Shown one piece after another: positions 1 to 64,000 of a stretch of 64,000 bases of DNA. The stretch's first letter is position 1. Each line of letters begins with the position of its first letter. The notes under the pieces were generated by a model that worked only from the letters and a program-made list of their open reading frames with translations, did not search any database and had not been told where the DNA came from. The stretch lies in NCBI RefSeq assembly GCF_003752175.1, contig NZ_RJVF01000013.1:124001-188000 (forward strand). The letters are read 5' to 3'. Position numbers and translations under genes: made by a program. This DNA is from Comamonas sp. BIGb0124. GTDB lineage: Bacteria > Pseudomonadota > Gammaproteobacteria > Burkholderiales > Burkholderiaceae_C.

Positions 1-2
1 TG

Positions 3-407
3 GTCGGCATCGCCGCGTTGGCCCTGGTGTTGCTGCCCGCATCGGTCGCGGGGCTGGCACTGCTCGTCGCGCTCTGGGGCATGGCCTTCGGCGGCGTGCC
101 CGTGGCGTGGTCGAACTGGGTTGCCCGTGCCGTGCCCGATCAGGCCGAGAGCGCCGGCGGCATGGTCGTGGCGTCGGTGCAATCCTCGATCGCCGCGGGT
201 GCCGCAGCCGGGGGTGCCCTGTTCAGCTTCAGCGGCATCGCCGGCGTGTTCATCGCAGGCGGCATTGTGATGCTGCTCGCGGCGGCGCTGATCGCGCTCA
301 AGGTCAAGGTCGCACCCCACAGTCTGTTGCCGATGGCACCGACCAAAAAGAACGCGGCCAGCAGACAGGCCAGGATCGATTTCCGTGAAAACTCAATCGA
401 CCTGTGA
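3..407 (+). CDS. MFS transporter, C-terminal fragment
   Basis: The reading frame is open from the window edge, so the start lies upstream. The visible part holds three or four hydrophobic helices rich in Gly/Ala, with the PVAWSNWVARAVP and SVQSSIAAGAAAGG stretches usual in the last helices of DHA1-family drug/sugar efflux permeases of the major facilitator superfamily. A short hydrophilic tail follows. It should sit in the inner membrane; the substrate is unknown. The stop is only about 25 bases from the convergent flavoprotein gene, with no clear terminator between them. Confidence 0.75.
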   Translation, partial: VGIAALALVLLPASVAGLALLVALWGMAFGGVPVAWSNWVARAVPDQAESAGGMVVASVQSSIAAGAAAGGALFSFSGIAGVFIAGGIVMLLAAALIALKVKVAPHSLLPMAPTKKNAASRQARIDFRENSIDL

Positions 408-433
408 ACTCCGCCGCTGTGCTGCGCCCTGCC

Positions 434-1327
434 CTAGCTTGCGTCTGGCCAGACCAGCGAGCGATGCACCTGTATGCCCGCCATCGCCCCATGGCCCACG
501 GCCAGCGACACCGAATGCGGTGCGCGAGCCACGTCGCCGCAGGCAAAGATGCCGCGAACCGACGTCTTGTTCTCGGCATCGGTCACGATCTGCGTGCCCA
601 TCGGGCCGTCTTCCAACGCACAGCCGGCCGCAGCCGCCACGCCGCTCGAAGGCGCACAGCGAGGCGCGGTGAACAGACCGGCAAAAGACAGCACCCGACC
701 ATCCACCAGCACCACATCGGCCACGCCTTCGATGCGGCCGATGGGTGTGTGCTCGATCGCCACGCCTCGGCCTTCGAGTGTGTGGCGAACATCGTCGGCC
801 AGCTCGAAAGCGCCGTTGAGCAGCAGCGTCACCTCGCCCCACTCGGTCAGCAGCTCGGCCTGGTGCGCAGACACAGCGCCCGTCGCCACGATGCCGATGC
901 GGCCCTGATCGAGCTCGTAACCGTGGCAATAAGGACAATGAAAAACCGACTGCCCCCACCGCTCGGCCAAACCTGTGATTGCAGGCAGCTGATCCGCCAC
1001 ACCCGTCGCCAGCAGAATGCGCCGGCTTGCATAAGACTGCCCATCGGTTGTCGTCACCGTGAAATCGTCCACCTGCCCGGCAACCGCCTCGGCCCGGCCT
1101 TGAACCCAAGTCAACGATGGGTACGCTTCGAGTTGCGCACGCGCACTTGACGCAATCTCGGCCGGGTCGCGCCCATCCTGCCCCAGAAAGCCATGCGAAT
1201 GGCTGGCAAAGCGATTGCGCCGCTGGCCCGCATCGATCACCAGCACCTTCTTGCGTGCCCGCAGCAGTTGCAAAGCCGCAGCCATGCCCGCATAGCTGCC
1301 CCCGATGATGACGACGTCATGCTGCAT
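434..1327 (-). CDS. Thioredoxin-reductase-like FAD/NAD(P) oxidoreductase
   Basis: A cytoplasmic flavoprotein of 297 aa. The N-terminus has the FAD-binding GGSYAG dinucleotide fold, the middle has a redox-active CPYC motif (FHCPYCHGY), and the C-terminus has the GIFACGDV FAD-contact motif, the usual order in the thioredoxin reductase/AhpF-C-terminal-like family. The electron acceptor is not known; many short family members of this type act without a dedicated thioredoxin. I start at the ATG giving MQHDVV because ACGGAG lies nine bases upstream; a longer frame adds 18 unlikely residues. Its start lies inside the 3' end of the Rrf2 gene, so the two are probably translationally coupled. Confidence 0.85.
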   Translation of the reverse strand: MQHDVVIIGGSYAGMAAALQLLRARKKVLVIDAGQRRNRFASHSHGFLGQDGRDPAEIASSARAQLEAYPSLTWVQGRAEAVAGQVDDFTVTTTDGQSYASRRILLATGVADQLPAITGLAERWGQSVFHCPYCHGYELDQGRIGIVATGAVSAHQAELLTEWGEVTLLLNGAFELADDVRHTLEGRGVAIEHTPIGRIEGVADVVLVDGRVLSFAGLFTAPRCAPSSGVAAAAGCALEDGPMGTQIVTDAENKTSVRGIFACGDVARAPHSVSLAVGHGAMAGIQVHRSLVWPDAS

Positions 1328-1784
1328 GGCCGACTGCTCCGTGATTCGCGTGCTTTTGGTGAGAGGCGTGGCGCTGCGCAAAATCGGCAGCCAGATCCGC
1401 CAGCGTGATTTCAGAAAAGCGACTCAGCAGCAAGGCTTCGGCTTCGACAAACGCCTTGTCGAGCGCCGCGTTCACCGACTGCTCGACCAGGCATTCGGGC
1501 GACTCATGGCGGTTGCCCATCGCAAACACGATCGGCTCGCCCAACGCCTCGTGCAACTGCCGCAGCGTGATCGCCGACAGATCGGCATCGATACGCCATC
1601 CCCCCGCATGCCCCCGGTCTGACGCCACCAGCCCCGCCCTGCGCAAAAAACCCATCGTGCGCCGAACCACCACCGCATGCGTGCCCAGGCACAACGCCAG
1701 GGCCTCGGAAGTCATCGGCTTGTCTTGCTCGGCCATGTGCAGCAACGCGTGCAGGACGGAGGATAAACGGCTGTCTCTTTTCAT
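1317..1784 (-). CDS. Rrf2-family transcriptional regulator
   Basis: This 155-aa protein has the winged-helix layout of the Rrf2/IscR/NsrR family: an N-terminal helix pair, the recognition region (HAVVVRRTMGFLRRAGLV), then the GHAGGWRI wing and the dimerisation helix. Only one cysteine (ESPECLVEQ) remains of the three that bind an Fe-S cluster in IscR and NsrR, so it is probably not a classic cluster sensor. It is first in a two-gene unit with the flavoprotein and likely controls it in response to redox stress, an inference from the arrangement. The gene overlaps its partner by 11 bases. Confidence 0.85.
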   Translation of the reverse strand: MKRDSRLSSVLHALLHMAEQDKPMTSEALALCLGTHAVVVRRTMGFLRRAGLVASDRGHAGGWRIDADLSAITLRQLHEALGEPIVFAMGNRHESPECLVEQSVNAALDKAFVEAEALLLSRFSEITLADLAADFAQRHASHQKHANHGAVGHAA

Positions 1785-2330
1785 GTAACTTATGATGTTT
1801 CATTTTGACAGACAGGTCAAGAGAGGAGAGGTGCGGAAATTACGATTGGCGTGGCTTTGCAGCAATGGTCAGCAGGAAGTGGATCGCCTGAGTAAGCCAT
1901 CCCGCCACCTTGCTGCTAACTAGGCCATAAGTTATTTGAGGGCAATTACAGCCGGTCACTGTTGAACCTGAATATCTCGAGCGACTAGGTTAAGTACTTA
2001 GCAATGAACGGACTCATTTGGCCTTTCCATGTACCCAGTTTTGGCTATTGAAATGGTCTGATAAGATCACTATGTCACGCCTACAAACTGCCCACCGCCT
2101 TCCGTAGCGAAGAAGACACCTAAGTCCTACTCTTCGGTCTATGCACGTAACCTAGGCGGTACATGGCTCTCACTTAGTAAGATGCTCTTTACCACAGCTC
2201 TATAAGACAAGCTGCCTTCATTAAGAAATCGTGGTTCAATGCTCTATTATCATTTCTCGAACATCTCGCAACAACGCGTTCTGGCCGTCGCATTTGAGGC
2301 CAAGCATCTAATTCATTAGGGTAAAACAGC
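1785..2330. other. AT-rich intergenic region upstream of the cyclase operon
   Basis: About 545 bases without a supportable gene. Base composition drops sharply compared with the flavoprotein/Rrf2 side, and all frames are broken by stops. It marks the left edge of the defence-type island and must contain the promoter of the cyclase operon. A TATTAT hexamer lies near 2244, but I see no convincing -35 partner. No direct repeats or attachment-site-like sequence were recognised. Confidence 0.5.
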
Positions 2331-3923
2331 ATGACAAGCAGGAACTGGAAGAGGGAACGTGCTCAGGAACGCATCCGCGGGTGGTTCAACCAAGTCAGCA
2401 CGGTCGAAATCAAAGAGTATCTTCGAGATACGAATCTGACCGGAATTCGGAGTGGTGTAGCCTATCGCATCGACGGCGTACACCTTTATGTCGACATTCT
2501 CAACCTTGACGAAATGCTTGGAGTGACGGGCTCAGAAGGCGTGCGGGCACACAGTCGCACGCTGCGCTTCCTAGACAGGCACTATCGAGCAGTACGCGAC
2601 ATCTTGAAGGGCGTAGACGCGATCCAGGTGGACTTCCACAATCAGCGGCTTCACGCTGTCATTGCCAAACCCTATGGCAACGAGACCGGCCGAATCCATA
2701 AAGCGGTTGCGACCGCGCAACTAATAATCGATGTACTTCAACGCACGGGGGAGAACAGCAACGACCCGCTGCCAGCGGCTAAAGTGCGGGCAGGCATCGA
2801 CTCCGGCAAGGCTCTTGCCGTCAACAACGGTCGTCGCGGCAATCGCGAGCCGCTTTTCCTTGGCGAGCCAGCCAACCTAGCAGCAAAGCGCTCGGGTGGA
2901 GGCGCCGACACAGGCATTTACATGACCAACACCGCACGTTCGGTTGTGGGCTGGAACACGGTCGACGATGAGGATAAGACAGCGTTGACTAAGGCGCAAA
3001 TCGAAAAATCCGAAGATGTCGCGGATCTACATGTCGCTGCTGATGATGTGGTCATGGACTGGGAAGAGGGTCTCTCCAACCAGCCGCTCGGCTCGTTCGA
3101 ATTCAAGAGGCACACGCCGCCGTTTGCTGACCTCGACTTGGAAACACTAACACCAGGCAATTCTCGACGCCAGGATTCGACGTCGATCTACGCTGACATC
3201 GACGGCTTTACCGCTTACGTGTCTGACAGGATCGATACTGACGACTCGGCCAAAGATGTCGTCCGCGCGCTGCATGTGCTGCGAGCCGAGCTCGATGCCG
3301 TCCTCCACGCAGACTTTAGTGGCCGCAAGATTCGATTCATCGGAGACTGCATACACGGTGTGCTGATCGAGGGGACGTCTCACACAACCGATGATGCTGT
3401 GACAACCAAAAACGCCATGCTTTGCGCAGCTGCTCTACGCAGTAGTTTCGGGGAGGCGATTGCCGTCCTCAAGGAAAAAGGGATCGACGCCGGTGAGCTA
3501 GGCATCCAGATCGGGCTGGAGCACGGTCCGACGGCAATAACCCGGCTGGGGTATAAGGGCGAGCGGACGCGTTGCTGTATCAGTCGCGCCGTGCTGCGCG
3601 CCGAGGACGAGCAGCGTCGTTGCAAGGGCAATGAAACTGCGATTGGCCCGACTACATACAATTGTGCGCCGGAGGCATTCCGCATCTTGTTCAGTGGCAG
3701 TCGGATCCGCTCGGACTTCGACTACGATGAAGCGGTCGACGCACTTGCCGACGAAGCCGACAGCCAAAAAGCAACATCGGCTTCGGCGCTCGCCACCACG
3801 TTGCCGTCGATCCAGCCAGACCGTCTCGGTCGCACCGCAGCATCGGCCACAGCGACGTTCACTCTGCCCGCACAGGCCGCAGGGCCCACGAATCCGAACA
3901 AAGTTCCGGCAGGATTCGCCTGA
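2331..3923 (+). CDS. pycC: Tandem-domain class III nucleotide cyclase (Pycsar-type PycC)
   Basis: A predicted soluble cyclase of 530 aa that should make a cyclic mononucleotide signal, in Pycsar cCMP or cUMP, on phage infection. Two class III cyclase domains are visible. Domain 1 (about 50-200) has D55 (YVDILN), D101 and a substrate/transition-state motif GEPANLAAKR (N182, K186/R187). Domain 2 (about 283-425) has the canonical YADIDGFT metal site (D289) and FIGDC (D339), but its counterpart of the Asn/Arg motif is RCCISR. The two halves may build one composite site. A roughly 50-residue Ala/Thr/Pro-rich tail follows and ends in Gly-Phe-Ala. The stop overlaps the next ATG (TGATG). A cyclase is certain; the nucleotide is inferred from the TIR effector downstream. 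Confidence 0.8.
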   Translation: MTSRNWKRERAQERIRGWFNQVSTVEIKEYLRDTNLTGIRSGVAYRIDGVHLYVDILNLDEMLGVTGSEGVRAHSRTLRFLDRHYRAVRDILKGVDAIQVDFHNQRLHAVIAKPYGNETGRIHKAVATAQLIIDVLQRTGENSNDPLPAAKVRAGIDSGKALAVNNGRRGNREPLFLGEPANLAAKRSGGGADTGIYMTNTARSVVGWNTVDDEDKTALTKAQIEKSEDVADLHVAADDVVMDWEEGLSNQPLGSFEFKRHTPPFADLDLETLTPGNSRRQDSTSIYADIDGFTAYVSDRIDTDDSAKDVVRALHVLRAELDAVLHADFSGRKIRFIGDCIHGVLIEGTSHTTDDAVTTKNAMLCAAALRSSFGEAIAVLKEKGIDAGELGIQIGLEHGPTAITRLGYKGERTRCCISRAVLRAEDEQRRCKGNETAIGPTTYNCAPEAFRILFSGSRIRSDFDYDEAVDALADEADSQKATSASALATTLPSIQPDRLGRTAASATATFTLPAQAAGPTNPNKVPAGFA

Positions 3924-5659
3924 TGTGGTGGTTCATCAGCGATCCAACGCGTCTCCTAGCTGAGCGTGGCGCGATCGATCAGTTGGTCGCGGAAGACATT
4001 GGCATAGAGAACGTCCAATGGGGTGTATTGGGGTCCGACCTCGCCTTGAAGGTGGATGTCGATCTGCGAATCGGCGACAAGGTTCGAGCGGTCACCATGA
4101 CTTACCCACTGATTTTCCCGAATGCACCACCAGTTGTGCGTCCCATTGGGGAAAACACATACTGGGGCGCTCACCAGTACGTCGTCAGCGGTGATCTCTG
4201 CCTTGAGTACCGCGCAGACAACTGGCATCCGGACCTATGCGGTGCCGTAATGCTGCGCAGTGCGTTGAAGCTAATGGCCGCCGATTTGGGTATCACTCAC
4301 ACGTCTGGTTGGGTATTACCGTCGGCGCACAACGTGACGCAAGGTCAACAAATCCGCGGGAGCTTTTACCGGATGAATATGACTACCACCGGCCAAGCCA
4401 AGCTCGCTACTGTGTCAGGAATCCAGCCAATCAAGCTCCACCAGTGCTGGGGCCCGCAAAGTATCATGGTCACGTTAACCACTGTCACAGAACAGGACAA
4501 TACGCAGTGGGTCGATCCAACAGTGCCGACAGCATTCGTCGAGGATGCACGTCTAGAGGGACGGGCTATAGCTATAGCCGCCGACGACGAGCGTCTAAAT
4601 GACATCCAAAACTTCCTCAAGGAGGGTGAGGACAGTCGCGTATTCTGGAGCAAGTTCGTCACGGACCCTATCGCCAACGACGAAGATCGCTGCCTCATGT
4701 TGGTCACGCCGAGAGGAACACGCGCATTCTACGTCCGGCCAGACGGCAGTAGGCCGTATGAGTTCGCACAGATTCCTCCCGACTCTGGCCAACGCCTACC
4801 GACCTACAACGCGCGCCTCGCAGAAAAGACGTTTGCCATCTTGGGCTGTGGCTCCCTCGGCTCCAAGGTAGCCACGACCATAACGCGTAGTGGTGCGCGC
4901 AAGTTCATCCTGATCGACGCGGACGTCCTGAAGCTCGAGAACCTTGTTCGCAACGAACTCGACGCCAAACAAGCAGGTGCGTCGAAAGCGTCTGCCGTTG
5001 CTCAGCGTCTGAAGCGCGTAGCTGCCGGCGTCGATGTAAAGGTGCACAACTTCCTGTTGGGTGGGCAAGAACCCGGTAGCAAGAACGACACGGTGGTACG
5101 AGAAATTGCCAGCGCGGACATCATCGTCGACGCTACGGGCAACCAGGACGTGTTCAACTACGCGGCAGCGGCAGCTAGGCTCAACCAGAAAACGATGTGC
5201 TGGGCACGCGTCTTTGCGGGCGGCTATGGAGGCCTGATTGCCCGCGCACGCCCCGGGCTAGATCCGAATCCGTTCGACGCGCGTGCGATGATCGACCAGT
5301 GGTGCGCTAGGCCCGGGCTTCCCGAACCACCTCAGCCGGAAAAGGACTATGCCTCGCGAACGGAGGAGGGCCCGCCGATGGTTGCTGACGATGCCGACGT
5401 GTCGGCTATCGCCGCACATTTCGCCCGCCTGCTCATCGATGCCGCCATCGGCGGCGACGACTCCGAGTTCGAATGCTCGGCCTACATGATAGGGTTGCGT
5501 AGGGAATGGATTTTCGAGAGGCCATTCGATACTTGGCCGATCAATCTCGGTTCAGGCCGGCTAGAACATACCGCTGAAGTCAACCCCGACGTGCGTGCCG
5601 AGGGCAATAAAGCGCTGCTGGAAATTTTTAGCGCCGTAACGGGGAGAGTGAGCAAATGA
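3923..5659 (+). CDS. E2-E1 fusion, Cap2-like ubiquitin-transfer protein
   Basis: A 578-aa fusion. Residues about 35-125 look like an E2/UBC fold: YPLIFPNAPP, then GDLCLEYR with C93 as likely catalytic cysteine, then NWHP. Residues about 300-525 are a ThiF/E1 adenylation domain with the nucleotide loop LGCGSLGS (307-314), D332/D334 and the N340-L-V-R343 motif; C427, C461 and C518 are candidate E1 thioester cysteines. This is the order of CBASS Cap2, which adenylates the C-terminus of its cyclase and conjugates it to target proteins. It starts within the cyclase stop and ends in an ATGA overlap with the JAB gene, so all three are co-translated. The conjugated protein is inferred to be the cyclase. 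Confidence 0.85.
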   Translation: MWWFISDPTRLLAERGAIDQLVAEDIGIENVQWGVLGSDLALKVDVDLRIGDKVRAVTMTYPLIFPNAPPVVRPIGENTYWGAHQYVVSGDLCLEYRADNWHPDLCGAVMLRSALKLMAADLGITHTSGWVLPSAHNVTQGQQIRGSFYRMNMTTTGQAKLATVSGIQPIKLHQCWGPQSIMVTLTTVTEQDNTQWVDPTVPTAFVEDARLEGRAIAIAADDERLNDIQNFLKEGEDSRVFWSKFVTDPIANDEDRCLMLVTPRGTRAFYVRPDGSRPYEFAQIPPDSGQRLPTYNARLAEKTFAILGCGSLGSKVATTITRSGARKFILIDADVLKLENLVRNELDAKQAGASKASAVAQRLKRVAAGVDVKVHNFLLGGQEPGSKNDTVVREIASADIIVDATGNQDVFNYAAAAARLNQKTMCWARVFAGGYGGLIARARPGLDPNPFDARAMIDQWCARPGLPEPPQPEKDYASRTEEGPPMVADDADVSAIAAHFARLLIDAAIGGDDSEFECSAYMIGLRREWIFERPFDTWPINLGSGRLEHTAEVNPDVRAEGNKALLEIFSAVTGRVSK

Positions 5660-6255
5660 TAGAGATTCAATTGACACTGGAATGCGCCGCCAAGCTACTG
5701 CGTGAGCTTCGTCGCGCGGGGACACATGAGATAGGTGGCATCCTAGTAGCCGAGCACGTTGCCAACAGCATTTTTCGTATCGTTGACTTGTCTGTGCAAC
5801 GTAACGGAGGCTCTTTTTCAAGGTTTTCTCGAGATGCTAGTCTACACAAGGGATTTATGCGTCGATTCCACAACAAGACTAGACATCAATATAGTAGGTA
5901 TAACTATTTAGGCGAGTGGCACTCTCACCCGAGCTTTCCTGCGTTGCCAAGCTCCAAAGACATCCTTACGATGTGCTCGCTACTCACAGCGCCAGATCAA
6001 GTGGCAAATTTCCTCGTGCTGCTGATAGTCAAACGATCGATCGCCGGTAAGCTTGAGGCATCTGCCCACGCGTTCGCACATGGCCTCACGCCAATTCGCG
6101 TGCCGTTGGCCATATACGGGCAAGACGACGCGATCACCGAGATTACCCCCTCTACCCAGCTATCTCTTCGCCAAAAACTTGCTCTGCGGGCAAACAACGG
6201 CCATTCTCGAGGGTCAACGCGTGATGCTTCGTTGAAGCAAACAATTTACTGGTAA
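5656..6255 (+). CDS. JAB/JAMM metallopeptidase, Cap3-like
   Basis: A 199-aa protein with a complete JAMM zinc-protease signature: the upstream glutamate in HEIGGIL (E25), then W-HSHP (H89, H91) and S99-x2-D102 ten residues on. In CBASS the matching enzyme, Cap3, cleaves conjugates made by Cap2 and so limits or recycles modification of the cyclase. The gene overlaps the E2-E1 gene by four bases. The C-terminal 60 residues lack recognisable features. Codon use and base composition are markedly less GC-rich than the surrounding chromosome. Confidence 0.85.
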   Translation: MIEIQLTLECAAKLLRELRRAGTHEIGGILVAEHVANSIFRIVDLSVQRNGGSFSRFSRDASLHKGFMRRFHNKTRHQYSRYNYLGEWHSHPSFPALPSSKDILTMCSLLTAPDQVANFLVLLIVKRSIAGKLEASAHAFAHGLTPIRVPLAIYGQDDAITEITPSTQLSLRQKLALRANNGHSRGSTRDASLKQTIYW

Positions 6256-6412
6256 AAAAGCGCGATGTCTATTTAACAAGAACTGCGCTCATCGTCACAA
6301 TGGATAAAAAAGAAACCTGCTATACGCTTTCTCTCTATGGGTCTAGAATCTAGCTATCCCCTATTAAAATCAGCGCTAGCACTGATTCCTTAAATGAAAA
6401 GAAAGAAGAAAA

Positions 6413-7324
6413 ATGATTGAAAGATTTTCTGGAGAAATGGGAAAACGCCTCCTCATTGAAGCGTTCTTAGGCCAGAAATTAGTCCGTGGAGCCAATGACC
6501 TGGCCCTTGCCTTGGCTGACGTGGCCGAGCTGATTTCGGTCAAAGCTGGAACCATTATTATCCAGCAGGATGCCACCGACAACGATATGTATTTTATTAT
6601 CACCGGGGCATTCGACATTGTCGTCAACAATACACCAATACGTAGACGTTTTCCAGGTGATTCCATCGGAGAAATGGCAGCCGTGGAGCCGATTCAGAAA
6701 CGGTCTGCTACCGTAAGTGCCGCTGAAGATTCCCTAGTTGCAAAAATTACTGAACACCAACTAAATGAACTCGGCACCCGCTATCCTGGCATTTGGCGGC
6801 GAATGGCGCAAGAGCTCTCAAAACGCCTAATCGAGCGCAATCACTTTGTGAACGCCAAGCGCGAAAAAATTCGCGTGTTTGTGATTTCGAGCGCTGAAGC
6901 GATTCCTGTTGCGAACTTGCTCCAATCCATGTTTGCACATGACAAGTTCCTGACTGTTCCGTGGAACCAAGGAGTATTCAGAGTTGCGAATTATACGATT
7001 GACGATATCGAACGTGAATTGGATCAATGCGATTTTGCCGTGGCGATCGCGCATGGCGACGATGTTACCACTGCTCGTGGCACACAATGGCCTGCACCGC
7101 GCGATAATGTAGTCTTCGAACTCGGCCTATTTATGGGACGTCTCGGACGTAAACGCGCAATCCTAATGGAGCCGCGCGGCGAGGGCGTTAAGCTTCCGAG
7201 CGATATGGCTGGCGTTACGACGATATCATATGTTTATGACGAAAAAAATGATTCAGAAGCAAAGTTTGGCCCAGCTGCGACTGCACTCCGTAAACATATC
7301 ATGAACCTTGGCACTATCTCTTAA
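6413..7324 (+). CDS. pycTIR: Cyclic-nucleotide-binding TIR effector (PycTIR-like)
   Basis: The 303-aa protein has two parts. Residues about 15-145 form a cyclic-nucleotide-binding domain with a phosphate-binding cassette FPGDSIGEMA...RSATV (80-101). Residues about 154-300 are a predicted nucleotide-binding TIR-like domain with RVFVISS and RDNVVFELGLFMGRLG, where E236 is the likely catalytic glutamate. In Pycsar the TIR effector binds cCMP or cUMP and depletes NAD+, stopping growth of the infected cell. A 157-base AT-rich gap separates it from the JAB gene, so it may have its own promoter; a GAAAGAAG ribosome site precedes the ATG. Confidence 0.9.
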   Translation: MIERFSGEMGKRLLIEAFLGQKLVRGANDLALALADVAELISVKAGTIIIQQDATDNDMYFIITGAFDIVVNNTPIRRRFPGDSIGEMAAVEPIQKRSATVSAAEDSLVAKITEHQLNELGTRYPGIWRRMAQELSKRLIERNHFVNAKREKIRVFVISSAEAIPVANLLQSMFAHDKFLTVPWNQGVFRVANYTIDDIERELDQCDFAVAIAHGDDVTTARGTQWPAPRDNVVFELGLFMGRLGRKRAILMEPRGEGVKLPSDMAGVTTISYVYDEKNDSEAKFGPAATALRKHIMNLGTIS

Positions 7325-7624
7325 CCAATCCTATAAAATTATATAGAAGATGAAGGTGGCCCGCGCTACGGAATGAGGAGCGAGATAAATATAATAAACA
7401 TGAAATCTGCGGGCAAATAACACGGGTGGACCAAGAATATGTTGCAACTCTACCAGTGACAAACGTGCTGAGATACTATCACTGGCAGGGTTCACAAATT
7501 CTCGGCGGTTGACTGCAGGCGTAATCACCCCTGTTGAAATTCTCAATTTCAAGTGGATTGATCACCCATATACAACAGACCCTACCCCCTCTATTCAGAG
7601 GAGCATGACCGATACGCCAGACTT
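7325..7624. other. AT-rich intergenic region at the right edge of the island
   Basis: About 300 bases, AT-rich, between the TIR effector stop and the stop of the convergent unknown gene. I see no gene, repeat or convincing terminator in it. The return to high GC occurs close to 7620. Confidence 0.4.
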
Positions 7625-8110
7625 TTAGCAGCGCCCTGATTCCATCTCCATCACCCCCCGATACCGCCCCCCCTCCACACTATCCGGACTCATCAACGCA
7701 ATCGCACGATCCACACAATCCCGCGCAGCATCAAGCGTGCTGCTCATCACCGCATCCGACGCGTGGCTATCGCGATCCGCTGTGGCCGTCATGACATCCA
7801 GACTCGCCAGAATCCCAGCCGCTTGCATGATCTCTTCCTTTGCCGTCCCTGGCACCAGATTTACACCACGCCGCGAATACGTCACGACTCGATCAGCAAC
7901 TTTCGCCGCATGCTGAATCATCGTCATGAGGTGCTCGTGCGCAAGGAGCAATTCGTTCTCCTCTGCCCCCTCAAAGAAGTGGCCAATCACGAATAGCGTG
8001 CCGGTCAGGCGATTCAGATCCGCTTCAATCAATGCACACAGATCGATGTCGGAGAACTGATGGGCCGCAGGCTCAGCCGATTGAGGTTGAGATTGGGTGG
8101 AACCGGTCAT
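7625..8110 (-). CDS. Unknown protein, first copy of a duplicated RNA-led locus
   Basis: A 161-aa, mostly helical soluble protein of unknown function, beginning with a Gln/Ser-rich stretch and continuing FSDIDLCALIEADLNRL. It is roughly 80-85 percent identical by eye to the protein encoded at 20970-21446, differing mostly at the N-terminus and last 15 residues. Its ATG overlaps the stop of a 50-aa ORF (ATGA), and both lie behind a structured leader RNA. The arrangement resembles phage immunity operons in which a C4-type RNA represses a small coupled ORF and the gene behind it. No catalytic motif, signal peptide or membrane segment is visible. Confidence 0.75.
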   Translation of the reverse strand: MTGSTQSQPQSAEPAAHQFSDIDLCALIEADLNRLTGTLFVIGHFFEGAEENELLLAHEHLMTMIQHAAKVADRVVTYSRRGVNLVPGTAKEEIMQAAGILASLDVMTATADRDSHASDAVMSSTLDAARDCVDRAIALMSPDSVEGGRYRGVMEMESGRC

Positions 8111-8259
8111 GCTGCACCTCCCGTTTGGAAGGCGCAGACAATCATCGTGGCGCCGCTGTGCGCGTAGACGATGAGTCGACTGGGGGAATGAAGATCGGCC
8201 TGTTCAGGCGGATCTGGCACAGCACGATGGCTGGCATTAAAGACGACGAACGTCATCAT
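8107..8259 (-). CDS. 50-aa ORF coupled to the downstream unknown gene
   Basis: A short reading frame of 50 aa starting MMTFVVFNASHRAVPDPP, with AGGAG seven bases before its ATG and a TGA overlapping the ATG of the next gene. The second locus has a matching 49-aa ORF with the same N-terminal 18 residues apart from one substitution, the same ribosome site and the same ATGA overlap. Such conservation argues it is translated. It probably opens the message for the downstream gene, like the coupled ORF in C4-regulated phage operons; a separate function is unknown. Confidence 0.7.
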   Translation of the reverse strand: MMTFVVFNASHRAVPDPPEQADLHSPSRLIVYAHSGATMIVCAFQTGGAA

Positions 8260-8297
8260 GGTCGGGCTCCTGTTTGAGACCAGAGACCACTTCGATG

Positions 8298-8500
8298 CGT
8301 TTCTACGCGCAACGGGGTGGACGGGATGTTAGAAACACGTAAACAGCCGTGCGGCCAGCCTTACGGACTGACCCATCCCGCCCGTAATCTTGGGGCGTGC
8401 GCGAACGCACCACCACCGAATATGGACGTGACAAAACCTCACTTACGGGGAGGTTGCACCGCTGCTTACAGGTGTTTCTACGCACCGGCCCTTTCGGGTT
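8298..8500 (-). ncRNA. Structured leader RNA, C4-antisense-like (copy A)
   Basis: Read on the minus strand, this leader has, in order: a CCCGAAAGGG tetraloop hairpin (8489-8498); a segment a' (8471-8485) whose TAGAAACAC part is complementary to 8330-8338; a hairpin ACCUC/GAGGU (stems 8450-8454 and 8436-8440) followed by UUUUGUCACG; a hairpin UUACGG/CCGUAA (8382-8387, 8361-8366) whose loop carries b' (GGGCGGGAUG), complementary to b at 8319-8328 with one G-U pair. Targets a and b lie just before the 50-aa ORF. This matches the two-antisense-segment plan of phage C4 RNAs. The family name is my inference; an 88-aa frame crossing it is probably not a gene. Confidence 0.6.
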
Positions 8501-8591
8501 AAGGCGATTGTGGCACGGGCCAAAGAGGCTGGCAACGACCAGCATTGGCGCTATTCGCCGGGCTTGCAACGCCTGAAGCTGATGGGTGTCG

Positions 8592-9152
8592 TCAGAGACC
8601 GGTCACACGATCCAGCAGCAGACCGAGAGCCTGTCGATAGTGCTCGTGCAAGTTCTGCGCCCTCTCCCGATCCGCGTAAGCCGATGCCAGTGTCAGACCG
8701 CTGCCGTGCGCATGGTCGACCAGGATGTCGCTCCACAAACGGGGCTCGGCTGTGAACCCGGCCAGCAGCGCGATCAGACGATGGGTGATCTTGAGCGTCA
8801 CGCCGGCAAAGGCTTCCGGCGTGGCAAAGATGGCCAGCGTCAGTTGCGGGTGGCGGCCCACCGCCAGATGGTATCGGGTCAAGATCATCTCGATCTCCGA
8901 CCGGTGATCCGCCGGCGCAACCATGCCGTCCAGCACGTCGGCATAGACCCTGTCCGACAGCGCCCGCAACAGCCCTGTCCGGTCCTCGACGTGGTGGTAA
9001 AGACTCATGGGGGTGACGCCCAGGCGGGTGGCCAGAGCGCGCATCGTCAACCCGCTCCCTCCGCCTTCATCCAGCAGGCTCAAGGCTGCGGTCAGGATGT
9101 CGTCGCGAGTCACACCGGCCCCTTGGGCGGGGCGTCCACGCGGCCGGGTCAT
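8592..9152 (-). CDS. TetR-family transcriptional repressor
   Basis: A 186-aa regulator. The N-terminus has the TetR helix-turn-helix: TRDDILTAALSLLDEGG, then LTMRALATRLGVTPMSLYHHVEDR. The C-terminal helical domain resembles the TetR C-terminal tetracycline-repressor-like type (HPQLTLAIFATPEAF...LLAGF). It begins inside the last bases of the reductase gene, with a 4-base overlap, so the two are co-expressed and the regulator probably represses its own operon. The ligand is unknown. Confidence 0.9.
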   Translation of the reverse strand: MTRPRGRPAQGAGVTRDDILTAALSLLDEGGGSGLTMRALATRLGVTPMSLYHHVEDRTGLLRALSDRVYADVLDGMVAPADHRSEIEMILTRYHLAVGRHPQLTLAIFATPEAFAGVTLKITHRLIALLAGFTAEPRLWSDILVDHAHGSGLTLASAYADRERAQNLHEHYRQALGLLLDRVTGL

Positions 9153-9685
9153 GGCACCACGCGATACGTGGATTGAACCAGCCCGGACGGAAATTTCTGG
9201 CTCGAGATCAGCTTCAAGTCGATATCTTGGCTGAGCGAGCCAAACAGCGGCCGCCCCGAGCCCAGCAAGACGGGCACGGTGGTGATCACCAGGTCGGCGA
9301 CCAGGCCCTCGCGCAAGAACGACTGGATCAACTGCCCGCCATCGACATACACGCGATGCACGCCCTGCCCTGCGAGTTCGGCCATCGCTTGTTGGGGTGC
9401 GAGGCTGGAGAACCGAACCTTGCCTTTCAGCGCTTCGGGTACGGGTTCAGCGACCAACTGTTTGGACAGCACGAGTACGGGCCGGTCATAGGGCCATGCA
9501 TCGAAGGCCAAGACCTTCTCGTAGGTGCCCCGGCCCATCACGATCATGTCCTTGTCGGCGATGAACGTCGAATAACCGTGATCCTCGGTGCCGTTGTCGC
9601 GTTGCAATAACCAAGCGAGATCGCCATCTTGCCGGGCGATGAAACCGTCCAGACTGATGGCGATGAAAACGTGTGCAGTGACCAC
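9149..9685 (-). CDS. Dihydrofolate reductase/RibD-C family protein
   Basis: 178 aa. The start VTAHVFIAISLDGFIAR, the IVMGRGTYEKVLAF motif and the RVYVDGGQLIQSFLREGLVADLVITTVPVLLGSGRPLF segment are typical of the RibD C-terminal domain/YyaP-like dihydrofolate reductase fold, an NAD(P)H-binding reductase family. Members are often annotated as dihydrofolate reductases, but few have a proven substrate, so true folate activity is doubtful. It is first in the operon with the TetR gene. No signal peptide is present. Confidence 0.85.
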   Translation of the reverse strand: MVTAHVFIAISLDGFIARQDGDLAWLLQRDNGTEDHGYSTFIADKDMIVMGRGTYEKVLAFDAWPYDRPVLVLSKQLVAEPVPEALKGKVRFSSLAPQQAMAELAGQGVHRVYVDGGQLIQSFLREGLVADLVITTVPVLLGSGRPLFGSLSQDIDLKLISSQKFPSGLVQSTYRVVP

Positions 9686-9780
9686 TGTGTCGCCCCTATT
9701 TATACACCGTATATTTTATTCGAATACGGGGTCAGGGCAATACGCGTGATCACTGCGTTTCGATGACACGGGCAACGTCA

Positions 9781-10674
9781 TCAAGCGATGCCGGCACCCC
9801 CGGTCACGCCAAACACCTCACCGCTGATGTAGCTGCCTTCCTGGCTGGCCAGCAGCACGTAGACGGGCGCGATTTCCACGGGCTGGCCTGGGCGGCCGAA
9901 CTCGCTCTTCGAGCCGAACTTCGACACGGCCTCGGGCGGCTGGCCGCCGGAGGATTGCAGCGGGGTCCAGAACGGTCCGGGTGCCACGACGTTGGCACGA
10001 ATGCCCTTCTTGATCAGCTGTTTGGCCAGCGCCTTGGTATAGGCGACCATGCCCGCCTTGGTGGTGGCGTAGTCGAGCAAGATGGCCGAGGGCTCGTAGG
10101 CTTGCACCGAAGAGGTGGTGATCACCGACGCACCGGCCGGCAGATGCGGCACGGCGGCTTGCGCGATCCAGTGCAAGGCGTAGAGGTTGGTCTTAAGGGT
10201 CTTGTCGAAGTCTTCGGTGGTGACTTGCGAGAGGTCTTCGCGAAACTGCTGTCGGCCGGCATTGATGACCAAAATGTCGAGCCCGCCCAGCTTGCCGACG
10301 GCTTGGGTGACGAGTTCGTTGCACCATTTTTCATCGGTGATGTCGCCGGGCAAGGCCACGGCCGTGCGGCCTTCGGCTTCGATGAGCTGGATGACTTCTT
10401 GGGCATCGGCCTCTTCGCTGGGCAGGTACGAGATGGCCACATCGGCGCCTTCGCGGGCATAGGCGATGGCAGCCGCACGGCCGATGCCGCTGTCGCCGCC
10501 GGTGACCAAAGCCTTGCGGCCTTTGAGCTTGCCGGAGCCTTGATACGAAGTCTCGCCATGGTCGGGGGTCGGCTCCATCTTCGATGCCTTGCCGGGCACG
10601 GGTTGCGGCTGACGCGGGAACGGCGGCTGGGGATATTGGGTACGGGGATCGGTGATGGAAAGGCGATTGGACAA
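9781..10674 (-). CDS. Short-chain dehydrogenase/reductase, YghA/YhdF-like
   Basis: A 297-aa SDR with an N-terminal proline-rich extension of about 45 residues (YPQPPFPRQPQPVPG), a feature of the long YghA/GsiB-associated SDR subgroup. The Rossmann motif is TGGDSGIG, the catalytic pair is YATTK, NAG is present as VINAGRQQ, and the tail is VTGGAGIA. It should oxidise or reduce an alcohol/aldehyde with NAD(P) in the cytoplasm; relatives are stress-induced. It is monocistronic, with about 95 bases to the reductase gene. The substrate is unknown. Confidence 0.9.
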   Translation of the reverse strand: MSNRLSITDPRTQYPQPPFPRQPQPVPGKASKMEPTPDHGETSYQGSGKLKGRKALVTGGDSGIGRAAAIAYAREGADVAISYLPSEEADAQEVIQLIEAEGRTAVALPGDITDEKWCNELVTQAVGKLGGLDILVINAGRQQFREDLSQVTTEDFDKTLKTNLYALHWIAQAAVPHLPAGASVITTSSVQAYEPSAILLDYATTKAGMVAYTKALAKQLIKKGIRANVVAPGPFWTPLQSSGGQPPEAVSKFGSKSEFGRPGQPVEIAPVYVLLASQEGSYISGEVFGVTGGAGIA

Positions 10675-10934
10675 GACTTTTCTCCAGTGAGTTGAACGAT
10701 GCCTTCATCTTGTTGCCTATGGCTTCGTGGCGATGGCAGTCAATCGACGAGATGGGCGTAGGAGCTGTCTGTGGCGACGTGGGCCCCTGCTCACCCCCAC
10801 AAAACGATCTTTGGAGCCGAACGTCAATGGCCCCATCGGCGTTGTCTGACATGCAAGGCATCCATACCGTCCGAAAATCCAAGCCGGGTATACCGGGTTC
10901 GCGTGTTTCACATCACATCAAGCTGGAGACAGAC

Positions 10935-11156
10935 ATGGCCGACATCAAAGCGGGCGACAAAGTGCGACTGAAGTCCGGCGGACCGACGATGGCCGTGGCA
11001 GCCATAGGCGGCAGCCGAGGCGTGTGCCAATGGTTCGAGCACGGGCACCTGAACGATGGGCGTTTTGAACTGCGCGAGCTGGAATCGGTCACCGAATCGG
11101 ATTCGTCGACCCGCAGTCATGACGGCAGCCCGGGGTTCGAAGAAACCTCCAGATAA
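10935..11156 (+). CDS. YodC-family (DUF2158) small protein
   Basis: A 73-aa protein starting MADIKAGDKVRLKSGGP, with a C-terminal WFEHGHLNDGRFELREL segment, as in the DUF2158/YodC family: small SH3-like barrel proteins that often start with a GD-VrLkSGgP motif. The function of the family is unknown. I take the ATG with GGAG six bases upstream rather than a longer frame starting at 10692, whose extra 81 residues look non-coding. Confidence 0.8.
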   Translation: MADIKAGDKVRLKSGGPTMAVAAIGGSRGVCQWFEHGHLNDGRFELRELESVTESDSSTRSHDGSPGFEETSR

Positions 11157-11548
11157 GCAACCCGCCGCGCGGACGATGACTAGGAGCCCCGCCCTCGCTC
11201 ATGGGCCGGTGACGCTCCCCTCCTCCTCCTCCCCCTTGCGACCTCGGTCTCAGGCTTCCGGCCCTGGGCGCGAATGGCCGTACCGGCTGCCGCTCTTGCA
11301 GGGCCTTTCGATAGCAGAGACGAGTCGAACACACACGTCGATCGGCGGCAAGTCGACTGCTGACCCGTTCGACACCCCGTTTCAATCGATGGCCAAGGCC
11401 CCGCGTCAGCACAAATCCTGCTTTCCCCGGTGATGCCGTCAGCCCGGTGTACCCTGTCGAGTGAACAGCATCAAACAATGATTTTGAGCTCGTCCGCACA
11501 GGCGTCGCACGGGGTTTGATGTTCGCCACGGAAAGTGATGGACGTCGT
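11157..11548. other. Intergenic region, no supported gene
   Basis: About 390 bases between the DUF2158 gene and a small membrane ORF. It contains a pyrimidine-rich run near 11215-11240 and no coding frame with a plausible ribosome site; an antisense frame crossing it has no family-like character. Confidence 0.35.
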
Positions 11549-11665
11549 ATGCGAAAAATTCTTGCGGTCATCGTTGTCTTCCTGGTGATCTTTGTGATCA
11601 CCACACTGGCCGCGCTCTGGTTCTACGAGGTGTACCCATTCGGCTCCGCGCATTGGTGGTCTTGA
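11549..11665 (+). CDS. Possible 38-aa single-span membrane peptide
   Basis: A short frame MRKILAVIVVFLVIF followed by hydrophobic residues and a short polar tail (YPFGSAHWWS). It reads as a positively charged N-terminus plus one membrane helix of about 20 residues. GGAAAG lies about 13 bases upstream, so the ribosome site is weak. It stands 45 bases before the diguanylate-cyclase-like gene on the same strand. Evidence is composition and length only. Confidence 0.35.
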   Translation: MRKILAVIVVFLVIFVITTLAALWFYEVYPFGSAHWWS

Positions 11666-11710
11666 AACAGACCGGCGCGCAGGCAGTCTCATTCGATCGA
11701 GGTACCTATC

Positions 11711-13318
11711 GTGTTTCATTCAGCTCTTATGCAGAAATGGCGTGGCGCCCACAGAAAGCCGTGGGGGTCGATCCTGGATCTACGGAGTCTGATCCTGGGG
11801 CTGTCCTTTCTGGCGGTTCTGATCACCTTCGCCAATACGTTTTACGCCGGCTTTTCGCAGCAGCGCGAGATGTTGATCCGCAACACGCTGGATTCGAACG
11901 AAGCGTATGCCAGCAAGCTGGCGACGATGACGGATCAGTTCCTGCAGCAGGCCGAAACCCAGTTGGGCTTCAGCGCGATGGTTCTGGGCAGCGCATTCGA
12001 CGACCCGGCCATTCGCGCCGCAGAGACTCGCCGGCTCGCCGAGCAGAGCCAGACGTTCAACTCCGTCATCATCGTCGACGCCCAAGGCACACTCATCGAC
12101 GTATCGCCCCCCATGAAAGAGATCGTGGGCCAGCAGGTCCGAAGCGCCAGCCTGGTCGAGGCCCTGAACGCGCGTCGACCGTTGGTGAGCGACCCCTTCA
12201 CGACAGGGACGGGGCGTTTTTTGATCCTGATCAGCAAGCCGATCTTTGCGCCGGATGGCGTGTTTCGCGGTTTCATCGGCGGTGCCGTTTACTTGCACGA
12301 AAAGAACGGGCTCGAGCAAATGCTGGCCCATCACCATTACCAAAACGGCTCTTATCTTTATGTGGTCGATCGTCTCGGCAACCTGATCTACCACTGGGAG
12401 CCCCAACGCATCGGCCAGAACGTCTTGTCCAACCCGGTGGTGCAAGCCGTGGTGCAGCGTGGCGAGACAGGTAGCGCCGAGACGGTCAACACGCAGGGGC
12501 GCGCCACGCTGGCGGGCTTTGCCCCCGTGAGTTCGACGGGTTGGGGCGTGATCGTGCAAAGGCCGACCGATCTCACGCTCAAGCTGCTCAGCCGCCAGGC
12601 CCAAGACATGCTGCTGCAGATCGCGCCGCTGCTGTGCCTGACCTTGCTGGGCATCTGGATTTTTTCGCGATTGATCTCGAGCCCGCTGCATGACCTGGCG
12701 CGCATCACCAACCGGCTGAGCGATGCGGACACCGATCAGAAGATCACCCAGGTGCCCTCGTGGTACTACGAGGTGATCGCCCTGAAGAAAGCGATCGAGG
12801 CCGGACTGAGCCAGATGCAGCACAAGATCTCACGATTGAACCAGGAGACGCTCACCGACCCGCTCACCGGCTTGCTCAATCGCCGCGGGCTGGACGACAC
12901 CCTTCAGCAATGGCAAGAGCTGCGGATTCCTTTTGCCGTGGTTGCGCTGGATATCGATCACTTCAAATCCATCAACGACACGTATGGCCACGACGTGGGC
13001 GACGCCGCTCTGCAGTTCCTGGCGGCTCACATGCGCCGGGCAACACGCTCCGGCGACGTGTTGTGTCGCAACGGGGGTGATGGGTTCACCCTTCTGCTAC
13101 CCGGCACGCCGGGCCGTGAGGCCGTCCACGTGTGTGAACGGCTCGTGCAGGCACTCGCGACCGACTCACCGCCCTACCCCGGGCTGAAGATCACCCTGTC
13201 GATCGGCGTGGCCGACACGCAGCAAACGATGGAGAGCGGCGAGGATGTCTTGAAACTCGCCGATGCCGCGCTCTACAGGGCAAAAAGAAATGGGCGCAAT
13301 CAAATCGCCCATTCGTGA
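11711..13318 (+). CDS. Cache-domain GGDEF protein with degenerate GGDGF site
   Basis: A 535-aa inner-membrane protein. One helix lies near residues 25-45, a periplasmic double-Cache sensor runs to about 295, a second helix at about 297-318 is followed by a HAMP-like stretch, and a GGDEF domain starts near 375 (TDPLTGLLNRRGL). The active-site signature reads GGDGF (455-459) instead of GGDEF/GGEEF; the metal-coordinating acidic residue at position four is glycine. The inhibitory RxxD motif five residues earlier (RSGD) is intact. It is probably inactive or weak as a diguanylate cyclase and may be a c-di-GMP receptor. The GTG start has GAGG upstream; an ATG follows at 11729. Confidence 0.85.
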   Translation: MFHSALMQKWRGAHRKPWGSILDLRSLILGLSFLAVLITFANTFYAGFSQQREMLIRNTLDSNEAYASKLATMTDQFLQQAETQLGFSAMVLGSAFDDPAIRAAETRRLAEQSQTFNSVIIVDAQGTLIDVSPPMKEIVGQQVRSASLVEALNARRPLVSDPFTTGTGRFLILISKPIFAPDGVFRGFIGGAVYLHEKNGLEQMLAHHHYQNGSYLYVVDRLGNLIYHWEPQRIGQNVLSNPVVQAVVQRGETGSAETVNTQGRATLAGFAPVSSTGWGVIVQRPTDLTLKLLSRQAQDMLLQIAPLLCLTLLGIWIFSRLISSPLHDLARITNRLSDADTDQKITQVPSWYYEVIALKKAIEAGLSQMQHKISRLNQETLTDPLTGLLNRRGLDDTLQQWQELRIPFAVVALDIDHFKSINDTYGHDVGDAALQFLAAHMRRATRSGDVLCRNGGDGFTLLLPGTPGREAVHVCERLVQALATDSPPYPGLKITLSIGVADTQQTMESGEDVLKLADAALYRAKRNGRNQIAHS

Positions 13319-13452
13319 CACTGGGGGGTGCGCCAACCGGGCGCTTGTCGGATTCGTCCGACCCTTGATCGAGGACTGAAACCGACATCCCCTGAACGCA
13401 GTCGTGGGCAATCTATAGGCCCATTTTGGTCTTCGTCATCACAGGAGTATTC

Positions 13453-13773
13453 ATGATCTCGTCGCCTGAGCTGCATCAGCCTTTCTGCTATCGCTACAAC
13501 CGGGAACAGGTCGTCATCACCGGAGAGTGGCTGAACGGCAGTGAAAAGCCCATCGGCATCGTCGCGTATCGGGTTCCGACCCATAACGAGGGTCCTCTCG
13601 AGATCCTGGCCACACTCAACGGCCCCTGGGCCAGTTGGGACGCGGCCCTGAGCGAGGCCAAGGCGGCGGCCCGCACGGCGATCGACAAGAAGTACGAACG
13701 CGCCTCGGGCGTCTGGCAGGCATCGCCTCTGTATGGCATTCCTGCCCGATCACCCTCCGTTGCGGTGAACTGA
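13453..13773 (+). CDS. Unknown conserved-looking 106-aa protein
   Basis: This small soluble protein (MISSPELHQPFCYRY...) has no motif I recognise. The middle WASWDAALSEAKAAARTAIDKKYERA is probably helical. The ATG has AGGAG five bases upstream, which supports translation. It stands alone between the GGDEF gene and a hairpin at 13798-13820, so it is probably a single-gene unit or the last gene of a short one. Confidence 0.6.
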   Translation: MISSPELHQPFCYRYNREQVVITGEWLNGSEKPIGIVAYRVPTHNEGPLEILATLNGPWASWDAALSEAKAAARTAIDKKYERASGVWQASPLYGIPARSPSVAVN

Positions 13774-13797
13774 GTTCAGACCTGCCGAAGTCATCGA

Positions 13798-13820
13798 AAG
13801 GCCTCCCCTGCGGAGGCCTT
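13798..13820 (+). terminator. Terminator-like hairpin
   Basis: Perfect 9-bp inverted repeat AAGGCCTCC/GGAGGCCTT with a 5-base loop, 25 bases after the stop of the 106-aa gene. The following GTTGCTCG is only weakly T-rich. Confidence 0.55.
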
Positions 13821-14147
13821 GTTGCTCGCGGGCGGGGTGTATGGCGTCTTTGCATCGCGCAGACAGATGAGCGGCGCGTTGCGCGCGATGATCGATTTTC
13901 TGGCCGCGTGGTTCAAGGATGCAAGACAGATCAGCCTCTGAACTCGAGTGACCCCGATCGCTCCTCGGCAAAAGGCGGTGTCGAGAACGCGGTTCGCCGA
14001 CTCGGCCGATAATTTTTATCGGCGCATGGCCGTTGCCGTGCGTGACCCGACAAGCCGAGCCGAGCCGACCGATGTCCGTGGCTCTTGCCGTCGAGATGGA
14101 CAACCTGCCGACGCATCGTCGCCGCGCCCTCCAGAAAGACCGATCGA
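13821..14147. other. Intergenic region, nothing recognised
   Basis: About 327 bases between the terminator-like hairpin and the SDR gene. GC-rich, with no frame carrying a ribosome site or family-like residues. Confidence 0.35.
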
Positions 14148-14909
14148 ATGACAGACGAATCACAAGCACCCGTCATCCTCATCACGGGCGGTAGCCGCGG
14201 CGTGGGTGCCGCGACGGCCCGGCTGGCGGCGGCGCAGGGTTACGACGTGGCCATCAGCTTTGTCGCCAACGAAAGCGCGGCCCGATCCGTGGCGTCGGAT
14301 GTCGAGGCCCTGGGGCGCCGCGCCCTGCCCGTGCGTGCCGACAATGCCGACCCCGCGCAGGTCGCCGCGTTGTTCGCAGCGATCGACAAGGCGTTCGGCC
14401 GGCTCGATGTGCTGGTCAACAACGCTGCCATGCTGGCCCGTCAATCGCGCCTTGAAGACCTTGACTTCGAGCGCGTGCGCCGCGTGTTTGCGGTCAACTC
14501 GATCGGTCCGATTCTTTGCGCGCAGCAGGCGGTCAAACGCATGTCCACCCGGTACAACGGCCGTGGCGGCTCGGTCATCAACATCTCGTCGGCATCGGCG
14601 CGCCTCGGCAGTCCCAATGAATACGTGGACTACGCCGCCTCGAAAGGGGCCGTCGAGACCTTCACCACGGGCTTTGCCAAAGAAGTCGCACGCGAAGGCA
14701 TACGCGTCAACTGCATCCGCCCGGGCCATATCTACACCGAGATGCACGCCAGCGGCGGCGAGCCGGATCGCGTGAACCGAGTCAAGGACACCGTTCCCAT
14801 GGGCCGCGGCGGCCAGCCCGAAGAAGTCGCCCGAGCCATCTTGTGGCTGGCCAGCGCCGAGGCCTCGTTCATCACCGGTACTTTTCTGGATGTGACCGGC
14901 GGCAAGTAG
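14148..14909 (+). CDS. SDR-family oxidoreductase
   Basis: A 253-aa classical short-chain dehydrogenase: cofactor loop TGGSRGVG, NNAAM, catalytic serine in NISSASAR, the YAASK pair, and the C-terminal ITGTFLDVTGGK. It resembles FabG-like and glucose-dehydrogenase-like reductases that use NADP(H). The substrate is unknown. I start at MTDESQAP; the longer frame adds 21 arginine-rich residues without support. It is followed by the iron-uptake sigma factor gene but is probably not part of that unit, because a Fur-like site intervenes. Confidence 0.88.
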   Translation: MTDESQAPVILITGGSRGVGAATARLAAAQGYDVAISFVANESAARSVASDVEALGRRALPVRADNADPAQVAALFAAIDKAFGRLDVLVNNAAMLARQSRLEDLDFERVRRVFAVNSIGPILCAQQAVKRMSTRYNGRGGSVINISSASARLGSPNEYVDYAASKGAVETFTTGFAKEVAREGIRVNCIRPGHIYTEMHASGGEPDRVNRVKDTVPMGRGGQPEEVARAILWLASAEASFITGTFLDVTGGK

Positions 14910-14937
14910 GGGGGATCGCCGGTCGGGTACTGGGTAC

Positions 14938-14960
14938 AATAAACAAGAATTATCCTTATT
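14938..14960 (+). promoter_or_regulatory. Possible Fur-type iron box
   Basis: An AT-rich segment starting AATAAACAAGAATTATCC, with AATAA/TTATT inverted ends, in otherwise GC-rich DNA 35 bases upstream of the FecI-like gene. Iron-repressed Fur boxes are expected in this position. The match to the 19-bp consensus is partial. Confidence 0.4.
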
Positions 14961-14994
14961 TACACCCGACTGCATCCGCATCCAGCGCGCCATC

Positions 14995-15498
14995 ATGTCT
15001 TCTGCTCCAACCGTTCTCCACAGCGAAGTCGCTTCTTTGTATGTCGACCACCACCAGTGGCTTCAAAGCTGGCTGCGCAAGAAGGTGGGCAATGCGTTCG
15101 ATGCGGCCGACTTGGCGCAAAGCACCTTTTTGCGCCTGCTGGTGGCCGACGATGTCGGGCGCATCGCCGAACCGCGCGCCTACCTGACGACGATTGCACG
15201 CAACCTGCTGGTCAACCAGGTGCGACGGCGCGCGATCGAACAGGCATATCTTGAAGCGCTGGCCCATTTGCCCGAGCCGGCGGCTCCGCCCCCCGAAGTC
15301 AGACTGATGGTGCTCGAGACACTGGTCGAGATCGACCGCCGCCTCGACGGTCTTCCTGCGGCGGCCAAGCAGGCTTTTCTGCTGGCCCAGCTCGAAGGGC
15401 TGTCGCATGCCGAGATCGCGGCAGAGCTCAGCATTTCCGTCTCGACCGTCAAGCGGCATCTGGCCAAGGCGGCGATGCGCTGTTTCTTTCCCGAATAA
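14995..15498 (+). CDS. FecI-like ECF sigma factor
   Basis: A 167-aa iron-starvation sigma factor. Region 2 carries AADLAQSTFLRLL and EPRAYLTTIARNLLVNQVRR, and region 4 has the helix-turn-helix SHAEIAAELSISVSTVKRHLAKA. It should direct RNA polymerase to the TonB receptor gene after a signal passed from the receptor through FecR. It is followed in 12 bases by fecR, then the receptor: the standard FecI-FecR-FecA order. Length is normal for the family. Confidence 0.92.
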   Translation: MSSAPTVLHSEVASLYVDHHQWLQSWLRKKVGNAFDAADLAQSTFLRLLVADDVGRIAEPRAYLTTIARNLLVNQVRRRAIEQAYLEALAHLPEPAAPPPEVRLMVLETLVEIDRRLDGLPAAAKQAFLLAQLEGLSHAEIAAELSISVSTVKRHLAKAAMRCFFPE

Positions 15499-15510
15499 GA
15501 AGCGCTGCCC

Positions 15511-16533
15511 GTGGTTTCTCCGATCCCGGTCGACGACTCGGCTGCCTCACGTTCCGGGAAAGCCGCCGGGCCGTCTGCGGTGACCCCTGCTGTGGCCCAG
15601 CAAGCCGTGCAATGGTGGATGGCGCTGCAGTCGAAGAACCCCGGAGCCGCGCAACTGGCCGCGTTGGAAGCCTGGCGGAAAGCCGATCCCCAACACGAAG
15701 CGGCATGGCAGCGCATCGAATCCATGCGCAGCCAGTTGGCCCAGATTCCCCTGCCGGTTGCGCGCGCGGCCTTGGTTGCAGGGCCGGCTTCGAAACAACG
15801 TCGCCGCACGGTGCAACTGCTGACCGCGCTGGTCGTCGCAGGCGGCGGTGCGGCCCTGGTGCGGCAGTCGAACCCTTGGCAGGTTGCCATGGCCGATGTC
15901 GCGTCGGCTACCGGCGAAATCCGCACCGTGCAACTGCCCGATGGCGGCTCCATGACCCTCAACACCGCCAGCGCCATCAACCTGCGCTTCGATGACCGGC
16001 GGCGCGTGGTGCAGTTGCTGCACGGAGAAATCCTGGTGCAGACAGCGCCAGACCGCATGGGCAGGCCCTTTTTTGTGCAGACCGAAGCGGGTCTGGCCCG
16101 GGCCGTCGGCACACGCTTCACCGTGCGCCAGCGAGACAAGGACGTCGAGGTGGCTGTGCTGCAAGGCGCTGTCGAGCTGCTGCCGGCGGATGCCCCGCAG
16201 GCCGCCCGTCTGCTGCAAGCGGGTGAATCGGCCAGTTTCACGCCCCTGCAAGCCAGCGCCAGCCCCCCGTTGAAAGACGGCGATGCCGCATGGGCCGAAG
16301 GCATGCTGGTGGTGTCTCACATGCGGCTGGACGACTTCCTGGCCGAGCTTGCCCTCTATCGGCGCGGCCGGCTGGGGTGCGATCCGGCCATCGCCCATCT
16401 TTCGGTATCGGGCGCCTACCCCTTGGCGGACACCGACCGCATCCTCACCTCGCTCACGTCGGCGCTGCCCATCGAGGTGCACCGCTTCACCCGCTTCTGG
16501 ATCGACGTGCGGCCTGCCCGCAACTCGTCCTGA
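15511..16533 (+). CDS. FecR-type transmembrane sigma regulator
   Basis: A 340-aa anti-sigma/sigma-activator. The cytoplasmic N-terminal domain has the FecR-N signature AAQLAALEAWRKADPQHEAAWQRIE, one membrane helix follows near 103-120, and the periplasmic FecR domain has GEIRTVQLPDGGSMTLNTASAINLRF and AVGTRFTVR, with the C-terminal STN-like segment (RLGCDPAIAHLSVSGAYPL). It relays ligand binding from the outer-membrane receptor to the FecI-like factor. The start is a GTG 12 bases after the sigma gene. Confidence 0.92.
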   Translation: MVSPIPVDDSAASRSGKAAGPSAVTPAVAQQAVQWWMALQSKNPGAAQLAALEAWRKADPQHEAAWQRIESMRSQLAQIPLPVARAALVAGPASKQRRRTVQLLTALVVAGGGAALVRQSNPWQVAMADVASATGEIRTVQLPDGGSMTLNTASAINLRFDDRRRVVQLLHGEILVQTAPDRMGRPFFVQTEAGLARAVGTRFTVRQRDKDVEVAVLQGAVELLPADAPQAARLLQAGESASFTPLQASASPPLKDGDAAWAEGMLVVSHMRLDDFLAELALYRRGRLGCDPAIAHLSVSGAYPLADTDRILTSLTSALPIEVHRFTRFWIDVRPARNSS

Positions 16534-16638
16534 AAAATAGTTGAGCCGATTTGGCCGGCCTTGTTGTCAAGGAGGATGAGGCGCAGTTTTTGCGCCCATT
16601 CCGCTTCACAGAGCAACAAGTCCATCGAGGGGATTTCC

Positions 16639-19173
16639 ATGCAGCAGAGCACCGGGCAGCGCGCCGGCCATCCACACCATCGCCCTGACAGTCCAAGCCG
16701 CTTGCGGCAGCGGACGCCTCTTGCATTGGCCCTGCACGCCTTGTGCGTGGGCATGGTGGCGGTGGGCGGCGTCACGCTGCCGCAGCACACCAGGGCACAG
16801 GCTGCAAGCAACGGGGTGCAGGCATTCGACATTCCGGCTGGCCCTCTGGAGAGCGTGTTGAACCGCCTGGGCCGGGATTCGGGCGTGCTCATCACCTTTG
16901 GCTCGGGCCTGACCGAAGGACGGCGCAGCCCGGGTGCACGCGGCAGTTACGGCGTGGAAGACGCATTGGCCCAGGCCCTGAGAGGCACCGGACTGATGGC
17001 TGTGCCGGCTGCAGGCGGCGGATTCACGCTGCGGGCGGCCCCCCCGGCGAGCACGCCCGCTGCCGGCTCCTCGACCCTGCCCGCCGTGACGGTCACGGCC
17101 CAGGCACCGCGCAGCGGAACGACGGAAGGAACCGGCAGCTACGCGACCCGAGGCCCCGGCAACACCGCCACGCCGCTGGGCCTGACGTTGAAAGAAACAC
17201 CGCAGTCGGTCAGTGTCATCACGCGACAGCAGCTCGATGACCAGGCGGTGCAGTCGGTTCAGGAAATCCTCCACAACGCGCCCGGCATCACGGTCACGCA
17301 GCTCGACAGCGAGCGCTTCACCTTCTACTCGCGCGGCTTCAGCATCGACCACCTGCAGTACGACGGCGTGCCCACGCAATACGCCACGCAATACGGCGCC
17401 GGCGAATCCGAGGTCGATTCGATCATCTACGACCGCGTCGAGATCGTGCGCGGCGCCACCGGCCTGCTCACGGGTGCCGGCGATCCTTCGGCGGCGATCA
17501 ACCTGGTGCGCAAACGCGCGGACAGCAAGGTCTTCACCGGCGAGCTCACGGCCAGCGCCGGCTCGTGGGACAACTACCGCGCTTCGGCAGACCTGTCGGC
17601 ACCGCTCACGCAGGACGGCCGCATCCGGGGCCGCCTCGTGGTCGCCGAGGAAGACAAGCAGTCGTACATCGACAACTACAGCCGCGAACGCCGCACGCTC
17701 TATGGCACGGTTGCGGTCGACCTCACGCCCGCCACTCAGCTGGATGTGGGCGTGAGCCACCAGCGTGGCCGTGCCAAGGGCGTGACCTATGGCGGATTCC
17801 CGCTGGTGTACAGCGACGGCACGGCCATCGACTGGCGCAGCCTGGGCCGTTCGTTCTCGATCTGGCCACGCTGGTCGAGCGAGGAAACCGACAGCACCAA
17901 TGCGTTTGCCGAACTGACGCACGAGTGGCGCAATGGCTGGAAGACCACGGCACTGGCCATGTACAGCCGGCAGGAGGTCGGCAGCAACACACGGCTTTTC
18001 CCATGGGGCTTTCCAGACGCTGCAACGGGATTGATGAGCAGCAACCCCTCGCGCGTCGATTTCCCCGGTCAGCGCGATCAGCGCAGTCTGGATGTGCGCA
18101 GCACCGGCTCGTTCGACGCTTTCGACCGGTCGCACGAGGCGGCTTTCGGATTCAGCTACTCGCGCCAGAAGATGGATTTCGACCGCATCGGTGCAACCGA
18201 TGCAGTGCCGGCGATCAGCCTGTTCGACTGGGCCGACTACCCCGAGCCGGCGACCTGGGGCACTGCCGTGAAATCCGGAACCTACGACCGGCGGCAAACA
18301 GGTGCCTACGGCGCGCTGCGGCTGTCGTTGGCAGACCCGCTCAAGCTCATCGTCGGCGGCCGCTTCAATCGGTGGCATCGCAGCGGTGCCGGCTACGCGG
18401 GCCGCAGCCCGTACGATTTCGAGCAAAGCAAAATCACGCCCTATGCGGGCCTGGTCTACGACCTGGGCAACAGCTACTCGCTCTACGGCAGCTACACCAG
18501 CATCTACAACCCCCAGAACTACCAGGACCGCAACGGCAACTTTCTGGACCCGGTCGAGGGCAGCAACTGGGAAGCCGGCATCAAGGGTGAATTCCTCAAC
18601 GGCCGTGTGCAGGCATCGGCCGCCGTATTCCGCATCAAACAAGACAACGTGGCCACGGCCGATGTCGGCCAGCTCGTGCCCGGCTCGGCGACGCAGGCTT
18701 ACGTCGGTGCCAGCGGCGTGGTCAGCAAAGGCGTGGAGTTCGAGATCAACGGCGAACTGAGCCCGGGCTGGAACCTGGCCTTCAACGCGACGCACTTCAA
18801 GGCCGAAGACGCCGACGGCGACGCGTACAACACCGATTCGCCGCGTACGGTACTGCGTGTGTTCACCACTTACCGCCTGCCCGGTGACTGGCACCGCCTG
18901 ACGGTGGGCGGGGGCGCCAACTGGCAAGCCAAGACCACCAACCCCACAGGCGTGTATCACCCGGACAATCCCAACGGTTTGGGCGAATACCGCCAGGGCG
19001 CTTATGTGCTGGGCAGCCTGATGGCACGTTACCAGTTCACGCCGCAGTTGTCGCTGCAGTTCAACGTCGACAACCTGTTCGACAAGTGGTACTACACCTC
19101 GGTGAACTTCAACGAACAAGTGATGTGGGGCACGCCCCGCAGCTATCGCGCGACGCTGAGCTACAAGTTCTGA
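16639..19173 (+). CDS. TonB-dependent siderophore receptor with signalling domain
   Basis: An 844-aa outer-membrane receptor. A long signal sequence (LALALHALCVGMVAVGG) is followed by an STN signalling domain (FDIPAGPLESVLNRLG...), a TonB-box region, the plug (LKETPQSVSVITRQQLDDQ...RGATGLLTGAGDPSAAINLVRKR) and a 22-strand barrel ending SYKF with terminal aromatic. This is the FpvA/FoxA/FhuE type of ferric-siderophore transducer. I start at MQQSTGQ, preceded by GAGGGG six bases upstream. With fecI and fecR it forms one regulatory and uptake unit. The siderophore is unknown. Confidence 0.93.
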   Translation: MQQSTGQRAGHPHHRPDSPSRLRQRTPLALALHALCVGMVAVGGVTLPQHTRAQAASNGVQAFDIPAGPLESVLNRLGRDSGVLITFGSGLTEGRRSPGARGSYGVEDALAQALRGTGLMAVPAAGGGFTLRAAPPASTPAAGSSTLPAVTVTAQAPRSGTTEGTGSYATRGPGNTATPLGLTLKETPQSVSVITRQQLDDQAVQSVQEILHNAPGITVTQLDSERFTFYSRGFSIDHLQYDGVPTQYATQYGAGESEVDSIIYDRVEIVRGATGLLTGAGDPSAAINLVRKRADSKVFTGELTASAGSWDNYRASADLSAPLTQDGRIRGRLVVAEEDKQSYIDNYSRERRTLYGTVAVDLTPATQLDVGVSHQRGRAKGVTYGGFPLVYSDGTAIDWRSLGRSFSIWPRWSSEETDSTNAFAELTHEWRNGWKTTALAMYSRQEVGSNTRLFPWGFPDAATGLMSSNPSRVDFPGQRDQRSLDVRSTGSFDAFDRSHEAAFGFSYSRQKMDFDRIGATDAVPAISLFDWADYPEPATWGTAVKSGTYDRRQTGAYGALRLSLADPLKLIVGGRFNRWHRSGAGYAGRSPYDFEQSKITPYAGLVYDLGNSYSLYGSYTSIYNPQNYQDRNGNFLDPVEGSNWEAGIKGEFLNGRVQASAAVFRIKQDNVATADVGQLVPGSATQAYVGASGVVSKGVEFEINGELSPGWNLAFNATHFKAEDADGDAYNTDSPRTVLRVFTTYRLPGDWHRLTVGGGANWQAKTTNPTGVYHPDNPNGLGEYRQGAYVLGSLMARYQFTPQLSLQFNVDNLFDKWYYTSVNFNEQVMWGTPRSYRATLSYKF

Positions 19174-19280
19174 CGGCGGTTGATCCGAGAAGGCACCATC
19201 AGGGTAATTACCGAGTCATTTGCGCTGCCTGTACGCAGTTCTACGTACGTTTTTGGGTGTTTTAGCCCATAGACTGCGCG

Positions 19281-19350
19281 GCAGGGTGTCGACACACGGT
19301 GTGAGGCAGGAATCGCGAAGGTAGGGGCGCCTCGCGGTACTTCCGTGTCC
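19281..19350 (+). promoter_or_regulatory. Structured leader, candidate alkali-cation riboswitch
   Basis: The leader just before the antiporter gene can form a GTGTC/GACAC hairpin, a CGCGA/TCGCG stem (19314-19318 with 19332-19336) flanked by GGAA/TTCC, and an alternative GAGGC/GCCTC pairing (19303-19307 with 19329-19333) that shares bases with the CGCGA stem. Purine-rich unpaired GGTAGGGG sits in the loop. Small structured RNAs such as nhaA-I occur upstream of Na+/H+ antiporters. I cannot confirm the family; the mutually exclusive stems suggest a switch. Confidence 0.4.
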
Positions 19351-19355
19351 AACCG

Positions 19356-20615
19356 ATGATTTCATTGCTCGATTCCCTTGCCGCCATTCTTTTTGCCGTC
19401 GCGCTGTTGCACACGTTTGCAGCCAAGCAGTTCGAGCGGCTCTCCCATCGCTACCCTCGCCATGCCGGCGTCTTTCACCTGCTGGGTGAAGTCGAGGTCG
19501 TCTTCGGCTTCTGGGCGATCGTGCTGGTCGCGACCCTGGCCGTTGTCGGCGGCAGCACGCAGGCGCTCGACTACGTCGAATCCAGGAACTACACCGAACC
19601 GCTGTTCGTGTTCGTCGTGATGGTCATCGCCGCCTCCAAGCCGATCCTGCATACCGTCGGCTTCATTCTGAACGCCATCGCCCGAAAGATGCCGGTGCCG
19701 ACGCCTTTGGCCAGCGCCTGGCTGGGCCTGGCCGTGGTGCCCCTGCTGGGCTCGCTGATCACGGAGCCTGCCGCGATGACCATTGCGGCACTCATGCTGG
19801 CGCTTCAGATCTTCCGTCCCGCCGTACCCGAGGCGGTCAAATACTTCGCCCTGGGCGTTCTTTTCGTCAACGTGTCGATCGGCGGCACGCTGACAGCCTA
19901 TGCAGCGCCGCCCGTGCTCATGGTTGCGTCCACTTGGGGCTGGGACAGCTGGTTCATGCTGACGCAGTTCGGCTGGAAAGCGGCACTGGCCGTCATCGTC
20001 AACGCCACGGCGGCGACCTACGTCTTGCGCAACCATCTGCCCAAGTCGGGCCAAGCAGAGGCCGGCGGCGCGCCCTCCGGCTCGATGCCGCTGCCCGTCG
20101 TGGCCGTGCATGTCGTGATGCTCGCTGCGGTGATCGCGGCAGCCCATCACCCGGTGGTCTTCATCGGCATCTTCCTGTTGTTCCTGGGTTTCACGCAGGC
20201 CTACGAGAAGTACCAGAACCCGCTGATTCTGAAGGAAGCCCTGCTGGTGGGCTTTTTCCTGGCCGGCCTGGTGGTGCTGGGCGGCATGCAGCAGTGGTGG
20301 CTGCGTCCCATCGTCGAAGGACTCGAACCGCTGGTGCTGTTTTTCGGCGCATTGGGACTGACCGCCATCACCGACAACGCGGCCCTCACCTACCTCGGTT
20401 CACTCATCGACGGCATCTCGGACGCCTCCAAGTACATGCTGGTCGCAGGGGCCGTCGCTGGCGGCGGCCTCACCGTCATCGCCAACGCACCCAATCCGGC
20501 AGGCGTCGCCCTGCTCAAGCGCGGCTTCAAGGACGAGACCGTCAGCGTCGGCGCGCTGTTCCTCGGTGCCTTGGGCCCGACCGCCATGGCGGCTGCCGCA
20601 CTCCTGCTGCTCTAG
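19356..20615 (+). CDS. Predicted Na+/H+ antiporter (Na_H_antiport_3 family)
   Basis: A 419-aa polytopic inner-membrane protein with about 11-12 hydrophobic helices. Conserved-looking polar motifs inside the membrane include GSLITEPAAMTIAALML, GTLTAYAAPPVLMVA, GLTAITDNAALTYLGS and NAPNPAGVALL, which resemble the ion-transporter superfamily and the putative Na+/H+ antiporter family rather than NhaA. It should export Na+ or Li+ for protons. No good Shine-Dalgarno site precedes the ATG, consistent with leader-controlled translation. It stands alone. Confidence 0.8.
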   Translation: MISLLDSLAAILFAVALLHTFAAKQFERLSHRYPRHAGVFHLLGEVEVVFGFWAIVLVATLAVVGGSTQALDYVESRNYTEPLFVFVVMVIAASKPILHTVGFILNAIARKMPVPTPLASAWLGLAVVPLLGSLITEPAAMTIAALMLALQIFRPAVPEAVKYFALGVLFVNVSIGGTLTAYAAPPVLMVASTWGWDSWFMLTQFGWKAALAVIVNATAATYVLRNHLPKSGQAEAGGAPSGSMPLPVVAVHVVMLAAVIAAAHHPVVFIGIFLLFLGFTQAYEKYQNPLILKEALLVGFFLAGLVVLGGMQQWWLRPIVEGLEPLVLFFGALGLTAITDNAALTYLGSLIDGISDASKYMLVAGAVAGGGLTVIANAPNPAGVALLKRGFKDETVSVGALFLGALGPTAMAAAALLLL

Positions 20616-20703
20616 CTTTCCCCAACTTTTGTGAGAAGCCGGCGCACCGGCCGGGCGCAGCTTTGCCATGACTCAACCGAGACGACCTTCCCCGACACGG
20701 GGC

Positions 20704-20926
20704 ATGTACAGCGTCAACAACAACGAGTTCGACATCGACATGGTGGCCCTGCCCGGCATCTTGGGATATGGCTTTCGCGTGGCACCCAGGCGTGTTCTTC
20801 GACCGGTCGATCGGCGCATCCTTGCTCGGCATCGCCGCCCTGCGGCTGGCCTGGGCGATCTGGAGCACGGTGTGCAAATCGTTGAAGGCCAGAAACGAAC
20901 TTCGGGCTGCCGAAGGACGCGCCTAG
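20704..20926 (+). pseudogene. Remnant of tctA (tripartite tricarboxylate permease)
   Basis: One frame from 20704 encodes YSVNNNEFDIDMVALPGILGY, matching the NN-FD-----G-LGY motif in the C-terminal part of TctA permeases. From 20768 the next frame continues with VFFDRSIGASLLGIAALRLA and a charged tail to a TAG at 20926, resembling the last TctA helix (usually FFTRPISA...). Roughly 50-60 residues expected between the two are missing. The piece is too short to work. No TctB or receptor is adjacent, although a Bug receptor lies 9 kb away. Confidence 0.5.
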
Positions 20927-20969
20927 CGCCTGCGGACGCTGGACTCTGCCGACGCGAGGCCAGCGGCCC

Positions 20970-21446
20970 CTAGTGCCGCGCTTCCAACTCGAGCATGCCG
21001 CGATAACGCACGCCCTCCGCGCTGTCCGGGCTCATCAGCGCAATGGCACGATCGACACAGTCACGCGCCGCATCGATCGTGCTGCTCATCACGGCATCGG
21101 ATGCATGGCTGTGCCGATCCGCCGTGGCCGTCATGACATCCAGACTGGCCAGAATGCCAGCCGCCTGCATCACCTCTGTTTGCGCAGTGCCGGGTATGAG
21201 GTTCGCGCCATGCTGCGAGTAGGTCACCACACGATCGGCGACTTTTGCCGCATGCTGAATCATCGACATGAGGCGCTCTTGAGCGACGAGCGACTCAGCC
21301 TCTTCAGCGCCTTCGAAGAAGTGGCCGATGACAAAAAGCGTACCGGTCAGGCGATTCAGATCGGCCTCGATCAAGCCACACAGATCGTTGTCAGAGAACG
21401 TCTGGACGCCGGGCGCCGTGGATTGAGGTGGGGTGGAAGGGGTCAT
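20970..21446 (-). CDS. Unknown protein, second copy of the RNA-led locus
   Basis: 158 aa from the ATG that overlaps the preceding small ORF (ATGA); an upstream in-frame start would add 17 unlikely residues. The sequence FSDNDLCGLIEADLNRLTGTLFVIGHFFEGAEE and the region to IALMSPDS match the copy at 7625-8110 almost throughout, while the Pro/Ser/Thr-rich N-terminus and the tail differ. The function is unknown. Protein, small ORF and leader RNA are all conserved between the copies, so the unit was duplicated or acquired twice as a block. Confidence 0.75.
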   Translation of the reverse strand: MTPSTPPQSTAPGVQTFSDNDLCGLIEADLNRLTGTLFVIGHFFEGAEEAESLVAQERLMSMIQHAAKVADRVVTYSQHGANLIPGTAQTEVMQAAGILASLDVMTATADRHSHASDAVMSSTIDAARDCVDRAIALMSPDSAEGVRYRGMLELEARH

Positions 21447-21592
21447 GCTGCGCCTCCCAGGTGGAAAGCGCAGGCGACCATCGTGGCGCGGGTGCACGCG
21501 GGGATGAGTCGGCTGGGGGAAAAGAGATCGCCCTGTTTGGGCGGATCCGGCACAGCGCGATGGCTGGCATTGAAGACGACGGCTGTCATCAT
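21443..21592 (-). CDS. 49-aa ORF coupled to the downstream unknown gene
   Basis: The short frame begins MMTAVVFNASHRAVPDPP and ends HLGGAA, parallel to the 50-aa ORF at 8107-8259. The AGGAG ribosome site, ATG-ATG start and ATGA overlap with the next gene are the same. The central 20 residues vary more than the ends. It is likely the translated opener of the unit controlled by the leader RNA. Confidence 0.7.
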   Translation of the reverse strand: MMTAVVFNASHRAVPDPPKQGDLFSPSRLIPACTRATMVACAFHLGGAA

Positions 21593-21630
21593 GGTCGAGG
21601 CTCCTAACTGAGTCTGCAGACCACTCGCAA

Positions 21631-21833
21631 CGTTTCTACGCGCAACGGGTGGACGGGATGTTAGAAACACGCAGTTAGACGTGCGGCCAGCCTTACGGAC
21701 AGACCCATCCCGTCCGTAATCGCGAAGAGTCCAGCATGGACCCTCACAAAACATGGGCGTGACAAAACCGCTCTAACGGGGCGGTATGGCCGCTAACTGA
21801 CGAGGTGTTTCTACGCACCGGCCCTTTCGGGTT
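21631..21833 (-). ncRNA. Structured leader RNA, C4-antisense-like (copy B)
   Basis: The same element order as copy A: CCCGAAAGGG hairpin (21822-21831), a' (21804-21818) complementary to 21662-21670, hairpin ACCGC/GCGGU (21081-independent copy at 21067 is not meant; stems are 21781-21785 and 21767-21771) plus UUUUGUCACG, then UUACGG/CCGUAA (21714-21719, 21693-21698) with b' in the loop pairing 10 of 10 bases with b at 21651-21660. The second stem reads ACCGC/GCGGU here and ACCUC/GAGGU in copy A, a compensatory change. Loop sequences vary freely. This supports a functional RNA. Confidence 0.6.
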
Positions 21834-22148
21834 GAAGTGATTGTGGCACGTGCGGGGGTGACTGACAACGTCTGCTTAGGCCGAGCCCAAACTGCGCCGA
21901 GGGACTGAAACTGGCTGTAGTCTCTGAGCAGCTATTCCGAGACAATCAAACTTAACGAATAAATCGAATTTAACCAACTGTTCAAACTGATCAGATGGTG
22001 TTGCAAAGCGTCGCAGCCATTTGCCCGTTGGCCCTGTCCCTGACCGGGCGCAAGCCTTCTCATACATTGAACCGGCCCCGCATCTCCTGCTTCGGTAGCA
22101 AGGTCAACGGCCACAAAGCGCCCTGAAGCGCCACTGATGAGGTCCCCC

Positions 22149-22631
22149 ATGAAAACTCTTTCGACACCATCGGCCCCGACGACTCGTCACCGTTCAACCA
22201 ACACCCCAAGTGCAGTTGCTCTTCCGTCGCCCTATGTGTCAGCGACTCAGACCAAGGCCATGATGGCCGGCAGCTTGGCGGCCCGGATGAACCGCCTGGA
22301 AGCCAATGACATGCTCAGCACCGATGGCGCAGCCGATCTGGTGGGTACAACCCGGGTGACGATCAACGCGTGGATTGCCAAAGGGCGGGCCATCGGATTG
22401 ACCCAAATGCGGCGTGGTTTCAAGCTGCCCAGTTGGCAGTTCGAACCGGCGATGTGGGATGCCGTCCCCCAGCTTTCCAAAGCTCTGGACACCCGCGAGG
22501 GCTGGGCACTGCTCACTTTCCTCGAGACGCCATTGGGCGCTCTGGGTGGCCGTACACCGCGTCAGGCCATCGAACAAGGTCATTTGGCGCGTGTGGTTGA
22601 ACTGGCCGCTGTCCACGCAGCTTCGATTTGA
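22149..22631 (+). CDS. Xre/MbcA/ParS-type antitoxin-like protein
   Basis: A 160-aa protein. The middle has an excisionase-like helix-turn-helix (LSTDGAADLVGTTRVTINAWIAKGRAIGL), followed by RGFKLPSWQFEP and, at the end, FLETPLGALGGRTPRQAIEQGHLARVVELAA, the toxin-binding signature of the Xre/MbcA/ParS antitoxin family. Partners are normally RES-domain NAD+-degrading toxins, but none follows. It may be an orphan antitoxin or work with the next two genes. The chosen ATG has GAGG six bases upstream. Confidence 0.8.
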   Translation: MKTLSTPSAPTTRHRSTNTPSAVALPSPYVSATQTKAMMAGSLAARMNRLEANDMLSTDGAADLVGTTRVTINAWIAKGRAIGLTQMRRGFKLPSWQFEPAMWDAVPQLSKALDTREGWALLTFLETPLGALGGRTPRQAIEQGHLARVVELAAVHAASI

Positions 22632-22662
22632 TATCCTTGCACACCGGATCCTCGACTTCCCA

Positions 22663-23079
22663 ATGAACGTCATCACCAGTCGCTACCGCGGGTCAGAGAA
22701 GCACAAGAACCGGCCAGCGCACGGCGCCAAAGGAACGCTATGCCCTGAGTGGACCCACTCAACGCCGATGGGTGGTCTTAAAAACGATCCATTCAGCCAC
22801 GCCTGGTTGCAGACTGAAGCTCACCGGATTTTTGAAAGCTCACAACCCCACCCCGACGGCGAACAGCGCCGCTATGCAACGTCAAGAGGGATCGCTTTCG
22901 AGGCCAAACCATCCAACGACGGTTATTGGCATGGTTATCCGATTCCTTGGGAAGGCGTGCCCACCGACCTCCTTGATCGCTGGCTCGATGAAGGTGTCGT
23001 CACTAACCGTGATATCAAAAGGCACCGAAAACATGGAAAAAACAACATGACATGGGCTCTAGATAGCGACTCCCGATGA
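22663..23079 (+). CDS. Unknown 138-aa protein coupled to an ImmA/IrrE-type gene
   Basis: A basic, Trp- and His-rich protein (MNVITSRYRGSEKHKNRP...). Motifs that look constrained are GTLCPEWTH, RRYATSRGIAFEAKP and WHGYPIPWEGVP. I know no family for it. It begins 31 bases after the antitoxin-like gene and overlaps the metallopeptidase gene by four bases (ATGA), so the last two are certainly co-translated. The longer frame from 22414 lies over the antitoxin gene and is rejected. Confidence 0.6.
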   Translation: MNVITSRYRGSEKHKNRPAHGAKGTLCPEWTHSTPMGGLKNDPFSHAWLQTEAHRIFESSQPHPDGEQRRYATSRGIAFEAKPSNDGYWHGYPIPWEGVPTDLLDRWLDEGVVTNRDIKRHRKHGKNNMTWALDSDSR

Positions 23080-24575
23080 CTGGCATGCAGACATTTGGCG
23101 ATCCCGATCGCTTCGAGATTTCGGCTCGGTGGGTCCAAGATCAGGAGCCCAGGGATCGTTTGCCCAAAGATCATGGGTGGTCGATGGGCGAACTCTGCAT
23201 AAAGGTTGGCGGAGTCACCCTCACCGAGCATCGCATTCACGGTGAGTCAAAGGAGGGCATCCAATGGTACCTGGGACCCGTGGTTGCTTGGCTGCTCAGC
23301 CAGTGGAAATGGCTGATGCATGAAGAAGCCTATACCTGGAAAACGCATTCGGGAGAATCCGCAGCCTTCACGGTAGAAGCCGATCTCGAGCGATACATGG
23401 CATCGGCATATCCCAGCGACAGACTGGTCTACAAGCATATCCGTGCGTGGTGGATGAGGCACGCTTTGCGCTCGGCCGATCCAAGCGCTTTGCTTCCCTC
23501 CATCGTCATTCGCCGGGTCGAGGACACCATCGAAGTGTCTTGGCTGGACAAGCAGCCCGACTTTTCTCCAGAAGGCCATGAGCTGAATCTCAACCCGGGC
23601 GTGGCACTCTTCCCAGTCGAAGAAGTCGCAAAGCCGCTTTGGGAATTCCTGCAATGGGCGACGACGTCTGCGCAACCGGTTACACGAGATGATCACACGC
23701 AGATACAAAGCTTACGCAAACGGCTCGAGGCAACCCAACAGACCCAATCCGTCGAACTCGAAGCTGCTTACATGGCAGACGATATCTGTCACGAGGTGAT
23801 GGACAAGATTCGCTCGAGTCATTGGATACCCAACGGCAAGGCGTTGACCGACATTCCAGTGGTCACTCAATTCGACATGCCCGTACTGATGTTCGGCGGC
23901 TTGAATGTCGACATCGGCACGAGCGATGTGCGAAAACTATTCGACGTCCTCGTGCAACAGCACCGAGGAACGGACGACAAAGAGCTCGCAGAGCTTGTTT
24001 CTTCGCCATCCATCTACGAGTATCTACAGCCCTACACACACGGCTACGAGCTGGCCTATCAGATACGAGAAGCTCTCCAGATCGATACGGATGTCGCATT
24101 TGTGGATGTGGAGAAGCATCTCGAGCGACTGGGCATCGCCATACAAGAGATCGATCTAAAAACCAACAGCGTTCGCGGCGTTGCCATTGCCGGCGAAGAT
24201 TTCTTGCCGACGATCGTGATCAACACGAGCCACAAATTCAACAACAGCGCCCGTGGCCGACGTTTTACGCTTGCGCACGAGTTCTGCCATATCCTGTTTG
24301 ATCGTTCGCGTGCAAAGCGTCTCTCACACATCAGCGGACCTTGGACATCGGGGCGCGTTGAAAAGCGCGCCAACGCCTTCGCCGCCATGTTTCTGGCCAC
24401 ACCCCACGCCTTGGAACGGGCTTTGAATTCCGTATCGAGTCGTGACAGGAAAGTGATCAATAAGCTTGCCGAAACATTCGGCATTGGAACAGGTGCGCTA
24501 CTCGAGCACTTGCGCAACTTCGACCTCATCTCGGAAGACGATTTTCAAGCAATCAGTGGCTACCGATACCATTGA
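23076..24575 (+). CDS. ImmA/IrrE-family metallopeptidase with long N-terminal domain
   Basis: A 499-aa protein. The last 170 residues carry the COG2856/ImmA-IrrE zinc motif RRFTLAHEFCHILFDR (HEFCH) and the downstream EKRANAFAAMFLAT segment with the expected acidic ligand. The first 300 residues form an uncharacterised region (WSMGELCIKVGGVTLTEHRI, YLGPVVAWLLSQWKWLMHEE). ImmA-type enzymes cleave Xre-like repressors in mobile elements and stress responses, so the antitoxin-like protein two genes upstream is a possible substrate, a proposal from position only. Confidence 0.85.
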   Translation: MTGMQTFGDPDRFEISARWVQDQEPRDRLPKDHGWSMGELCIKVGGVTLTEHRIHGESKEGIQWYLGPVVAWLLSQWKWLMHEEAYTWKTHSGESAAFTVEADLERYMASAYPSDRLVYKHIRAWWMRHALRSADPSALLPSIVIRRVEDTIEVSWLDKQPDFSPEGHELNLNPGVALFPVEEVAKPLWEFLQWATTSAQPVTRDDHTQIQSLRKRLEATQQTQSVELEAAYMADDICHEVMDKIRSSHWIPNGKALTDIPVVTQFDMPVLMFGGLNVDIGTSDVRKLFDVLVQQHRGTDDKELAELVSSPSIYEYLQPYTHGYELAYQIREALQIDTDVAFVDVEKHLERLGIAIQEIDLKTNSVRGVAIAGEDFLPTIVINTSHKFNNSARGRRFTLAHEFCHILFDRSRAKRLSHISGPWTSGRVEKRANAFAAMFLATPHALERALNSVSSRDRKVINKLAETFGIGTGALLEHLRNFDLISEDDFQAISGYRYH

Positions 24576-24724
24576 GTCAGACACTGAATCGGGGACCCGC
24601 GACAGTGAGACCTGAAGCAAACATCAGTCGCGGCGCGATGACCATTGAAAGGTCCTGAGACTCGCTCGACCGCTCACCTGCAGTGACGCCTGTCATCGAC
24701 TGGCTCATATTCAGGAATCAGGCT

Positions 24725-24756
24725 CCAAATTTGGATACCATCCATCCCAAATATGG
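24725..24756 (+). promoter_or_regulatory. Tandem palindromes upstream of the LysR gene
   Basis: CCAAATTTGG (24725-24734) and CCAAATATGG (24747-24756) are spaced 22 bases, two helical turns, and end 18 bases before the LysR-type gene. They are likely the autoregulatory operator. A partial match, CCATATTGAG, lies near 25697 before the MFS gene. Confidence 0.5.
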
Positions 24757-24774
24757 CCTTGAATTCCACAGTCT

Positions 24775-25680
24775 ATGCATTCCTCTGAACGCTTGAAGGG
24801 TCTGGATGTGTTCGTGTCGGTCGTCGATGCCGGCAGTTTCACGGCGGCCTCCGAGCGGCTGAACCTGACCAACTCGGCGGTCGGCAAGGCGGTGGCGCGT
24901 CTTGAAGGACGGCTGGGTGTCCGGCTATTCGAGAGGACGACGCGACGCCTCTCCCTCACCGATGCAGGTCAGGCCTTTTACCGCACCTGCCAGCAGGTGC
25001 TGGGTGATCTCGAAGAGGCCGAGCATTCGCTGAAAGCCGAGGGCACGGCCCCGGTGGGCAAGCTGCGCATCGACTTGCCGGCTACGTATGGCCGCATGCG
25101 GGTGATGCCTCTGCTGCTTGAGTTCCTGAAGAAGTACCCCGGCGTGCAGCCGCACATCTCGTTCACGGATCGTTTTGTGGATCTGGTGGAAGACGGCATC
25201 GACCTGGCCGTGCGCATTGGAGGCAGCGACACCTGGCCAACGCCCATCGGCTACCGCTTCATCGGCCACGAACGTCGGGTTTTCTGTTGTTCCCCCGCGT
25301 ATCTGGCGTCCGCCGGCCCCATCGTGGGATTGGAGGCACTGCCCGCACGGGATGCCGTGGTCTACAAGCGCGCGGACGGATCGGCCAGTCCGTGGTTCAT
25401 CCGCCGAAACACGGGCCCGGTCGAACACTTCCACCCCCTGGCGCGGATGGCAGTCGGCAGTGCAGAGGCCCACGTCGAGGCCGTGGTCAGCGGGTTCGGT
25501 ATCGCTCAGCTCTCGACTTGGCTCATCGAAGACCGTCTGGCCAGCGGCGAGCTCGTGGAGGTGCTCCCCGCCCATGCGGTCGAGGGACTGCCGCTGTATC
25601 TGCTGTGGCTGCGCAGCCGGCAGCAATTGCCCAAGGTCGATGCGCTGCTCCAGCACCTGTCCGGCACGCTACAGGTGTGA
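24775..25680 (+). CDS. LysR-family transcriptional regulator
   Basis: A 301-aa regulator with the LysR winged helix at residues 5-65 (LDVFVSVVDAGSFTAASERLNLTNSAVGKAVARLEGRLGVRLFERTTRR) and a substrate-binding-type effector domain (KLRIDLPATYGRMRVMPLLLEFL...DGIDLAVRIG), of the AaeR/DmlR-like subgroup. It probably controls the MFS efflux gene 104 bases downstream on the same strand as well as itself. The effector is unknown. Confidence 0.92.
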   Translation: MHSSERLKGLDVFVSVVDAGSFTAASERLNLTNSAVGKAVARLEGRLGVRLFERTTRRLSLTDAGQAFYRTCQQVLGDLEEAEHSLKAEGTAPVGKLRIDLPATYGRMRVMPLLLEFLKKYPGVQPHISFTDRFVDLVEDGIDLAVRIGGSDTWPTPIGYRFIGHERRVFCCSPAYLASAGPIVGLEALPARDAVVYKRADGSASPWFIRRNTGPVEHFHPLARMAVGSAEAHVEAVVSGFGIAQLSTWLIEDRLASGELVEVLPAHAVEGLPLYLLWLRSRQQLPKVDALLQHLSGTLQV

Positions 25681-25784
25681 ATTGCGGAATCCCAGGCCAT
25701 ATTGAGAGGAAAAGTCATCCAACACTAGACCATGAGGAATCAATAAGCTTGCGTCTTTGTCTTCGATTTTCTGCAAGCTCTTCC

Positions 25785-26987
25785 ATGTCTTCGTCTTCAT
25801 CCCCGGCCCCTGCCAGCGACGCTGCGAGCCCGACCTCCAACAGCCAGGCGTCCATTCTCATCCTGGCAGTCGCGGCGTTTGTCATCGTCACGACCGAATT
25901 CCTCATGGTCGGCCTGCTGCCTGCGCTGGCCCGAGATCTCGCCGTGTCGGTCTCCACGGCGGGGCAACTGGTCACGCTGTTTGCGGTGGTGGTCATGGTC
26001 TTCGGTCCACCGCTGACGGCCTGGCTCGCGCACATCGAGCGCAAGCGCCTGTTCGTTGCCGTGGTCTTGCTGTTTGCGGCCTCGAACGCCTTGGCAGCCG
26101 TCGCGCCCAACATCTGGGTGCTGAGCCTGGCACGTATCGTTCCTGCCCTGGCGCTGCCGGTGTTCTGGGGCACGGCGAGCGAGACGGCCGCCCAGATGGC
26201 CGGTCCGGCGCGCGCCGGCAAAGCCGTGTCGATGGTGTACCTGGGCATCTCGGCAGCCATGCTGCTGGGCATTCCGCTAGGCACTCTTGCCGGCGATGCC
26301 ATCGGCTGGCGGGGCGCGTTCTGGGCACTGGCCATCATGTCGCTGTCGATCGCCTTGCTGCTGCACGTCTCGATGCCGACCCTGAAGGCCGGCAAGCGCG
26401 TGGCCATGGCAGAGCAGGCCCGCATCCTCCGTGATCCAACGTTCGTCGCCAACGTGCTGCTGTCGGTGGCGGTGTTTACCGCGATGTTCACGGGCTACAC
26501 CTACCTTGCCGAACTGCTCGAAAAGGCGGCGAACGTCCCTTCCGCACAGGTCGGATGGTGGCTGATGGGCTTCGGTGCCGTAGGCCTGATCGGCAATTGG
26601 CTGGGCGGCCTTGGGGTGGACCGCAAGCCGTTGGCCACGACCGCCTTGTTCAGCATGCTGCTCGCCGCCGGGATGACCGCCACGGTACTGCTTGCGCAGA
26701 TGCAAGCCGCCCTGGCGATCGCTCTGTGCGTCTGGGGCATCGCCAATACCGCGCTGTACCCGATCTGCCAGATTCGGGTGATGAAGTCGGCACCGCATGC
26801 ACAGGCGCTCGCTGGGACAATCAATGTTTCCGCGGCGAACGGTGGCGTCGCCATGGGTGCGGCCCTGGGCGGTGCCAGCATCCCCTGGTGGGGAATCGAG
26901 AGCGTGGGCCTGGTCGGAGCGGCCGTCGCGTTGGCTTCTGCGGTCGCGGCCTTGGTCATCGGCGTGTGGGCGCACAAGCGCCAGTGA
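25785..26987 (+). CDS. DHA1-family MFS efflux transporter
   Basis: 400 aa, 12 predicted membrane helices after a Ser/Ala/Pro-rich N-terminus of about 25 residues. VTTEFLMVGLLPALARDLAVSVSTAGQLVTLFAVVVMVFGPPLTAWLAHIERKR corresponds to helices 1-2 with the loop 2-3 motif, as in AraJ/YdhP/NepI-like exporters of sugars, purine analogues or drugs. It sits in the inner membrane and is proton-driven. The LysR gene upstream is the likely regulator. The ATG in TTCC-ATG-TCT is the first plausible start; the longer frame reads through the LysR gene. Confidence 0.88.
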   Translation: MSSSSSPAPASDAASPTSNSQASILILAVAAFVIVTTEFLMVGLLPALARDLAVSVSTAGQLVTLFAVVVMVFGPPLTAWLAHIERKRLFVAVVLLFAASNALAAVAPNIWVLSLARIVPALALPVFWGTASETAAQMAGPARAGKAVSMVYLGISAAMLLGIPLGTLAGDAIGWRGAFWALAIMSLSIALLLHVSMPTLKAGKRVAMAEQARILRDPTFVANVLLSVAVFTAMFTGYTYLAELLEKAANVPSAQVGWWLMGFGAVGLIGNWLGGLGVDRKPLATTALFSMLLAAGMTATVLLAQMQAALAIALCVWGIANTALYPICQIRVMKSAPHAQALAGTINVSAANGGVAMGAALGGASIPWWGIESVGLVGAAVALASAVAALVIGVWAHKRQ

Positions 26988-27202
26988 TCGAAGCCCTGGA
27001 GATCTCGCCAGGTGATGCGGCCCCCGCGTGCCGACGCATCGCCGAGGTCGGGATAACCTTGGCGAGCCATGACGACGCAGTTTGCCTGAACGCCCTGCCA
27101 GCAGCATCGCGCGCACGGCGGTAGACTTGACCGGATCGGCAGCTTGCACACGCGATAGCTGCTATATTTTGATTCACTCAACATACCCTTCGAGAGGATC
27201 GC

Positions 27203-28105
27203 ATGTCGATCAAATCCATTCTGAAATCCACCGTGGCGGCACTGGCGATCGTCACCGGGGGATCGGTCTTTGCACAGGGCACGCCCATCAACGCCGCGCA
27301 GTTCGACGCGCTGGTTGCGCAGGGCCCCGTGGCCAGCGCCTCGACCATTGCATCGAGCGCCTGGGCCAGCAAGATCAAGCAGGCTGGCGCGCTGCGCCTG
27401 GGCACGACGCAAACCGCGAATCTTTTCTCTCTGCTCGACGAAAAAGACGGCAAGATCCGCGGCTTCGACGCCGGCCTGGCCCAATTGCTCACGCGCTATA
27501 TCCTGGGCGATCAGTCCAAGTACCAGTTCACGCAGGTGACCTCGTCCACGCGCGAGCAGGTGCTGATCAACGACCAGGTGGACGTGGTGTTCGCCACCTA
27601 CTCCATCACCCCGGCCCGCGCCGAGAAGATCGCGTTCGCCGGTCCTTACTACGCATCGCAGGCGGGCGTGCTGGTCAAGGCCAGCAACAAGGAGATCCAG
27701 TCGTACAACGACCTGGCCGACAAGAAGGTCGCCACGCAGGCGGGCTCCACGGGGCCCGCGATCCTGGCGCAATATGCGCCCAAGGCGGTCGTCCAAGAGT
27801 TCCAGACGCACCAGGAGGCGCTCAACGGATTGCGCCAGGGACGCGTGGACGCCTACGTCACCGACCAGACGCTGCTGCTCAATGTGCTGAGCCTCGGCGG
27901 CAGCGAAGCGCGGCTGGCGGGCGCGCCCTTTGGCGCGCAAGACCCCTACGGCATCGGCCTGCCCAAGGGCTCGGACGGCGTGGCCTTCGTCAATGCCTTC
28001 CTGAAGAAGCTGGAAGCCGACGGCACCTGGGCCAAGCTGTGGACCGTGTCCATCGGACAGCGCACCGGCAGCACCGACGTTCCCACGCCGCCCTCCATCC
28101 CCTGA
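27203..28105 (+). CDS. Amino-acid-type ABC substrate-binding protein
   Basis: A 300-aa periplasmic protein. A signal peptide (KSTVAALAIVTGGSVFA, cleavage before Q) leads into a family-3 solute-binding fold: GALRLGTTQTANLFSLLDEKDGKIRGFDAGLAQLL, then ARAEKIAFAGPYYASQAGVLV and GRVDAYVTDQTLL. Relatives bind glutamate, aspartate or other polar amino acids. GAGAGGA precedes the ATG. Two permease genes follow at once, giving a single transcript. Confidence 0.9.
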   Translation: MSIKSILKSTVAALAIVTGGSVFAQGTPINAAQFDALVAQGPVASASTIASSAWASKIKQAGALRLGTTQTANLFSLLDEKDGKIRGFDAGLAQLLTRYILGDQSKYQFTQVTSSTREQVLINDQVDVVFATYSITPARAEKIAFAGPYYASQAGVLVKASNKEIQSYNDLADKKVATQAGSTGPAILAQYAPKAVVQEFQTHQEALNGLRQGRVDAYVTDQTLLLNVLSLGGSEARLAGAPFGAQDPYGIGLPKGSDGVAFVNAFLKKLEADGTWAKLWTVSIGQRTGSTDVPTPPSIP

Positions 28106-28108
28106 GCG

Positions 28109-28771
28109 ATGGACGAGGTCTCCCGGCTTCTGGCCAACTATGGGCCTGCCTTCGGGCAGGCCCTTTTGCTGACATGGAAGCTGACGATCGTGTCGTTTGT
28201 GCCCGGCTTCGTGCTGGGCGTGCTCGTGGCGCTGCTCCGGCTCCTGCCGCTGCCGCCGCTGCGTGGGGTCCTGACCGCTTATGTCGAAGTCTTTCGCAAC
28301 ATTCCCGGCGTGGCGCTGCTGATCTTCGTTGTATTCGCCTTGCCCGATCTCGATGTCCTGATCGACTATGAGCACAGCGTGATCCTGACGTTGACGCTGA
28401 TCTGCTCCGCGTTCACGGCAGATTACCTGCGCGCAGGCATCAACACCATCGACGGCCGCCAGATCGAGGCCGCGCTCAGCTTGGGCATGCGGCCCGTGCA
28501 GGTGATCTCTGCCGTGGTCTTGCCGCAGGCGCTGCGCTCGGTGGTGCAGCCGATGACCTCGCTGCTCATTGCGCTGATGTTGTCGACCTCGCTGGCGTCG
28601 CAGGTGCCGATTCCGGGGAGAGAACTCACCGCGCTGGTCGCCAAGATCGCCAACGACTCGGCCAGCGGCATTGCCGCGTTCGCCGTGGCGGCTGCGATGT
28701 ATGTGGTGACAGGCTTGCTCATCGCCTGGGCTGGCGCCACCTTGGACAAGAAGGCACGGATACTGCGATGA
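28109..28771 (+). CDS. Amino-acid ABC permease (HisM/GltK type), first subunit
   Basis: A 220-aa inner-membrane permease with about five helices and the EAA-type cytoplasmic loop (RQIEAALSLGMRPVQVISAVVLPQALRSV). It starts three bases after the binding-protein stop and overlaps the second permease by four bases. Together they form the heterodimeric channel of a polar amino-acid importer. An ATPase subunit is needed to drive it, but none lies in this unit. Confidence 0.9.
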   Translation: MDEVSRLLANYGPAFGQALLLTWKLTIVSFVPGFVLGVLVALLRLLPLPPLRGVLTAYVEVFRNIPGVALLIFVVFALPDLDVLIDYEHSVILTLTLICSAFTADYLRAGINTIDGRQIEAALSLGMRPVQVISAVVLPQALRSVVQPMTSLLIALMLSTSLASQVPIPGRELTALVAKIANDSASGIAAFAVAAAMYVVTGLLIAWAGATLDKKARILR

Positions 28772-29568
28772 GCCGTCCTCTCGAAGACATTCTGTTCGGT
28801 GCACCCAATCCCCAGACCCGCACCGTCATGCGGGCTGCGAGCGTGGCCGCTGCGGCCGTGCTGCTGCTGTTGGCTGCGGGCGTCGTGTACCGGTTCCATG
28901 CCGCAGGGCAGCTCGACGTCGCACTGTGGGAATTCTTCGCCCGGCCGACGACCTGGGCTTTCTTGGCCAAAGGCCTGCTCGGCACGCTGGCCTCGGCGGC
29001 GACGGCTGCCGTCATCGCGCTGACGCTCGGGCTGCTGCTGATGGTGGGCCGCCGGTCGCGGTTGCGGCTCGTGCGTTGGCCCAGCATCGCGGTCATCGAG
29101 TTCCTGCGGGGCACACCGACGCTGCTGCTGATCTATGTGTGTTTTCTGGTGCTGCCGTCGGTCGGGATGAAGCTGAGCACCTATTGGATGCTGACCTTGC
29201 CCGTCGGCCTCAGCACCGCCGCAGTGGTGGCCGAGGTGTACCGCGCGGGCGTGCTCGCCGTTCCCCGCGGGCAGACCGATGCGGCGCGCAGTGTGGGAAT
29301 GACCGAAGCGCAGGTTTTTTTCTCGATCGTCTTTCCGCAGGCGCTGCGCTACATCGTTCCGGCGCTGGTCGCGCAACTGGTCATCGTGGTCAAGGACACC
29401 ACCTTCGGCTACGTCGTCACCTATGGTGAACTCATGCAGAACGCCAAGGTGCTGGTCGCCAACTACAACTCGCTGGTGCCCGTGTACCTGGTCGTGGCGG
29501 TGCTTTATTGCCTCGTGAATTACGCGATATCCAGAGCGAGTAAACGGCTTGGACGGCCGATGCATTGA
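28768..29568 (+). CDS. Amino-acid ABC permease, second subunit
   Basis: A 266-aa permease, longer than its partner by an N-terminal extension and extra helix. The conserved stretch AVIEFLRGTPTLLLIYVCFLVLPSVG and the EAA loop TDAARSVGMTEAQVFFSIVFPQALRYIVPAL mark the HisM/GlnP family. The last gene of the cluster; the next gene is convergent, so the operon ends here without an ATP-binding protein. The ATPase must be encoded elsewhere or be shared. Confidence 0.9.
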   Translation: MSRPLEDILFGAPNPQTRTVMRAASVAAAAVLLLLAAGVVYRFHAAGQLDVALWEFFARPTTWAFLAKGLLGTLASAATAAVIALTLGLLLMVGRRSRLRLVRWPSIAVIEFLRGTPTLLLIYVCFLVLPSVGMKLSTYWMLTLPVGLSTAAVVAEVYRAGVLAVPRGQTDAARSVGMTEAQVFFSIVFPQALRYIVPALVAQLVIVVKDTTFGYVVTYGELMQNAKVLVANYNSLVPVYLVVAVLYCLVNYAISRASKRLGRPMH

Positions 29569-29697
29569 CCGTCGCCAGGATGCGCGCGGTTCGGTGACTC
29601 GGCGCCCTGGCAACGGCAAAAGCTGTCGACAAGATGGATGCTGGCCGGCAGGCGCAGGGACGATCCTGGGTCGAGCCGCGCTGCGCCTGCGGAAGCT

Positions 29698-30705
29698 TTA
29701 CTCCAGCGACAGGCCGGCTGCCTTGATCACTTCCTCGAAGCGTTTGCTCTCGGCGGCCATGAACACCTTGAACTCTTCGGGGGTCGGCGCGTACTGAACA
29801 TATCCAAATGTCTGGAATTTCTCTTTGACATCGGGTCCGGAAAGCGCGGCCTGCACATCGGTGCGCAGCTTTCTTTGCACTTCGGCCGGCGTTCCGGGGC
29901 GGACGGCAAATGCGTTCCAGCCCGTGACGAAATAGTTGGCCGGTCCTCCGGACTCTGCCACCGTGGGAACATTCTCGTAGCCCGGCAGACGCTCAGGCGC
30001 GGCGATCGCCAGCAGCCGAAGTTTGCCTGCTCGCACCATCGGTCCGGCGGTGCCGCTCGAGCCCAGCGCGAAGTCGAGTTCGCCATTGGCCACGCCTTGG
30101 TAGAGCTGGCTGGTTTCCTTGTAGATCACATGCTCCATTTTGGTCCCGGTCATTTTCTCGAGCAGGGCCGAGCCGAGATGGACGGGGTTGCCGACCGACC
30201 ATGAGCCGTAGTTCAACTTGCCGGGGTTGGCTTTTGCGGCGGCGATCAGATCGCCGACCGACTGATAGGGGCTGTTGACCGGGACGCACACAAAAAAATA
30301 CGTGCGGAACAACGGCGTGATGATTTCGAAATCCTTCTGGACATCGTAAGGCAGCTTCTTGAACAGATGGGGGTAAGCCGCGAGATGCACGTTGTCGAGC
30401 TGGATGATGTCGGTTCCATCCGTCGCGCCTTGCTTGAACGCCGCGATCGCGATGAAGCCATTGCCTCCGGGGCGGTTCTCGACGACGACCGATTGATTCC
30501 AGGTCCGAGAAAGCTTGTCGGCGACCAGTCGGGCGACGCCGTCCGGGCCTCCGCCCACCGGGAACGGATTGATGATCCTCACGGGCTTGACGGGCCAATT
30601 CGCCGAGCCCGATTGTGCAAAGGCGGGTGCTGCCACACCGGTTGCCAACAGCCCCATGGCCATGGCCAGGTGTCGACGCTTCATGTTCACGCTGTCATTC
30701 CTCAT
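29698..30705 (-). CDS. Bug-family tripartite tricarboxylate transporter receptor
   Basis: A 335-aa periplasmic binding protein. The signal peptide (LAMAMGLLATGVAAPAFA) is followed by WPVKPVRIINPFPVGGGPDGVARLVADKLS, the opening of Bordetella-uptake-gene (Bug/TctC) receptors, and by NRPGGNGFIA. These capture organic acids for TctAB. Betaproteobacteria carry many orphan Bug genes and this is one: no tctA/tctB lies next to it. I start at MRNDSVN, with GAGGGG upstream; a start seven codons later is possible. It is divergent from the tannase-family gene and shares its promoter region. Confidence 0.9.
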   Translation of the reverse strand: MRNDSVNMKRRHLAMAMGLLATGVAAPAFAQSGSANWPVKPVRIINPFPVGGGPDGVARLVADKLSRTWNQSVVVENRPGGNGFIAIAAFKQGATDGTDIIQLDNVHLAAYPHLFKKLPYDVQKDFEIITPLFRTYFFVCVPVNSPYQSVGDLIAAAKANPGKLNYGSWSVGNPVHLGSALLEKMTGTKMEHVIYKETSQLYQGVANGELDFALGSSGTAGPMVRAGKLRLLAIAAPERLPGYENVPTVAESGGPANYFVTGWNAFAVRPGTPAEVQRKLRTDVQAALSGPDVKEKFQTFGYVQYAPTPEEFKVFMAAESKRFEEVIKAAGLSLE

Positions 30706-30846
30706 AAAACCCCTCGTCAGTGATGTGTTTGTCGTGCGTTCCTCGGCCACCCCGGCCGAAGCGACGCCCGTGTCGTTGAGCTAGCGGAATGATGGAACAG
30801 GTGTGGGCTCTGGCGTCTACTGGTTACTACGGGAGTGGCGATTCTT

Positions 30847-30887
30847 ATTGCGCGATGAATAGACACATTGCGCGGTGATCGCGCAAT
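30847..30887. promoter_or_regulatory. Operator-like triple ATTGCGCG element
   Basis: Three copies of ATTGCGCG: 30847-30854 and 30867-30874 in direct orientation 20 bases apart, and an inverted copy at 30880-30887 that forms a perfect 8-bp palindrome arm pair with the second (5-base spacer). The site lies between the divergent Bug receptor and tannase-family genes. No regulator gene is adjacent. Confidence 0.6.
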
Positions 30888-30972
30888 CTTTCTGCAACGG
30901 GTGGTGCTAACCCCAATCGGAAAATCTTTTCCAAAAACAATCATCTGGGCTCCTTCACTTGGAGCTAGAACA

Positions 30973-32733
30973 ATGTCCGGAGACAAGAAAAAATTCAGCC
31001 CGCACCTGCTTGCCGCAGCCTGCGCCACCACGCTGTTGGTGGTCGCCTGCGGAGGAAGCGACAACGATGATTCAAGCGGCGAGACGCCTGTCAAACCGAC
31101 GGTCGGCGAGGCTGCATGCCATGCGCTGGCGGGCAAGAAGGTCGCCGCCACGGCATTCGGAGAGGCCTCTGGCGAGGCCTCCCTCGACAGCGCCGTGTTC
31201 ACCGTGGCGGTTGCCGATGCACAGAACACGGCAGGCACGGCCGTGGTTCAAGCGACACCCGACTATTGCAAGGTGCTGGCCACCATCAAACCCGTGGATC
31301 CGTCCGCTCCGTTGATCAACGTGCAAGTCAACCTGCCGAGCGCCTGGAACAACAAGTTTCTTCAGTTCGGTGGCAGCGGCTACAACGGCGCGCTGGTCAC
31401 CGGGCTCGATGGTGTTCGTCTGGCAGGCCCCGACACACCCCGCCCCATCACGCAGGGCTACATGACCGCGGGAACCGACTCCGGGCATCAGAATGCAACC
31501 GGCGTCGAAGCCCAGGCCTTTGCCCTCAATGCAGAGGCACTGCGCAACTTTGCCTATGCCTCGTACAACAAGACCCACGATCTGGCGGTCGAGGTTGCGC
31601 AGTTGTATTACGGCGCCAAACCCGGCACGACCTACTACATGGGCGGCTCGGAGGGGGGCCGCGAAGGCATGACCATGGCACAGCGCTATCCCGAGGACTA
31701 CGACGGCATCATCTCGATCGATCCGGTCATGAACTGGTCGGGTCTTCAGACTTTCGGCAACTACGTGGGAGGCGTGCTCCAGAGCAAACCTTCGGCGTGG
31801 CTGGGCACCAAAGTCCAACGGGTGCACGACACGGTGGTGGCGGCCTGCGACAAGCTCGATGGCCTGGCCGATGGCGTCATCAGCAACTACAACGCGTGCG
31901 GCGCCGTTGCACGACCTGCCCTCGAGGCGCTGCGTTGCTCCGACGGAAATGATTCGGGTGCGGCCTGCCTGTCGGACGCACAACTGGATGTGGTGCGTGC
32001 CGCGCACAGCGGTTACACATTCAACTTCCCCCTCGCCAACAACATGACCCAATACGCTGGCTTTGCGTATGGTGGCGAGGGACTGCCTTCGAACTGGAGC
32101 GCCTGGATGACCGGCTCCAAAGCGCCTGTGTTCAGCGCCGCGCCGAACGAAACGCGGGTGGGCAATCTTTTTGCCTATGGCAATGGCTACATCCGCTACT
32201 TCATCGCGCAAGACAAGGATTTCAACCCGCTGGGCTACAACCCCGACACGTACCGCTCTCGCGTCCAAGAAGTCTCGTCCATGATGGATGCAACCAACCC
32301 CGATCTGAGCCGTTTCTACGCCAGGGGTGGAAAATTGATCCTGCGCGAGAATCTGGCCGACACGGCCCAGAGCCCGAGAACAGGCCTCAACTACTGGGAT
32401 TCGGTCGTCTCGACCATGGGACGTGAGACGGTCGAGAAATTCTTCATCGCCTATGCCGCGACCGGCCTGCCCCACACCTCGCCTGGCATCGCGGCCGGTG
32501 CGCAAAACGCCCCGGCGTACGGCATCCCCGGTCAGCAGGATCTGCTGAGTCTTCTGGACAAATGGGTGAAAGAGGGCAGCAAACCGGCAGACAACCTGAC
32601 CCTGTCGTCTTATGAGCCCCTGCCCCCCTATGCCGTCAAGGCATCCAAGCCCATGTGCCGGTACCCCTCTTACCCCCAGTACGTCGCGGGCGACGTGGCG
32701 GTGGCGGCCAGCTATCGGTGCGCTTTGCAGTGA
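30973..32733 (+). CDS. Tannase/feruloyl-esterase family lipoprotein
   Basis: A 586-aa secreted serine esterase. The N-terminus is a lipoprotein signal (LLAAACATTLLVVAC with Cys as lipidation site), so it is anchored to the envelope. The catalytic elbow is GGSEGGREG, and the surrounding YYGAKPGTTYYMGGS and the cysteine pairs (CDKLDGLADGVISNYNAC) are typical of the tannase/feruloyl-esterase (DUF2920-unrelated) fold; C-terminal GYNPDTYR and YFIAQD follow family pattern. It should hydrolyse esters of plant phenolics. The divergent Bug receptor may take up the acid released. GGAG precedes the chosen ATG. Confidence 0.88.
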   Translation: MSGDKKKFSPHLLAAACATTLLVVACGGSDNDDSSGETPVKPTVGEAACHALAGKKVAATAFGEASGEASLDSAVFTVAVADAQNTAGTAVVQATPDYCKVLATIKPVDPSAPLINVQVNLPSAWNNKFLQFGGSGYNGALVTGLDGVRLAGPDTPRPITQGYMTAGTDSGHQNATGVEAQAFALNAEALRNFAYASYNKTHDLAVEVAQLYYGAKPGTTYYMGGSEGGREGMTMAQRYPEDYDGIISIDPVMNWSGLQTFGNYVGGVLQSKPSAWLGTKVQRVHDTVVAACDKLDGLADGVISNYNACGAVARPALEALRCSDGNDSGAACLSDAQLDVVRAAHSGYTFNFPLANNMTQYAGFAYGGEGLPSNWSAWMTGSKAPVFSAAPNETRVGNLFAYGNGYIRYFIAQDKDFNPLGYNPDTYRSRVQEVSSMMDATNPDLSRFYARGGKLILRENLADTAQSPRTGLNYWDSVVSTMGRETVEKFFIAYAATGLPHTSPGIAAGAQNAPAYGIPGQQDLLSLLDKWVKEGSKPADNLTLSSYEPLPPYAVKASKPMCRYPSYPQYVAGDVAVAASYRCALQ

Positions 32734-32752
32734 AAGGCACGCTGCGGACCTG

Positions 32753-32772
32753 ACGCATCACTGATGATGCGT
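32753..32772 (+). terminator. Hairpin just after the tannase-family gene
   Basis: An 8-bp perfect stem ACGCATCA/TGATGCGT with loop CTGA, 20 bases after the stop, followed by GGGTTTG. It is weaker than the next hairpin. Confidence 0.4.
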
Positions 32773-32848
32773 TGGGTTTGCGCGCAGTCCCGAGATGGAG
32801 GTGATGCCTCTCGGGGATGAAGAGTCGGCTTGGTGAGGCTGAAAATGG

Positions 32849-32882
32849 ACGCCCGGTGAGTAGCCTCATCGGGCGTTTGCAA
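32849..32882 (+). terminator. Strong terminator-like hairpin
   Basis: ACGCCCGGTGAG/CTCATCGGGCGT form 12 pairs (one G-U) around a TAGC loop, followed by TTGCAATTCT. It is well placed to end the tannase-family transcript before the AT-rich region preceding hxsB. Confidence 0.65.
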
Positions 32883-33087
32883 TTCTGTATAGGAATCTTT
32901 TCATCTTCACGAGATTGAATCCTATTTTCTTAAAAATCTAAATCCCCAATCCATCCTTACATCCTCCTGACAGTTGATGAACCTCGTGCGACAACGGGTG
33001 AGCACGAATACAGCTGTAGCCGATTCCATGTCAGGATGATTCAGTACAGGACAAACAAGTGTTTCAAACACGGGTCGGGAGGATGAG

Positions 33088-34545
33088 GTGGGGATTTACG
33101 CAGTCGAGGTCTTGCCGTTTTGGAAACGGCCATTGGGAGACGACTGGCTGGCAGTCAGCGGCTCGGGTGACCATGTTTTCTTATCGGGACCTGAAGTCGA
33201 AACACTGAACAAAGGGTGCGTCAGCGAATTGCCGCTGGCATTGCAAGCCACGCTCAAATCCCGCTTCTTCACAGCGAGCACCGATACTCCAGGCACGCGG
33301 CGGCTCCTCAATTCAAGACGGGCGGCACGTCGAGAAACGGTCACTGCGGGCCCCAGTCTGCATATTCTTGTTCCCACTCTGCAGTGTGCGCATTCGTGCC
33401 AGTATTGCCAAGTCAGCCGTTCATTGCACGATACCGGCCACACGATGACTCGTGAAGATTTGCATGCCGCTTGTGATCGAATTTTCGACAGTCAATCGCC
33501 AACGCTGACGATCGAATTTCAGGGCGGGGACCCGCTGCTGCGCTTTGATCTGGTGCGGGAAGCCATCGAGCGGATCCAGATTAAAAACCGTCATGAGGGA
33601 CGACTGCTGCGATTTGTGGTGGCTTCGACGTTGCATCAACTTGACGACGCCATGTGTGCCTACTTTCGCGAGCACGGCGTTGTACTGTCCACCAGCGTGG
33701 ATGGTCCGGCGTCACTGCATAACCGTAATCGGCCCCTCCCGGGGCGCGATGCGTACGAGCGCACTTTGGCGGGCATCGAGAGAGCGCGGCGCTGGATGGG
33801 TCACGATGCCGTTTCAGCGCTGATGACGACAACCAAGGCATCATTGGCGCACCCCGAGGCGATCGTCGACGAGTACGTACGGCTGGGCTTTGCCGAGATC
33901 TTTTTGCGTCCACTCAGCAGCTATGGCTTTGCCAAGCGCAATCAGGCCTTACTGGGTTATCGACCCGCTCAGTTCGAGACTTTCTACCGCCGAGCTTTTG
34001 AGCGCGTACTTCACTGGAACCGTCAGGGTGTGCCGCTACGAGAAGTCTATGCGTCCATCATTCTCAACAAGATTCTCTCGCCATTCGACAGCGGCTATGT
34101 CGACCTGCAAAGTCCGACAGGGGCGGGTCAAAGCGTACTGGTCTACAACTACGACGGTTACGTCTATCCAAGTGATGAAGCACGCATGCTGGCTGAATCG
34201 GGAGACATTTCGCTGCGTTTGGGGCCCATTGGTACGCCGCTGGCCGAGCTTCAACAGTCCGCCGTTCAACAGGCATTGATTGAGGCCAGTCAAGTCGAGC
34301 GGGTCGATGACTGCCGAACGTGCGCCTTCCAGAGCTACTGTGCGCCCAACCCGGTCGACGCACAGGCGCAATTTGGTCGACTGGACACACCGGCCCTGGA
34401 AACCGAGCACTGCCAACGACACCAGTGGCTGTTCGATTTCTTCTTCGATGCAGTACGTCAGGCTGACGAGGATCGCTTGGATCTATTTCATGCGTGGGCC
34501 AGGCCCACATCGTCCCCCGAGCAGGAGACCTTATGCGACGCATGA
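33088..34545 (+). CDS. hxsB: His-Xaa-Ser system radical SAM maturase HxsB
   Basis: A 485-aa radical SAM/SPASM-type enzyme. The N-terminal 85 residues start with VLPFWKRPLGDDWLAVSGSGDHVFLSG, the leader-recognition-like part of HxsB. The 4Fe-4S-SAM motif is C100-x3-C104-x2-C107, the GGDPLLRFDL motif follows, and a C-terminal auxiliary cluster region includes C409, C412 and C418. It should modify the His-Xaa-Ser repeats of HxsA. The start is a GTG with GGGAGGATGA before it. The gene overlaps hxsC by 13 bases, so hxsB-hxsC-hxsA form one unit. Confidence 0.88.
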   Translation: MGIYAVEVLPFWKRPLGDDWLAVSGSGDHVFLSGPEVETLNKGCVSELPLALQATLKSRFFTASTDTPGTRRLLNSRRAARRETVTAGPSLHILVPTLQCAHSCQYCQVSRSLHDTGHTMTREDLHAACDRIFDSQSPTLTIEFQGGDPLLRFDLVREAIERIQIKNRHEGRLLRFVVASTLHQLDDAMCAYFREHGVVLSTSVDGPASLHNRNRPLPGRDAYERTLAGIERARRWMGHDAVSALMTTTKASLAHPEAIVDEYVRLGFAEIFLRPLSSYGFAKRNQALLGYRPAQFETFYRRAFERVLHWNRQGVPLREVYASIILNKILSPFDSGYVDLQSPTGAGQSVLVYNYDGYVYPSDEARMLAESGDISLRLGPIGTPLAELQQSAVQQALIEASQVERVDDCRTCAFQSYCAPNPVDAQAQFGRLDTPALETEHCQRHQWLFDFFFDAVRQADEDRLDLFHAWARPTSSPEQETLCDA

Positions 34546-35669
34546 GTGCAAGCTTTGGAAGCCGAGTGCAGAACGAAGACATTTGGCGCGTGGTATCAAT
34601 TGAAACTCTCGCAGCCCAATGGCAATCGGATCTGCAGTTTCTGGTCAAGGTCACCCGTGACAGTGACCGGAAGCACGTCCACCAACTTCAGGCTGCAGGT
34701 CTTGGCAATGTCGAATGGATGGATGCCTGCGATACCGAGATTGGCGACGTGGTAGTCACCACACCCCATCGATCGCAAGCAGCGGTGCTTTACCGCCCAA
34801 GCGACCTTCACCATGGCTTGCAACTCACGAATCGGTGCAACAGCAACTGCCTGATGTGCTCTCAACCCCCGACGCCGCAAGCTGACGACTGGATGGTTCG
34901 TGAGGCTGTCGAGGTCATTCGCCACATGGGCAGTTCCCCGCCGGTACTGGGACTCACAGGTGGAGAGCCCTTGCTCTTAGGCGAGGGTCTGCGTGAGGTT
35001 CTCGATCATGTGCATGAATGTCACCCGAGCACTCGGGTCGAGATTTTGAGCAACGGCCGCTTGCTTGCCAATGCCCCTCTGTGCAAAGCCGTTGTGGATG
35101 GATTGCAGACACCGACCACATGGTTGGTGCCACTGTATGGCCACGTCGATTTTTTGCACGATTTTGTTGTGCAAGCCCATGGCGCATTCGAGCAGACGCT
35201 TGCGGGGCTGCTCAATCTCCAGCAACACCGCCAGCCGATTCAGTTGCGTATCGTCTTGATCAAGCCAGTGCTGGATGTTTTGCCGGAGCTGTGTACTTTC
35301 ATTGGTCGCAACCTGCCATTCGTCAAAGAGGTCGCCCTCATGGCTTGCGAGCCTATCGGCTTTGCGCTGGCCAACCGGGAGTTGTGCGAGGTTGACCTGG
35401 CGGACTGGCAGGGCACGTTGGAACAAGCCGCTCGCCAACTGAAACGGCATTCCGTTCCCTTTCTCTTCATGAACACGCCGCTTTGCGCACTGCCGACGGA
35501 TCTTCATGGGCACGCTCACCGAAGCATCTCGGACTGGAAAAACGTCTACACGCCAGTCTGTGAACCTTGCCAGCTCAAACCGGACTGCGCCGGCTTTTTT
35601 GCTTGGCATGAGCGAGGCTGGAAACCCGCCAAAACCATCCCCATTACGCGCGAGGAGTACACGGCATGA
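34533..35669 (+). CDS. hxsC: His-Xaa-Ser system radical SAM maturase HxsC
   Basis: A 378-aa radical SAM enzyme. The cluster motif is C102-x3-C106-x2-C109 (NRCNSNCLMCS), the SAM-contact motif is GLTGGEPLL, and the C-terminus has a second cysteine group CEPCQLKPDC (343-352), as in HxsC. The ATG with AGGAG five or six bases upstream is inside hxsB; another ATG lies three codons later. It acts with HxsB on the repeat protein encoded next, whose start overlaps this stop (ATGA). The chemical modification is not known from sequence. Confidence 0.88.
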   Translation: MRRMSASFGSRVQNEDIWRVVSIETLAAQWQSDLQFLVKVTRDSDRKHVHQLQAAGLGNVEWMDACDTEIGDVVVTTPHRSQAAVLYRPSDLHHGLQLTNRCNSNCLMCSQPPTPQADDWMVREAVEVIRHMGSSPPVLGLTGGEPLLLGEGLREVLDHVHECHPSTRVEILSNGRLLANAPLCKAVVDGLQTPTTWLVPLYGHVDFLHDFVVQAHGAFEQTLAGLLNLQQHRQPIQLRIVLIKPVLDVLPELCTFIGRNLPFVKEVALMACEPIGFALANRELCEVDLADWQGTLEQAARQLKRHSVPFLFMNTPLCALPTDLHGHAHRSISDWKNVYTPVCEPCQLKPDCAGFFAWHERGWKPAKTIPITREEYTA

Positions 35670-36379
35670 GCCGTTTCATCAAAAACATCGGCCTGTTTCT
35701 GGCCAGTATCACCCCGTTGGCCGGGAGCAAGACTGCCGATGCAGCCATTCCGGCCTCTGAACTGGCACTCAATGCACTCAACGAGCCGCAGGCTGTGCCG
35801 TTGCGTCCCCTGAACTTCGAGCACGACAACCTGTTCGCGGGTCATCGGTCACATTCCAGCCATCGATCTCACTCCAGTCACAGCTCACATTACTCGGGAT
35901 CAAGCGGCCGTTCCTCGTATTACTCCTCACCTGCGCCCTCGCCTGCCCCCAGCTACAGCGCGCCGAGGTCGTCTCCAACGCCTGCCCCCGCACCTTCTCG
36001 TTCTTCTTCGTCGACAGCGGCGGGCACCGCCAGCAATCTCTTGGGTTCGCCGTCGCGCCCACTGGCTCCATCGCCGAATCCGTCTTCGACAACTGTCCAG
36101 CCTGCAACGACATCCAGTGCCACATCCGCCAAAGGCGCTACGGCAGTTGGACAAGGCGATGGGGTCGAGATGAACCGCACGGAGAAGCTCAAACTGCAAA
36201 TCATGAGGGTGCAAATCAAGCTTCTGTCGGTAGGACTTTATGACGGACCGGCCAACGGCGTGATGACGCCCCAGACCGTCGAGGCGCTGAAACGGTTCCA
36301 GATCGTTAAATCGCTGCCTGCAAATGGGCTGATGTCGACGGAGACGATGAACGCGTTGGGCATCACGGCAGTCAGGTAA
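35666..36379 (+). CDS. hxsA: His-Xaa-Ser repeat protein HxsA with peptidoglycan-binding domain
   Basis: A 237-aa substrate protein. An N-terminal hydrophobic segment (FIKNIGLFLASITPLAG) is probably an export signal. Residues 60-77 are six uninterrupted His-Xaa-Ser triplets, followed by a Ser/Tyr patch and a long Pro/Ser/Ala-rich linker (about 88-165). Residues 172-236 form a peptidoglycan-binding domain type 1 (RVQIKLLSVGLYDGPANGVMTPQTVEALKRFQ). The modified repeat is thus likely displayed in the cell wall space. It follows hxsC with a four-base overlap. Confidence 0.88.
   Translation: MSRFIKNIGLFLASITPLAGSKTADAAIPASELALNALNEPQAVPLRPLNFEHDNLFAGHRSHSSHRSHSSHSSHYSGSSGRSSYYSSPAPSPAPSYSAPRSSPTPAPAPSRSSSSTAAGTASNLLGSPSRPLAPSPNPSSTTVQPATTSSATSAKGATAVGQGDGVEMNRTEKLKLQIMRVQIKLLSVGLYDGPANGVMTPQTVEALKRFQIVKSLPANGLMSTETMNALGITAVR
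35843..35896 (+). repeat. Six His-Xaa-Ser codon triplets in hxsA
   Basis: The coding repeat translates to HRS-HSS-HRS-HSS-HSS-HYS. The codons (cat/cac, tcg/tca/tcc/tct) vary, so selection acts on the peptide rather than on DNA repeats. Confidence 0.85.
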
Positions 36380-36464
36380 AAATAGATCGACCTACTCAAT
36401 TTTTCGTGGCAGGTTCGAGAAGCCGGTCATTCCAAAACATCGCCCCTCGAATAAAGGACATCTA

Positions 36465-36893
36465 ATGGCCCGCAAATCATCCAAAGTTCAAGGAACTCTC
36501 ATCGCAGCGGCGGCAGTCATAGGTTTACCTATCTATGGCGCCTCGAAAGTCATCGACTCTTCGGGCTGGGCAATTCCACTCTTGGCGATGTTGGGGCTGG
36601 TAGTGGCGATTGCGCTGTACAAATACAACAAAAAGCACAAGCGCCTCACCTACCTTAGAGGCAAATACAAAGACGAAACAACTGTGCAGAAAATTTACGC
36701 TGGCTATTTCTGGGAAGGTCAGACTGCCGAGCAACTGTTGGACTCGCTGGGACGTCCTGAGTCGGTAGACAACAAATTACTAAAGACCAAGATCAAGGAA
36801 GTCTGGAAGTACAACCGGCAGGGTGTCAATCGCTATGGACTCAGGATCACTGTTGAAAATGGCCACGTCGCAGGATGGGACAAAAAATCATAG
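36465..36893 (+). CDS. Two-helix membrane protein with BamE/SmpA-like tail
   Basis: 142 aa. Two membrane helices (about 10-28 and 35-53) are followed by a basic loop KYNKKHKR and a C-terminal domain reading GYFWEGQTAEQLLDSLGRPESVDN...KEVWKYNRQGVNRYGLRITVENGHVAGW. The pattern of G-T-EQ-LLDSLG-P and a later W-Y plus GHV--W resembles SmpA/BamE-like modules. Function is unknown. It lies 85 bases after hxsA on the same strand, so it may belong to the unit, but it is not HxsD. Base composition is lower in GC than neighbours. Confidence 0.65.
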   Translation: MARKSSKVQGTLIAAAAVIGLPIYGASKVIDSSGWAIPLLAMLGLVVAIALYKYNKKHKRLTYLRGKYKDETTVQKIYAGYFWEGQTAEQLLDSLGRPESVDNKLLKTKIKEVWKYNRQGVNRYGLRITVENGHVAGWDKKS

Positions 36894-37030
36894 CCGCTCA
36901 CACCAAAGCTGGCATTCAACAACTCCTTTGCAGCTTACGCTTTTAGCGATATCACCCGCACCAATTCGGTCGGATCAATACGGCCTGGCGCATTACGCCA
37001 TCCTTGAAGTGTCCAACTGGCGTCATGGCA

Positions 37031-37066
37031 AAACAAAAACCCCGCCAAGTTCACACTCAGCGGGGT
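37031..37066 (-). terminator. Rho-independent terminator of the aldolase gene
   Basis: On the minus strand GCGGGG pairs with CCCCGC... read as stem ACCCCGC/GCGGGGT around a 14-base loop, followed by TTTTTGTTTT. It ends transcription about 90 bases after the aldolase stop. Confidence 0.8.
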
Positions 37067-37152
37067 CTCTGCCTTAGAACAGGCAGACCTGCAGCACGGC
37101 AGGCCAGCTCGTCCCAAGAAACGGTCAATTCAACTTATCAGTCGATCAACAC

Positions 37153-38040
37153 TCAGGCAATCGAAGCCTGGTAGATCGTTTCGATGGTGCCATCGATGGT
37201 CTTGTTGAACTCGTCGTCGCTTTGCTGTGCGCTCAGGCCTTCGGTGAGGGCGCGGCTGAAGCTGGCGATGATGCCGGGGTTGCGGGCCAGGCGGGCGTTG
37301 GCTTCGTCGCGGCTGTAGCCGCCGGAGAGCGCAACGACGCGGACGACACGGGCGTGTTCGACGAGTTCCTTGTAGAAACCGTCGACTTCGGGCAGGGTCA
37401 GCTTGAGCATGACGACGGCGTCGGCCGGCAGTGCGTCGAGGTGGGCCAGCAGGGATTTCTTGAGCAGGGCTTCGGCGTCGGCCTTGTCGGGCGCGGCGAT
37501 GGAGACTTCGGGCTCGATGATGGGCACGAGGCCGGCGGCAAGGATCTGCTGGCCGACTTCGAACTGCTGGGCGACGACGGCGTCGATGCCCTTGGCGTTG
37601 GCTTCATGCACCACAGAACGCATCTTGGTGCCGAAAATGCCCTTGGCGACAGCGCGCTTGAGCAGTTCGTCCAGACCGGCGATGGGCTTCATGAGCTCGA
37701 CGCCGTCGGCGCGTGCGGCCAGGCCCTTGTCGACCTTCAGGAAAGGCACGACTTGTTTGCGTTCCCACAGGTAGGCGGCTGCGTCCAGGCCATCGAACTG
37801 GCGGTCCATGGTGGCTTCGAACAGGATGGCGCCCAGTACACGCTTGCCGTCGAATGCCGGGCTGCTCACGATGCGGGTGCGCATGGCGTGCACGAGATCG
37901 AACATCTCGGCGTCGCCGCTGTACGACGATTCTTCGACGCCATACAGTTTCAAGGCCTTGGGGGTGCTGCCGCCGCTTTGATCCAGCGCGGCGATGAAGC
38001 CCTTGCCTTCTTTGACTTTGGCCAATTGTTCCTGATGCAC
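37153..38040 (-). CDS. Class I fructose-bisphosphate aldolase
   Basis: A 295-aa cytoplasmic glycolytic/gluconeogenic enzyme that cleaves fructose 1,6-bisphosphate to dihydroxyacetone phosphate and glyceraldehyde 3-phosphate through a Schiff-base lysine. [44 protein letters not shown] and MLKLTLPE are the usual bacterial class I blocks. I start at a GTG (VHQEQLAK) with AGGAG eight bases before it; a longer frame adds about 100 arginine-rich residues from the leader. It is monocistronic and ends at a strong terminator. Confidence 0.93.
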
Positions 38041-38233
38041 AGTGGTTGCTCCTATAGAGTTTGAAAATCTGAAAATCTGAACTTCGAAACCGACAAAACC
38101 GACTATCCAGGGCTGGTCCAGCCCGGCAACGCGGTCGATGATACCGGGTTTGACTTGGCTGCAGACAGGTCGCAGGCGAAGTCGAAGGTACTCGCCCCAG
38201 GGAACAGGGGTTCGAAACCCGCTGTTGTCCGAC

Positions 38234-40534
38234 TCAATCGCGGTCGTCTCCCGGCTGCCCCAGGCCGCTGCTGCGCTGCACTCGCCGCTCGACGGCGGTG
38301 CGCAGCACGGCGGTCCGTGCGGCCAGCGTGGCGTCGGCACGCCGCTGGGCCAGGGCGAGCGTGAACCAGCTTTTGGCGCGGGTGATGCCGGTGTAGATCA
38401 GTTCACGCGTGAGCATGGGGCTGAGCGCATCGGGCACGATCATGGCGGCGTGGGCGAATTCCGAGCCCTGCGATTTGTGCACGGTGAGCGCAAAGACGGA
38501 TTCGACGGCCTGCAGCCGGCTGGGCAGCACCCAGCGTATGCCCTGGCTGCCGTCGCCGGCCGCAAAGGCCACGCGGGGCGACCAGGCCAGCCGGCCGCCC
38601 TGCCCTGCCACCGGTCGGGCCAGGGTGATGCCGATGTCGCCGTTCATCAGGCCCAGGCCGTAGTCGTTGCGCGTGACCAGCACGGGCCGGCCCAGGTACC
38701 AGCCCTGCGCGGCGGGAATGAGTCCCTGGCGGGCCAGCTCGCGTGCGATGGTGAGGTTGAGCCCCTCCACACCCCAGGGCCCGCGCCGCAGGGCACACAG
38801 AATCTGAAACTGGGCATGCGCCTCGAGCACCTGGCGAGCCCACGCGTCGAAGGCGCTGTCGTCGGCGTCGAGATCGGGCTGGCGGTCGCGCAGCAGCGTC
38901 AGGTAATGACGGTAGCCTTTCGGGCTGCCGGGCTTGGCGGCGTGGCCGGGCCAGTCGCCGCCTTCGACGGCCAGGCGGGCCAGTGCACCGGCGGATGCCT
39001 GGGTGCGGGGCGCGTATCCGCTTGGGCCGGGGATGCCTTGCGCCGGGCCGGCCCCGATTCCCTCGGGGGCGAGCCAGCTCGTGGCCAGATCGTGATGCCC
39101 CTGCGCCAGCACGGCCATCACCCACTGCGGCTGGCCGGCGTTGACCGCCTCGGCCAGTTGGCCGATGCCGCTGCGGGCGTCGAAGCGGTAGCTGTGCCGC
39201 AGCATGGCCACGGCCTGGTCCAGCGGGCGGCCCTGGGCATCGGTCAATGCCGGATCGACCGGCTGGCCGCTGACGCGCTGCAGCCATTCGGCGGTCTGCG
39301 GCAGGTAGTGCGCGGTGCGCGCCCGGGCGCAGAGCTCGCCCAGCACGGCACCGGCCTCGACCGAGGCCAACTGGTCCTTGTCACCCAGCATGAGCAACCG
39401 GGCATGCGCGGGCAGCGCGGCCAGAACGGCGGCCATCATCTCCAGGTCGATCATCGAGGCTTCGTCGACCACCAGCACGTCGAGCGCCAGCGGGTTGCCG
39501 GCATGGTGGCGGAACTGCCGGCTGTCGGGACGGCTGCCGAGCAGGCGGTGCAGCGTGGTGACTTCGACCGGAATGTGCCGGCGCACGGTTTCTCCATGGG
39601 CTAGATGATCGAGATCGAGCTGGAGTACGGTGGCGGCGATGGATTCGTTGAGCCGGGCTGCGGCCTTGCCGGTGGGCGCGGCCAGGCGGATGCGCAAGGC
39701 GGCGGGACGCTCGCCGGTGAGCGCCAGGCTTTGCAGCAGGGCCAGCAGCTTGACGACGGTGGTGGTCTTGCCGGTGCCGGGCCCGCCGGTGATGACGCCG
39801 AAGGCGGTGCCGGCCATGAGCGCACAGGCGAGTTTCTGCCAGTCGGTGGCGGGGCCGGCCGGGGCTTCGGCGGCGTCGGGAAGGGTCCGAGCCGGCTTCG
39901 GCGGCGGGAACAGCGCCTCGAGCGCATCGCGCAGCACTGCGGTGGGCAGGGCTTCGCGCCGTGCGGCGTTGCCGGCCAGGCGGGCTTCGATGCCGGCCTG
40001 CACCTGCTGCTCGTAGCGCCAGTATCTGCGCAGGTAGAGACGGTTGCCGTGCAAGACCAACGGGCGGGCGGCCTCTGCCGAGGCCGCCCGCCGATGGTCG
40101 CCATCGTCGATCGCCCTGCCCGGCTGCGATCCATCGATCGACTCGACCAGGCGGCTGGCATCGAGCGCGCGGCGCCAGTCGTCGGCCTGCAGGCCTTCGA
40201 GCACGTCCGAGGGCAGGCGCGGCAAGGCGGTCCCGGTTTCGCCGTCGGGCGGCAGGGAGAGCACGAACCGGCTGTTGTCGAGCGTGGCCTGCAGGTCGAG
40301 GCACACATGGCCACGGCCCAGTTGGTGGCTGGCCAGTGCGGCGGCGAGCAGCAGGCGGGCATCGGCGGTCGGGTCTTGTTCCAGCAAGAAAGCCGCAAGC
40401 ATGCGGTCGAGCGCGCGCAGCCAGCCTTGGGCCACCCATTCGCCGAGCAGATCCATCATGCCGGCCGGGCCGGGGAACGGCGTGGCCGGGGCCAGGAGGT
40501 CGAGCTGGCCGGAGCCGTGGGTGGGCGTGGTCAT
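38234..40534 (-). CDS. recD: Exodeoxyribonuclease V subunit alpha, RecD
   Basis: A 766-aa superfamily 1B helicase, the 5'-3' motor of RecBCD. Walker A is [10 protein letters not shown], Walker B region is [12 protein letters not shown], then [19 protein letters not shown] (motif III) and the C-terminal [11 protein letters not shown] (motif V) and TGITRAK (motif VI). Length is longer than the E. coli protein because of extra loops near residues 480-540. Its ATG overlaps the recB stop (ATGA); the order recC-recB-recD on one transcript is usual in betaproteobacteria. Confidence 0.95.
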
Positions 40535-43500
40535 GGTGTGGGGGTCTCCTGCCCCTGAAACAGCGCGTCGAGCGCGTCCATCAGCGCCAGCGGCGGTTTG
40601 TCTGCATACACGCCCTGGCCCGGCGCGCCGATGCCGCGCATGAACAGGTAGACGGCTCCGCCGACATGGCGGTCGTAATCGTAGTCGGGCAATCGCACGC
40701 GCAGCAGGCGGTGCAGTGCAAACAGATACAGGCTGTATTGCAGGTCGTAGCGGTGTTCGGCCATGGCCAGCCGCATGGCGGGATGGCTGTAGGCGCTGTC
40801 GTCCGGGCCCAGCCAGTTCGATTTGTAGTCGGCGACGTAATAGCGGCCCTCGTGCTCGAACACCAGATCGATGAAGCCCTTGAGCAGGCCGTTGAGCTGG
40901 TCGGGGCGCACCCGCGGACGCGGCGTGTCTTGCAGGGTGTAGCGTGTCACCCATTCATCGAGCCTGAGCGCATCGACATGGCTGGCCGAGAACCAGAATT
41001 CCATCTCGGACTGGCTGGATGGGAGTGCGGCCAGGGCGACGGGCGGGCTGGCGCCGGGGTCGGGCAGCGGCAGCGGGGTGGTCGCCAGTCGCAGCAGCCA
41101 CGTCACCAGCGGATCGATCCATTCGGTCCAGCCCCGCAGCGTGCAGCGGCGGGCCACGGTGTCGCGCAGCAGCGCGGGCGAGGCGACGACCTGCGCATAG
41201 CCCTGCTCGGCCATCCACTCCAACAGGCCATGCAGAAAACTGCCCGGCGCAGCACCGCGTGGAAAGGCATGGGGGCTGCCGGCTTCGATCTCGGGCACGG
41301 CCCCCGGCGTGACCAGCGGCACGGTGGGCGGCACCGGGTGGGCGGATTCGCGCAGCCGGGCCTCTTGCGGCGTGGCGGGTTCGGCGGGGGTGCGCTCCAG
41401 GGTGTCCTGCACCTCGGGCAGGTCGGACAGGCTGGGCAACGCGCCGGTGTCAGGGTCTGCGATGCGCAGGGCCGAGTAGCTGGCGATCCACCACGGTGTG
41501 CGCACACGTGCCACAGGAATACGCGCCGCGCCGGGCGTGGGTGCGGCTTGCCGGGGCAGGCTGTCGTCATGGGCCGATGGGGCCGGTGCCAGGGCAATGG
41601 CGTCGCAGGTGCCGCGCCAGGTGGCCAGGGCGGTGGGCAGTTCTGCGGTGGGCACCGGTTGTCCGCCCGCCAGCAAGTAGCCGACGGCGCCCTTGTGCAG
41701 TTCGCAGTGGCGCGCATTGCCGGCCACCAGCGGCGCGGCGCCCATCCAGATGGCATGGCGCGCACGCGTGAGCGCGACGTACAGCAGGCGCAGGTCTTCG
41801 CTGAGGCGTTCGTCGTTGGCGCGTTCGTAGGCGGTGCCGGCCAGCACCTTGTCTCGCGAGAGTTCGACCACATAGGCGCCGGGCCAGCCGCTGGCGTCCT
41901 GCGGCGACTGGTGGTAGCCCAGGCTTGCACTGCGGCCGTCGACATCCTTCCAGGCGCAGATGTAGGGCAGCAGTACCAAGGGATATTCCAGCCCCTTGGA
42001 TTTGTGCACGGTGATGACCTTGATCAGGTCGGCATCGCTTTCGAGGCGCAGGATCTCTTCGGCGCCGGGCTGGGCGAGTTCTTCGGAAAAAGCCCGCACC
42101 AGCGCGTGTTCGCCGTCGAGCTCGGCCGACTGGCGTTGCAGCCATTCGCTGAGGTGCAGCACGTTGGTGAGGCTGCGCTCGCCGTCGGGCAAGGCACGCA
42201 GGCGCTCGGGCAAGTCGAAGTCCGAGAGCCAGCGGCGCAGCATGGGCAGCACGCCCTGTTTCTGCCAGATCAGCTTGTAGCCGTGCACGCGCAGCACCAG
42301 GGTCTCCCAATGCTGCTCGTCTTCGTTGAGCCGGTCGAGCGCGGCCCAGGCCAGTCCCATGGTGCGGGTGGCCAGCGCGGCGCGCAGCCGGCCGTCGTGG
42401 CCGGGCTCGACGCAGGCTTGCAGCCAGCGCAGCAGATCCTGCGCCTCGGGGGTGTCGAAGACCGAGTCGCGGTCGGAGAGGTAGACGCTGGCCAGCCGGC
42501 GCCGGGCCAATGCAGAGCGCACGGCCTCGGCTTCGGCCCGGCCGCGCACGAGGATGGCGATATCGGCCGGCCGCAGCGCACGCTGCACCCGCGGCAGCGC
42601 CCCGGCTTCGTCGGACGCATAGCCTGCACGCCCTTCGCTCGCCAGGGCCAGCCAGTCACGCACGGCGCTGGCACTGCGTTCGGCCATCTGCTCGCGGTAC
42701 ATCGTCGCGCCCACGGGCAAGAGCGGATCGACGGGGTTCTCCAGCATCCACACATTGAGCGCGGGCACCTCGGCGCCGTCGATCAGCAGGCGTTCCCGGC
42801 GGCCTTGGGCTTGCACGGGCACAAAGGGCACGGGATTGCGGCCATCGGGCTCGGCAAACCGGAAGGCGCCGCGTGGGTGGTGCGTTTCCGCATAGGCAAA
42901 GGCGTGGTTGACGGCCTCGACCACGGCCCGGGTGGAGCGGAAATTGGTGGCCAGCGTGTAATGCCGCCCGGCGGTGGCGGCGCGGGCCTGCAGATAGGTG
43001 TGGATGTCGGCGCCCCGGAAGGCGTAGATGGCCTGCTTGGGGTCGCCGATCATGAAGAGCCCGGTGGCCGCGTCGTTGCCCGCCACATCGTAGATGCGGT
43101 CGAAGATGCGGTACTGCAGCGGGTCGGTGTCCTGAAACTCGTCGATCAGCGCAACGGGAAACTGATGGCGGATGGCCAGGGCCAGGCGGTCGCCCTGCGC
43201 GCCTTGCAGCGCCACATCCAGGCGCACCAGCAGGTCGTTGAAGCCCAGTTCGGCGCGCCGGCTCTTGTCTTCGGCCAGGTTGGCGCGGATGCCGGCCAGC
43301 GCATGCAGCAGCAGCGCGGCACGCACGTCGGGCCGCGACTGCCCGTGGTCGAACCAATCGGCCAGGGGCTGCAGCAGCGGGTGCTCGGGCACGGGTTTCT
43401 TGCCGTTGAGCTGCAGGCGCTGCGGGGCCAGGCGCTCGAGGCGCAGGGACTGCGGATCGCCCTGCCCGGTGTGCGCCCAGTCGGCCAGGGCCTGCAGCCA

Positions 43501-44460
43501 GGCGTCGAATGCGGCGTCGTCCTTGCGTTCGGGAAAACTGCGTGCGTTGAGGTCGGGCCGCAGGGTGTGCAGCCACTGGCGCACGCTGTCGGCACCGCCG
43601 GGCCGGGTCCAGGTCTCGCGCACCTTCAGTGTCAGGGTCTCGGCGGTGTCATTCCAGCCTTGCAGGCCGGCCAGCAGCCGGGCGGGCGAGGTTTCTTCGG
43701 CGATCGCACCGGGCCCGCCGATGACCTGTCCGCCCCAAGCCAGCAGCGCATCGCCGCGGGCCAGCAGCGGTTCGATCTGGCGTCTGAGCGCGGCCGGATC
43801 GGCAAAACAGCGCAGCACTTCGGCCACATCGGCGGCTGGCAGCGGGTAGTAGGTGCGCCGCCAGTAGTCGTGCACGGCGGCTTCGAGCAAGGCCGATTCG
43901 TCGGTGATGAGTTCCTGGGTGAAGAGGCTGCCGCTGTCGAAGGCGTGTTCGCGCAGCATGCGGTAGCACCAGCCGTGGATGGTGGAGACGGCGGCCTCGT
44001 CCATCCACTGCGCGGCCATGCTCAGCAGGCGCGCGCAGCCGGGCCACGCGGCGGGCGGGTAATCGGCGCGCAAGGCCAGCAGGGCCGGATCGTGGGCGGG
44101 GCCCTTGCGCTCGGCATTCGCCGTGTCGCCGCCCTCTTCGTGCCCTTCGTTGTCGTCCAAGGGCGTGGAAAAACAGGCCGCTGCTTCGCTCAGCCGTGCG
44201 CGGATGCGTTCGCGCAGCTCTTGCGTGGCGGCATCGGTGAAGGTGACGACGAGGATCTCGGGCGGCGTCAACGGCCGGCCCAGGGCGTGGCCGCCGCCAT
44301 GGGCCAGCACCAGCCGCACGTACAGCAAGGCGATGGTGTAGGTCTTGCCGGTCCCTGCGCTGGCCTCGATGAGGCGGCTGCCGTACAGCGGGAAACGCAA
44401 GGGGTCGAGCGCCTGGGTCACGGCTGTGGCGGTATCGGTCGGCATGGAGGTCGGGATCAT
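40531..44460 (-). CDS. recB: Exodeoxyribonuclease V subunit beta, RecB
   Basis: A 1309-aa UvrD-like 3'-5' helicase plus nuclease. Walker A SAGTGKTYT lies near residue 33, Walker B LIDEFQDTDPLQYRIFD follows, then GDPKQAIYAFRGADI and VHKSKGLEYPLV. The C-terminal RecB-family nuclease domain has GFIDLVFEHEGRYYVADYKSN (D-x-K motif). It unwinds and cuts double-strand ends for recombination repair and degrades foreign linear DNA. It starts in the ATGA overlap with recC. An upstream in-frame extension is antisense-like and rejected. Confidence 0.95.
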   Translation of the reverse strand: MIPTSMPTDTATAVTQALDPLRFPLYGSRLIEASAGTGKTYTIALLYVRLVLAHGGGHALGRPLTPPEILVVTFTDAATQELRERIRARLSEAAACFSTPLDDNEGHEEGGDTANAERKGPAHDPALLALRADYPPAAWPGCARLLSMAAQWMDEAAVSTIHGWCYRMLREHAFDSGSLFTQELITDESALLEAAVHDYWRRTYYPLPAADVAEVLRCFADPAALRRQIEPLLARGDALLAWGGQVIGGPGAIAEETSPARLLAGLQGWNDTAETLTLKVRETWTRPGGADSVRQWLHTLRPDLNARSFPERKDDAAFDAWLQALADWAHTGQGDPQSLRLERLAPQRLQLNGKKPVPEHPLLQPLADWFDHGQSRPDVRAALLLHALAGIRANLAEDKSRRAELGFNDLLVRLDVALQGAQGDRLALAIRHQFPVALIDEFQDTDPLQYRIFDRIYDVAGNDAATGLFMIGDPKQAIYAFRGADIHTYLQARAATAGRHYTLATNFRSTRAVVEAVNHAFAYAETHHPRGAFRFAEPDGRNPVPFVPVQAQGRRERLLIDGAEVPALNVWMLENPVDPLLPVGATMYREQMAERSASAVRDWLALASEGRAGYASDEAGALPRVQRALRPADIAILVRGRAEAEAVRSALARRRLASVYLSDRDSVFDTPEAQDLLRWLQACVEPGHDGRLRAALATRTMGLAWAALDRLNEDEQHWETLVLRVHGYKLIWQKQGVLPMLRRWLSDFDLPERLRALPDGERSLTNVLHLSEWLQRQSAELDGEHALVRAFSEELAQPGAEEILRLESDADLIKVITVHKSKGLEYPLVLLPYICAWKDVDGRSASLGYHQSPQDASGWPGAYVVELSRDKVLAGTAYERANDERLSEDLRLLYVALTRARHAIWMGAAPLVAGNARHCELHKGAVGYLLAGGQPVPTAELPTALATWRGTCDAIALAPAPSAHDDSLPRQAAPTPGAARIPVARVRTPWWIASYSALRIADPDTGALPSLSDLPEVQDTLERTPAEPATPQEARLRESAHPVPPTVPLVTPGAVPEIEAGSPHAFPRGAAPGSFLHGLLEWMAEQGYAQVVASPALLRDTVARRCTLRGWTEWIDPLVTWLLRLATTPLPLPDPGASPPVALAALPSSQSEMEFWFSASHVDALRLDEWVTRYTLQDTPRPRVRPDQLNGLLKGFIDLVFEHEGRYYVADYKSNWLGPDDSAYSHPAMRLAMAEHRYDLQYSLYLFALHRLLRVRLPDYDYDRHVGGAVYLFMRGIGAPGQGVYADKPPLALMDALDALFQGQETPTP

Positions 44461-47400
44461 GCTGCATCTCCGGGCTTGTCGCCATCGGCCGGCTCGCCGG
44501 GGGCGCCCTGGATTGCGTCGAACAAGGGCCGGTACAGGCGGTCGCACCAGGCTTCGAAGGCACCGGTGGCCGCCAGGTCGGCAAAACGGGGATAGGCACG
44601 GGCCAGTTCGGGCGAGCGCTCGGCTTCGCCGGCCAGGCCGAAGCTGCCGTCGTAGGCGGTGGCGGCATCGCGCAGCCGGCGCTCGGGCTCGGGGCCTGCG
44701 GCCAGCCAGGCAAAAGCGGATTTGCAGCTGACCGGCAAGGGCTCGCGCATGCCCTGGGCCCAGGCGTCGAGCAGATCGGCCAGCCGCGTGCGGGCCTCGC
44801 CGGCAGGCAGCGGGGCCAGGACCAGATCGCCGGTCTGGCTGACCAGCACGGTGGCGGCTTGCGGCGCCACGGCCTGCAGGGCCAGATGATCGACCCAGTG
44901 CCGCACCAGGCTGTGCCACTTGTAGCCCCGGCCTTCGTGCAGTTTGCCGCTGACCAGTTGGATGCGTGCGGATGGGGGCTGGCTGCCGACGGCATCCCAG
45001 CCGGATAGCCGGACGCCGTCGACGTCGTCCTCCAACGCAAGCGCCGGCGTGCCGCTGCCGGGCGGCTCCGTGCGGGCGGCCGACACGGACAGTTCCTGCA
45101 CGGGCAGCACACCGGCGTCGTAGCGTTCGAGCTGGGCGCGGTAACGGGCGAGCAGATCGGTCAGCGGTGCGGCGAGTGTGTTGGCGGCATGCGGTCCAAA
45201 ACCCGCCAGCGGCAACTGGCCCTGTTCGGCCAGGCGATCGAGTTCATCGGCCAGGCGCGAGGCCACCGCCTGACGTGCCTCGGCGGCGGCGTCGGCCGGG
45301 CCGTGGGCCCCCGGGTAGGTGCTGGGGTCTGCGGCGGGCCCGGCCGGCCATTCCTGCTCGACCCAGGGCTTGAGGCGCAGGCACAGTTCGTTCTGGAGTT
45401 GCCAGGTCTGCAGCGCATCGAGCGAGAACGCCTCGTCGTCCAGGCTGGCCGCTTCGGACTGCCCCAGCACGGCACGCAGGCGCGAGCGGAAAAAGGCCTG
45501 CACCGGCTGTGCCAGAAAATCGGCCAGTTCGCGCAGGCGCAGCGGCGCCTCGGGCAGGTGCTCGGGCAAGGGTTCCGGCTGCGCCGCGGGCTGTTCGGAT
45601 GCCGCCGGCGATTGGGCCGCGCCCCATTCGTGCGCATAGGTATAGAGCCCGTCCAGCCCATGCACCGCATCGCCCGCCGCCGCCCGAGGCGGAAAATACG
45701 CGGCGCTGAACGGCTGCAGCGGGTGTTCCTGGGTGAGCGCGTGCAGCAGATCGGTGCCGTCGGGGGTGGCGCGCCAGCCGTCGCGCAGGTGGTCGCGCAA
45801 TTGCGCCACCAGCACCGAGGGCGGGCGTTCGCTGTTGTCGCGGATGCTGCGGCCCACCCAGCTCACATACAGCTGCTCGCGTGCGGACAGCAGCGCCTCG
45901 AGCATGAGGTAGCGGTCGTCCTCCCGGCGCGAGCGATCGCCGGGCCGGTAATCCTGCCGCATCAGGTCGAAGTCCATGCCGACCTGCTGGCGCGGGTAAT
46001 CGCCGTCGTTCATGCCCAGCAGGCAGACGACCTTGAACGGAATGGCACGCATGGGCAGCAGGGTGCAGAAGTTGACGGCCCCCGCCAGGAAACGCTGGTT
46101 GAGACCGCCCTGGTCGAGCCCGGCCAGCCAGCTCTCCCGCACCACGGTCAGCGGGATGGGGTCGTCGAAGCCGGCGTGCTGGCAGGTGGCGAGCCAGTCG
46201 TCCAGCATCTGCAGCAGTTGCTGGCGCAGCAGTTCCTCGGCCTCGTCGGACGGGGTGAAGAACGCATCCACCAGATCGCGCAGGCGCTGCGCCCAGGTGG
46301 CGGGATCGGCCGGCTCGGCCAGGGCCTGCCGGTGCACGTCCAGGCGTTCGAGCAGCGCGGCCAGCGGGCCCAGGGCCACGGCATCGAGGCCGCCGATCTC
46401 GCCATAGGGGGCGATGCCTTCGAAAGACGGCCCCTCGCCCACCGCATAGCCCAGCAGCATGCGGCGCAAGCCGAAGCGCCAGCTGTTGGTGTCGTGTGCG
46501 GCCGGCAGGGCGATCTGTTCGCGCTGGGCGCCGTCGAGTCCCCAGCGCACGCCCGCGCCGGCGATCCAGCGGCGCACGGTGGGCAGGTCGGCATCGGCCA
46601 GCGCCAGCCGCCGGCGCACGGCACCGACGTCGAGCAGGTCGAGGATCTCGCTGGCGGCAAAGCGGCTTTCGGGCAGTTTGAGCAGGTACTCGAGCGCCAC
46701 CAGCAGCGGTTCGCGCCCGCGCTGGCCCTGGTCGGCCAGGGTGTACGGAATATGGCGCGCATCGGCACGCGGCAACTGGCCGAACACCGCGTCGATGTGC
46801 GGCGCGTAGGCGTTGATGTCGGGCACCATGACGATGATGTCGCGCGGCGTGAGCGCCGGGTCGGCATCGAAGCGCGCCAGAAGCTGGTCGTGCAGCACCT
46901 CGACCTCGCGCTGCGCGCTGTGGGCGATGTGAAAGCGGACCGAGGCATCGGCTGCCACCGGCACGGCGGGCCACAGGGCACGGCTCTCGGCGGGTGGGCG
47001 CAGGTCGAGGATGTCGTCCTGCAACTGGCCCAGCAGGGTATCGAGCCGACCGCCGGCAAAGAGGTCGATGCGCCCGCCGTTGACGGGCTCGAGACGGCCC
47101 CGGTAACGCTCGGGGTCGTCGGCCGCATCGAGCAGGTTGAGGTAATCGCGCCCCTGCTTGCCCCAGGCCGCCAGCAGCGGCTGGGCATGCTGGTGCTGGG
47201 CGTCCTCGTCCAGCCCGGACGGCGTGCCGGGGCGGTGCGTCTGGCGTTTGTAGCTGTGACGCAGCAGATCCTTATCGGCGACGATATCGCCCCAGTGGTG
47301 GCGGCTGGGGTTGTGCACGAACAGCATCACCTGGCTGTAACGGGCCAGCGCCTGCAGCGCCGCAAAAGACTGCGCGGGCAGCGACGAGATGCCGAACACC

Positions 47401-48101
47401 GCCACCCGCCTCGGCAGGCCGGCCGGGCGCTCGGTCTGCGCCGCCATGCAGGCCAGGAAGCGCTCGTGAACGGCAGCACGCCCCGATGCCGCCGCCTCGG
47501 GCCCCACGTCTTCGAGCAGCGCGCGCCACAGTTCGGCCTGCCAGCGTTCGTCCTCGCCCAGCGCGCGTTCGCCGCCGCGCGCCTGCCGCACCTGGTCGCG
47601 GCCCCGGGCCCAGTCGTCGAGCCAGTCGGCGCGATAGACCTGGTATTGATCGAACAGATCGGCCAGCCGCTCGGCAAGCTGGTGGCGGCGGCGCATGTCG
47701 CGATCCTGAGCCAGGAAACGGCGCAGCGGCCCGAACGCCGGGCGTTCGAGCAGCACCGGCAGCAGCCGCATCAGCCGCCAGGCCAGTGCGGATTTGTCGA
47801 GGGCCGAGGTTTCGGGCACGGCATCCGGGCCCAGTGCCGCGCGGTAGGCGCGCCACAGGAACTGCGCCGGCAGCTCCACGCTCAGCGCGGCGGCCACGCC
47901 CAACCCGCCGGCGTCGGTATCGGCGGCCAGCGCGAACTTGAGCCATTGCGCGATGCCGTTGCTCTGCACCAGCACGGTCTCGCGCTCGAGCGGCGACAGC
48001 GGATGCAGGCGCATCCAGTTGACCAGCAGCTCGCGCAGGCTCTCGGGCTGGTTGCCATGGATCACCATCAAGCCGGGTTCGATCGGCGATGCCCCGGTCA
48101 T
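44457..48101 (-). CDS. recC: Exodeoxyribonuclease V subunit gamma, RecC
   Basis: A 1214-aa inactive-helicase subunit that splits the DNA strands and recognises Chi. GLMVIHGNQPESLRELLVNWM is the typical start, VLVQSNGIAQWLKFALA and LFDQYQVYRADWLDDWA follow, and ISSLPAQSFAALQALARY, IIVMVPDINAYAPHIDAVFG and VCLLGMNDGDYPRQ are characteristic RecC blocks. I choose the ATG at 48101 with AGGA seven or eight bases upstream. First gene of the recCBD operon; the promoter must lie in the 230-base divergent region shared with the response-regulator gene. Confidence 0.95.
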   Translation of the reverse strand: MTGASPIEPGLMVIHGNQPESLRELLVNWMRLHPLSPLERETVLVQSNGIAQWLKFALAADTDAGGLGVAAALSVELPAQFLWRAYRAALGPDAVPETSALDKSALAWRLMRLLPVLLERPAFGPLRRFLAQDRDMRRRHQLAERLADLFDQYQVYRADWLDDWARGRDQVRQARGGERALGEDERWQAELWRALLEDVGPEAAASGRAAVHERFLACMAAQTERPAGLPRRVAVFGISSLPAQSFAALQALARYSQVMLFVHNPSRHHWGDIVADKDLLRHSYKRQTHRPGTPSGLDEDAQHQHAQPLLAAWGKQGRDYLNLLDAADDPERYRGRLEPVNGGRIDLFAGGRLDTLLGQLQDDILDLRPPAESRALWPAVPVAADASVRFHIAHSAQREVEVLHDQLLARFDADPALTPRDIIVMVPDINAYAPHIDAVFGQLPRADARHIPYTLADQGQRGREPLLVALEYLLKLPESRFAASEILDLLDVGAVRRRLALADADLPTVRRWIAGAGVRWGLDGAQREQIALPAAHDTNSWRFGLRRMLLGYAVGEGPSFEGIAPYGEIGGLDAVALGPLAALLERLDVHRQALAEPADPATWAQRLRDLVDAFFTPSDEAEELLRQQLLQMLDDWLATCQHAGFDDPIPLTVVRESWLAGLDQGGLNQRFLAGAVNFCTLLPMRAIPFKVVCLLGMNDGDYPRQQVGMDFDLMRQDYRPGDRSRREDDRYLMLEALLSAREQLYVSWVGRSIRDNSERPPSVLVAQLRDHLRDGWRATPDGTDLLHALTQEHPLQPFSAAYFPPRAAAGDAVHGLDGLYTYAHEWGAAQSPAASEQPAAQPEPLPEHLPEAPLRLRELADFLAQPVQAFFRSRLRAVLGQSEAASLDDEAFSLDALQTWQLQNELCLRLKPWVEQEWPAGPAADPSTYPGAHGPADAAAEARQAVASRLADELDRLAEQGQLPLAGFGPHAANTLAAPLTDLLARYRAQLERYDAGVLPVQELSVSAARTEPPGSGTPALALEDDVDGVRLSGWDAVGSQPPSARIQLVSGKLHEGRGYKWHSLVRHWVDHLALQAVAPQAATVLVSQTGDLVLAPLPAGEARTRLADLLDAWAQGMREPLPVSCKSAFAWLAAGPEPERRLRDAATAYDGSFGLAGEAERSPELARAYPRFADLAATGAFEAWCDRLYRPLFDAIQGAPGEPADGDKPGDAA

Positions 48102-48331
48102 GCGGGAATCCTGCTGAGAACTGCGTGGGTCATGGATACCGATCGTGCCGTCTGGGGTGCCATCTGAAGTGACGTCTCGCGCCTGCCGTGCAGCGGCGCG
48201 CAAAAGCGCGATGTTAGCGGGTCCGCCACACCTGGGGGCTGGCGGGCAGGCTGTCAAATCACCCATATCGTTACACAAGATACATTAATGGACAGATCAA
48301 CCGCTAGAAGCTCCTTGATGAGCTTGCAGAC

Positions 48332-49078
48332 ATGACTCCCCCTACTGCCCCCGGCGATGCCAGCCGCGACACCCCAACGGCCATCCGCGTGGCACTGGTC
48401 GAGGACGACCCGGGCTTCCAGCAGCAGATCGCCGATTCGCTGGCCCGGTCGGCAGAGGTCGAGCTGATCGCCTCGGCCGGCACGGTGACCGAGGGCCTGT
48501 CGATGCTGGACCGGCCCGCCGCCGATGTGCTGCTGGTGGACCTGAGCCTGCCCGACGGCAGCGGGGTCGAAGTCATCGCCCGGGCCCGTGAACGCTGGCC
48601 GTCGTGCGCCGTCATGGTGACCACGATGTTTGCCGACGAGGAACGCGTGATGCAGTCGCTGCAGGCCGGGGCCACCGGTTACCTGCTGAAGGACGCCCTT
48701 GCCACGGACATCGTCAACGAGATCAAGACCGTACACGCCGGCGGCAGCCCCATCAACCCGATGATCGCGCGGCGCCTGCTGCGCCATTTCACGGCCGCGG
48801 CCCAAGCGGCTGCCGCAGCGGCCGCGGCAGACCAGGGCCAGCGGGCGGGCGCGACACTCGCCATGGACCTCTCGGCACGCGAGCGCCAGGTGCTGGAGTT
48901 CGTGATCCGGGGCTACACGGCCCAAGAGATCGCCAAGTCCATGTCCCTGTCCCACTGGACCATCCAGACCTATGTGCGCCGCATCTATGAAAAGATGGGC
49001 GTGCGCAACCGGGCGGAAGCCGTCAGCCGCGCTCACCTCATGGGGCTGGTCACGCCGCCCGGTGCCCCCGGCCTGTGA
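48332..49078 (+). CDS. NarL/LuxR-family response regulator
   Basis: A 248-aa response regulator. The receiver domain has the acidic pair EDD (24-26) and phosphoacceptor D70 (VLLVDLSLPDG), and the lysine is in YLLKDAL. An Ala-rich linker (about 152-170) leads to a LuxR helix-turn-helix (LSARERQVLEFVIRGYTAQEIAKSMSLSHWTIQTYVRRIYEKMGVRNRAEA). It overlaps the sensor kinase gene by four bases (GTGA). Regulated genes are unknown. Confidence 0.92.
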   Translation: MTPPTAPGDASRDTPTAIRVALVEDDPGFQQQIADSLARSAEVELIASAGTVTEGLSMLDRPAADVLLVDLSLPDGSGVEVIARARERWPSCAVMVTTMFADEERVMQSLQAGATGYLLKDALATDIVNEIKTVHAGGSPINPMIARRLLRHFTAAAQAAAAAAAADQGQRAGATLAMDLSARERQVLEFVIRGYTAQEIAKSMSLSHWTIQTYVRRIYEKMGVRNRAEAVSRAHLMGLVTPPGAPGL

Positions 49079-51126
49079 CGGGACTGTCCGGCGTCGCCGC
49101 GCTTTCGGCCTTGCGGCGGCTCGCCCCGCGGATCGGCCTGTGGACGGCTTTGCTGATGACGGCATGCTGGTTCTTGACAGACGGCTGGGGCGACGCGTGG
49201 GCCGCATCGGCCGCGCACCCCCGACCGCATCGTGTCGTCGAGGTCGACGCCGCCCAGGCTCGGACGCCTGAAGATGCGCCGCTGATCCCCCCGGCCCGGC
49301 TGTCGGCCAGCGGCATGCCGCCCTGGGGTACGGCGGCCTGGTCGCCGCGCACCTTGCCCGATGCCCGTACCCCGGGCTCGACGGCGGCTGCCGACGACGA
49401 CGACGACGAGACACGCCACACCACCTGGTACCGCATCGCCGTGGACCCCGCCTTGCGCGACATGGACGAACCGCTGTTTTTCTACCTGCCCCGCTGGCAG
49501 ACCGTCGGCGTGGTCTCGCTGTATGCCGATGACCAGCTGATCTGGGTTTCGGAAGGCGACCCGGTGTGGAACGGCTTCAACCGGCCGCTGGGCCTGGTGC
49601 TGGATGCGCTCGACGGCTCGCCCCGCCCGGCGGTGCTGACGCTGCGCATGGACACGCTGGGCGAGCATGGCGGCGGCATCACCGCGCCCTGGCTGGGTGC
49701 CCGGGCCGATCTGCGCTGGCGCCATGCCGTGCGTTCGTTTCTGCAGAACAGCCTGCCGCTGGGCATCGGGCTGGGCATGCTGGGCCTGGGGCTCTATGCC
49801 CTGGCGATCTGGGGCGCGCGGCGCCGGGATACGCTGTACCTGCTGTTCGTGATGGTCTCGGTGCTGTATACCGTGCGCTGCCTCCATTACTGGGGACCGC
49901 TGGATCCGGCGATCATGCGATCGGACTGGTTCGGCTGGCTCACCATCAACAGCCTGTCGTGGCTGGTGATGCTGGGCCTGACGATCAACTTCAGACTGTG
50001 CGGGGCCCGGCCCAGGGTCTGGCTCGAACGCGTGCTGGCGGCCAGCGTGCTCGGCACCAGCCTGCTCACGCTGCCGGGCTGGCGGGCACCGGAAGACCTC
50101 GCGGCGCTGGCCTTTGCCTGTTATCTGTTGATGCTGGCCTGTGCGCTGATCGCCATCCCGATCCTGCTGCTGGCCTCGTGGCGCAGCGGTCGCGCCCCCG
50201 CACGCACGCTGGCCGTGCTCAACCTGCTGGCCCTGCCGCTGGCCGTGCACGACCTGATGCTGCAGCGTTATCTGCTGCCGCTCGACCAGCCTTACCTGAT
50301 GGCCTATTGGCAGATCTCGGTGGCGATCGTGTTCGGCTGGGCCATGGCGCGGCGCTACATCGACAGCATCGACGGACTGGAACGCAGCGGCGAAAAACTC
50401 GCCCTGTCACTGGCCGAGCGCGAAAGCGAGCTGCGCCAGAGCTACGAACAACTGCGTGCGGTCGAACAGCGCGAACTGCTGACGCAGGAGCGCGCCCGCA
50501 TCATGCGCGACATGCACGACGGCCTGGGCGGCACGCTGCACGATGCGCTGCGGCTGTCTCAGCAAGGTGCAGACGCCGGCCCCGGCCTGCAGCAGGCGCT
50601 GCGCGAATGCCTGGACGAGTTGCGGCTGGCCATCGACTCGCTCGACCCGGTCGAGGCCGACCTCGCCCTGCTGCTGGGCACGCTGCGCTACCGGCTCGAT
50701 ACCCGGCTCAAGCACGCCGGCATCACGCTCCAGTGGCAAGTCGACACGCTGCCGCCCCTGGGCTGGATGAGTGCCAGTCATGCCTTCCATATCCTGCGCA
50801 TCCTGCAGGAAGCCATCACCAACATCATCAAGCATGCGCAAGCCAGCACGATCCGGGTGGATGCGACGGCCGACGAGGGCCGCGTGACCGTGAGCGTGCA
50901 CGACAACGGCATCGGCATGACGCCCGGCCGGGCGCGCACCGGCGGTCGCGGCCTGGCCAACATCCGCAACCGGGCAGAGGCGCTGCAGGCCACGGTGCAG
51001 TGGCTGCCCGGCCAGGCCGACCACGACCGCGCTCGGATGGAGGCTGCAGCGAGCCCTTCGACCGAACCGGAACAGCCCCGCCGCGGCACCACTTTTGTAC
51101 TACAGTTACCGCAGTCGCCAGACTGA
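49075..51126 (+). CDS. Membrane sensor histidine kinase (HisKA_3 type)
   Basis: 683 aa. After a signal-like helix there is an extracytoplasmic domain (about 45-215) containing an acidic run of six Asp/Glu, then seven or so membrane helices (about 225-395) like 7TM-DISM sensors, then a coiled coil and a NarX-type kinase core: H481 in RDMHDGLGG, N box LQEAITNIIKHAQA, and DNGIGM plus GRGLANIRNRAEAL. It phosphorylates the response regulator encoded just before. It starts at a GTG inside the regulator stop. The signal is unknown; DISM domains often bind carbohydrates. Confidence 0.92.
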   Translation: MTGLSGVAALSALRRLAPRIGLWTALLMTACWFLTDGWGDAWAASAAHPRPHRVVEVDAAQARTPEDAPLIPPARLSASGMPPWGTAAWSPRTLPDARTPGSTAAADDDDDETRHTTWYRIAVDPALRDMDEPLFFYLPRWQTVGVVSLYADDQLIWVSEGDPVWNGFNRPLGLVLDALDGSPRPAVLTLRMDTLGEHGGGITAPWLGARADLRWRHAVRSFLQNSLPLGIGLGMLGLGLYALAIWGARRRDTLYLLFVMVSVLYTVRCLHYWGPLDPAIMRSDWFGWLTINSLSWLVMLGLTINFRLCGARPRVWLERVLAASVLGTSLLTLPGWRAPEDLAALAFACYLLMLACALIAIPILLLASWRSGRAPARTLAVLNLLALPLAVHDLMLQRYLLPLDQPYLMAYWQISVAIVFGWAMARRYIDSIDGLERSGEKLALSLAERESELRQSYEQLRAVEQRELLTQERARIMRDMHDGLGGTLHDALRLSQQGADAGPGLQQALRECLDELRLAIDSLDPVEADLALLLGTLRYRLDTRLKHAGITLQWQVDTLPPLGWMSASHAFHILRILQEAITNIIKHAQASTIRVDATADEGRVTVSVHDNGIGMTPGRARTGGRGLANIRNRAEALQATVQWLPGQADHDRARMEAAASPSTEPEQPRRGTTFVLQLPQSPD

Positions 51127-51238
51127 CGCCCAAACCCCCCATGATTCGAGCCGACCGGTGCCTGCCGCCGATGGCGGTACATCGTCCTCGTGGCCGTCCG
51201 CCGGTCTGCCTGTCCGCCTGATTTCCGCCCCATTCAAC

Positions 51239-52825
51239 GTGCCCTCCTCCTCCCCTCGATTCGCCCTCCGTTCGCTGCCCGCCGCACTCGTCCTGGCCAC
51301 AATGCCGGCTCTCATCGCCGCCGCCCAGGCAGCGGGGACGGGCCCCGTCACGTCGACTTCCGCCAACACGAACGCGTCGGCCGCCAACGGCGCCCAGCCG
51401 CAGATCCTGACCATCTCGCCGTGGATGCCGCCGGCGCCCGCGCCTGTCGTCGCCCCTGCTGCTCCCGCCGCGCCCGTGCAGCCTGCGGCGGCCTTGCCGG
51501 CCCCGGCAAATGCCCCCGCCCCGGCCCCGGCTCCGACCGCAGCCGTACGATCCTCGGCCCCGGTTGCATCGCCACGTCCGGCAGCCGCAGCGACCGCAGC
51601 GACCGCCCCTGCGGCAGTGGCCGCCCTGCGGCCGGCCGACACGCCATCGGCGAATTCCGCTGCACCGGCTTCGTCGGCCGCGCTGGCGCCGCTGACCCCC
51701 TTGGTGCCGCTCGCGCCTCTGGACGCGGCACCGGATGCGCCGGCAGCAGCCGTTCTTGCCGAGCCCGTGCTCGCTGCCCGTGCCTGGCTCAGCCTGGATC
51801 TCAACAGCGGCGCGATCCTGAGCGAAGCCCAGCCCGACCAGCAGCTCGCTCCGGCCTCGCTGACCAAGCTGATGACGGCGTATGTCGTTTTCGATGCCCT
51901 GGCTCACCAGCGCCTGTCGCCGGCCCAGCCGGTGGCGGTGTCCAACCATGCCTGGCGCACCGGCGGCTCTCGCATGTTCTTGCAGGCCGGCCATGCCGTC
52001 ACCGTCGACGAACTGCTGCAGGGCCTGCTGGTGCAATCGGGCAACGACGCCGCCACCGCGCTGGCCGAAGCCGTGGGCGGCAGCGAAAGCGGTTTTGTCG
52101 CGCTGATGAACGAGCAGGCCCAGCGCCTGGGCATGAGCCGCAGCCGTTTCATGAACCCCACCGGCCTGCCCGATGCGGCCCACCTCACCACCGTGCGCGA
52201 TCTCTCGCGGCTGGCCTCGCGCCTCATCGGCGATTTCCCGCAGTACTTCCATTACTTCAGCCAGAAAAGCTTCACCTACGGCAACATCACGCAGCCCAAT
52301 CGCAACCGGCTGCTGTTTTCGGATGCCTCGGTCGACGGCATGAAGACGGGCTACACCGATGCGGCAGGCTACTGTCAGGTGTCGACCGCGCTGCGCGACG
52401 GACGGCGTGTGCTCACCGTGGTGGCAGGTACGGGCAGCGTCAACGCCCGCACCACGGAAAGCGCCCGGCTGCTGGACTGGAGCTACCAGGCTTACGAAAC
52501 GGTGCGCCTGTTCGGCCCCGGCCAAGCGCCGCTGCGCCAGACGGTCTGGGAAGGGCAAGCCGACCAGGCCGTGCTCGCCCCCGCAAAACCGGTGTGGGTG
52601 ACGGTGCCGCGCGGCCGTACCGCCGACATCCGCTGGGCGCCCCAGACGCCCGCCGATCTGATCGCACCGCTGGCGCAGGGCCAGTCGGTCGGCACCTTGC
52701 AGTTCACGCTGGATGGCCGGCCGCTGGCCAGCGTCCCGCTCGTGGTGCGCGAAGCCGTGGCGCAGGCCGGCTGGCTGGGCCGCATGGCCGACCAGGCCCG
52801 GCGCTGGTACGCCGCTCGGTCCTGA
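51239..52825 (+). CDS. D-alanyl-D-alanine carboxypeptidase (S11, PBP5/6-like)
   Basis: A 528-aa periplasmic enzyme that trims pentapeptide stems of peptidoglycan. Motifs are S207-L-T-K, SGN in VQSGNDAATAL, and KTG in VDGMKTGYTDAAGY; the C-terminal PBP5 beta domain follows. Between the signal peptide (ALRSLPAALVLATMPALIAAAQAAG) and the catalytic domain is an unusually long Ala/Pro-rich linker (about residues 55-175), absent from E. coli PBP5. The GTG start is inferred from the signal peptide; an alternative ATG lies at 51299. It overlaps neither neighbour. Confidence 0.88.
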   Translation: MPSSSPRFALRSLPAALVLATMPALIAAAQAAGTGPVTSTSANTNASAANGAQPQILTISPWMPPAPAPVVAPAAPAAPVQPAAALPAPANAPAPAPAPTAAVRSSAPVASPRPAAAATAATAPAAVAALRPADTPSANSAAPASSAALAPLTPLVPLAPLDAAPDAPAAAVLAEPVLAARAWLSLDLNSGAILSEAQPDQQLAPASLTKLMTAYVVFDALAHQRLSPAQPVAVSNHAWRTGGSRMFLQAGHAVTVDELLQGLLVQSGNDAATALAEAVGGSESGFVALMNEQAQRLGMSRSRFMNPTGLPDAAHLTTVRDLSRLASRLIGDFPQYFHYFSQKSFTYGNITQPNRNRLLFSDASVDGMKTGYTDAAGYCQVSTALRDGRRVLTVVAGTGSVNARTTESARLLDWSYQAYETVRLFGPGQAPLRQTVWEGQADQAVLAPAKPVWVTVPRGRTADIRWAPQTPADLIAPLAQGQSVGTLQFTLDGRPLASVPLVVREAVAQAGWLGRMADQARRWYAARS

Positions 52826-52848
52826 CGCTGGGCGGACCGTCCCTGCCC

Positions 52849-52890
52849 GTCCGCTCGGAGCGCCCGGATCGCTCGAGTCTCCGAGCGGAC
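52849..52890 (+). terminator. Hairpin after the carboxypeptidase gene
   Basis: GTCCGCTCGGAG/CTCCGAGCGGAC is a perfect 12-bp inverted repeat with an 18-base spacer, 24 bases after the stop. There is no T-run, so it could instead protect the 3' end. Confidence 0.45.
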
Positions 52891-53115
52891 CACCCGGGCA
52901 ATACACAAAACGGGTGCCAGACCGCCAGGCTAAACCGTGTGCAGCATCGTTTTTTGACGCCTTCATGACAGAAAAACGCTCAGATTTGCTCAGACACAAA
53001 AGTACTCGGAATAGGTATTCTTCCTGACGTCACACAGGCTTCAGGCCCGGCTCGGCAGCACGTCCGTCGGTTCCCCCGCCTGCGTCGAACAGGTCAATCA
53101 GGGAGGAAAAGAGAA

Positions 53116-53409
53116 ATGCCAAAAATCAGAATGGCTTGGGCCAGTGCACGCATCGGCGATGGCGGCCCCACAGTCAAGGGCCATGGCCGCTGGGTGGCCG
53201 ATACGGCGCACAACCGTCACGTGCTGGCCGAGTCGCTGGCTTATGTCGAGCAGCACCAGACGGCCAGCAACCTGGAGTTCTGGCTTGAGACACGCAAGCC
53301 GCGTGCGCGCAAGGCCAGCCGCGACGACTCGGCCTCGCAGATCCGTGCCCTGCCCTGGTGGGGCCCGACCAGCGCTTCGGTGCTGGAGTCGTCCCGCTCG
53401 ATGGGCTGA
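53116..53409 (+). CDS. Unknown 97-aa basic protein
   Basis: A small basic protein (MPKIRMAWASARIGDGG...) with a GGAGG ribosome site about ten bases before the ATG, which makes translation likely. Residues 30-75 (ADTAHNRHVLAESLAYVEQHQTA...) look helical. No family, signal peptide or membrane segment is recognised. It stands alone, convergent with the GAF-domain gene, and a hairpin lies in the 28 bases between their ends. Confidence 0.55.
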   Translation: MPKIRMAWASARIGDGGPTVKGHGRWVADTAHNRHVLAESLAYVEQHQTASNLEFWLETRKPRARKASRDDSASQIRALPWWGPTSASVLESSRSMG

Positions 53410-53430
53410 ACCGGCGGATCCGCCCTCGCC

Positions 53431-53451
53431 GCCCGTTTCAGAGAAACGGGC
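53431..53451. terminator. Bidirectional hairpin between convergent genes
   Basis: GCCCGTTTC/GAAACGGGC form a perfect 9-bp stem with an AGA loop. It overlaps the last codons of the minus-strand GAF gene and follows the 97-aa gene by 22 bases. No T-run on either side. Confidence 0.45.
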
Positions 53452-53932
53452 GCAGCCGCATCGCGGCGTGTTCGAAGAAAGCCACCTGATCCACATTCAC
53501 GGACCAGGGCGAAAAATCGAAGTGACACAGGCTGCCCTGCGCCGATTGGCCCGGGTGGCCGACGCGCGTCCCGATATAGCTGCGCACCAGTTCACGGTGC
53601 TTGTGCCCGGCCAGCACCGGGTCGGTCAGCGAGTCCGGTGTCCAGTACACGCCGTCGCGCACCACGAACTGGCAATAGCTGTCGGCCACCGGCACTTCGG
53701 TCAGGTCCAGCGTCAGCTCTTCCTGCTCGGCATCGACCGCGGCTCTGCAAACAAAAGTCGGGCCGTCGAGCCGGTACAGCGCCGTGAAGCGGTGGGGCAC
53801 CAGCGCATTCAGGTACAGCAGAGCCGAGCGCAGGCCCTGCAGGCGAATGATCTGGTCGAACTCCTCCAGGCAGCCGAGATCCGGTTCGTCGTCGAACCCG
53901 CTGCGAGCATGGGGGATGAGTTGCTCAGCCAT
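53438..53932 (-). CDS. GAF-domain protein
   Basis: A 164-aa single GAF domain: LYLNALVPHRFTALYRLDGPTFVCRAAVD, then PVADSYCQFVVRDGVYWTPDSLTDP and RSYIGTRVGHPGQSAQGSLCHFDFSP. GAF domains bind small ligands or tetrapyrroles, and single-domain proteins can act as redox or ligand sensors. It starts inside the last bases of the 2OG-Fe dioxygenase gene, an 8-base overlap, so the two are made together. The ligand is unknown. Confidence 0.75.
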   Translation of the reverse strand: MAEQLIPHARSGFDDEPDLGCLEEFDQIIRLQGLRSALLYLNALVPHRFTALYRLDGPTFVCRAAVDAEQEELTLDLTEVPVADSYCQFVVRDGVYWTPDSLTDPVLAGHKHRELVRSYIGTRVGHPGQSAQGSLCHFDFSPWSVNVDQVAFFEHAAMRLRPFL

Positions 53933-54713
53933 GCCGGGCGGCCGCTCCCTTGGACTCGGCGGCCTGCGCGCCCGGCACGGCATCCTGGAAGCCCTGGCGG
54001 CGGAAGGTCAGCACCAGCGTGTCGCGGCAACCCGCTTCGCCGTCGGGCTGGATCGGCGTCGTCTCGTGTATCACCCGGGTGTCGTCGAGCAGCAGCATGC
54101 TCCAGGGCTGGTTGAGCGTGAAACGCTGGCCGCTCGGCCCCTGGGCCTCGAACACCCGGGTCTCGCCGCCCTTCACGCCCGCGCACGCCATCATCACGAT
54201 GGCCACGAAATCCACGCCGTCGCGATGCGCGCCTTCCGGCGTGGGCCGGCCGATGCCGTCGGTGGTGTCGATGCGGAACTGGTGGGCTTCCACGAACCAG
54301 GTCGAGACCCCGCTGAGCGCCGTGCACACCCCCGAGAGCCCGCACAGCAGGGCCTGCCATTGCGGCTGCGACACCAGTTCGGCATCCATGGGTTCGAACC
54401 AGCGCTCCATGCCGCCATGCAGCGCGTTGTAGTGCACCGGCTGCCAGTGCGCACGGTGCGGCACCGGGCGGCAGTCGCCGGGCTCGACGACAAACGAGGC
54501 GTGACGGCGCCGGCGGTACCGGCCGCCATCCTTCAAGTAGGCATCCGAAGGCAGGTCACGCCAGCTTTCGCGAAACGCATCCCAGGTGGCCAGCCCGTCG
54601 CCGCACAGCTGGGCCACGGCGGCCGCATTCACCACGGCATATCCCTGGCGCCGCAGTAGGGGCACCAATTCGGCGACGGAGGTGAAAGGCGGCTCGAAGG
54701 CAGGCTGTGACAT
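53925..54713 (-). CDS. 2OG-Fe(II) dioxygenase family protein
   Basis: A 262-aa protein of the PF10014-type 2-oxoglutarate/iron dioxygenases, which include L-isoleucine hydroxylases. Iron ligands are the H-x-D of GAHRDGVDFVAIVMM and a distal H in RVIHETTPI; R in CRDTLVLTF should bind 2-oxoglutarate. VFEAQGPSGQRFTLNQPWSMLLLDD fits the core barrel. The substrate, perhaps a free amino acid, is an inference from the family. The ribosome site is weak. It is upstream of the GAF gene in one unit, 40 bases from the efflux-operon end. Confidence 0.85.
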   Translation of the reverse strand: MSQPAFEPPFTSVAELVPLLRRQGYAVVNAAAVAQLCGDGLATWDAFRESWRDLPSDAYLKDGGRYRRRRHASFVVEPGDCRPVPHRAHWQPVHYNALHGGMERWFEPMDAELVSQPQWQALLCGLSGVCTALSGVSTWFVEAHQFRIDTTDGIGRPTPEGAHRDGVDFVAIVMMACAGVKGGETRVFEAQGPSGQRFTLNQPWSMLLLDDTRVIHETTPIQPDGEAGCRDTLVLTFRRQGFQDAVPGAQAAESKGAAARHG

Positions 54714-54753
54714 GGCGATGAAAATATGAACGGGACCGTCGCAAAGCGGCAAA

Positions 54754-56283
54754 CTATACGCCTGCAGGCCGCTGCCAGCCCAATCCCAGGCTTTTCTGGA
54801 GCGCAATGTAGTTCGCCAGCAACTGGGCCTGCGCGCCGACGTCCTGATCCTGTGCATTGAGGGCCTGCCGCTGCGTGTCGAGCGCGTCGATCAAGCTGGC
54901 TGCGCCGGCCGCGTAGCGCTGCTGGACCAGGTCGCGTGCCCGTTCGGCCGAAGCCTGCGCCTGCCCTGCCGTCGCCCATTGGCGGCGGGCGGCACCGAAG
55001 CGGGTCAGCGCGCCGTTGGCGTCCTGCAGCGCGGCCAGCACCGTGCCCTCGTAGCTGGCCAGACGCGCCTCGCGCCCCGCGCGCGCCTGGTCCACCCGCG
55101 CCCGCACGCGGCCGAAATCCAGCAGCGACCAGCTCAGCATGGGCGAGACCATCACCGCAGCCGAATCGGCCGTCAGACCGCTGGGGCTGGTGGCGCCCAG
55201 GCCGATCAGGCCCAGCAGCCGCACCTGGGGGAAATAACCCGACAGGGCTTCGCCGATCTGTGCCGTCGAAGCCGCCAGCTCGCGCTCGGCGCGCCGCACA
55301 TCGGGCCGCCGGCGGATCAGGCTGGCGGCATCGTCCACCGCCACCTCGGCCGGCAGGCGCGGCAAGGCCTGCGAGCCGGCCAGCCGGGCATCGAGCGCGC
55401 CCGGCACCTGGCCGGTGATGAGCGCCATCTGGTCGAGCGCCACCTGCAATTGCGCCTCGAGCTGGGGCAGCCGGGCTTCTTCCTGGCGCTGCTGCAGCAC
55501 CAGGCGTTCGATCTCGATCTCGGTGGCGACACCCTGCGCGCGGCGCTGGCGCGTCAGCTCCAGCATGCGCACCACCTTGGCCAGCCCGTCCTGCGCCAGC
55601 GCCAGGCGGCGCTGATCGGCACGGTAGCCCACATAGACCTGGCCCAGTTCGGCCGCCAGCCGCACCTGGGCATCGGCCAGTGCGGCCTCGTCGGCACCCG
55701 CCTGTGCCAGGGCACCCTCGGTGGCCCGCTGCCGCCGTCCGAACAGATCGATTTCCCAACTGGCGTCGAGCGCCACGGTGTAGAGCTCGGTGTCGAGGTC
55801 CACGCCCGCCACCGCGTTCGGATCGCTGCCGCCGGCCTCGGCTGCTCCGCGCAGTGCGCGGTCCAGGCCGCGCTCCAGCGAACGCGGCGCGTTCAGATAG
55901 GTGTAGCCCGCCGATGCGCCGACCGACGGCAGCATCTCGGCCCGCCTCTGGCTCAACAGCGCCCGCGACGCCTGCAGCCGGGCGTCGGCTGCGCGCAGGT
56001 TGGGATTGCCCTGCAGCGCCTGGTCAATCAGGCTGGCGAGCGCGTCGTCGCCCAGGGTGCGCCACCATTGCGCGGGTGGACTGGCCGCCACCACGCCCGC
56101 CTGCCCGGCACGCTGCAGCTGAGCGGCCGAGACCGCCTGCGGCGCCACCTGGGGCGGCCCTTCGTACTGCGGCCCCAGCGTGCACCCGGCGGTCAGCGCC
56201 AGCACCGCCGCGCCGGCCAGCGCGCCCAGGCCCGGCAGCCCTGCGGCCCTGCCGGCACGGGTTTTCGGGTCAATGCATTGCAA
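54754..56283 (-). CDS. NodT-family outer-membrane efflux lipoprotein
   Basis: A 509-aa TolC-like channel. The signal ends in a lipobox LALTAGC, followed by TLGPQYEGP, typical of NodT/OprM factors. Two OEP repeats are visible, with WWRTLGDDALASLIDQALQGNPNLRAADARL and the C-terminal RDLVQQRYAAGAASLIDALDTQRQAL. Trimers form a duct across the outer membrane for the EmrAB pump encoded upstream. Its start lies 14 bases inside the emrB gene end, so emrA-emrB-nodT is one operon. Confidence 0.93.
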   Translation of the reverse strand: MQCIDPKTRAGRAAGLPGLGALAGAAVLALTAGCTLGPQYEGPPQVAPQAVSAAQLQRAGQAGVVAASPPAQWWRTLGDDALASLIDQALQGNPNLRAADARLQASRALLSQRRAEMLPSVGASAGYTYLNAPRSLERGLDRALRGAAEAGGSDPNAVAGVDLDTELYTVALDASWEIDLFGRRQRATEGALAQAGADEAALADAQVRLAAELGQVYVGYRADQRRLALAQDGLAKVVRMLELTRQRRAQGVATEIEIERLVLQQRQEEARLPQLEAQLQVALDQMALITGQVPGALDARLAGSQALPRLPAEVAVDDAASLIRRRPDVRRAERELAASTAQIGEALSGYFPQVRLLGLIGLGATSPSGLTADSAAVMVSPMLSWSLLDFGRVRARVDQARAGREARLASYEGTVLAALQDANGALTRFGAARRQWATAGQAQASAERARDLVQQRYAAGAASLIDALDTQRQALNAQDQDVGAQAQLLANYIALQKSLGLGWQRPAGV

Positions 56284-57871
56284 GGCTCACTCCTTCGCCC
56301 TTGGGCAATGGTTTCAGAAACAGGATCAGCGGCATGCTCGCCAGCACGATCACGCCAAAAATCAGGAACAGGTCGTTGTAGGTCATCACCAGCGCCTGCT
56401 GCTGCAGCATGCGGCCCAGCACGCTGGCGGCCTGGCTCATGGCATGCTGCGAGTCGCCGCCGTATTGCTGCAGGCGCTGCGCGATGCTCTGGATGACTTC
56501 CTGCGCATACGGCGAGTTGGCCGTGGTGGCGCTGCCCAGCCGGTCCACATGCAGGCTCATGCGGCGGTCCTGGAAGGTGGAGATCAGCGCCAGCCCGACC
56601 GACCCGCCCAGGTTGCGCCCGGCATTGAACAGACCCGAGGCATCGCTGGCCAGCTCGCGCGGCACCGACGAGATCGCCGCCTGGTTGAGCGCCATCATCG
56701 CGAACGCCAGGCCGCAGCCGCGCAGCAACTGGCCCGCCACGAACTCCGAGCCACGGCTGTCGGCCGTGAGCGACATGTCGGCAAAACACGAAGCCGCGAA
56801 ACAGCTCATGCCGATGAAGACCAGGATACGCACATCGACCTTGGCCAGCAGCCACGGCATGGCCGGCATCAGCAGCACCGTGGGCAGGCCGGCCAGCAGG
56901 ATCACGTAGCCGGCCTGCTCGGTGTTGTAGCCGGCGATCACCGCCAGGAACTGCGGGATCATGTACATCACGCCGAACAGGATCATGCCCACCGCCATGA
57001 TCATGAGAAAGACCGAGCCGAAATCCCGCCGCCACAGGATCGACAGCCGGATCACCGGATCCTTGCGCGTGACCTGCGAGACGGCGAGCATGGCCAGCCC
57101 GGCCGCCGAGATCAGCGACAGCACCACGATGAACGAGGATTCGAACCAGCGCTCGCGCTGGCCTTCCTCGAGCACCACCGTCAATCCGCCCAGCCCGATC
57201 GACAGCCCCGCGATGCCCAGCCAGTCGCCGTACCAGAGCTCGGACAGCCGCGCTCTCTCGTGCGGCAGGCCGACCAGCAGCAGCACCACCAGCGCCGCGC
57301 AGATGGGCACGTTGATGAAGAAGGCGTAATGCCAGCTGAAGTTCTCGGTCAGCCATCCGCCCAGCAGCGGCCCGACCACGGGGCCGAGGATCACCGTCAT
57401 GCCGAACAGCGCGGTGCCCATGGTCTGCTGCGCCGGCGGCAGCCGCGTGGCGACGATGGTCAGGGCCGTGGGGATCATCGCCCCGCCCGTCAGGCCCTGG
57501 CCGACCCGGCCCACGATCATCATGCCCAAGGTGGTGGAGATGCCGCACAGCACCGAAAACACCGTGAACAGCACCGCGCACACCAGCAGGAAGTTGCGCA
57601 GCCCCACGGTGCGCACGAACCAGCCGGTGAGCGGGATCATCACGATCTCGGCGACCAGGTAGGCCGTGGAGATCCAGGTGCCCTCGGTGCCGCTGGCCCC
57701 GACTTCGCCCTGGATCGTCGGCAGCGCCGCATTGACGATGGAGATGTCGAGCGTGGCCATGAACGAGCCCACCGTGCCCGCGGCCACCGCCATCCAGGCG
57801 GCCGCGTCGGCCCGCTGGGGCCCGGATGCCGGCGCCGCAGCCGGCGATGCTGCTGCTGAAGAGGCCGCCAT
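56270..57871 (-). CDS. emrB: EmrB-type DHA2 multidrug efflux MFS transporter
   Basis: A 533-aa, 14-helix inner-membrane exporter. GSFMATLDISIVNAALPTIQGEVGASGTEGTWISTAYLVAEIVMIPLTGW is the DHA2 opening with motif D1, and the helix 5 segment ALFGMTVILGPVVGPLLGGWLTENFSWHYAFFINVP carries motif C. It uses the proton gradient to pump hydrophobic drugs or uncouplers, working with the EmrA adaptor and the NodT channel. It starts ten bases after the emrA stop. Confidence 0.93.
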   Translation of the reverse strand: MAASSAAASPAAAPASGPQRADAAAWMAVAAGTVGSFMATLDISIVNAALPTIQGEVGASGTEGTWISTAYLVAEIVMIPLTGWFVRTVGLRNFLLVCAVLFTVFSVLCGISTTLGMMIVGRVGQGLTGGAMIPTALTIVATRLPPAQQTMGTALFGMTVILGPVVGPLLGGWLTENFSWHYAFFINVPICAALVVLLLVGLPHERARLSELWYGDWLGIAGLSIGLGGLTVVLEEGQRERWFESSFIVVLSLISAAGLAMLAVSQVTRKDPVIRLSILWRRDFGSVFLMIMAVGMILFGVMYMIPQFLAVIAGYNTEQAGYVILLAGLPTVLLMPAMPWLLAKVDVRILVFIGMSCFAASCFADMSLTADSRGSEFVAGQLLRGCGLAFAMMALNQAAISSVPRELASDASGLFNAGRNLGGSVGLALISTFQDRRMSLHVDRLGSATTANSPYAQEVIQSIAQRLQQYGGDSQHAMSQAASVLGRMLQQQALVMTYNDLFLIFGVIVLASMPLILFLKPLPKGEGVSLAMH

Positions 57872-57882
57872 GCGCCGCTCCT

Positions 57883-59121
57883 TCAGCGGCCCGCGGCGGG
57901 CGGCGTGCCCGTCGGGCGATCCGTCCGGCCGGTGCCCTCACGGGCCGAGCGCGTATCGACCGTCACCTCGACCGACATGCCCGGCACCAGCACCTGGCGC
58001 TGCTCGGGCGTGGGCTGGAGCTTGATGCGCACCGTCAGCCGCTGCACGATCTTGGTGAAATTGCCGGTGGCGTTTTCTGCGGGCAGCAGGGCGAACTGCG
58101 AGCCGGTGCCTGGCGACACGCTCTCGACCTCGCCGTCGATCCGGACGCCCGGCAAGGCATCGACCTCGATGCGGGCCGGCTGTCCCGGCCGGATCCAGCC
58201 GACCTGCGTTTCCTTGAAGTTGGCCTGCAGGTACAGCGCATCGAGCGGCACCACCGACATCAGCCGTGTGCCGGCGGCCACGACCTGGCCCACCTGCACC
58301 GTCCGGTCGCCGATGCGGCCGGCGATCGGGGCCGTCACCACGGCATCGTCGACCGGAATGCGGGCGCGATCCAGATCGGCCTGGGCCTGCTTGAGCCCGG
58401 CCTGGGCCTGGGCCAGTTGTGCCCTGAGCGCCAGCACACGGCCCTGCGCCGATCTGACCTGCGCCCGCGCGCCGGTGTACTGAGCCTGTGCCTGGTCGCG
58501 CTGGTGGCGCAAGGCCTCCACGTGTTCATGGGTATCGGCACCGGTGAGCGCCAGCGGCTCGAAGCGGCGCACCTCGGAGCCGGCGAATGCCAGGCTGGTG
58601 CGAGCGGCCTCTTCCTGGGCCCGGGCCTGCTCGAGAGCGGCGTTCTGGGCCTCGATGTTGGCGCGTGCCGCCGCGATGTCGGCCTCGCGCACGGCCGTCA
58701 CGGCCTGGGCCTGTTCCAGCATCGCCTGGTAGTTGCGGCTGTCGATGCGCACCAGCGGCTCGCCGGCCCGCACGGCCTGGTTGTCGCGCACCAGCACCTC
58801 GGTCACATGCCCGTTGATGCGCGGCGCCACGGCCACCGAGTCGGCCTGCAGGTAGGCGTTGTTGGTCGCCTCGAGAAAACGGCCTTCCGTCCACCAGTGG
58901 TACGCCCACCAGATGCCCCCGGCCGCCAGCAGCAGGGTGGCGATCGACAGGGCCAGCCGCACACGCGGATTCTTCAGGGGAGACGGGCGGGCGGCGTTTT
59001 CTTGGTGCGGCTCCCCGGCATCCGGAGCGTCGCCCGAAGCCCGGCGCGGATCCGCAGACGACGTCGAAGAAGAGGACAAAGAAGGCGCCCCGGCGGGCGC
59101 GTGCGAATCGGGCGTCGACAA
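57883..59121 (-). CDS. emrA: EmrA-type membrane fusion protein
   Basis: A 412-aa HlyD-family adaptor. A Ser/Ala-rich cytoplasmic N-terminus (about 50 residues) precedes one membrane helix (LALSIATLLLAAGGIWWAYHW). The periplasmic part starts ATNNAYLQADSVAVAPRINGHVTEVLVRDNQAV, the EmrA barrel-sandwich motif, and has a long coiled-coil hairpin (about 130-260) and VIDDAVVTAPIAGRIGDRTVQVGQVV. It bridges EmrB and the NodT channel. First gene of the operon; no MarR/TetR regulator lies beside it. Confidence 0.93.
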   Translation of the reverse strand: MSTPDSHAPAGAPSLSSSSTSSADPRRASGDAPDAGEPHQENAARPSPLKNPRVRLALSIATLLLAAGGIWWAYHWWTEGRFLEATNNAYLQADSVAVAPRINGHVTEVLVRDNQAVRAGEPLVRIDSRNYQAMLEQAQAVTAVREADIAAARANIEAQNAALEQARAQEEAARTSLAFAGSEVRRFEPLALTGADTHEHVEALRHQRDQAQAQYTGARAQVRSAQGRVLALRAQLAQAQAGLKQAQADLDRARIPVDDAVVTAPIAGRIGDRTVQVGQVVAAGTRLMSVVPLDALYLQANFKETQVGWIRPGQPARIEVDALPGVRIDGEVESVSPGTGSQFALLPAENATGNFTKIVQRLTVRIKLQPTPEQRQVLVPGMSVEVTVDTRSAREGTGRTDRPTGTPPAAGR

Positions 59122-59346
59122 CGGTGTACTCCTGGCCGGTTATTTTTGCTTTTGCAGCACGGGGCTGCGGACAAAATGGTAACCAGTTCAGGGGCCATTG
59201 CCTGTCATCCGGGCGTCGGACAAGCCCTCGATTGACAGGGGTCAAACCGATCGGATCCGTCCGAGGCGACTGCGCCCAGGGTGAGGCGGTTCGATGGCGC
59301 GGGTGGAGGCCGGCAAGCGCGGGCCGGGCCTGCGGTGCGGGCGGCG

Positions 59347-59577
59347 CTAGGCTGTCTTTCTCACGATCAGGGTGTACCCCAGCCGGTCGAGCAGGGACGC
59401 CGCCTGGCTGCCCGCTGCGTCGTCCGTCTGTGTCGCGAGCTGGGGCTCGAGGTTCAACGCGCGTGCCACGGCTTGCGCCGCCTGTTCGCTGCTGGGCCGA
59501 TCCGGGCCGCTCATCTGCAGTACGCCACGGCTGTGATCGCGCTGGCAGATCCAAGTCACTGCCCATAAATGCATCAT
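59347..59577 (-). CDS. Unknown 76-aa protein
   Basis: A short frame starting MMHLWAVTWICQRDHSRGV, with AAGGTGA five or six bases before the double ATG, which supports translation. The middle QAAQAVARALNLEP and tail ASLLDRLGYTLIVRKTA look like a small mixed helix/strand fold. An upstream ATG at 59601 would add eight residues and has no ribosome site. No family is recognised. It stands 225 bases upstream of emrA on the same strand. Confidence 0.5.
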   Translation of the reverse strand: MMHLWAVTWICQRDHSRGVLQMSGPDRPSSEQAAQAVARALNLEPQLATQTDDAAGSQAASLLDRLGYTLIVRKTA

Positions 59578-60210
59578 GGCTATCACCTTTTGTTCGCGCA
59601 TGTCTCAGCGCCTGGGGACTTCGACGCCGAAGCACGCCGTGTCCTTAAACCTGTCATGCCTCCCGTTGTAAACACCCGGCTGTACCCCTTCCGTAGGTCA
59701 CCGCGCCGCAGGCGTGTCCTGCCGGCGATCACGGGCGCTGGCCCCACTCCGGGGAACGCCGGGCTCCTACCGGCCACGTAGTCCGGCGGCGCTCACACTC
59801 GAAGGCAGGCCGTTCCTAGGGCTTTCCCGACTTCGGCGTCATCTGGAGCCTCCGCGTCAAGTCGGCCTGCACAATCGGCCGACGCGGGTGATATCCCGTT
59901 TCGGTACATGTACCGTGTACGGAATTCCGCCATCCCGACCGGGATGCCGACGGCAATCCGTGAAGCCTGTCCCGCGCCCCTTCCCTGCGCACGTGATCTG
60001 CATCTGCCGCTTCATGCTGGCCTGGAATTTGCCTGTATCCAGAACCGGCCATCCCTGTCCAGGGGCCTGGCCGCAGCCCACGCAGCGACCCGACAAAAAA
60101 ATGCCCACCATGCCCCCGGAGACCATGAATTCAGACCGCCGCTACCGATCCATGCGATCGCCTTGCGCCTACCCTCGTACGCCCGCAGGCAAGCCGACAC
60201 GCGGCTGGCG
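59578..60210. other. Long regulatory/intergenic region before the DctB-like gene
   Basis: About 630 bases with no supported gene. It contains a perfect 12-bp palindrome GGTACATGTACC at 59903-59914, followed at once by GTGTAC, which looks like an operator. A frame runs through the second half into the kinase but shows no signal or family features before the chosen start. Confidence 0.45.
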
Positions 60211-62115
60211 ATGAACCTGCGTACCTTCCGCAAGATCGTCTCGGCTGCGCTGGCCCTGCTCGCCGTGGGGCTGGGTGCGTGGCTGGGCTACCAGATCGCC
60301 GAACGCCAGGCGATCCAGAACCTGCGTGTCGACGTCAACCACCGCCTCGAGCTGTTTGCCTCGGCGGTCGAGGGCATGATCCAGCGGCTGGAACACGTGC
60401 CCGCCACCGTTCAGCTCAGCGAAGAGGTGCAGCGCCTGCTGCGCTCGCCCACCGACCCCGCCGCCATGGTGGCAGCCGACCGTTACCTGCAACGGCTCAA
60501 TGCCTTCATGGCCGGCATGTCGATCTACGTGCTCAACGACCGCGGCGTGGTGCTGGCCACCAGCAGCCCCCGCCTCTCGCCCAACAGCCTGGAGGGCGTC
60601 GACCTGTCGTTCCGGCCTTATTTCCTCGAAGCGCTCTCGGGCCGGGTCGGGCGCCACTTCGCCATCGGCACGCAGAGCAATGTGCCGGGCTACTTCGTCT
60701 CGCACCCCATCCACGACGGCTCGCGTGTGGTGGGCGTCGCCGCCATCAAGATCAGCCTCGAACCGGTCAACCAGATCTGGGAGATGCTGGGCGCACCGGC
60801 CCTGCTGGCCGACACCAATCAGGTGGTCATCCTGTCGTCCAACCCCGAGTGGCGCTACACCACGCTGGCCAATCTGCCGGTCGAGCGCCGGGTCGACCTG
60901 CAGCTCAACCGCATGTACAACCATGTGCGCACGCCGCGTTTCCCGCTCGATGTCACGCTCACCATCGACGAGGAGAACCAGTCGGTCGAAGGCGTGCTGT
61001 CGCGGGGCCAGGGGTGGAGCGGGCTTTCGACCCACGACACGCTGGTCTCGGGCAAGACGCTCAACGGCATGGATTGGCGGGTGATGATGTTTTCGGACCT
61101 GAGCCCGGTGCGGGCCCAGGCGCTGACGATATCGGCCATGTCGGCGGTGGTGATCGGTTTCTTGATCCTGGCGCTGCTGTACATGGCGCAGCGACGCCGC
61201 ATCTTCCGCGACCGCCTGCGCTCCGAGCAGATGCTGGCGCGCATCAATGCCGAGCTCGAACAAAAGGTCGAGGACCGGACCCAGGCCCTGACCGAAGCCA
61301 ACAGCCAGTTGCGCCGCGAGGTGAGCGAACGCGAACAGGCCGAATCCACCCTGCGCGCCACCCAGGACGAGCTGGTGCATGCCGCCAAGATGGCGGTGCT
61401 GGGCCGGCTGGCGGCCGGCATGACGCACGAGCTCACCCAGCCGCTGGGCGGCATCCGGGCGCTGGCGGGCAACGCCATCGAGTTCATGAGCCGCAAGGAC
61501 TACGTGGCTGCGCGCGACAACCTCGGCATCGTCGCCAGCCTGGCCGAGAAGATGGGCGCCATCATCCACCCCCTGCGCACCTTCGCGCGCAAGACCACGC
61601 CGCGGCTGGGCGAGGTCGATGTCGCGCATGCGGTGAGCAATGCGCTGTTTCTCTACCAGACCCAGCTCACCCAGAGCGGCATCGAGGTCGTCAACCGCAT
61701 CGGCCCCGGCGACGTGATGGCCTGGTGCGACATCAACCGGCTCGAGCAGGTGCTCATCAACCTGATCGGCAACGCCATCGACGCCATGGCCACGGCGCCG
61801 GACAAGATCCTGACCCTCGAGGCCATGCGCGGCGTCGACGCCCCCGAGGATGCGGCGCTGTGTGCCGCCGGCTGGGCCCGCATCGACGTGCTCGACACCG
61901 GCTGCGGGCTGGCCGACGACTTCGCCACCCATCTCTTCGAGCCTTTCTACACCACCAAGCCACGCGGCATGGGCCTGGGCCTGATCATTTCGCGGGACAT
62001 CGTCCGCGACTTCGGCGGCAGCATCCGCGCCAGCCGCCGCAACGGCCCCGGCGCCTGCTTCAGCATCCACCTGCCGCTGGCCGGCCTCTCAGAAGACCCC
62101 ACACCCCGAACATGA
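60211..62115 (+). CDS. dctB: DctB-type sensor histidine kinase
   Basis: A 634-aa inner-membrane kinase. The first helix is near residues 12-28, a tandem-PDC periplasmic sensor domain runs to about 300 (FASAVEGMIQRLEHVPATVQLSEEVQRLL), the second helix lies at about 303-325, and a coiled coil leads to the HisKA/ATPase core with H406 in GMTHELTQPLGG, the N box LINLIGNAID and DTGCGL. This order is typical of DctB, which senses C4-dicarboxylates. It overlaps the regulator gene by four bases. The actual ligand may be another organic acid. Confidence 0.88.
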   Translation: MNLRTFRKIVSAALALLAVGLGAWLGYQIAERQAIQNLRVDVNHRLELFASAVEGMIQRLEHVPATVQLSEEVQRLLRSPTDPAAMVAADRYLQRLNAFMAGMSIYVLNDRGVVLATSSPRLSPNSLEGVDLSFRPYFLEALSGRVGRHFAIGTQSNVPGYFVSHPIHDGSRVVGVAAIKISLEPVNQIWEMLGAPALLADTNQVVILSSNPEWRYTTLANLPVERRVDLQLNRMYNHVRTPRFPLDVTLTIDEENQSVEGVLSRGQGWSGLSTHDTLVSGKTLNGMDWRVMMFSDLSPVRAQALTISAMSAVVIGFLILALLYMAQRRRIFRDRLRSEQMLARINAELEQKVEDRTQALTEANSQLRREVSEREQAESTLRATQDELVHAAKMAVLGRLAAGMTHELTQPLGGIRALAGNAIEFMSRKDYVAARDNLGIVASLAEKMGAIIHPLRTFARKTTPRLGEVDVAHAVSNALFLYQTQLTQSGIEVVNRIGPGDVMAWCDINRLEQVLINLIGNAIDAMATAPDKILTLEAMRGVDAPEDAALCAAGWARIDVLDTGCGLADDFATHLFEPFYTTKPRGMGLGLIISRDIVRDFGGSIRASRRNGPGACFSIHLPLAGLSEDPTPRT

Positions 62116-63461
62116 CACTGCACACCGAACTCTCCGTGTTGATCGTCGAAGACGACCTGGCCATGCAGCTCGGCTGCGTCCAGGCCCTGCAGCTCGCCGG
62201 CCTGCGCGCGCGCGCCGTGGGCACGGTCGAAGCCGCGCTGCCGCTCATCGCCCCGGGCTTTGCCGGTGCCGTGGTCACCGACATGCGCCTGCCCGGACAG
62301 GACGGGCTGGCCCTGGTGCGCTACGTGCAGCAGGTCGACGCCAACATCCCCGTCATCATGATCACGGGCCATGGCGACGTCACCCTGGCCGTCGAGGCCA
62401 TGCGCAGCGGCGCCTACGATTTCATGACCAAGCCCTTCGCCCCCGACATCCTGGTCGAGGTGGTGCGCCGGGCACTCGAGAAACGGGCCCTGACGCTGGA
62501 GGTCAGCGCCCTGCGCGCCACCCTCTCGCGCCGCGAGGGCGTGGCCAAGCTGGTCGGCCAGTCGCCGCAGATGGAAAAGATCCGCCGCCTGGTGGTCGAC
62601 ATCGCCGACTCGCCGGTCGATATCCTGGTCCATGGCGAGACCGGCACCGGCAAGGAGCTCGTCGCCCAGGCGCTGCACGATCTGTCCTCGCGCCGCCATG
62701 CGCCCTTCGTCGCGCTGAACTGCGGCGGCATGCCCGACAACCTGCTCGACAGCGAACTCTTCGGCCACGAGCCCGGCGCGTTCACCGGTGCGCAGAAACG
62801 CCGCATCGGCAAGATCGAGCACGCCAACGGCGGCACCCTGTTCCTCGACGAGCTCGAAAGCATGCCGATGGGCATGCAGATCAAGCTGCTGCGGGTGCTG
62901 CAGGAAAGGCAGATCGAACGGGTGGGCTCGAACCAGCCGATCGCGGTGGACGTGCGCATCGTCGCGGCCACCAAGGACGACCTGCTCGAACGGGCCCGCC
63001 GGGGTAACTTCCGCGCCGATCTGTATTACCGGCTCAATGTGGTGACGCTGCACCTGCCGGCCCTGCGCGAACGGCGCGAGGACGTGCCGCTGCTGCTCGA
63101 GCACTTTCTGCTGCTTGCCGCGAGCCGTTTTTCGCGGCCGCTGCCGCACATCTGCGACCAGACGCTGCGCGAACTCATGGCCCACGACTGGCCGGGCAAC
63201 GTGCGTGAACTGCGCAACGCCGCCGACTGCCTGGCCCTGGGCGTGCACAACGACATCTTCGCGCCGGCGGGCGAGCCCGGCGTGGACGGCGGACACACCA
63301 GCCTGTCGCTGGCGGAGTCGGTCGAGAGCTACGAGCGCAACCTCATCGCCGCCGAACTGCGCCGCCACGACGGCAGCGTCAGCCGCAGCGCACGTGCCCT
63401 GCGCATCGCCCGCGCCACGCTCAACGACAAGATCCGCAAATACGGCCTGAGCGCGGCCTGA
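62112..63461 (+). CDS. dctD: DctD-type sigma-54 response regulator
   Basis: A 449-aa NtrC-family activator. The receiver has D57 (VVTDMRLPG) and K in FMTKPFA. The AAA+ domain has Walker A GETGTGKE, the sigma-54 contact loop GAFTGA (222-227), and Walker B GGTLFLDELE. A Fis-type helix-turn-helix closes the protein (SVSRSARALRIARATLNDKIRKYGL). It should be phosphorylated by the kinase and open sigma-54 promoters. One such promoter lies 245 bases downstream, before the next gene. Confidence 0.93.
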   Translation: MTLHTELSVLIVEDDLAMQLGCVQALQLAGLRARAVGTVEAALPLIAPGFAGAVVTDMRLPGQDGLALVRYVQQVDANIPVIMITGHGDVTLAVEAMRSGAYDFMTKPFAPDILVEVVRRALEKRALTLEVSALRATLSRREGVAKLVGQSPQMEKIRRLVVDIADSPVDILVHGETGTGKELVAQALHDLSSRRHAPFVALNCGGMPDNLLDSELFGHEPGAFTGAQKRRIGKIEHANGGTLFLDELESMPMGMQIKLLRVLQERQIERVGSNQPIAVDVRIVAATKDDLLERARRGNFRADLYYRLNVVTLHLPALRERREDVPLLLEHFLLLAASRFSRPLPHICDQTLRELMAHDWPGNVRELRNAADCLALGVHNDIFAPAGEPGVDGGHTSLSLAESVESYERNLIAAELRRHDGSVSRSARALRIARATLNDKIRKYGLSAA

Positions 63462-63558
63462 GCGCGGCCTGAGCGAGGCTGGGGCAAGGCGCGGCGCGGG
63501 CGGCCGGCGAGGGCTCGACGAGGGCCTGGAGACCCCTTGAACGGAAGGCCGTCGCAGG

Positions 63559-63602
63559 TGCCGGAAAACCGCCACCCGCCGTGCCGCAACGGTTTTCCGG
63601 CA
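63559..63602. promoter_or_regulatory. 13-bp inverted repeat after dctD
   Basis: TGCCGGAAAACCG/CGGTTTTCCGGCA is perfect over 13 bases with an 18-base spacer. It could be a terminator of dctD, though no T-run follows, or an upstream activator site for the sigma-54 promoter about 100 bases away. Confidence 0.5.
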
Positions 63603-63609
63603 GCCGTTC

Positions 63610-63634
63610 GTGACAGTTCGCGGAATTTCGTCAC
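63610..63634. promoter_or_regulatory. Possible upstream activator site for the sigma-54 promoter
   Basis: GTGAC (63610-63614) and GTCAC (63630-63634) are inverted arms 15 bases apart, centred about 95 bases upstream of the -24 element. The spacing suits an NtrC-family activator site. Confidence 0.4.
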
Positions 63635-63705
63635 ACAGCGGTTTCAGGCTTTTAAATACCCTATTTGAATCAATCACTTACGAAAACTTCAAACTGATTT
63701 TCGCG

Positions 63706-63721
63706 TGGCACGCTTTCTGCA
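63706..63721 (+). promoter_or_regulatory. Sigma-54 (-24/-12) promoter
   Basis: TGGCACGCTTTCTGCA carries the invariant GG and GC exactly ten bases apart, close to the RpoN consensus TGGCAC-N5-TTGCA. It lies about 145 bases before the ATG at 63865. Confidence 0.85.
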
Positions 63722-63864
63722 CTATAGGACACGTGGAGGCGAGGGAACCAAGCCCTGAAAACGCCCCGCGCGGATGTCCCGTCAGGGGCCCCCGGATCGC
63801 GATCCGGGGGTGACCGGACGGCACGCCGACCGTCGTCAATCAGTTACTGAGGAGTTAGCGTTCG

Positions 63865-64000
63865 ATGAAAAGATTTCAGCCCCCCCGCCTGACGCCCCTG
63901 GCGGTCATTCTGACCACCGCATTCCTGAGCGTCGGCTCCAGCCTGAGCCTGGCCCACGACTCGCACGACCATGGCGCAGACGTGTATTCGGTGCAGATCA
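63865..64000 (+). CDS. Exported protein, N-terminal fragment (sigma-54 target)
   Basis: The first 45 codons of a gene that continues past the window edge. GGAG (in TGAGGAGTTAGCG) precedes the ATG. The product starts MKRFQPPRLTPLAVILTTAF and has a clear signal peptide with likely cleavage after SLA, then HDSHDHGADVYSVQI. The sequence is too short to name a family: a periplasmic binding protein, porin or metal-binding protein is possible. Position suggests it is induced by the DctB/DctD-type pair through sigma-54. Confidence 0.75.
   Translation, partial: MKRFQPPRLTPLAVILTTAFLSVGSSLSLAHDSHDHGADVYSVQI

Follow-up and report, generated by a model that had tools for sequence, protein, structure and literature searches.

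The window analysed here, a stretch of 64,000 nucleotides from Comamonas sp. BIGb0124 (contig NZ_RJVF01000013.1, positions 124,001 to 188,000), holds two copies of a structured leader RNA at 8298-8500 and 21631-21833. Both lie on the minus strand, and each precedes a small open reading frame (ORF1) and a main one (ORF2; Table 1). The copies share 88% mean column identity across the leader, the small ORF and the start of the main ORF, and their parts follow the same 5' to 3' order, i.e. a -10-like box, a short G+C hairpin, a hairpin of the form GGUG...CACC containing site a1, site b1, a covarying stem leading into UUUUGUCACG, a variable stretch, the core, site a2, site b2 joined to GGAG, ORF1 and ORF2. 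An earlier note on this DNA had described two copies sharing hairpins, with ACCUC/GAGGU in one stem replaced by ACCGC/GCGGU, two antisense segments (a' and b') whose targets lie right before a small ORF, and a protein of no known family as the controlled gene; each of these features was recovered. The a' segment, identical in the two copies, pairs with its downstream target in both, whilst the b' loop GCUGUUUA pairs with AAACAG and the adjoining GAG in copy 1, and UCUAACUG with CAGUUAG and the adjoining GAG in copy 2. In copy 1, the duplex of b1 with b' includes a G-U pair. To that note the present analysis adds the strand, the upstream sites a1 and b1 as a set and four more copies in this genome.

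Table 1. Positions in the window of the leader parts and downstream genes of both copies.
Feature	Copy 1	Copy 2	Strand	Remark
Predicted -10 box of leader promoter (CACAAT)	8507..8512	21840..21845	-	putative promoter
a1 hairpin	8471..8486 (GGUG-CGUAGAAA-CACC; a1 = 8474-8481)	21804..21819 (a1 = 21807-21814)	-	a'/a1 complementarity
b1, upstream site complementary to b'	8461..8468 (UAAGCAGC)	21792..21799 (CAGUUAGC)	-	
Covarying stem and following run	8425..8454 (ACCUC/GAGGU, then UUUUGUCACGUC)	21756..21785 (ACCGC/GCGGU, then UUUUGUCACGCC)	-	
Antisense core	8320..8382	21652..21714	-	three-way junction
b' loop	8340..8347 (GCUGUUUA)	21672..21679 (UCUAACUG)	-	
a'	8329..8336 (GUUUCUAA)	21661..21668 (GUUUCUAA)	-	
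a2, downstream target of a'	8298..8306 (GUAGAAAC at 8299-8306)	21631..21639 (GUAGAAAC at 21632-21639)	-	
b2 fused to Shine-Dalgarno	8267..8275 (AAACAGGAG)	21601..21610 (CAGUUAGGAG)	-	
Small ORF1	8107..8259 (50 aa)	21443..21592 (49 aa)	-	short relative of leader-following ORF1 family
Main ORF2	7625..8110 (161 aa, helical, no known family)	20970..21446 (158 aa)	-	copy 1: start overlaps ORF1 stop

ORF1 and ORF2 overlap by ATGA in both copies, an arrangement that would fit translational coupling of ORF2 to ORF1. ORF1 is shorter here than the 65-95 aa ORF1 found behind the leader in many genomes, and has no match in PHROGs. ORF2 matches no family in Pfam, NCBIfam or PADLOC; its predicted structure is an all-helical bundle (pLDDT 80) with no informative match in the PDB. 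This genome contains seven close copies of ORF2 and four distant matches, and five of the copies carry the leader; no convincing leader was found upstream of the other paralogues (L150-L155), a paralogue without an RNA leader lies near a prophage-like region (L053:15385-15939, plus strand), and no ORF2 relatives were detected in the one congener searched or in the named genomes. Homology of ORF2 to the small helical ORFs of other elements was not detected (hhalign probability <1%). By origin, ORF2 may have a phage or satellite function that needs low expression. In the surroundings, copy 1 adjoins a Pycsar-like defence operon (2331-7324, plus strand) with a PycC cyclase, E1-E2, JAB and a cNMP-binding TIR effector (CAP12/PycTIR). 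Beside copy 2, the plus-strand stretch 22137-24575 contains a weak match to Xre/MbcA-type antitoxins, a 138-aa ORF and a protein of 499 aa whose Peptidase_M78 domain is IrrE-like.

Conserved structure and a two-part pairing code

The b' segment forms the loop of the second hairpin in a three-way junction and a' is the single strand that follows it; together they show complementarity to two sets of sites, a1-b1 on the 5' side of the core and a2-b2 on its 3' side. Both window cores give this junction when folded alone, with z of -3.3 and -3.4 against dinucleotide shuffles. The earlier note had staked its reading on support for the stems from further homologues, and the helices do covary in the alignment of 56 members: standard pairs make up 96.1% of cells, two-sided changes occur in 16 of the 20 pairs, and the covariation score is 0.386, compared with 0.121 after shuffling and at most 0.078 after sliding, although these counts lean towards the model because the alignment was fitted to it. 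RNAalifold predicts the same three helices from the same alignment. The closing stem leads into CACC in 52 of the 56 members. Upstream, a five-pair stem stands just 5' of a TTTTGTC-like run in 51 of the 56, with 254 of 255 cells paired (196 after shuffling), a count biased upward since the arms were located by best match; a -10-like hexamer lies ~26-32 nt 5' of the a1 hairpin in most homologues.

The four sites were searched within 250 nt upstream and 300 nt downstream, and in most members a1 lies near -100, b1 near -86, a2 at +12 and b2 at +42. Positions 2-7 of b' are paired with b2 in all 300 cells (50 members with 40 different loops), where b2 was fixed by the Shine-Dalgarno sequence, two bases of which are counted into it, and where members with other loop lengths, two decayed cores and members without GGAG/GGAA in the searched stretch were left out. 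Among the 50 members, positions 4 to 7 each show several pair types. Between a' and a1, 360 of 384 cells are paired (48 homologues). When each member's own partners were compared with swapped ones, duplex energies gave z of -13.6 (b'-b2), -15.7 (b'-b1), -11.2 (a'-a2) and -12.9 (a'-a1), in permutation tests that ignore relatedness; descent alone would hardly explain why pairing is complete in columns that each use three or four pair types. In this genome, the own target is the best in every row for all six copies, the next best being at least 2.9 kcal/mol weaker. The same a' occurs with different b' loops in three of the copies, and where b' is nearly equal a' is different; therefore, no a/b combination occurs twice, and each copy is its own best target.

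Distribution, proposed mechanism and alternatives

A covariance model (R1) and genome-wide search of the kind the earlier note had proposed were carried out: the model, built from seven cores, located 59 places, spread over 35 of the 301 genomes from this family (28 of 141 genera), including six places in Comamonas sp. BIGb0124 and ten in one relative. A strict DNA pattern matched among the named genomes those of Delftia, Comamonas, Acidovorax, Ottowia, Ideonella, Aquabacterium, Hydrogenophaga, Extensimonas and Paenacidovorax, as well as two IMG/VR viral contigs, of which the one inspected holds a complete element; blastn of the leader against phage records gave no match. The leader belongs to a subfamily not described before, present in many Comamonadaceae-type bacteria. 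Three cores appear to have their first hairpin duplicated in tandem with the junction retained (L096:601-704, L099:2501-2604, L100:601-704). In Delftia tsuruhatensis, two cores without matching a1, b1, a2, b2 or coupled ORF (L088:601-681, L092:3095-3172), each ~600 nt upstream of an intact element, are decayed copies or decoys. The note's placing of the leader in a chromosomal setting holds for the copies here, but the leader's relatives also occur in a prophage-like region (copy L003), on viral contigs and before phage-type genes, and phage descent of the leader system is therefore likely.

We consider it highly probable that the new subfamily is a C4-type antisense leader RNA of phage or satellite descent, kept on a small chromosomal gene family. 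Two findings weigh against this reading, the missing RF01695 match and the several ORF2 paralogues that lack a leader. In the mechanism we propose, a promoter upstream of a1 would produce a transcript in the order a1-b1-stem-core-a2-b2-ORF1-ORF2, from which the 63-nt core is probably excised, with RNase P cutting its 5' end; release by RNase P is suggested by the tRNA-like closing stem, with CACC behind it, and by the precedent of P1 C4. Once freed, or while still within its own transcript, the core would pair through a' with a2 and through b' with b2. Since b2 runs into the Shine-Dalgarno sequence, this pairing would occlude it and leave ORF1 untranslated, and the overlapping ORF2 would be silenced along with it. 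While the transcript is still being made, the upstream sites a1-b1 probably capture the core and so tune the amount of free core. With an a/b combination of its own for each copy, paralogues and incoming relatives would therefore be controlled separately, in a manner similar to phage immunity groups.

The same anatomy could be read as an attenuator-like switch acting only in cis, in which the core stays in the mRNA and toggles between a1-b1 and a2-b2, with the stem and U-run perhaps serving as a weak terminator. The competition of both site pairs for one core within a single molecule and the position of the covarying stem before TTTTG are in agreement with such a switch; however, the copy-specific a/b combinations and the tRNA-like ends of the core are in keeping with an RNA that is released and specific, the C4 core is processed (PMC5320573, citing Hartmann 1995), and sRNA-Xcc1, discussed below, has been observed as a free 88 nt RNA (PMC2996969), so that we regard a purely cis-acting switch as unlikely, though worth keeping in view. 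That the leader is a prophage relic, presently functionless in the chromosome, appears quite improbable: the shortened ORF1 and the two decayed cores in Delftia would suit a relic, but a/b pairing and the Shine-Dalgarno sequence are intact in all six leaders of this genome despite their sequence differences, and the reading frame of ORF2 is uninterrupted in each of the five leader-bearing copies. We give still less credence to the view that the RNA acts in trans on many host mRNAs, a role described for sRNA-Xcc1, for which numerous targets have been predicted (PMC2996969, PMC12189769); the element's own flanking sites are matched almost perfectly, in step with changes in the loop, and this leaves distant targets unnecessary.

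Relation to C4 and sRNA-Xcc1

In phage P1, a leader of C4-type design silences the antirepressor. The window leaders resemble the C4 RNA of P1/P7 (RF01695) in the order a1-b1-core-a2-b2, in the three-way junction, whose second hairpin presents b' in its loop and is followed by a' as a strand, in the position of b2 at the ribosome-binding site of a small ORF before the target gene, in the U-rich motif upstream before GUC/GUGCC and in the ACC after the closing stem. According to PMC5320573 and PMC12197685, P1/P7 C4 is antisense to a ribosome-binding region and is processed by RNase P. The processed C4 RNA has a length of ~77 nt. Fourteen C4 loci, taken as a positive control, gave z of 8.2, 4.7, 6.2 and 6.4 in a test for the four sites, for which the query regions were chosen manually following the layout of the model and only loci with a clear downstream ORF were used. 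The anatomy and covariation, and their likeness to true C4, strongly support the C4 design that the earlier note had recognised, but membership of the Rfam family is not supported: the scan that the note had suggested gave no RF01695 match to either copy up to E 10, and R1 does not match C4 loci. The model of c4-2 RNA (RF02944), a named C4 relative in Rfam, does not match the window copies, and at gathering thresholds Rfam finds nothing in the window leaders. The sequence and helix lengths of the new leaders do not fit the Rfam C4 model and, unlike in C4, the gene controlled here is no recognisable antirepressor. Apart from the six leaders, this genome also has two true RF01695 C4 RNAs (G000:C7:168650-168734, L052; G000:C6:251861-251942, L051). 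The C4-like Group 1 sRNAs of Acinetobacter baumannii are similar in their many chromosomal copies, variable a' and apparent processing out of a longer transcript, but unlike the new leaders they match RF01695; the accessible text of the source (PMC5320573) mentions no cis targets for them.

The nearest described family is sRNA-Xcc1 (RF02221), which occurs in 61 of 398 genomes of the phylum. It was the only informative Rfam match under permissive settings, over short stretches of the minus strand (30.2 and 33.9 bits, E values 2e-3 and 3e-4), short of its gathering cut-off of 53 bits; the RF02221 model finds four copies in this genome, and R1 in turn matches 15 of 25 RF02221 loci at E <0.03. These weak but reciprocal matches support homology of the two cores. 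As in the new leaders, a1, b1, a2 and b2 are all present in sRNA-Xcc1, its members giving z of 8.7, 3.7, 5.4 and 9.6 in the four-site test (24 loci, handled as for C4). In contrast to the new leaders, RF02221 RNAs carry AUACAA in a first hairpin arm of greater length and stand before antirepressor or SymE genes: among the genes right behind ten selected members of the family are SymE (two), Bro-N (three), P22_AR_N, Rha (two) and KilA-N. At L006 and L026 the SymE toxin gene lies directly 3' of the sRNA-Xcc1 leader, whose b' matches the SymE start. In integron cassettes of Xanthomonas, previous work has located sRNA-Xcc1 upstream of symE and suggested a regulation divergent from SymR (PMC12444791), and Xylella genomes list both C4 and sRNA-Xcc1 without linking the families (PMC12189769). 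Our literature search, outside which lay subscription papers such as the 2011 sRNA-Xcc1 paper, found none joining sRNA-Xcc1 to C4.

A widespread Rfam family, treated as a trans-acting, virulence-linked sRNA, would thereby gain a mechanism with exact target sites, which suggests a way in which the SymE toxin beside sRNA-Xcc1 could be restrained without SymR. The leaders also offer a natural set of mutually specific antisense switches, usable to test the divergence of pairing codes. On balance, we lean towards placing C4, sRNA-Xcc1 and the new subfamily together in one large class, whose members are self-targeting antisense leaders with an a/b code specific to each copy. From phage immunity, this class would have spread to toxins (SymE, also within integron cassettes) and to chromosomal genes present in several copies, for which the two-part pairing code separates paralogues in one cell.

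Follow-up and report, generated by a model that had tools for sequence, protein, structure and literature searches.

An hxsB-hxsC-hxsA maturation operon without a recognisable hxsD

The operon and its encoded proteins

The window, i.e. the whole stretch of 64,000 nucleotides analysed here, carries three genes of a His-Xaa-Ser (Hxs) maturation system on its forward strand. hxsB (33088..34545) starts with GTG and encodes a radical SAM/SPASM maturase of 485 aa (TIGR03978, 520 bits, cut-off 370), hxsC (34533..35669) encodes a second radical SAM maturase (TIGR03977, 336 bits, cut-off 268) and hxsA (35666..36379) a substrate protein of 237 aa (TIGR03979, 153 bits, cut-off 122). As an earlier note on this DNA had described, all three genes are complete, each lying above its curated NCBIfam cut-off in the profile search, and they overlap. 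The first possible start of hxsC is a GTG at 34494, and its ATG codons at 34533 and 34542 both lie within the 3' end of hxsB, while the ATG of hxsA at 35666 overlaps the stop codon of hxsC (35667-35669). In HxsB, the CxxxCxxC motif at residues 100/104/107 and the cysteines 409, 412, 418 and 442 were invariant among 45 sequences.

Compared to four relatives (L045-L048), third codon positions were the most diverged ones in all three genes, with values against L045 of 0.27/0.16/0.60 for hxsB, 0.27/0.16/0.60 for hxsC and 0.32/0.22/0.67 for hxsA over the three codon positions. Since such a pattern is expected of working genes, hxsB, hxsC and hxsA look to be under purifying selection. The G+C content of the operon stretch is 0.53-0.58 compared to 0.58-0.67 in the left and 0.62-0.73 in the right flank, and hxsB was absent from the one other genome of the same genus that was compared. 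Both observations make a horizontal acquisition likely, and the operon was probably gained by this route. An empty operon site could not be demonstrated in the same-genus genome; its aldolase is located on contig 78 and its tannase relatives on other contigs, hence the flanking neighbourhood is not conserved. Downstream of hxsA, a 142-aa protein with a membrane-like N-terminus is encoded at 36465-36893, for which no family was found above cut-off.

HxsA has an N-terminus that appears signal-like by eye. Based on motif counts in the clade of the window's HxsB (described below), residues 46-58 (35801..35839, forward strand) comprise the conserved leader motif LRPLNFEHDNLFA, and this block, LRPLN-x4-DNLFA, sits just before the repeats. 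The repeat block spans residues 60-77 (35843..35896, forward strand) and consists of six consecutive triplets, HRS HSS HRS HSS HSS HYS, the number given in the earlier note. A peptidoglycan-binding domain follows at residues 179-231 (36200..36358, forward strand; PF01471, 36.8 bits, cut-off 23). The strict leader motif was present in 14 of 16 HxsA frames of the clade and in none of 77 others, 31 of which showed a looser form; as the motif was written from the clade sequences, these counts describe the clade and are not an independent test. Two loci are not included in them, since no hxsA was recognised in their fetched stretch (L053 and L104), and L106 has no HXS frame.

The AlphaFold2 model of HxsB (pLDDT 91.4) begins with a domain of three strands followed by three helices at about residues 9-81 (33112..33330, forward strand). 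CteB (5wgg) aligns with the model from residue 9 (Z 33.8, 399 aligned residues, rmsd 3.8) and TigE (8vpo) from residue 2 (Z 26.2, 385 aligned residues, rmsd 4.3), whereas the anaerobic sulfatase maturase anSME aligns only from residue 88. Both CteB and TigE are radical SAM/SPASM peptide maturases whose N-terminal domains are leader-binding RREs. Judged by the order of strands and helices in the model and by these two alignments, the predicted N-terminal domain of HxsB is an RRE-like fold. The likeness to CteB and TigE comprises the N-terminal, radical SAM and SPASM parts over nearly the whole model, whereas the substrates differ and the identity to HxsB is 18% for CteB and 13% for TigE. According to PMC7470986, an RRE takes up the leader peptide between its third helix and its third strand; in that description the strands come after the helices, opposite to the HxsB model, and Hxs proteins are not mentioned.

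Search for HxsD in the locus and in the genome

HxsD is commonly listed as the fourth Hxs component. hxsA to hxsD are listed together for one genome in PMC8446631, and according to PMC9062424 the maturation of proteins containing the motif putatively depends on HxsB and HxsC. The window shares the maturases, the repeat protein and the order hxsB-hxsC-hxsA with the four-gene system (HxsA-D; TIGR03979, TIGR03978, TIGR03977 and TIGR03976). It differs in the clade-specific leader of HxsA and in the missing hxsD upstream of hxsB.

The gap upstream of hxsB (32734..33087, forward strand), which is the position of HxsD in relatives, contains no HxsD-like frame. The statement of the earlier note that no frame longer than about 20 residues occurs there has to be corrected, since a frame of 49 aa at 33059-33208 overlaps hxsB and a stop-to-stop frame of 50 codons extends over 32934-33083; neither of them was among the best HxsD-like scores. 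RNA folding predicted strong consecutive hairpins at 32734-32900, 3' of a tannase-like gene (-83 kcal/mol, z -6.8). This stretch matched no Rfam family at the gathering score and is single-copy in the genome. A decayed hxsD in the gap was rejected accordingly, as these hairpins make up its first 167 bases.

The whole genome (completeness 99.5%, 16 contigs) was searched with four profiles. TIGR03976 found no match even at E<=10, and neither the 'HxsD-like' model NF038315 nor a profile built from 39 HxsDs found one at E<=1. A profile of divergent HxsDs (see below) gave a best E of only 0.89, inside a frame of 314 codons on another contig. HxsD is thus missing from the locus and undetected in the genome as far as these profiles can see, which bears out what the earlier note had seen and answers the genome search it had proposed. 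Neither was HxsD found fused into the maturases: all 12 comparisons of the N-terminal regions of the window's HxsB and HxsC with both HxsD profiles reached a probability of at most 9.1%. These N-terminal parts do not resemble HxsD, and loci with and without HxsD have them in common as homologous regions (95.8-99.9% probability); the approximately 100 N-terminal residues of the window's HxsC match those of HxsD-positive loci with an hhalign probability of 98%. Since HxsB of HxsD-positive systems has a homologous N-terminal domain, the presence of this domain is not enough to render HxsD superfluous.

Altogether, HxsB, HxsC and an HxsA with tandem HXS triplets were found and the small protein HxsD was not, which is why the locus is filed as a variant and not as a complete four-gene system; the operon is a reduced variant of the known Hxs system. 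HxsA2-type systems share the HxsB and HxsC families and the His-x-Ser repeats with the window. Their short precursor is located upstream of hxsD, whereas in the window the maturase genes are followed by the gene of a long HxsA that has a peptidoglycan-binding domain. HxsD is present in all 14 surveyed loci in which the repeats end a short upstream precursor, so that in this survey only loci with long HxsAs show losses.

Distribution of HxsD among hxs loci

The survey comprised 96 hxsB loci, namely the window, five loci from other genomes, ten from 410 plasmid records and, out of 564 confirmed hxsB loci in GTDB species genomes, the best 80; the sample leans towards the window's HxsB. Among the 410 plasmid records with HxsB relatives, 316 are from Klebsiella and 326 are predicted to be conjugative. 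With an iterated HxsD profile, HxsD was detected beside hxsB in 69 of the 96 loci, just upstream of it in each case, and not in the remaining 27. As the contig of L074 starts just before hxsB, this locus was excluded from the HxsD counts, which leaves 95 scorable loci. On the level of whole genomes, TIGR03976 matched 30 of 54 at E<=6.1e-8. Of the 24 without such a match (best 0.058), six are alphaproteobacterial, and the rest are the window genome and 17 further members of its clade.

The window belongs to a clade of 18 HxsB loci (SH-aLRT 100), all HxsD-negative by profile, in which the locus of Achromobacter insuavis (L045, 73% identity) is closest to it. In half of these loci (L048, L051-L054, L057, L058, L060 and L104) a small frame of 90-143 codons is coupled to hxsB, ending at or overlapping its start, while the other nine (the window, L045, L046, L047, L049, L050, L055, L056 and L059) have no such frame. 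Since L051 and L052 are identical, eight coupled frames were grouped instead of nine. This group matched the HxsD profile with a probability of 91% and a score of 37.9, whereas 100 groups of randomly chosen small frames reached at most 13.2. Scores of 23-30 were obtained with four smaller groups from which L054, L058 and L060 had been left out. Singly, the frames reached hhalign probabilities of 0.1-79%, with L048 and L052 near zero, and these weak matches indicate that some of them may not be HxsD. As a group, the coupled frames probably represent a very divergent HxsD. The NCBI HxsD model matched none of nine divergent proteins, two of which are from viral contigs.

A faster evolution of HxsD in the clade is supported by a single pair, L052 and L053, in which HxsB shares 66.9% but HxsD only 28.6% identity, compared to 33.6-55.8% for HxsD in 106 other pairs with an HxsB identity of 65-75%. 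The close pair L058 and L060 (HxsB 96.0%, HxsD 84.3%) says little on this rate. Pairwise identity was rejected as a proof of homology for the divergent HxsDs because unrelated small frames reached 30 +/- 13% in free-end alignments. Two members of the clade carry broken maturase genes. In an uncultured Halomonas (L053:7277-13432) hxsC is split by about 4.8 kb with a Tn3-family transposase (PF01526), and in Halopseudomonas pelagia CL-AP6 (L104:5950-7412) hxsB lies in two overlapping frames, due to a frameshift or an assembly error. The HxsA leader motif is present in clade members with and without HxsD and does not itself explain the loss.

HxsD was lacking in 17 of the 95 scorable loci from at least three lineages, including eight alphaproteobacterial ones (L036, L068, L085, L094, L114, L116, L118 and L119). 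The 17 loci have 64 upstream frames, none of which was HxsD-like clearly above the controls. One such frame, in L047, scored 18.2, while the controls reached up to 17.0 and 16.1 (150 controls each); this frame, which was dropped, is the end of a frame of 444 codons that appears metallopeptidase-like by eye. The divergent-HxsD profile found nothing credible in 16 HxsD-negative genomes. In the tree of HxsB and HxsC, from which L104 was left out for its frameshift (and L037 from alignment A1), the absence of HxsD needs six state changes, of which at least three are forced by well-supported (starred) branches. With the tree read as unrooted, gain and loss can be told apart only by the presence of the divergent HxsDs. 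The comparison of gene order suggested in the earlier note thus revealed an HxsD-less layout common to the window and relatives, and its absence from 17 of 95 loci speaks against HxsD as a defining component of Hxs systems.

Possible role of HxsD and explanations for its absence

The predicted fold of HxsD comprises strand, helix, two strands and a long helix (pLDDT 90.7). Tried as a second RRE, the model gave no match at E<=0.001 in the PDB, and the best Z of 7.3 is at the level of a common arrangement. On a viral contig from IMG/VR (L163:2617-4425), one continuous frame of 603 codons joins a divergent HxsD-like region to HxsB, and by eye no in-frame start codon lies between this region and the HxsB domain. 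If it is not a sequencing error, this fusion suggests that HxsD acts on HxsB. Another viral contig (L162) keeps its divergent HxsD separate from HxsB. In total, 18 HxsB relatives were found on IMG/VR viral contigs (L162-L179).

The explanation we consider fairly probable from the comparison of sequences is a working hxsB-hxsC-hxsA core operon in a clade whose HxsD became very divergent and was then lost in part of the members. The relatives without HxsD likewise suggest that it is not always needed, and it is most likely dispensable in the lineage of the window. Among the options named in the earlier note, dispensability accordingly fits best, whereas the four profile searches lend no support to a location elsewhere in the genome, nor does the comparison of neighbouring genes to a replacement. 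In such a system, the RRE-like domain of HxsB would hold the HxsA leader LRPLN-x4-DNLFA, the His-Xaa-Ser triplets would be modified by HxsB and HxsC within the cytoplasm, and HxsA would afterwards be exported to the cell wall and bind peptidoglycan via its C-terminal domain. HxsD would be an accessory subunit working on HxsB, dispensable for the HxsB/HxsA pair of this clade. A more far-reaching version, which we hold only tentatively and regard as doubtful, is that HxsB of the clade took over the task of this accessory subunit, fused to HxsB in at least one relative, with its N-terminal domain recognising the HxsA leader, resulting in a minimal three-component Hxs system.

An HxsD could be too divergent for any profile and encoded elsewhere in the window genome, or be present as a very small frame, and still be required. 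The extreme divergence of HxsD in the clade, with none of nine such proteins matched by the NCBI model and no credible TIGR03976 match in the genomes carrying them, is in line with this. Nonetheless, we judge it improbable, since HxsD was found just upstream of hxsB in all 69 profile-positive loci, while the divergent-HxsD profile in the 16 HxsD-negative genomes and the 64 upstream frames yielded no clear candidate. It is also quite improbable that the operon is a decaying, non-functional relic from which HxsD has already disappeared: three intact, overlapping genes with conserved catalytic cysteines, a divergence biased to third positions in all of them and the same HxsD-less layout in nine clade loci speak against this, even though the lower G+C content and the absence from one same-genus genome suggest a mobile, dispensable gain and broken copies exist in relatives (the transposase in hxsC of L053, the two hxsB frames of L104). 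The locus may still be non-productive and not yet decayed.

A replacement of HxsD by the 142-aa protein at 36465-36893 is suggested by its position directly downstream of hxsA, in the same direction and inside the stretch of low G+C. It is very improbable in view of the missing family match, and because the protein had no counterpart in the other 25 loci when the frames of 26 loci (18 from the clade and eight alphaproteobacterial) were clustered. This clustering revealed no HxsD-replacing neighbour at all: besides hxsB, hxsC and hxsA, the window shared with other loci only frames that overlap these genes, plus an antisense frame at 30001-30780 (on the other strand of the gene at 29698-30750), whose sole match was in L046.

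The founding paper on the His-Xaa-Ser system is that of Haft and Basu from 2011. A full-text literature search, in which that paper was not covered, found no report of HxsD-less operons and no description of the Hxs chemistry or of the role of HxsD. An annotation that demands HxsD misses whole lineages, and the NCBI HxsD model misses divergent members. The role of HxsD becomes directly testable when HxsD-less loci are compared with relatives in which it is still present in divergent or fused form, and the natural HxsD-less operons would offer a simpler starting point for reconstitution. If true, a three-component Hxs system would allow HXS chemistry to be studied without HxsD.
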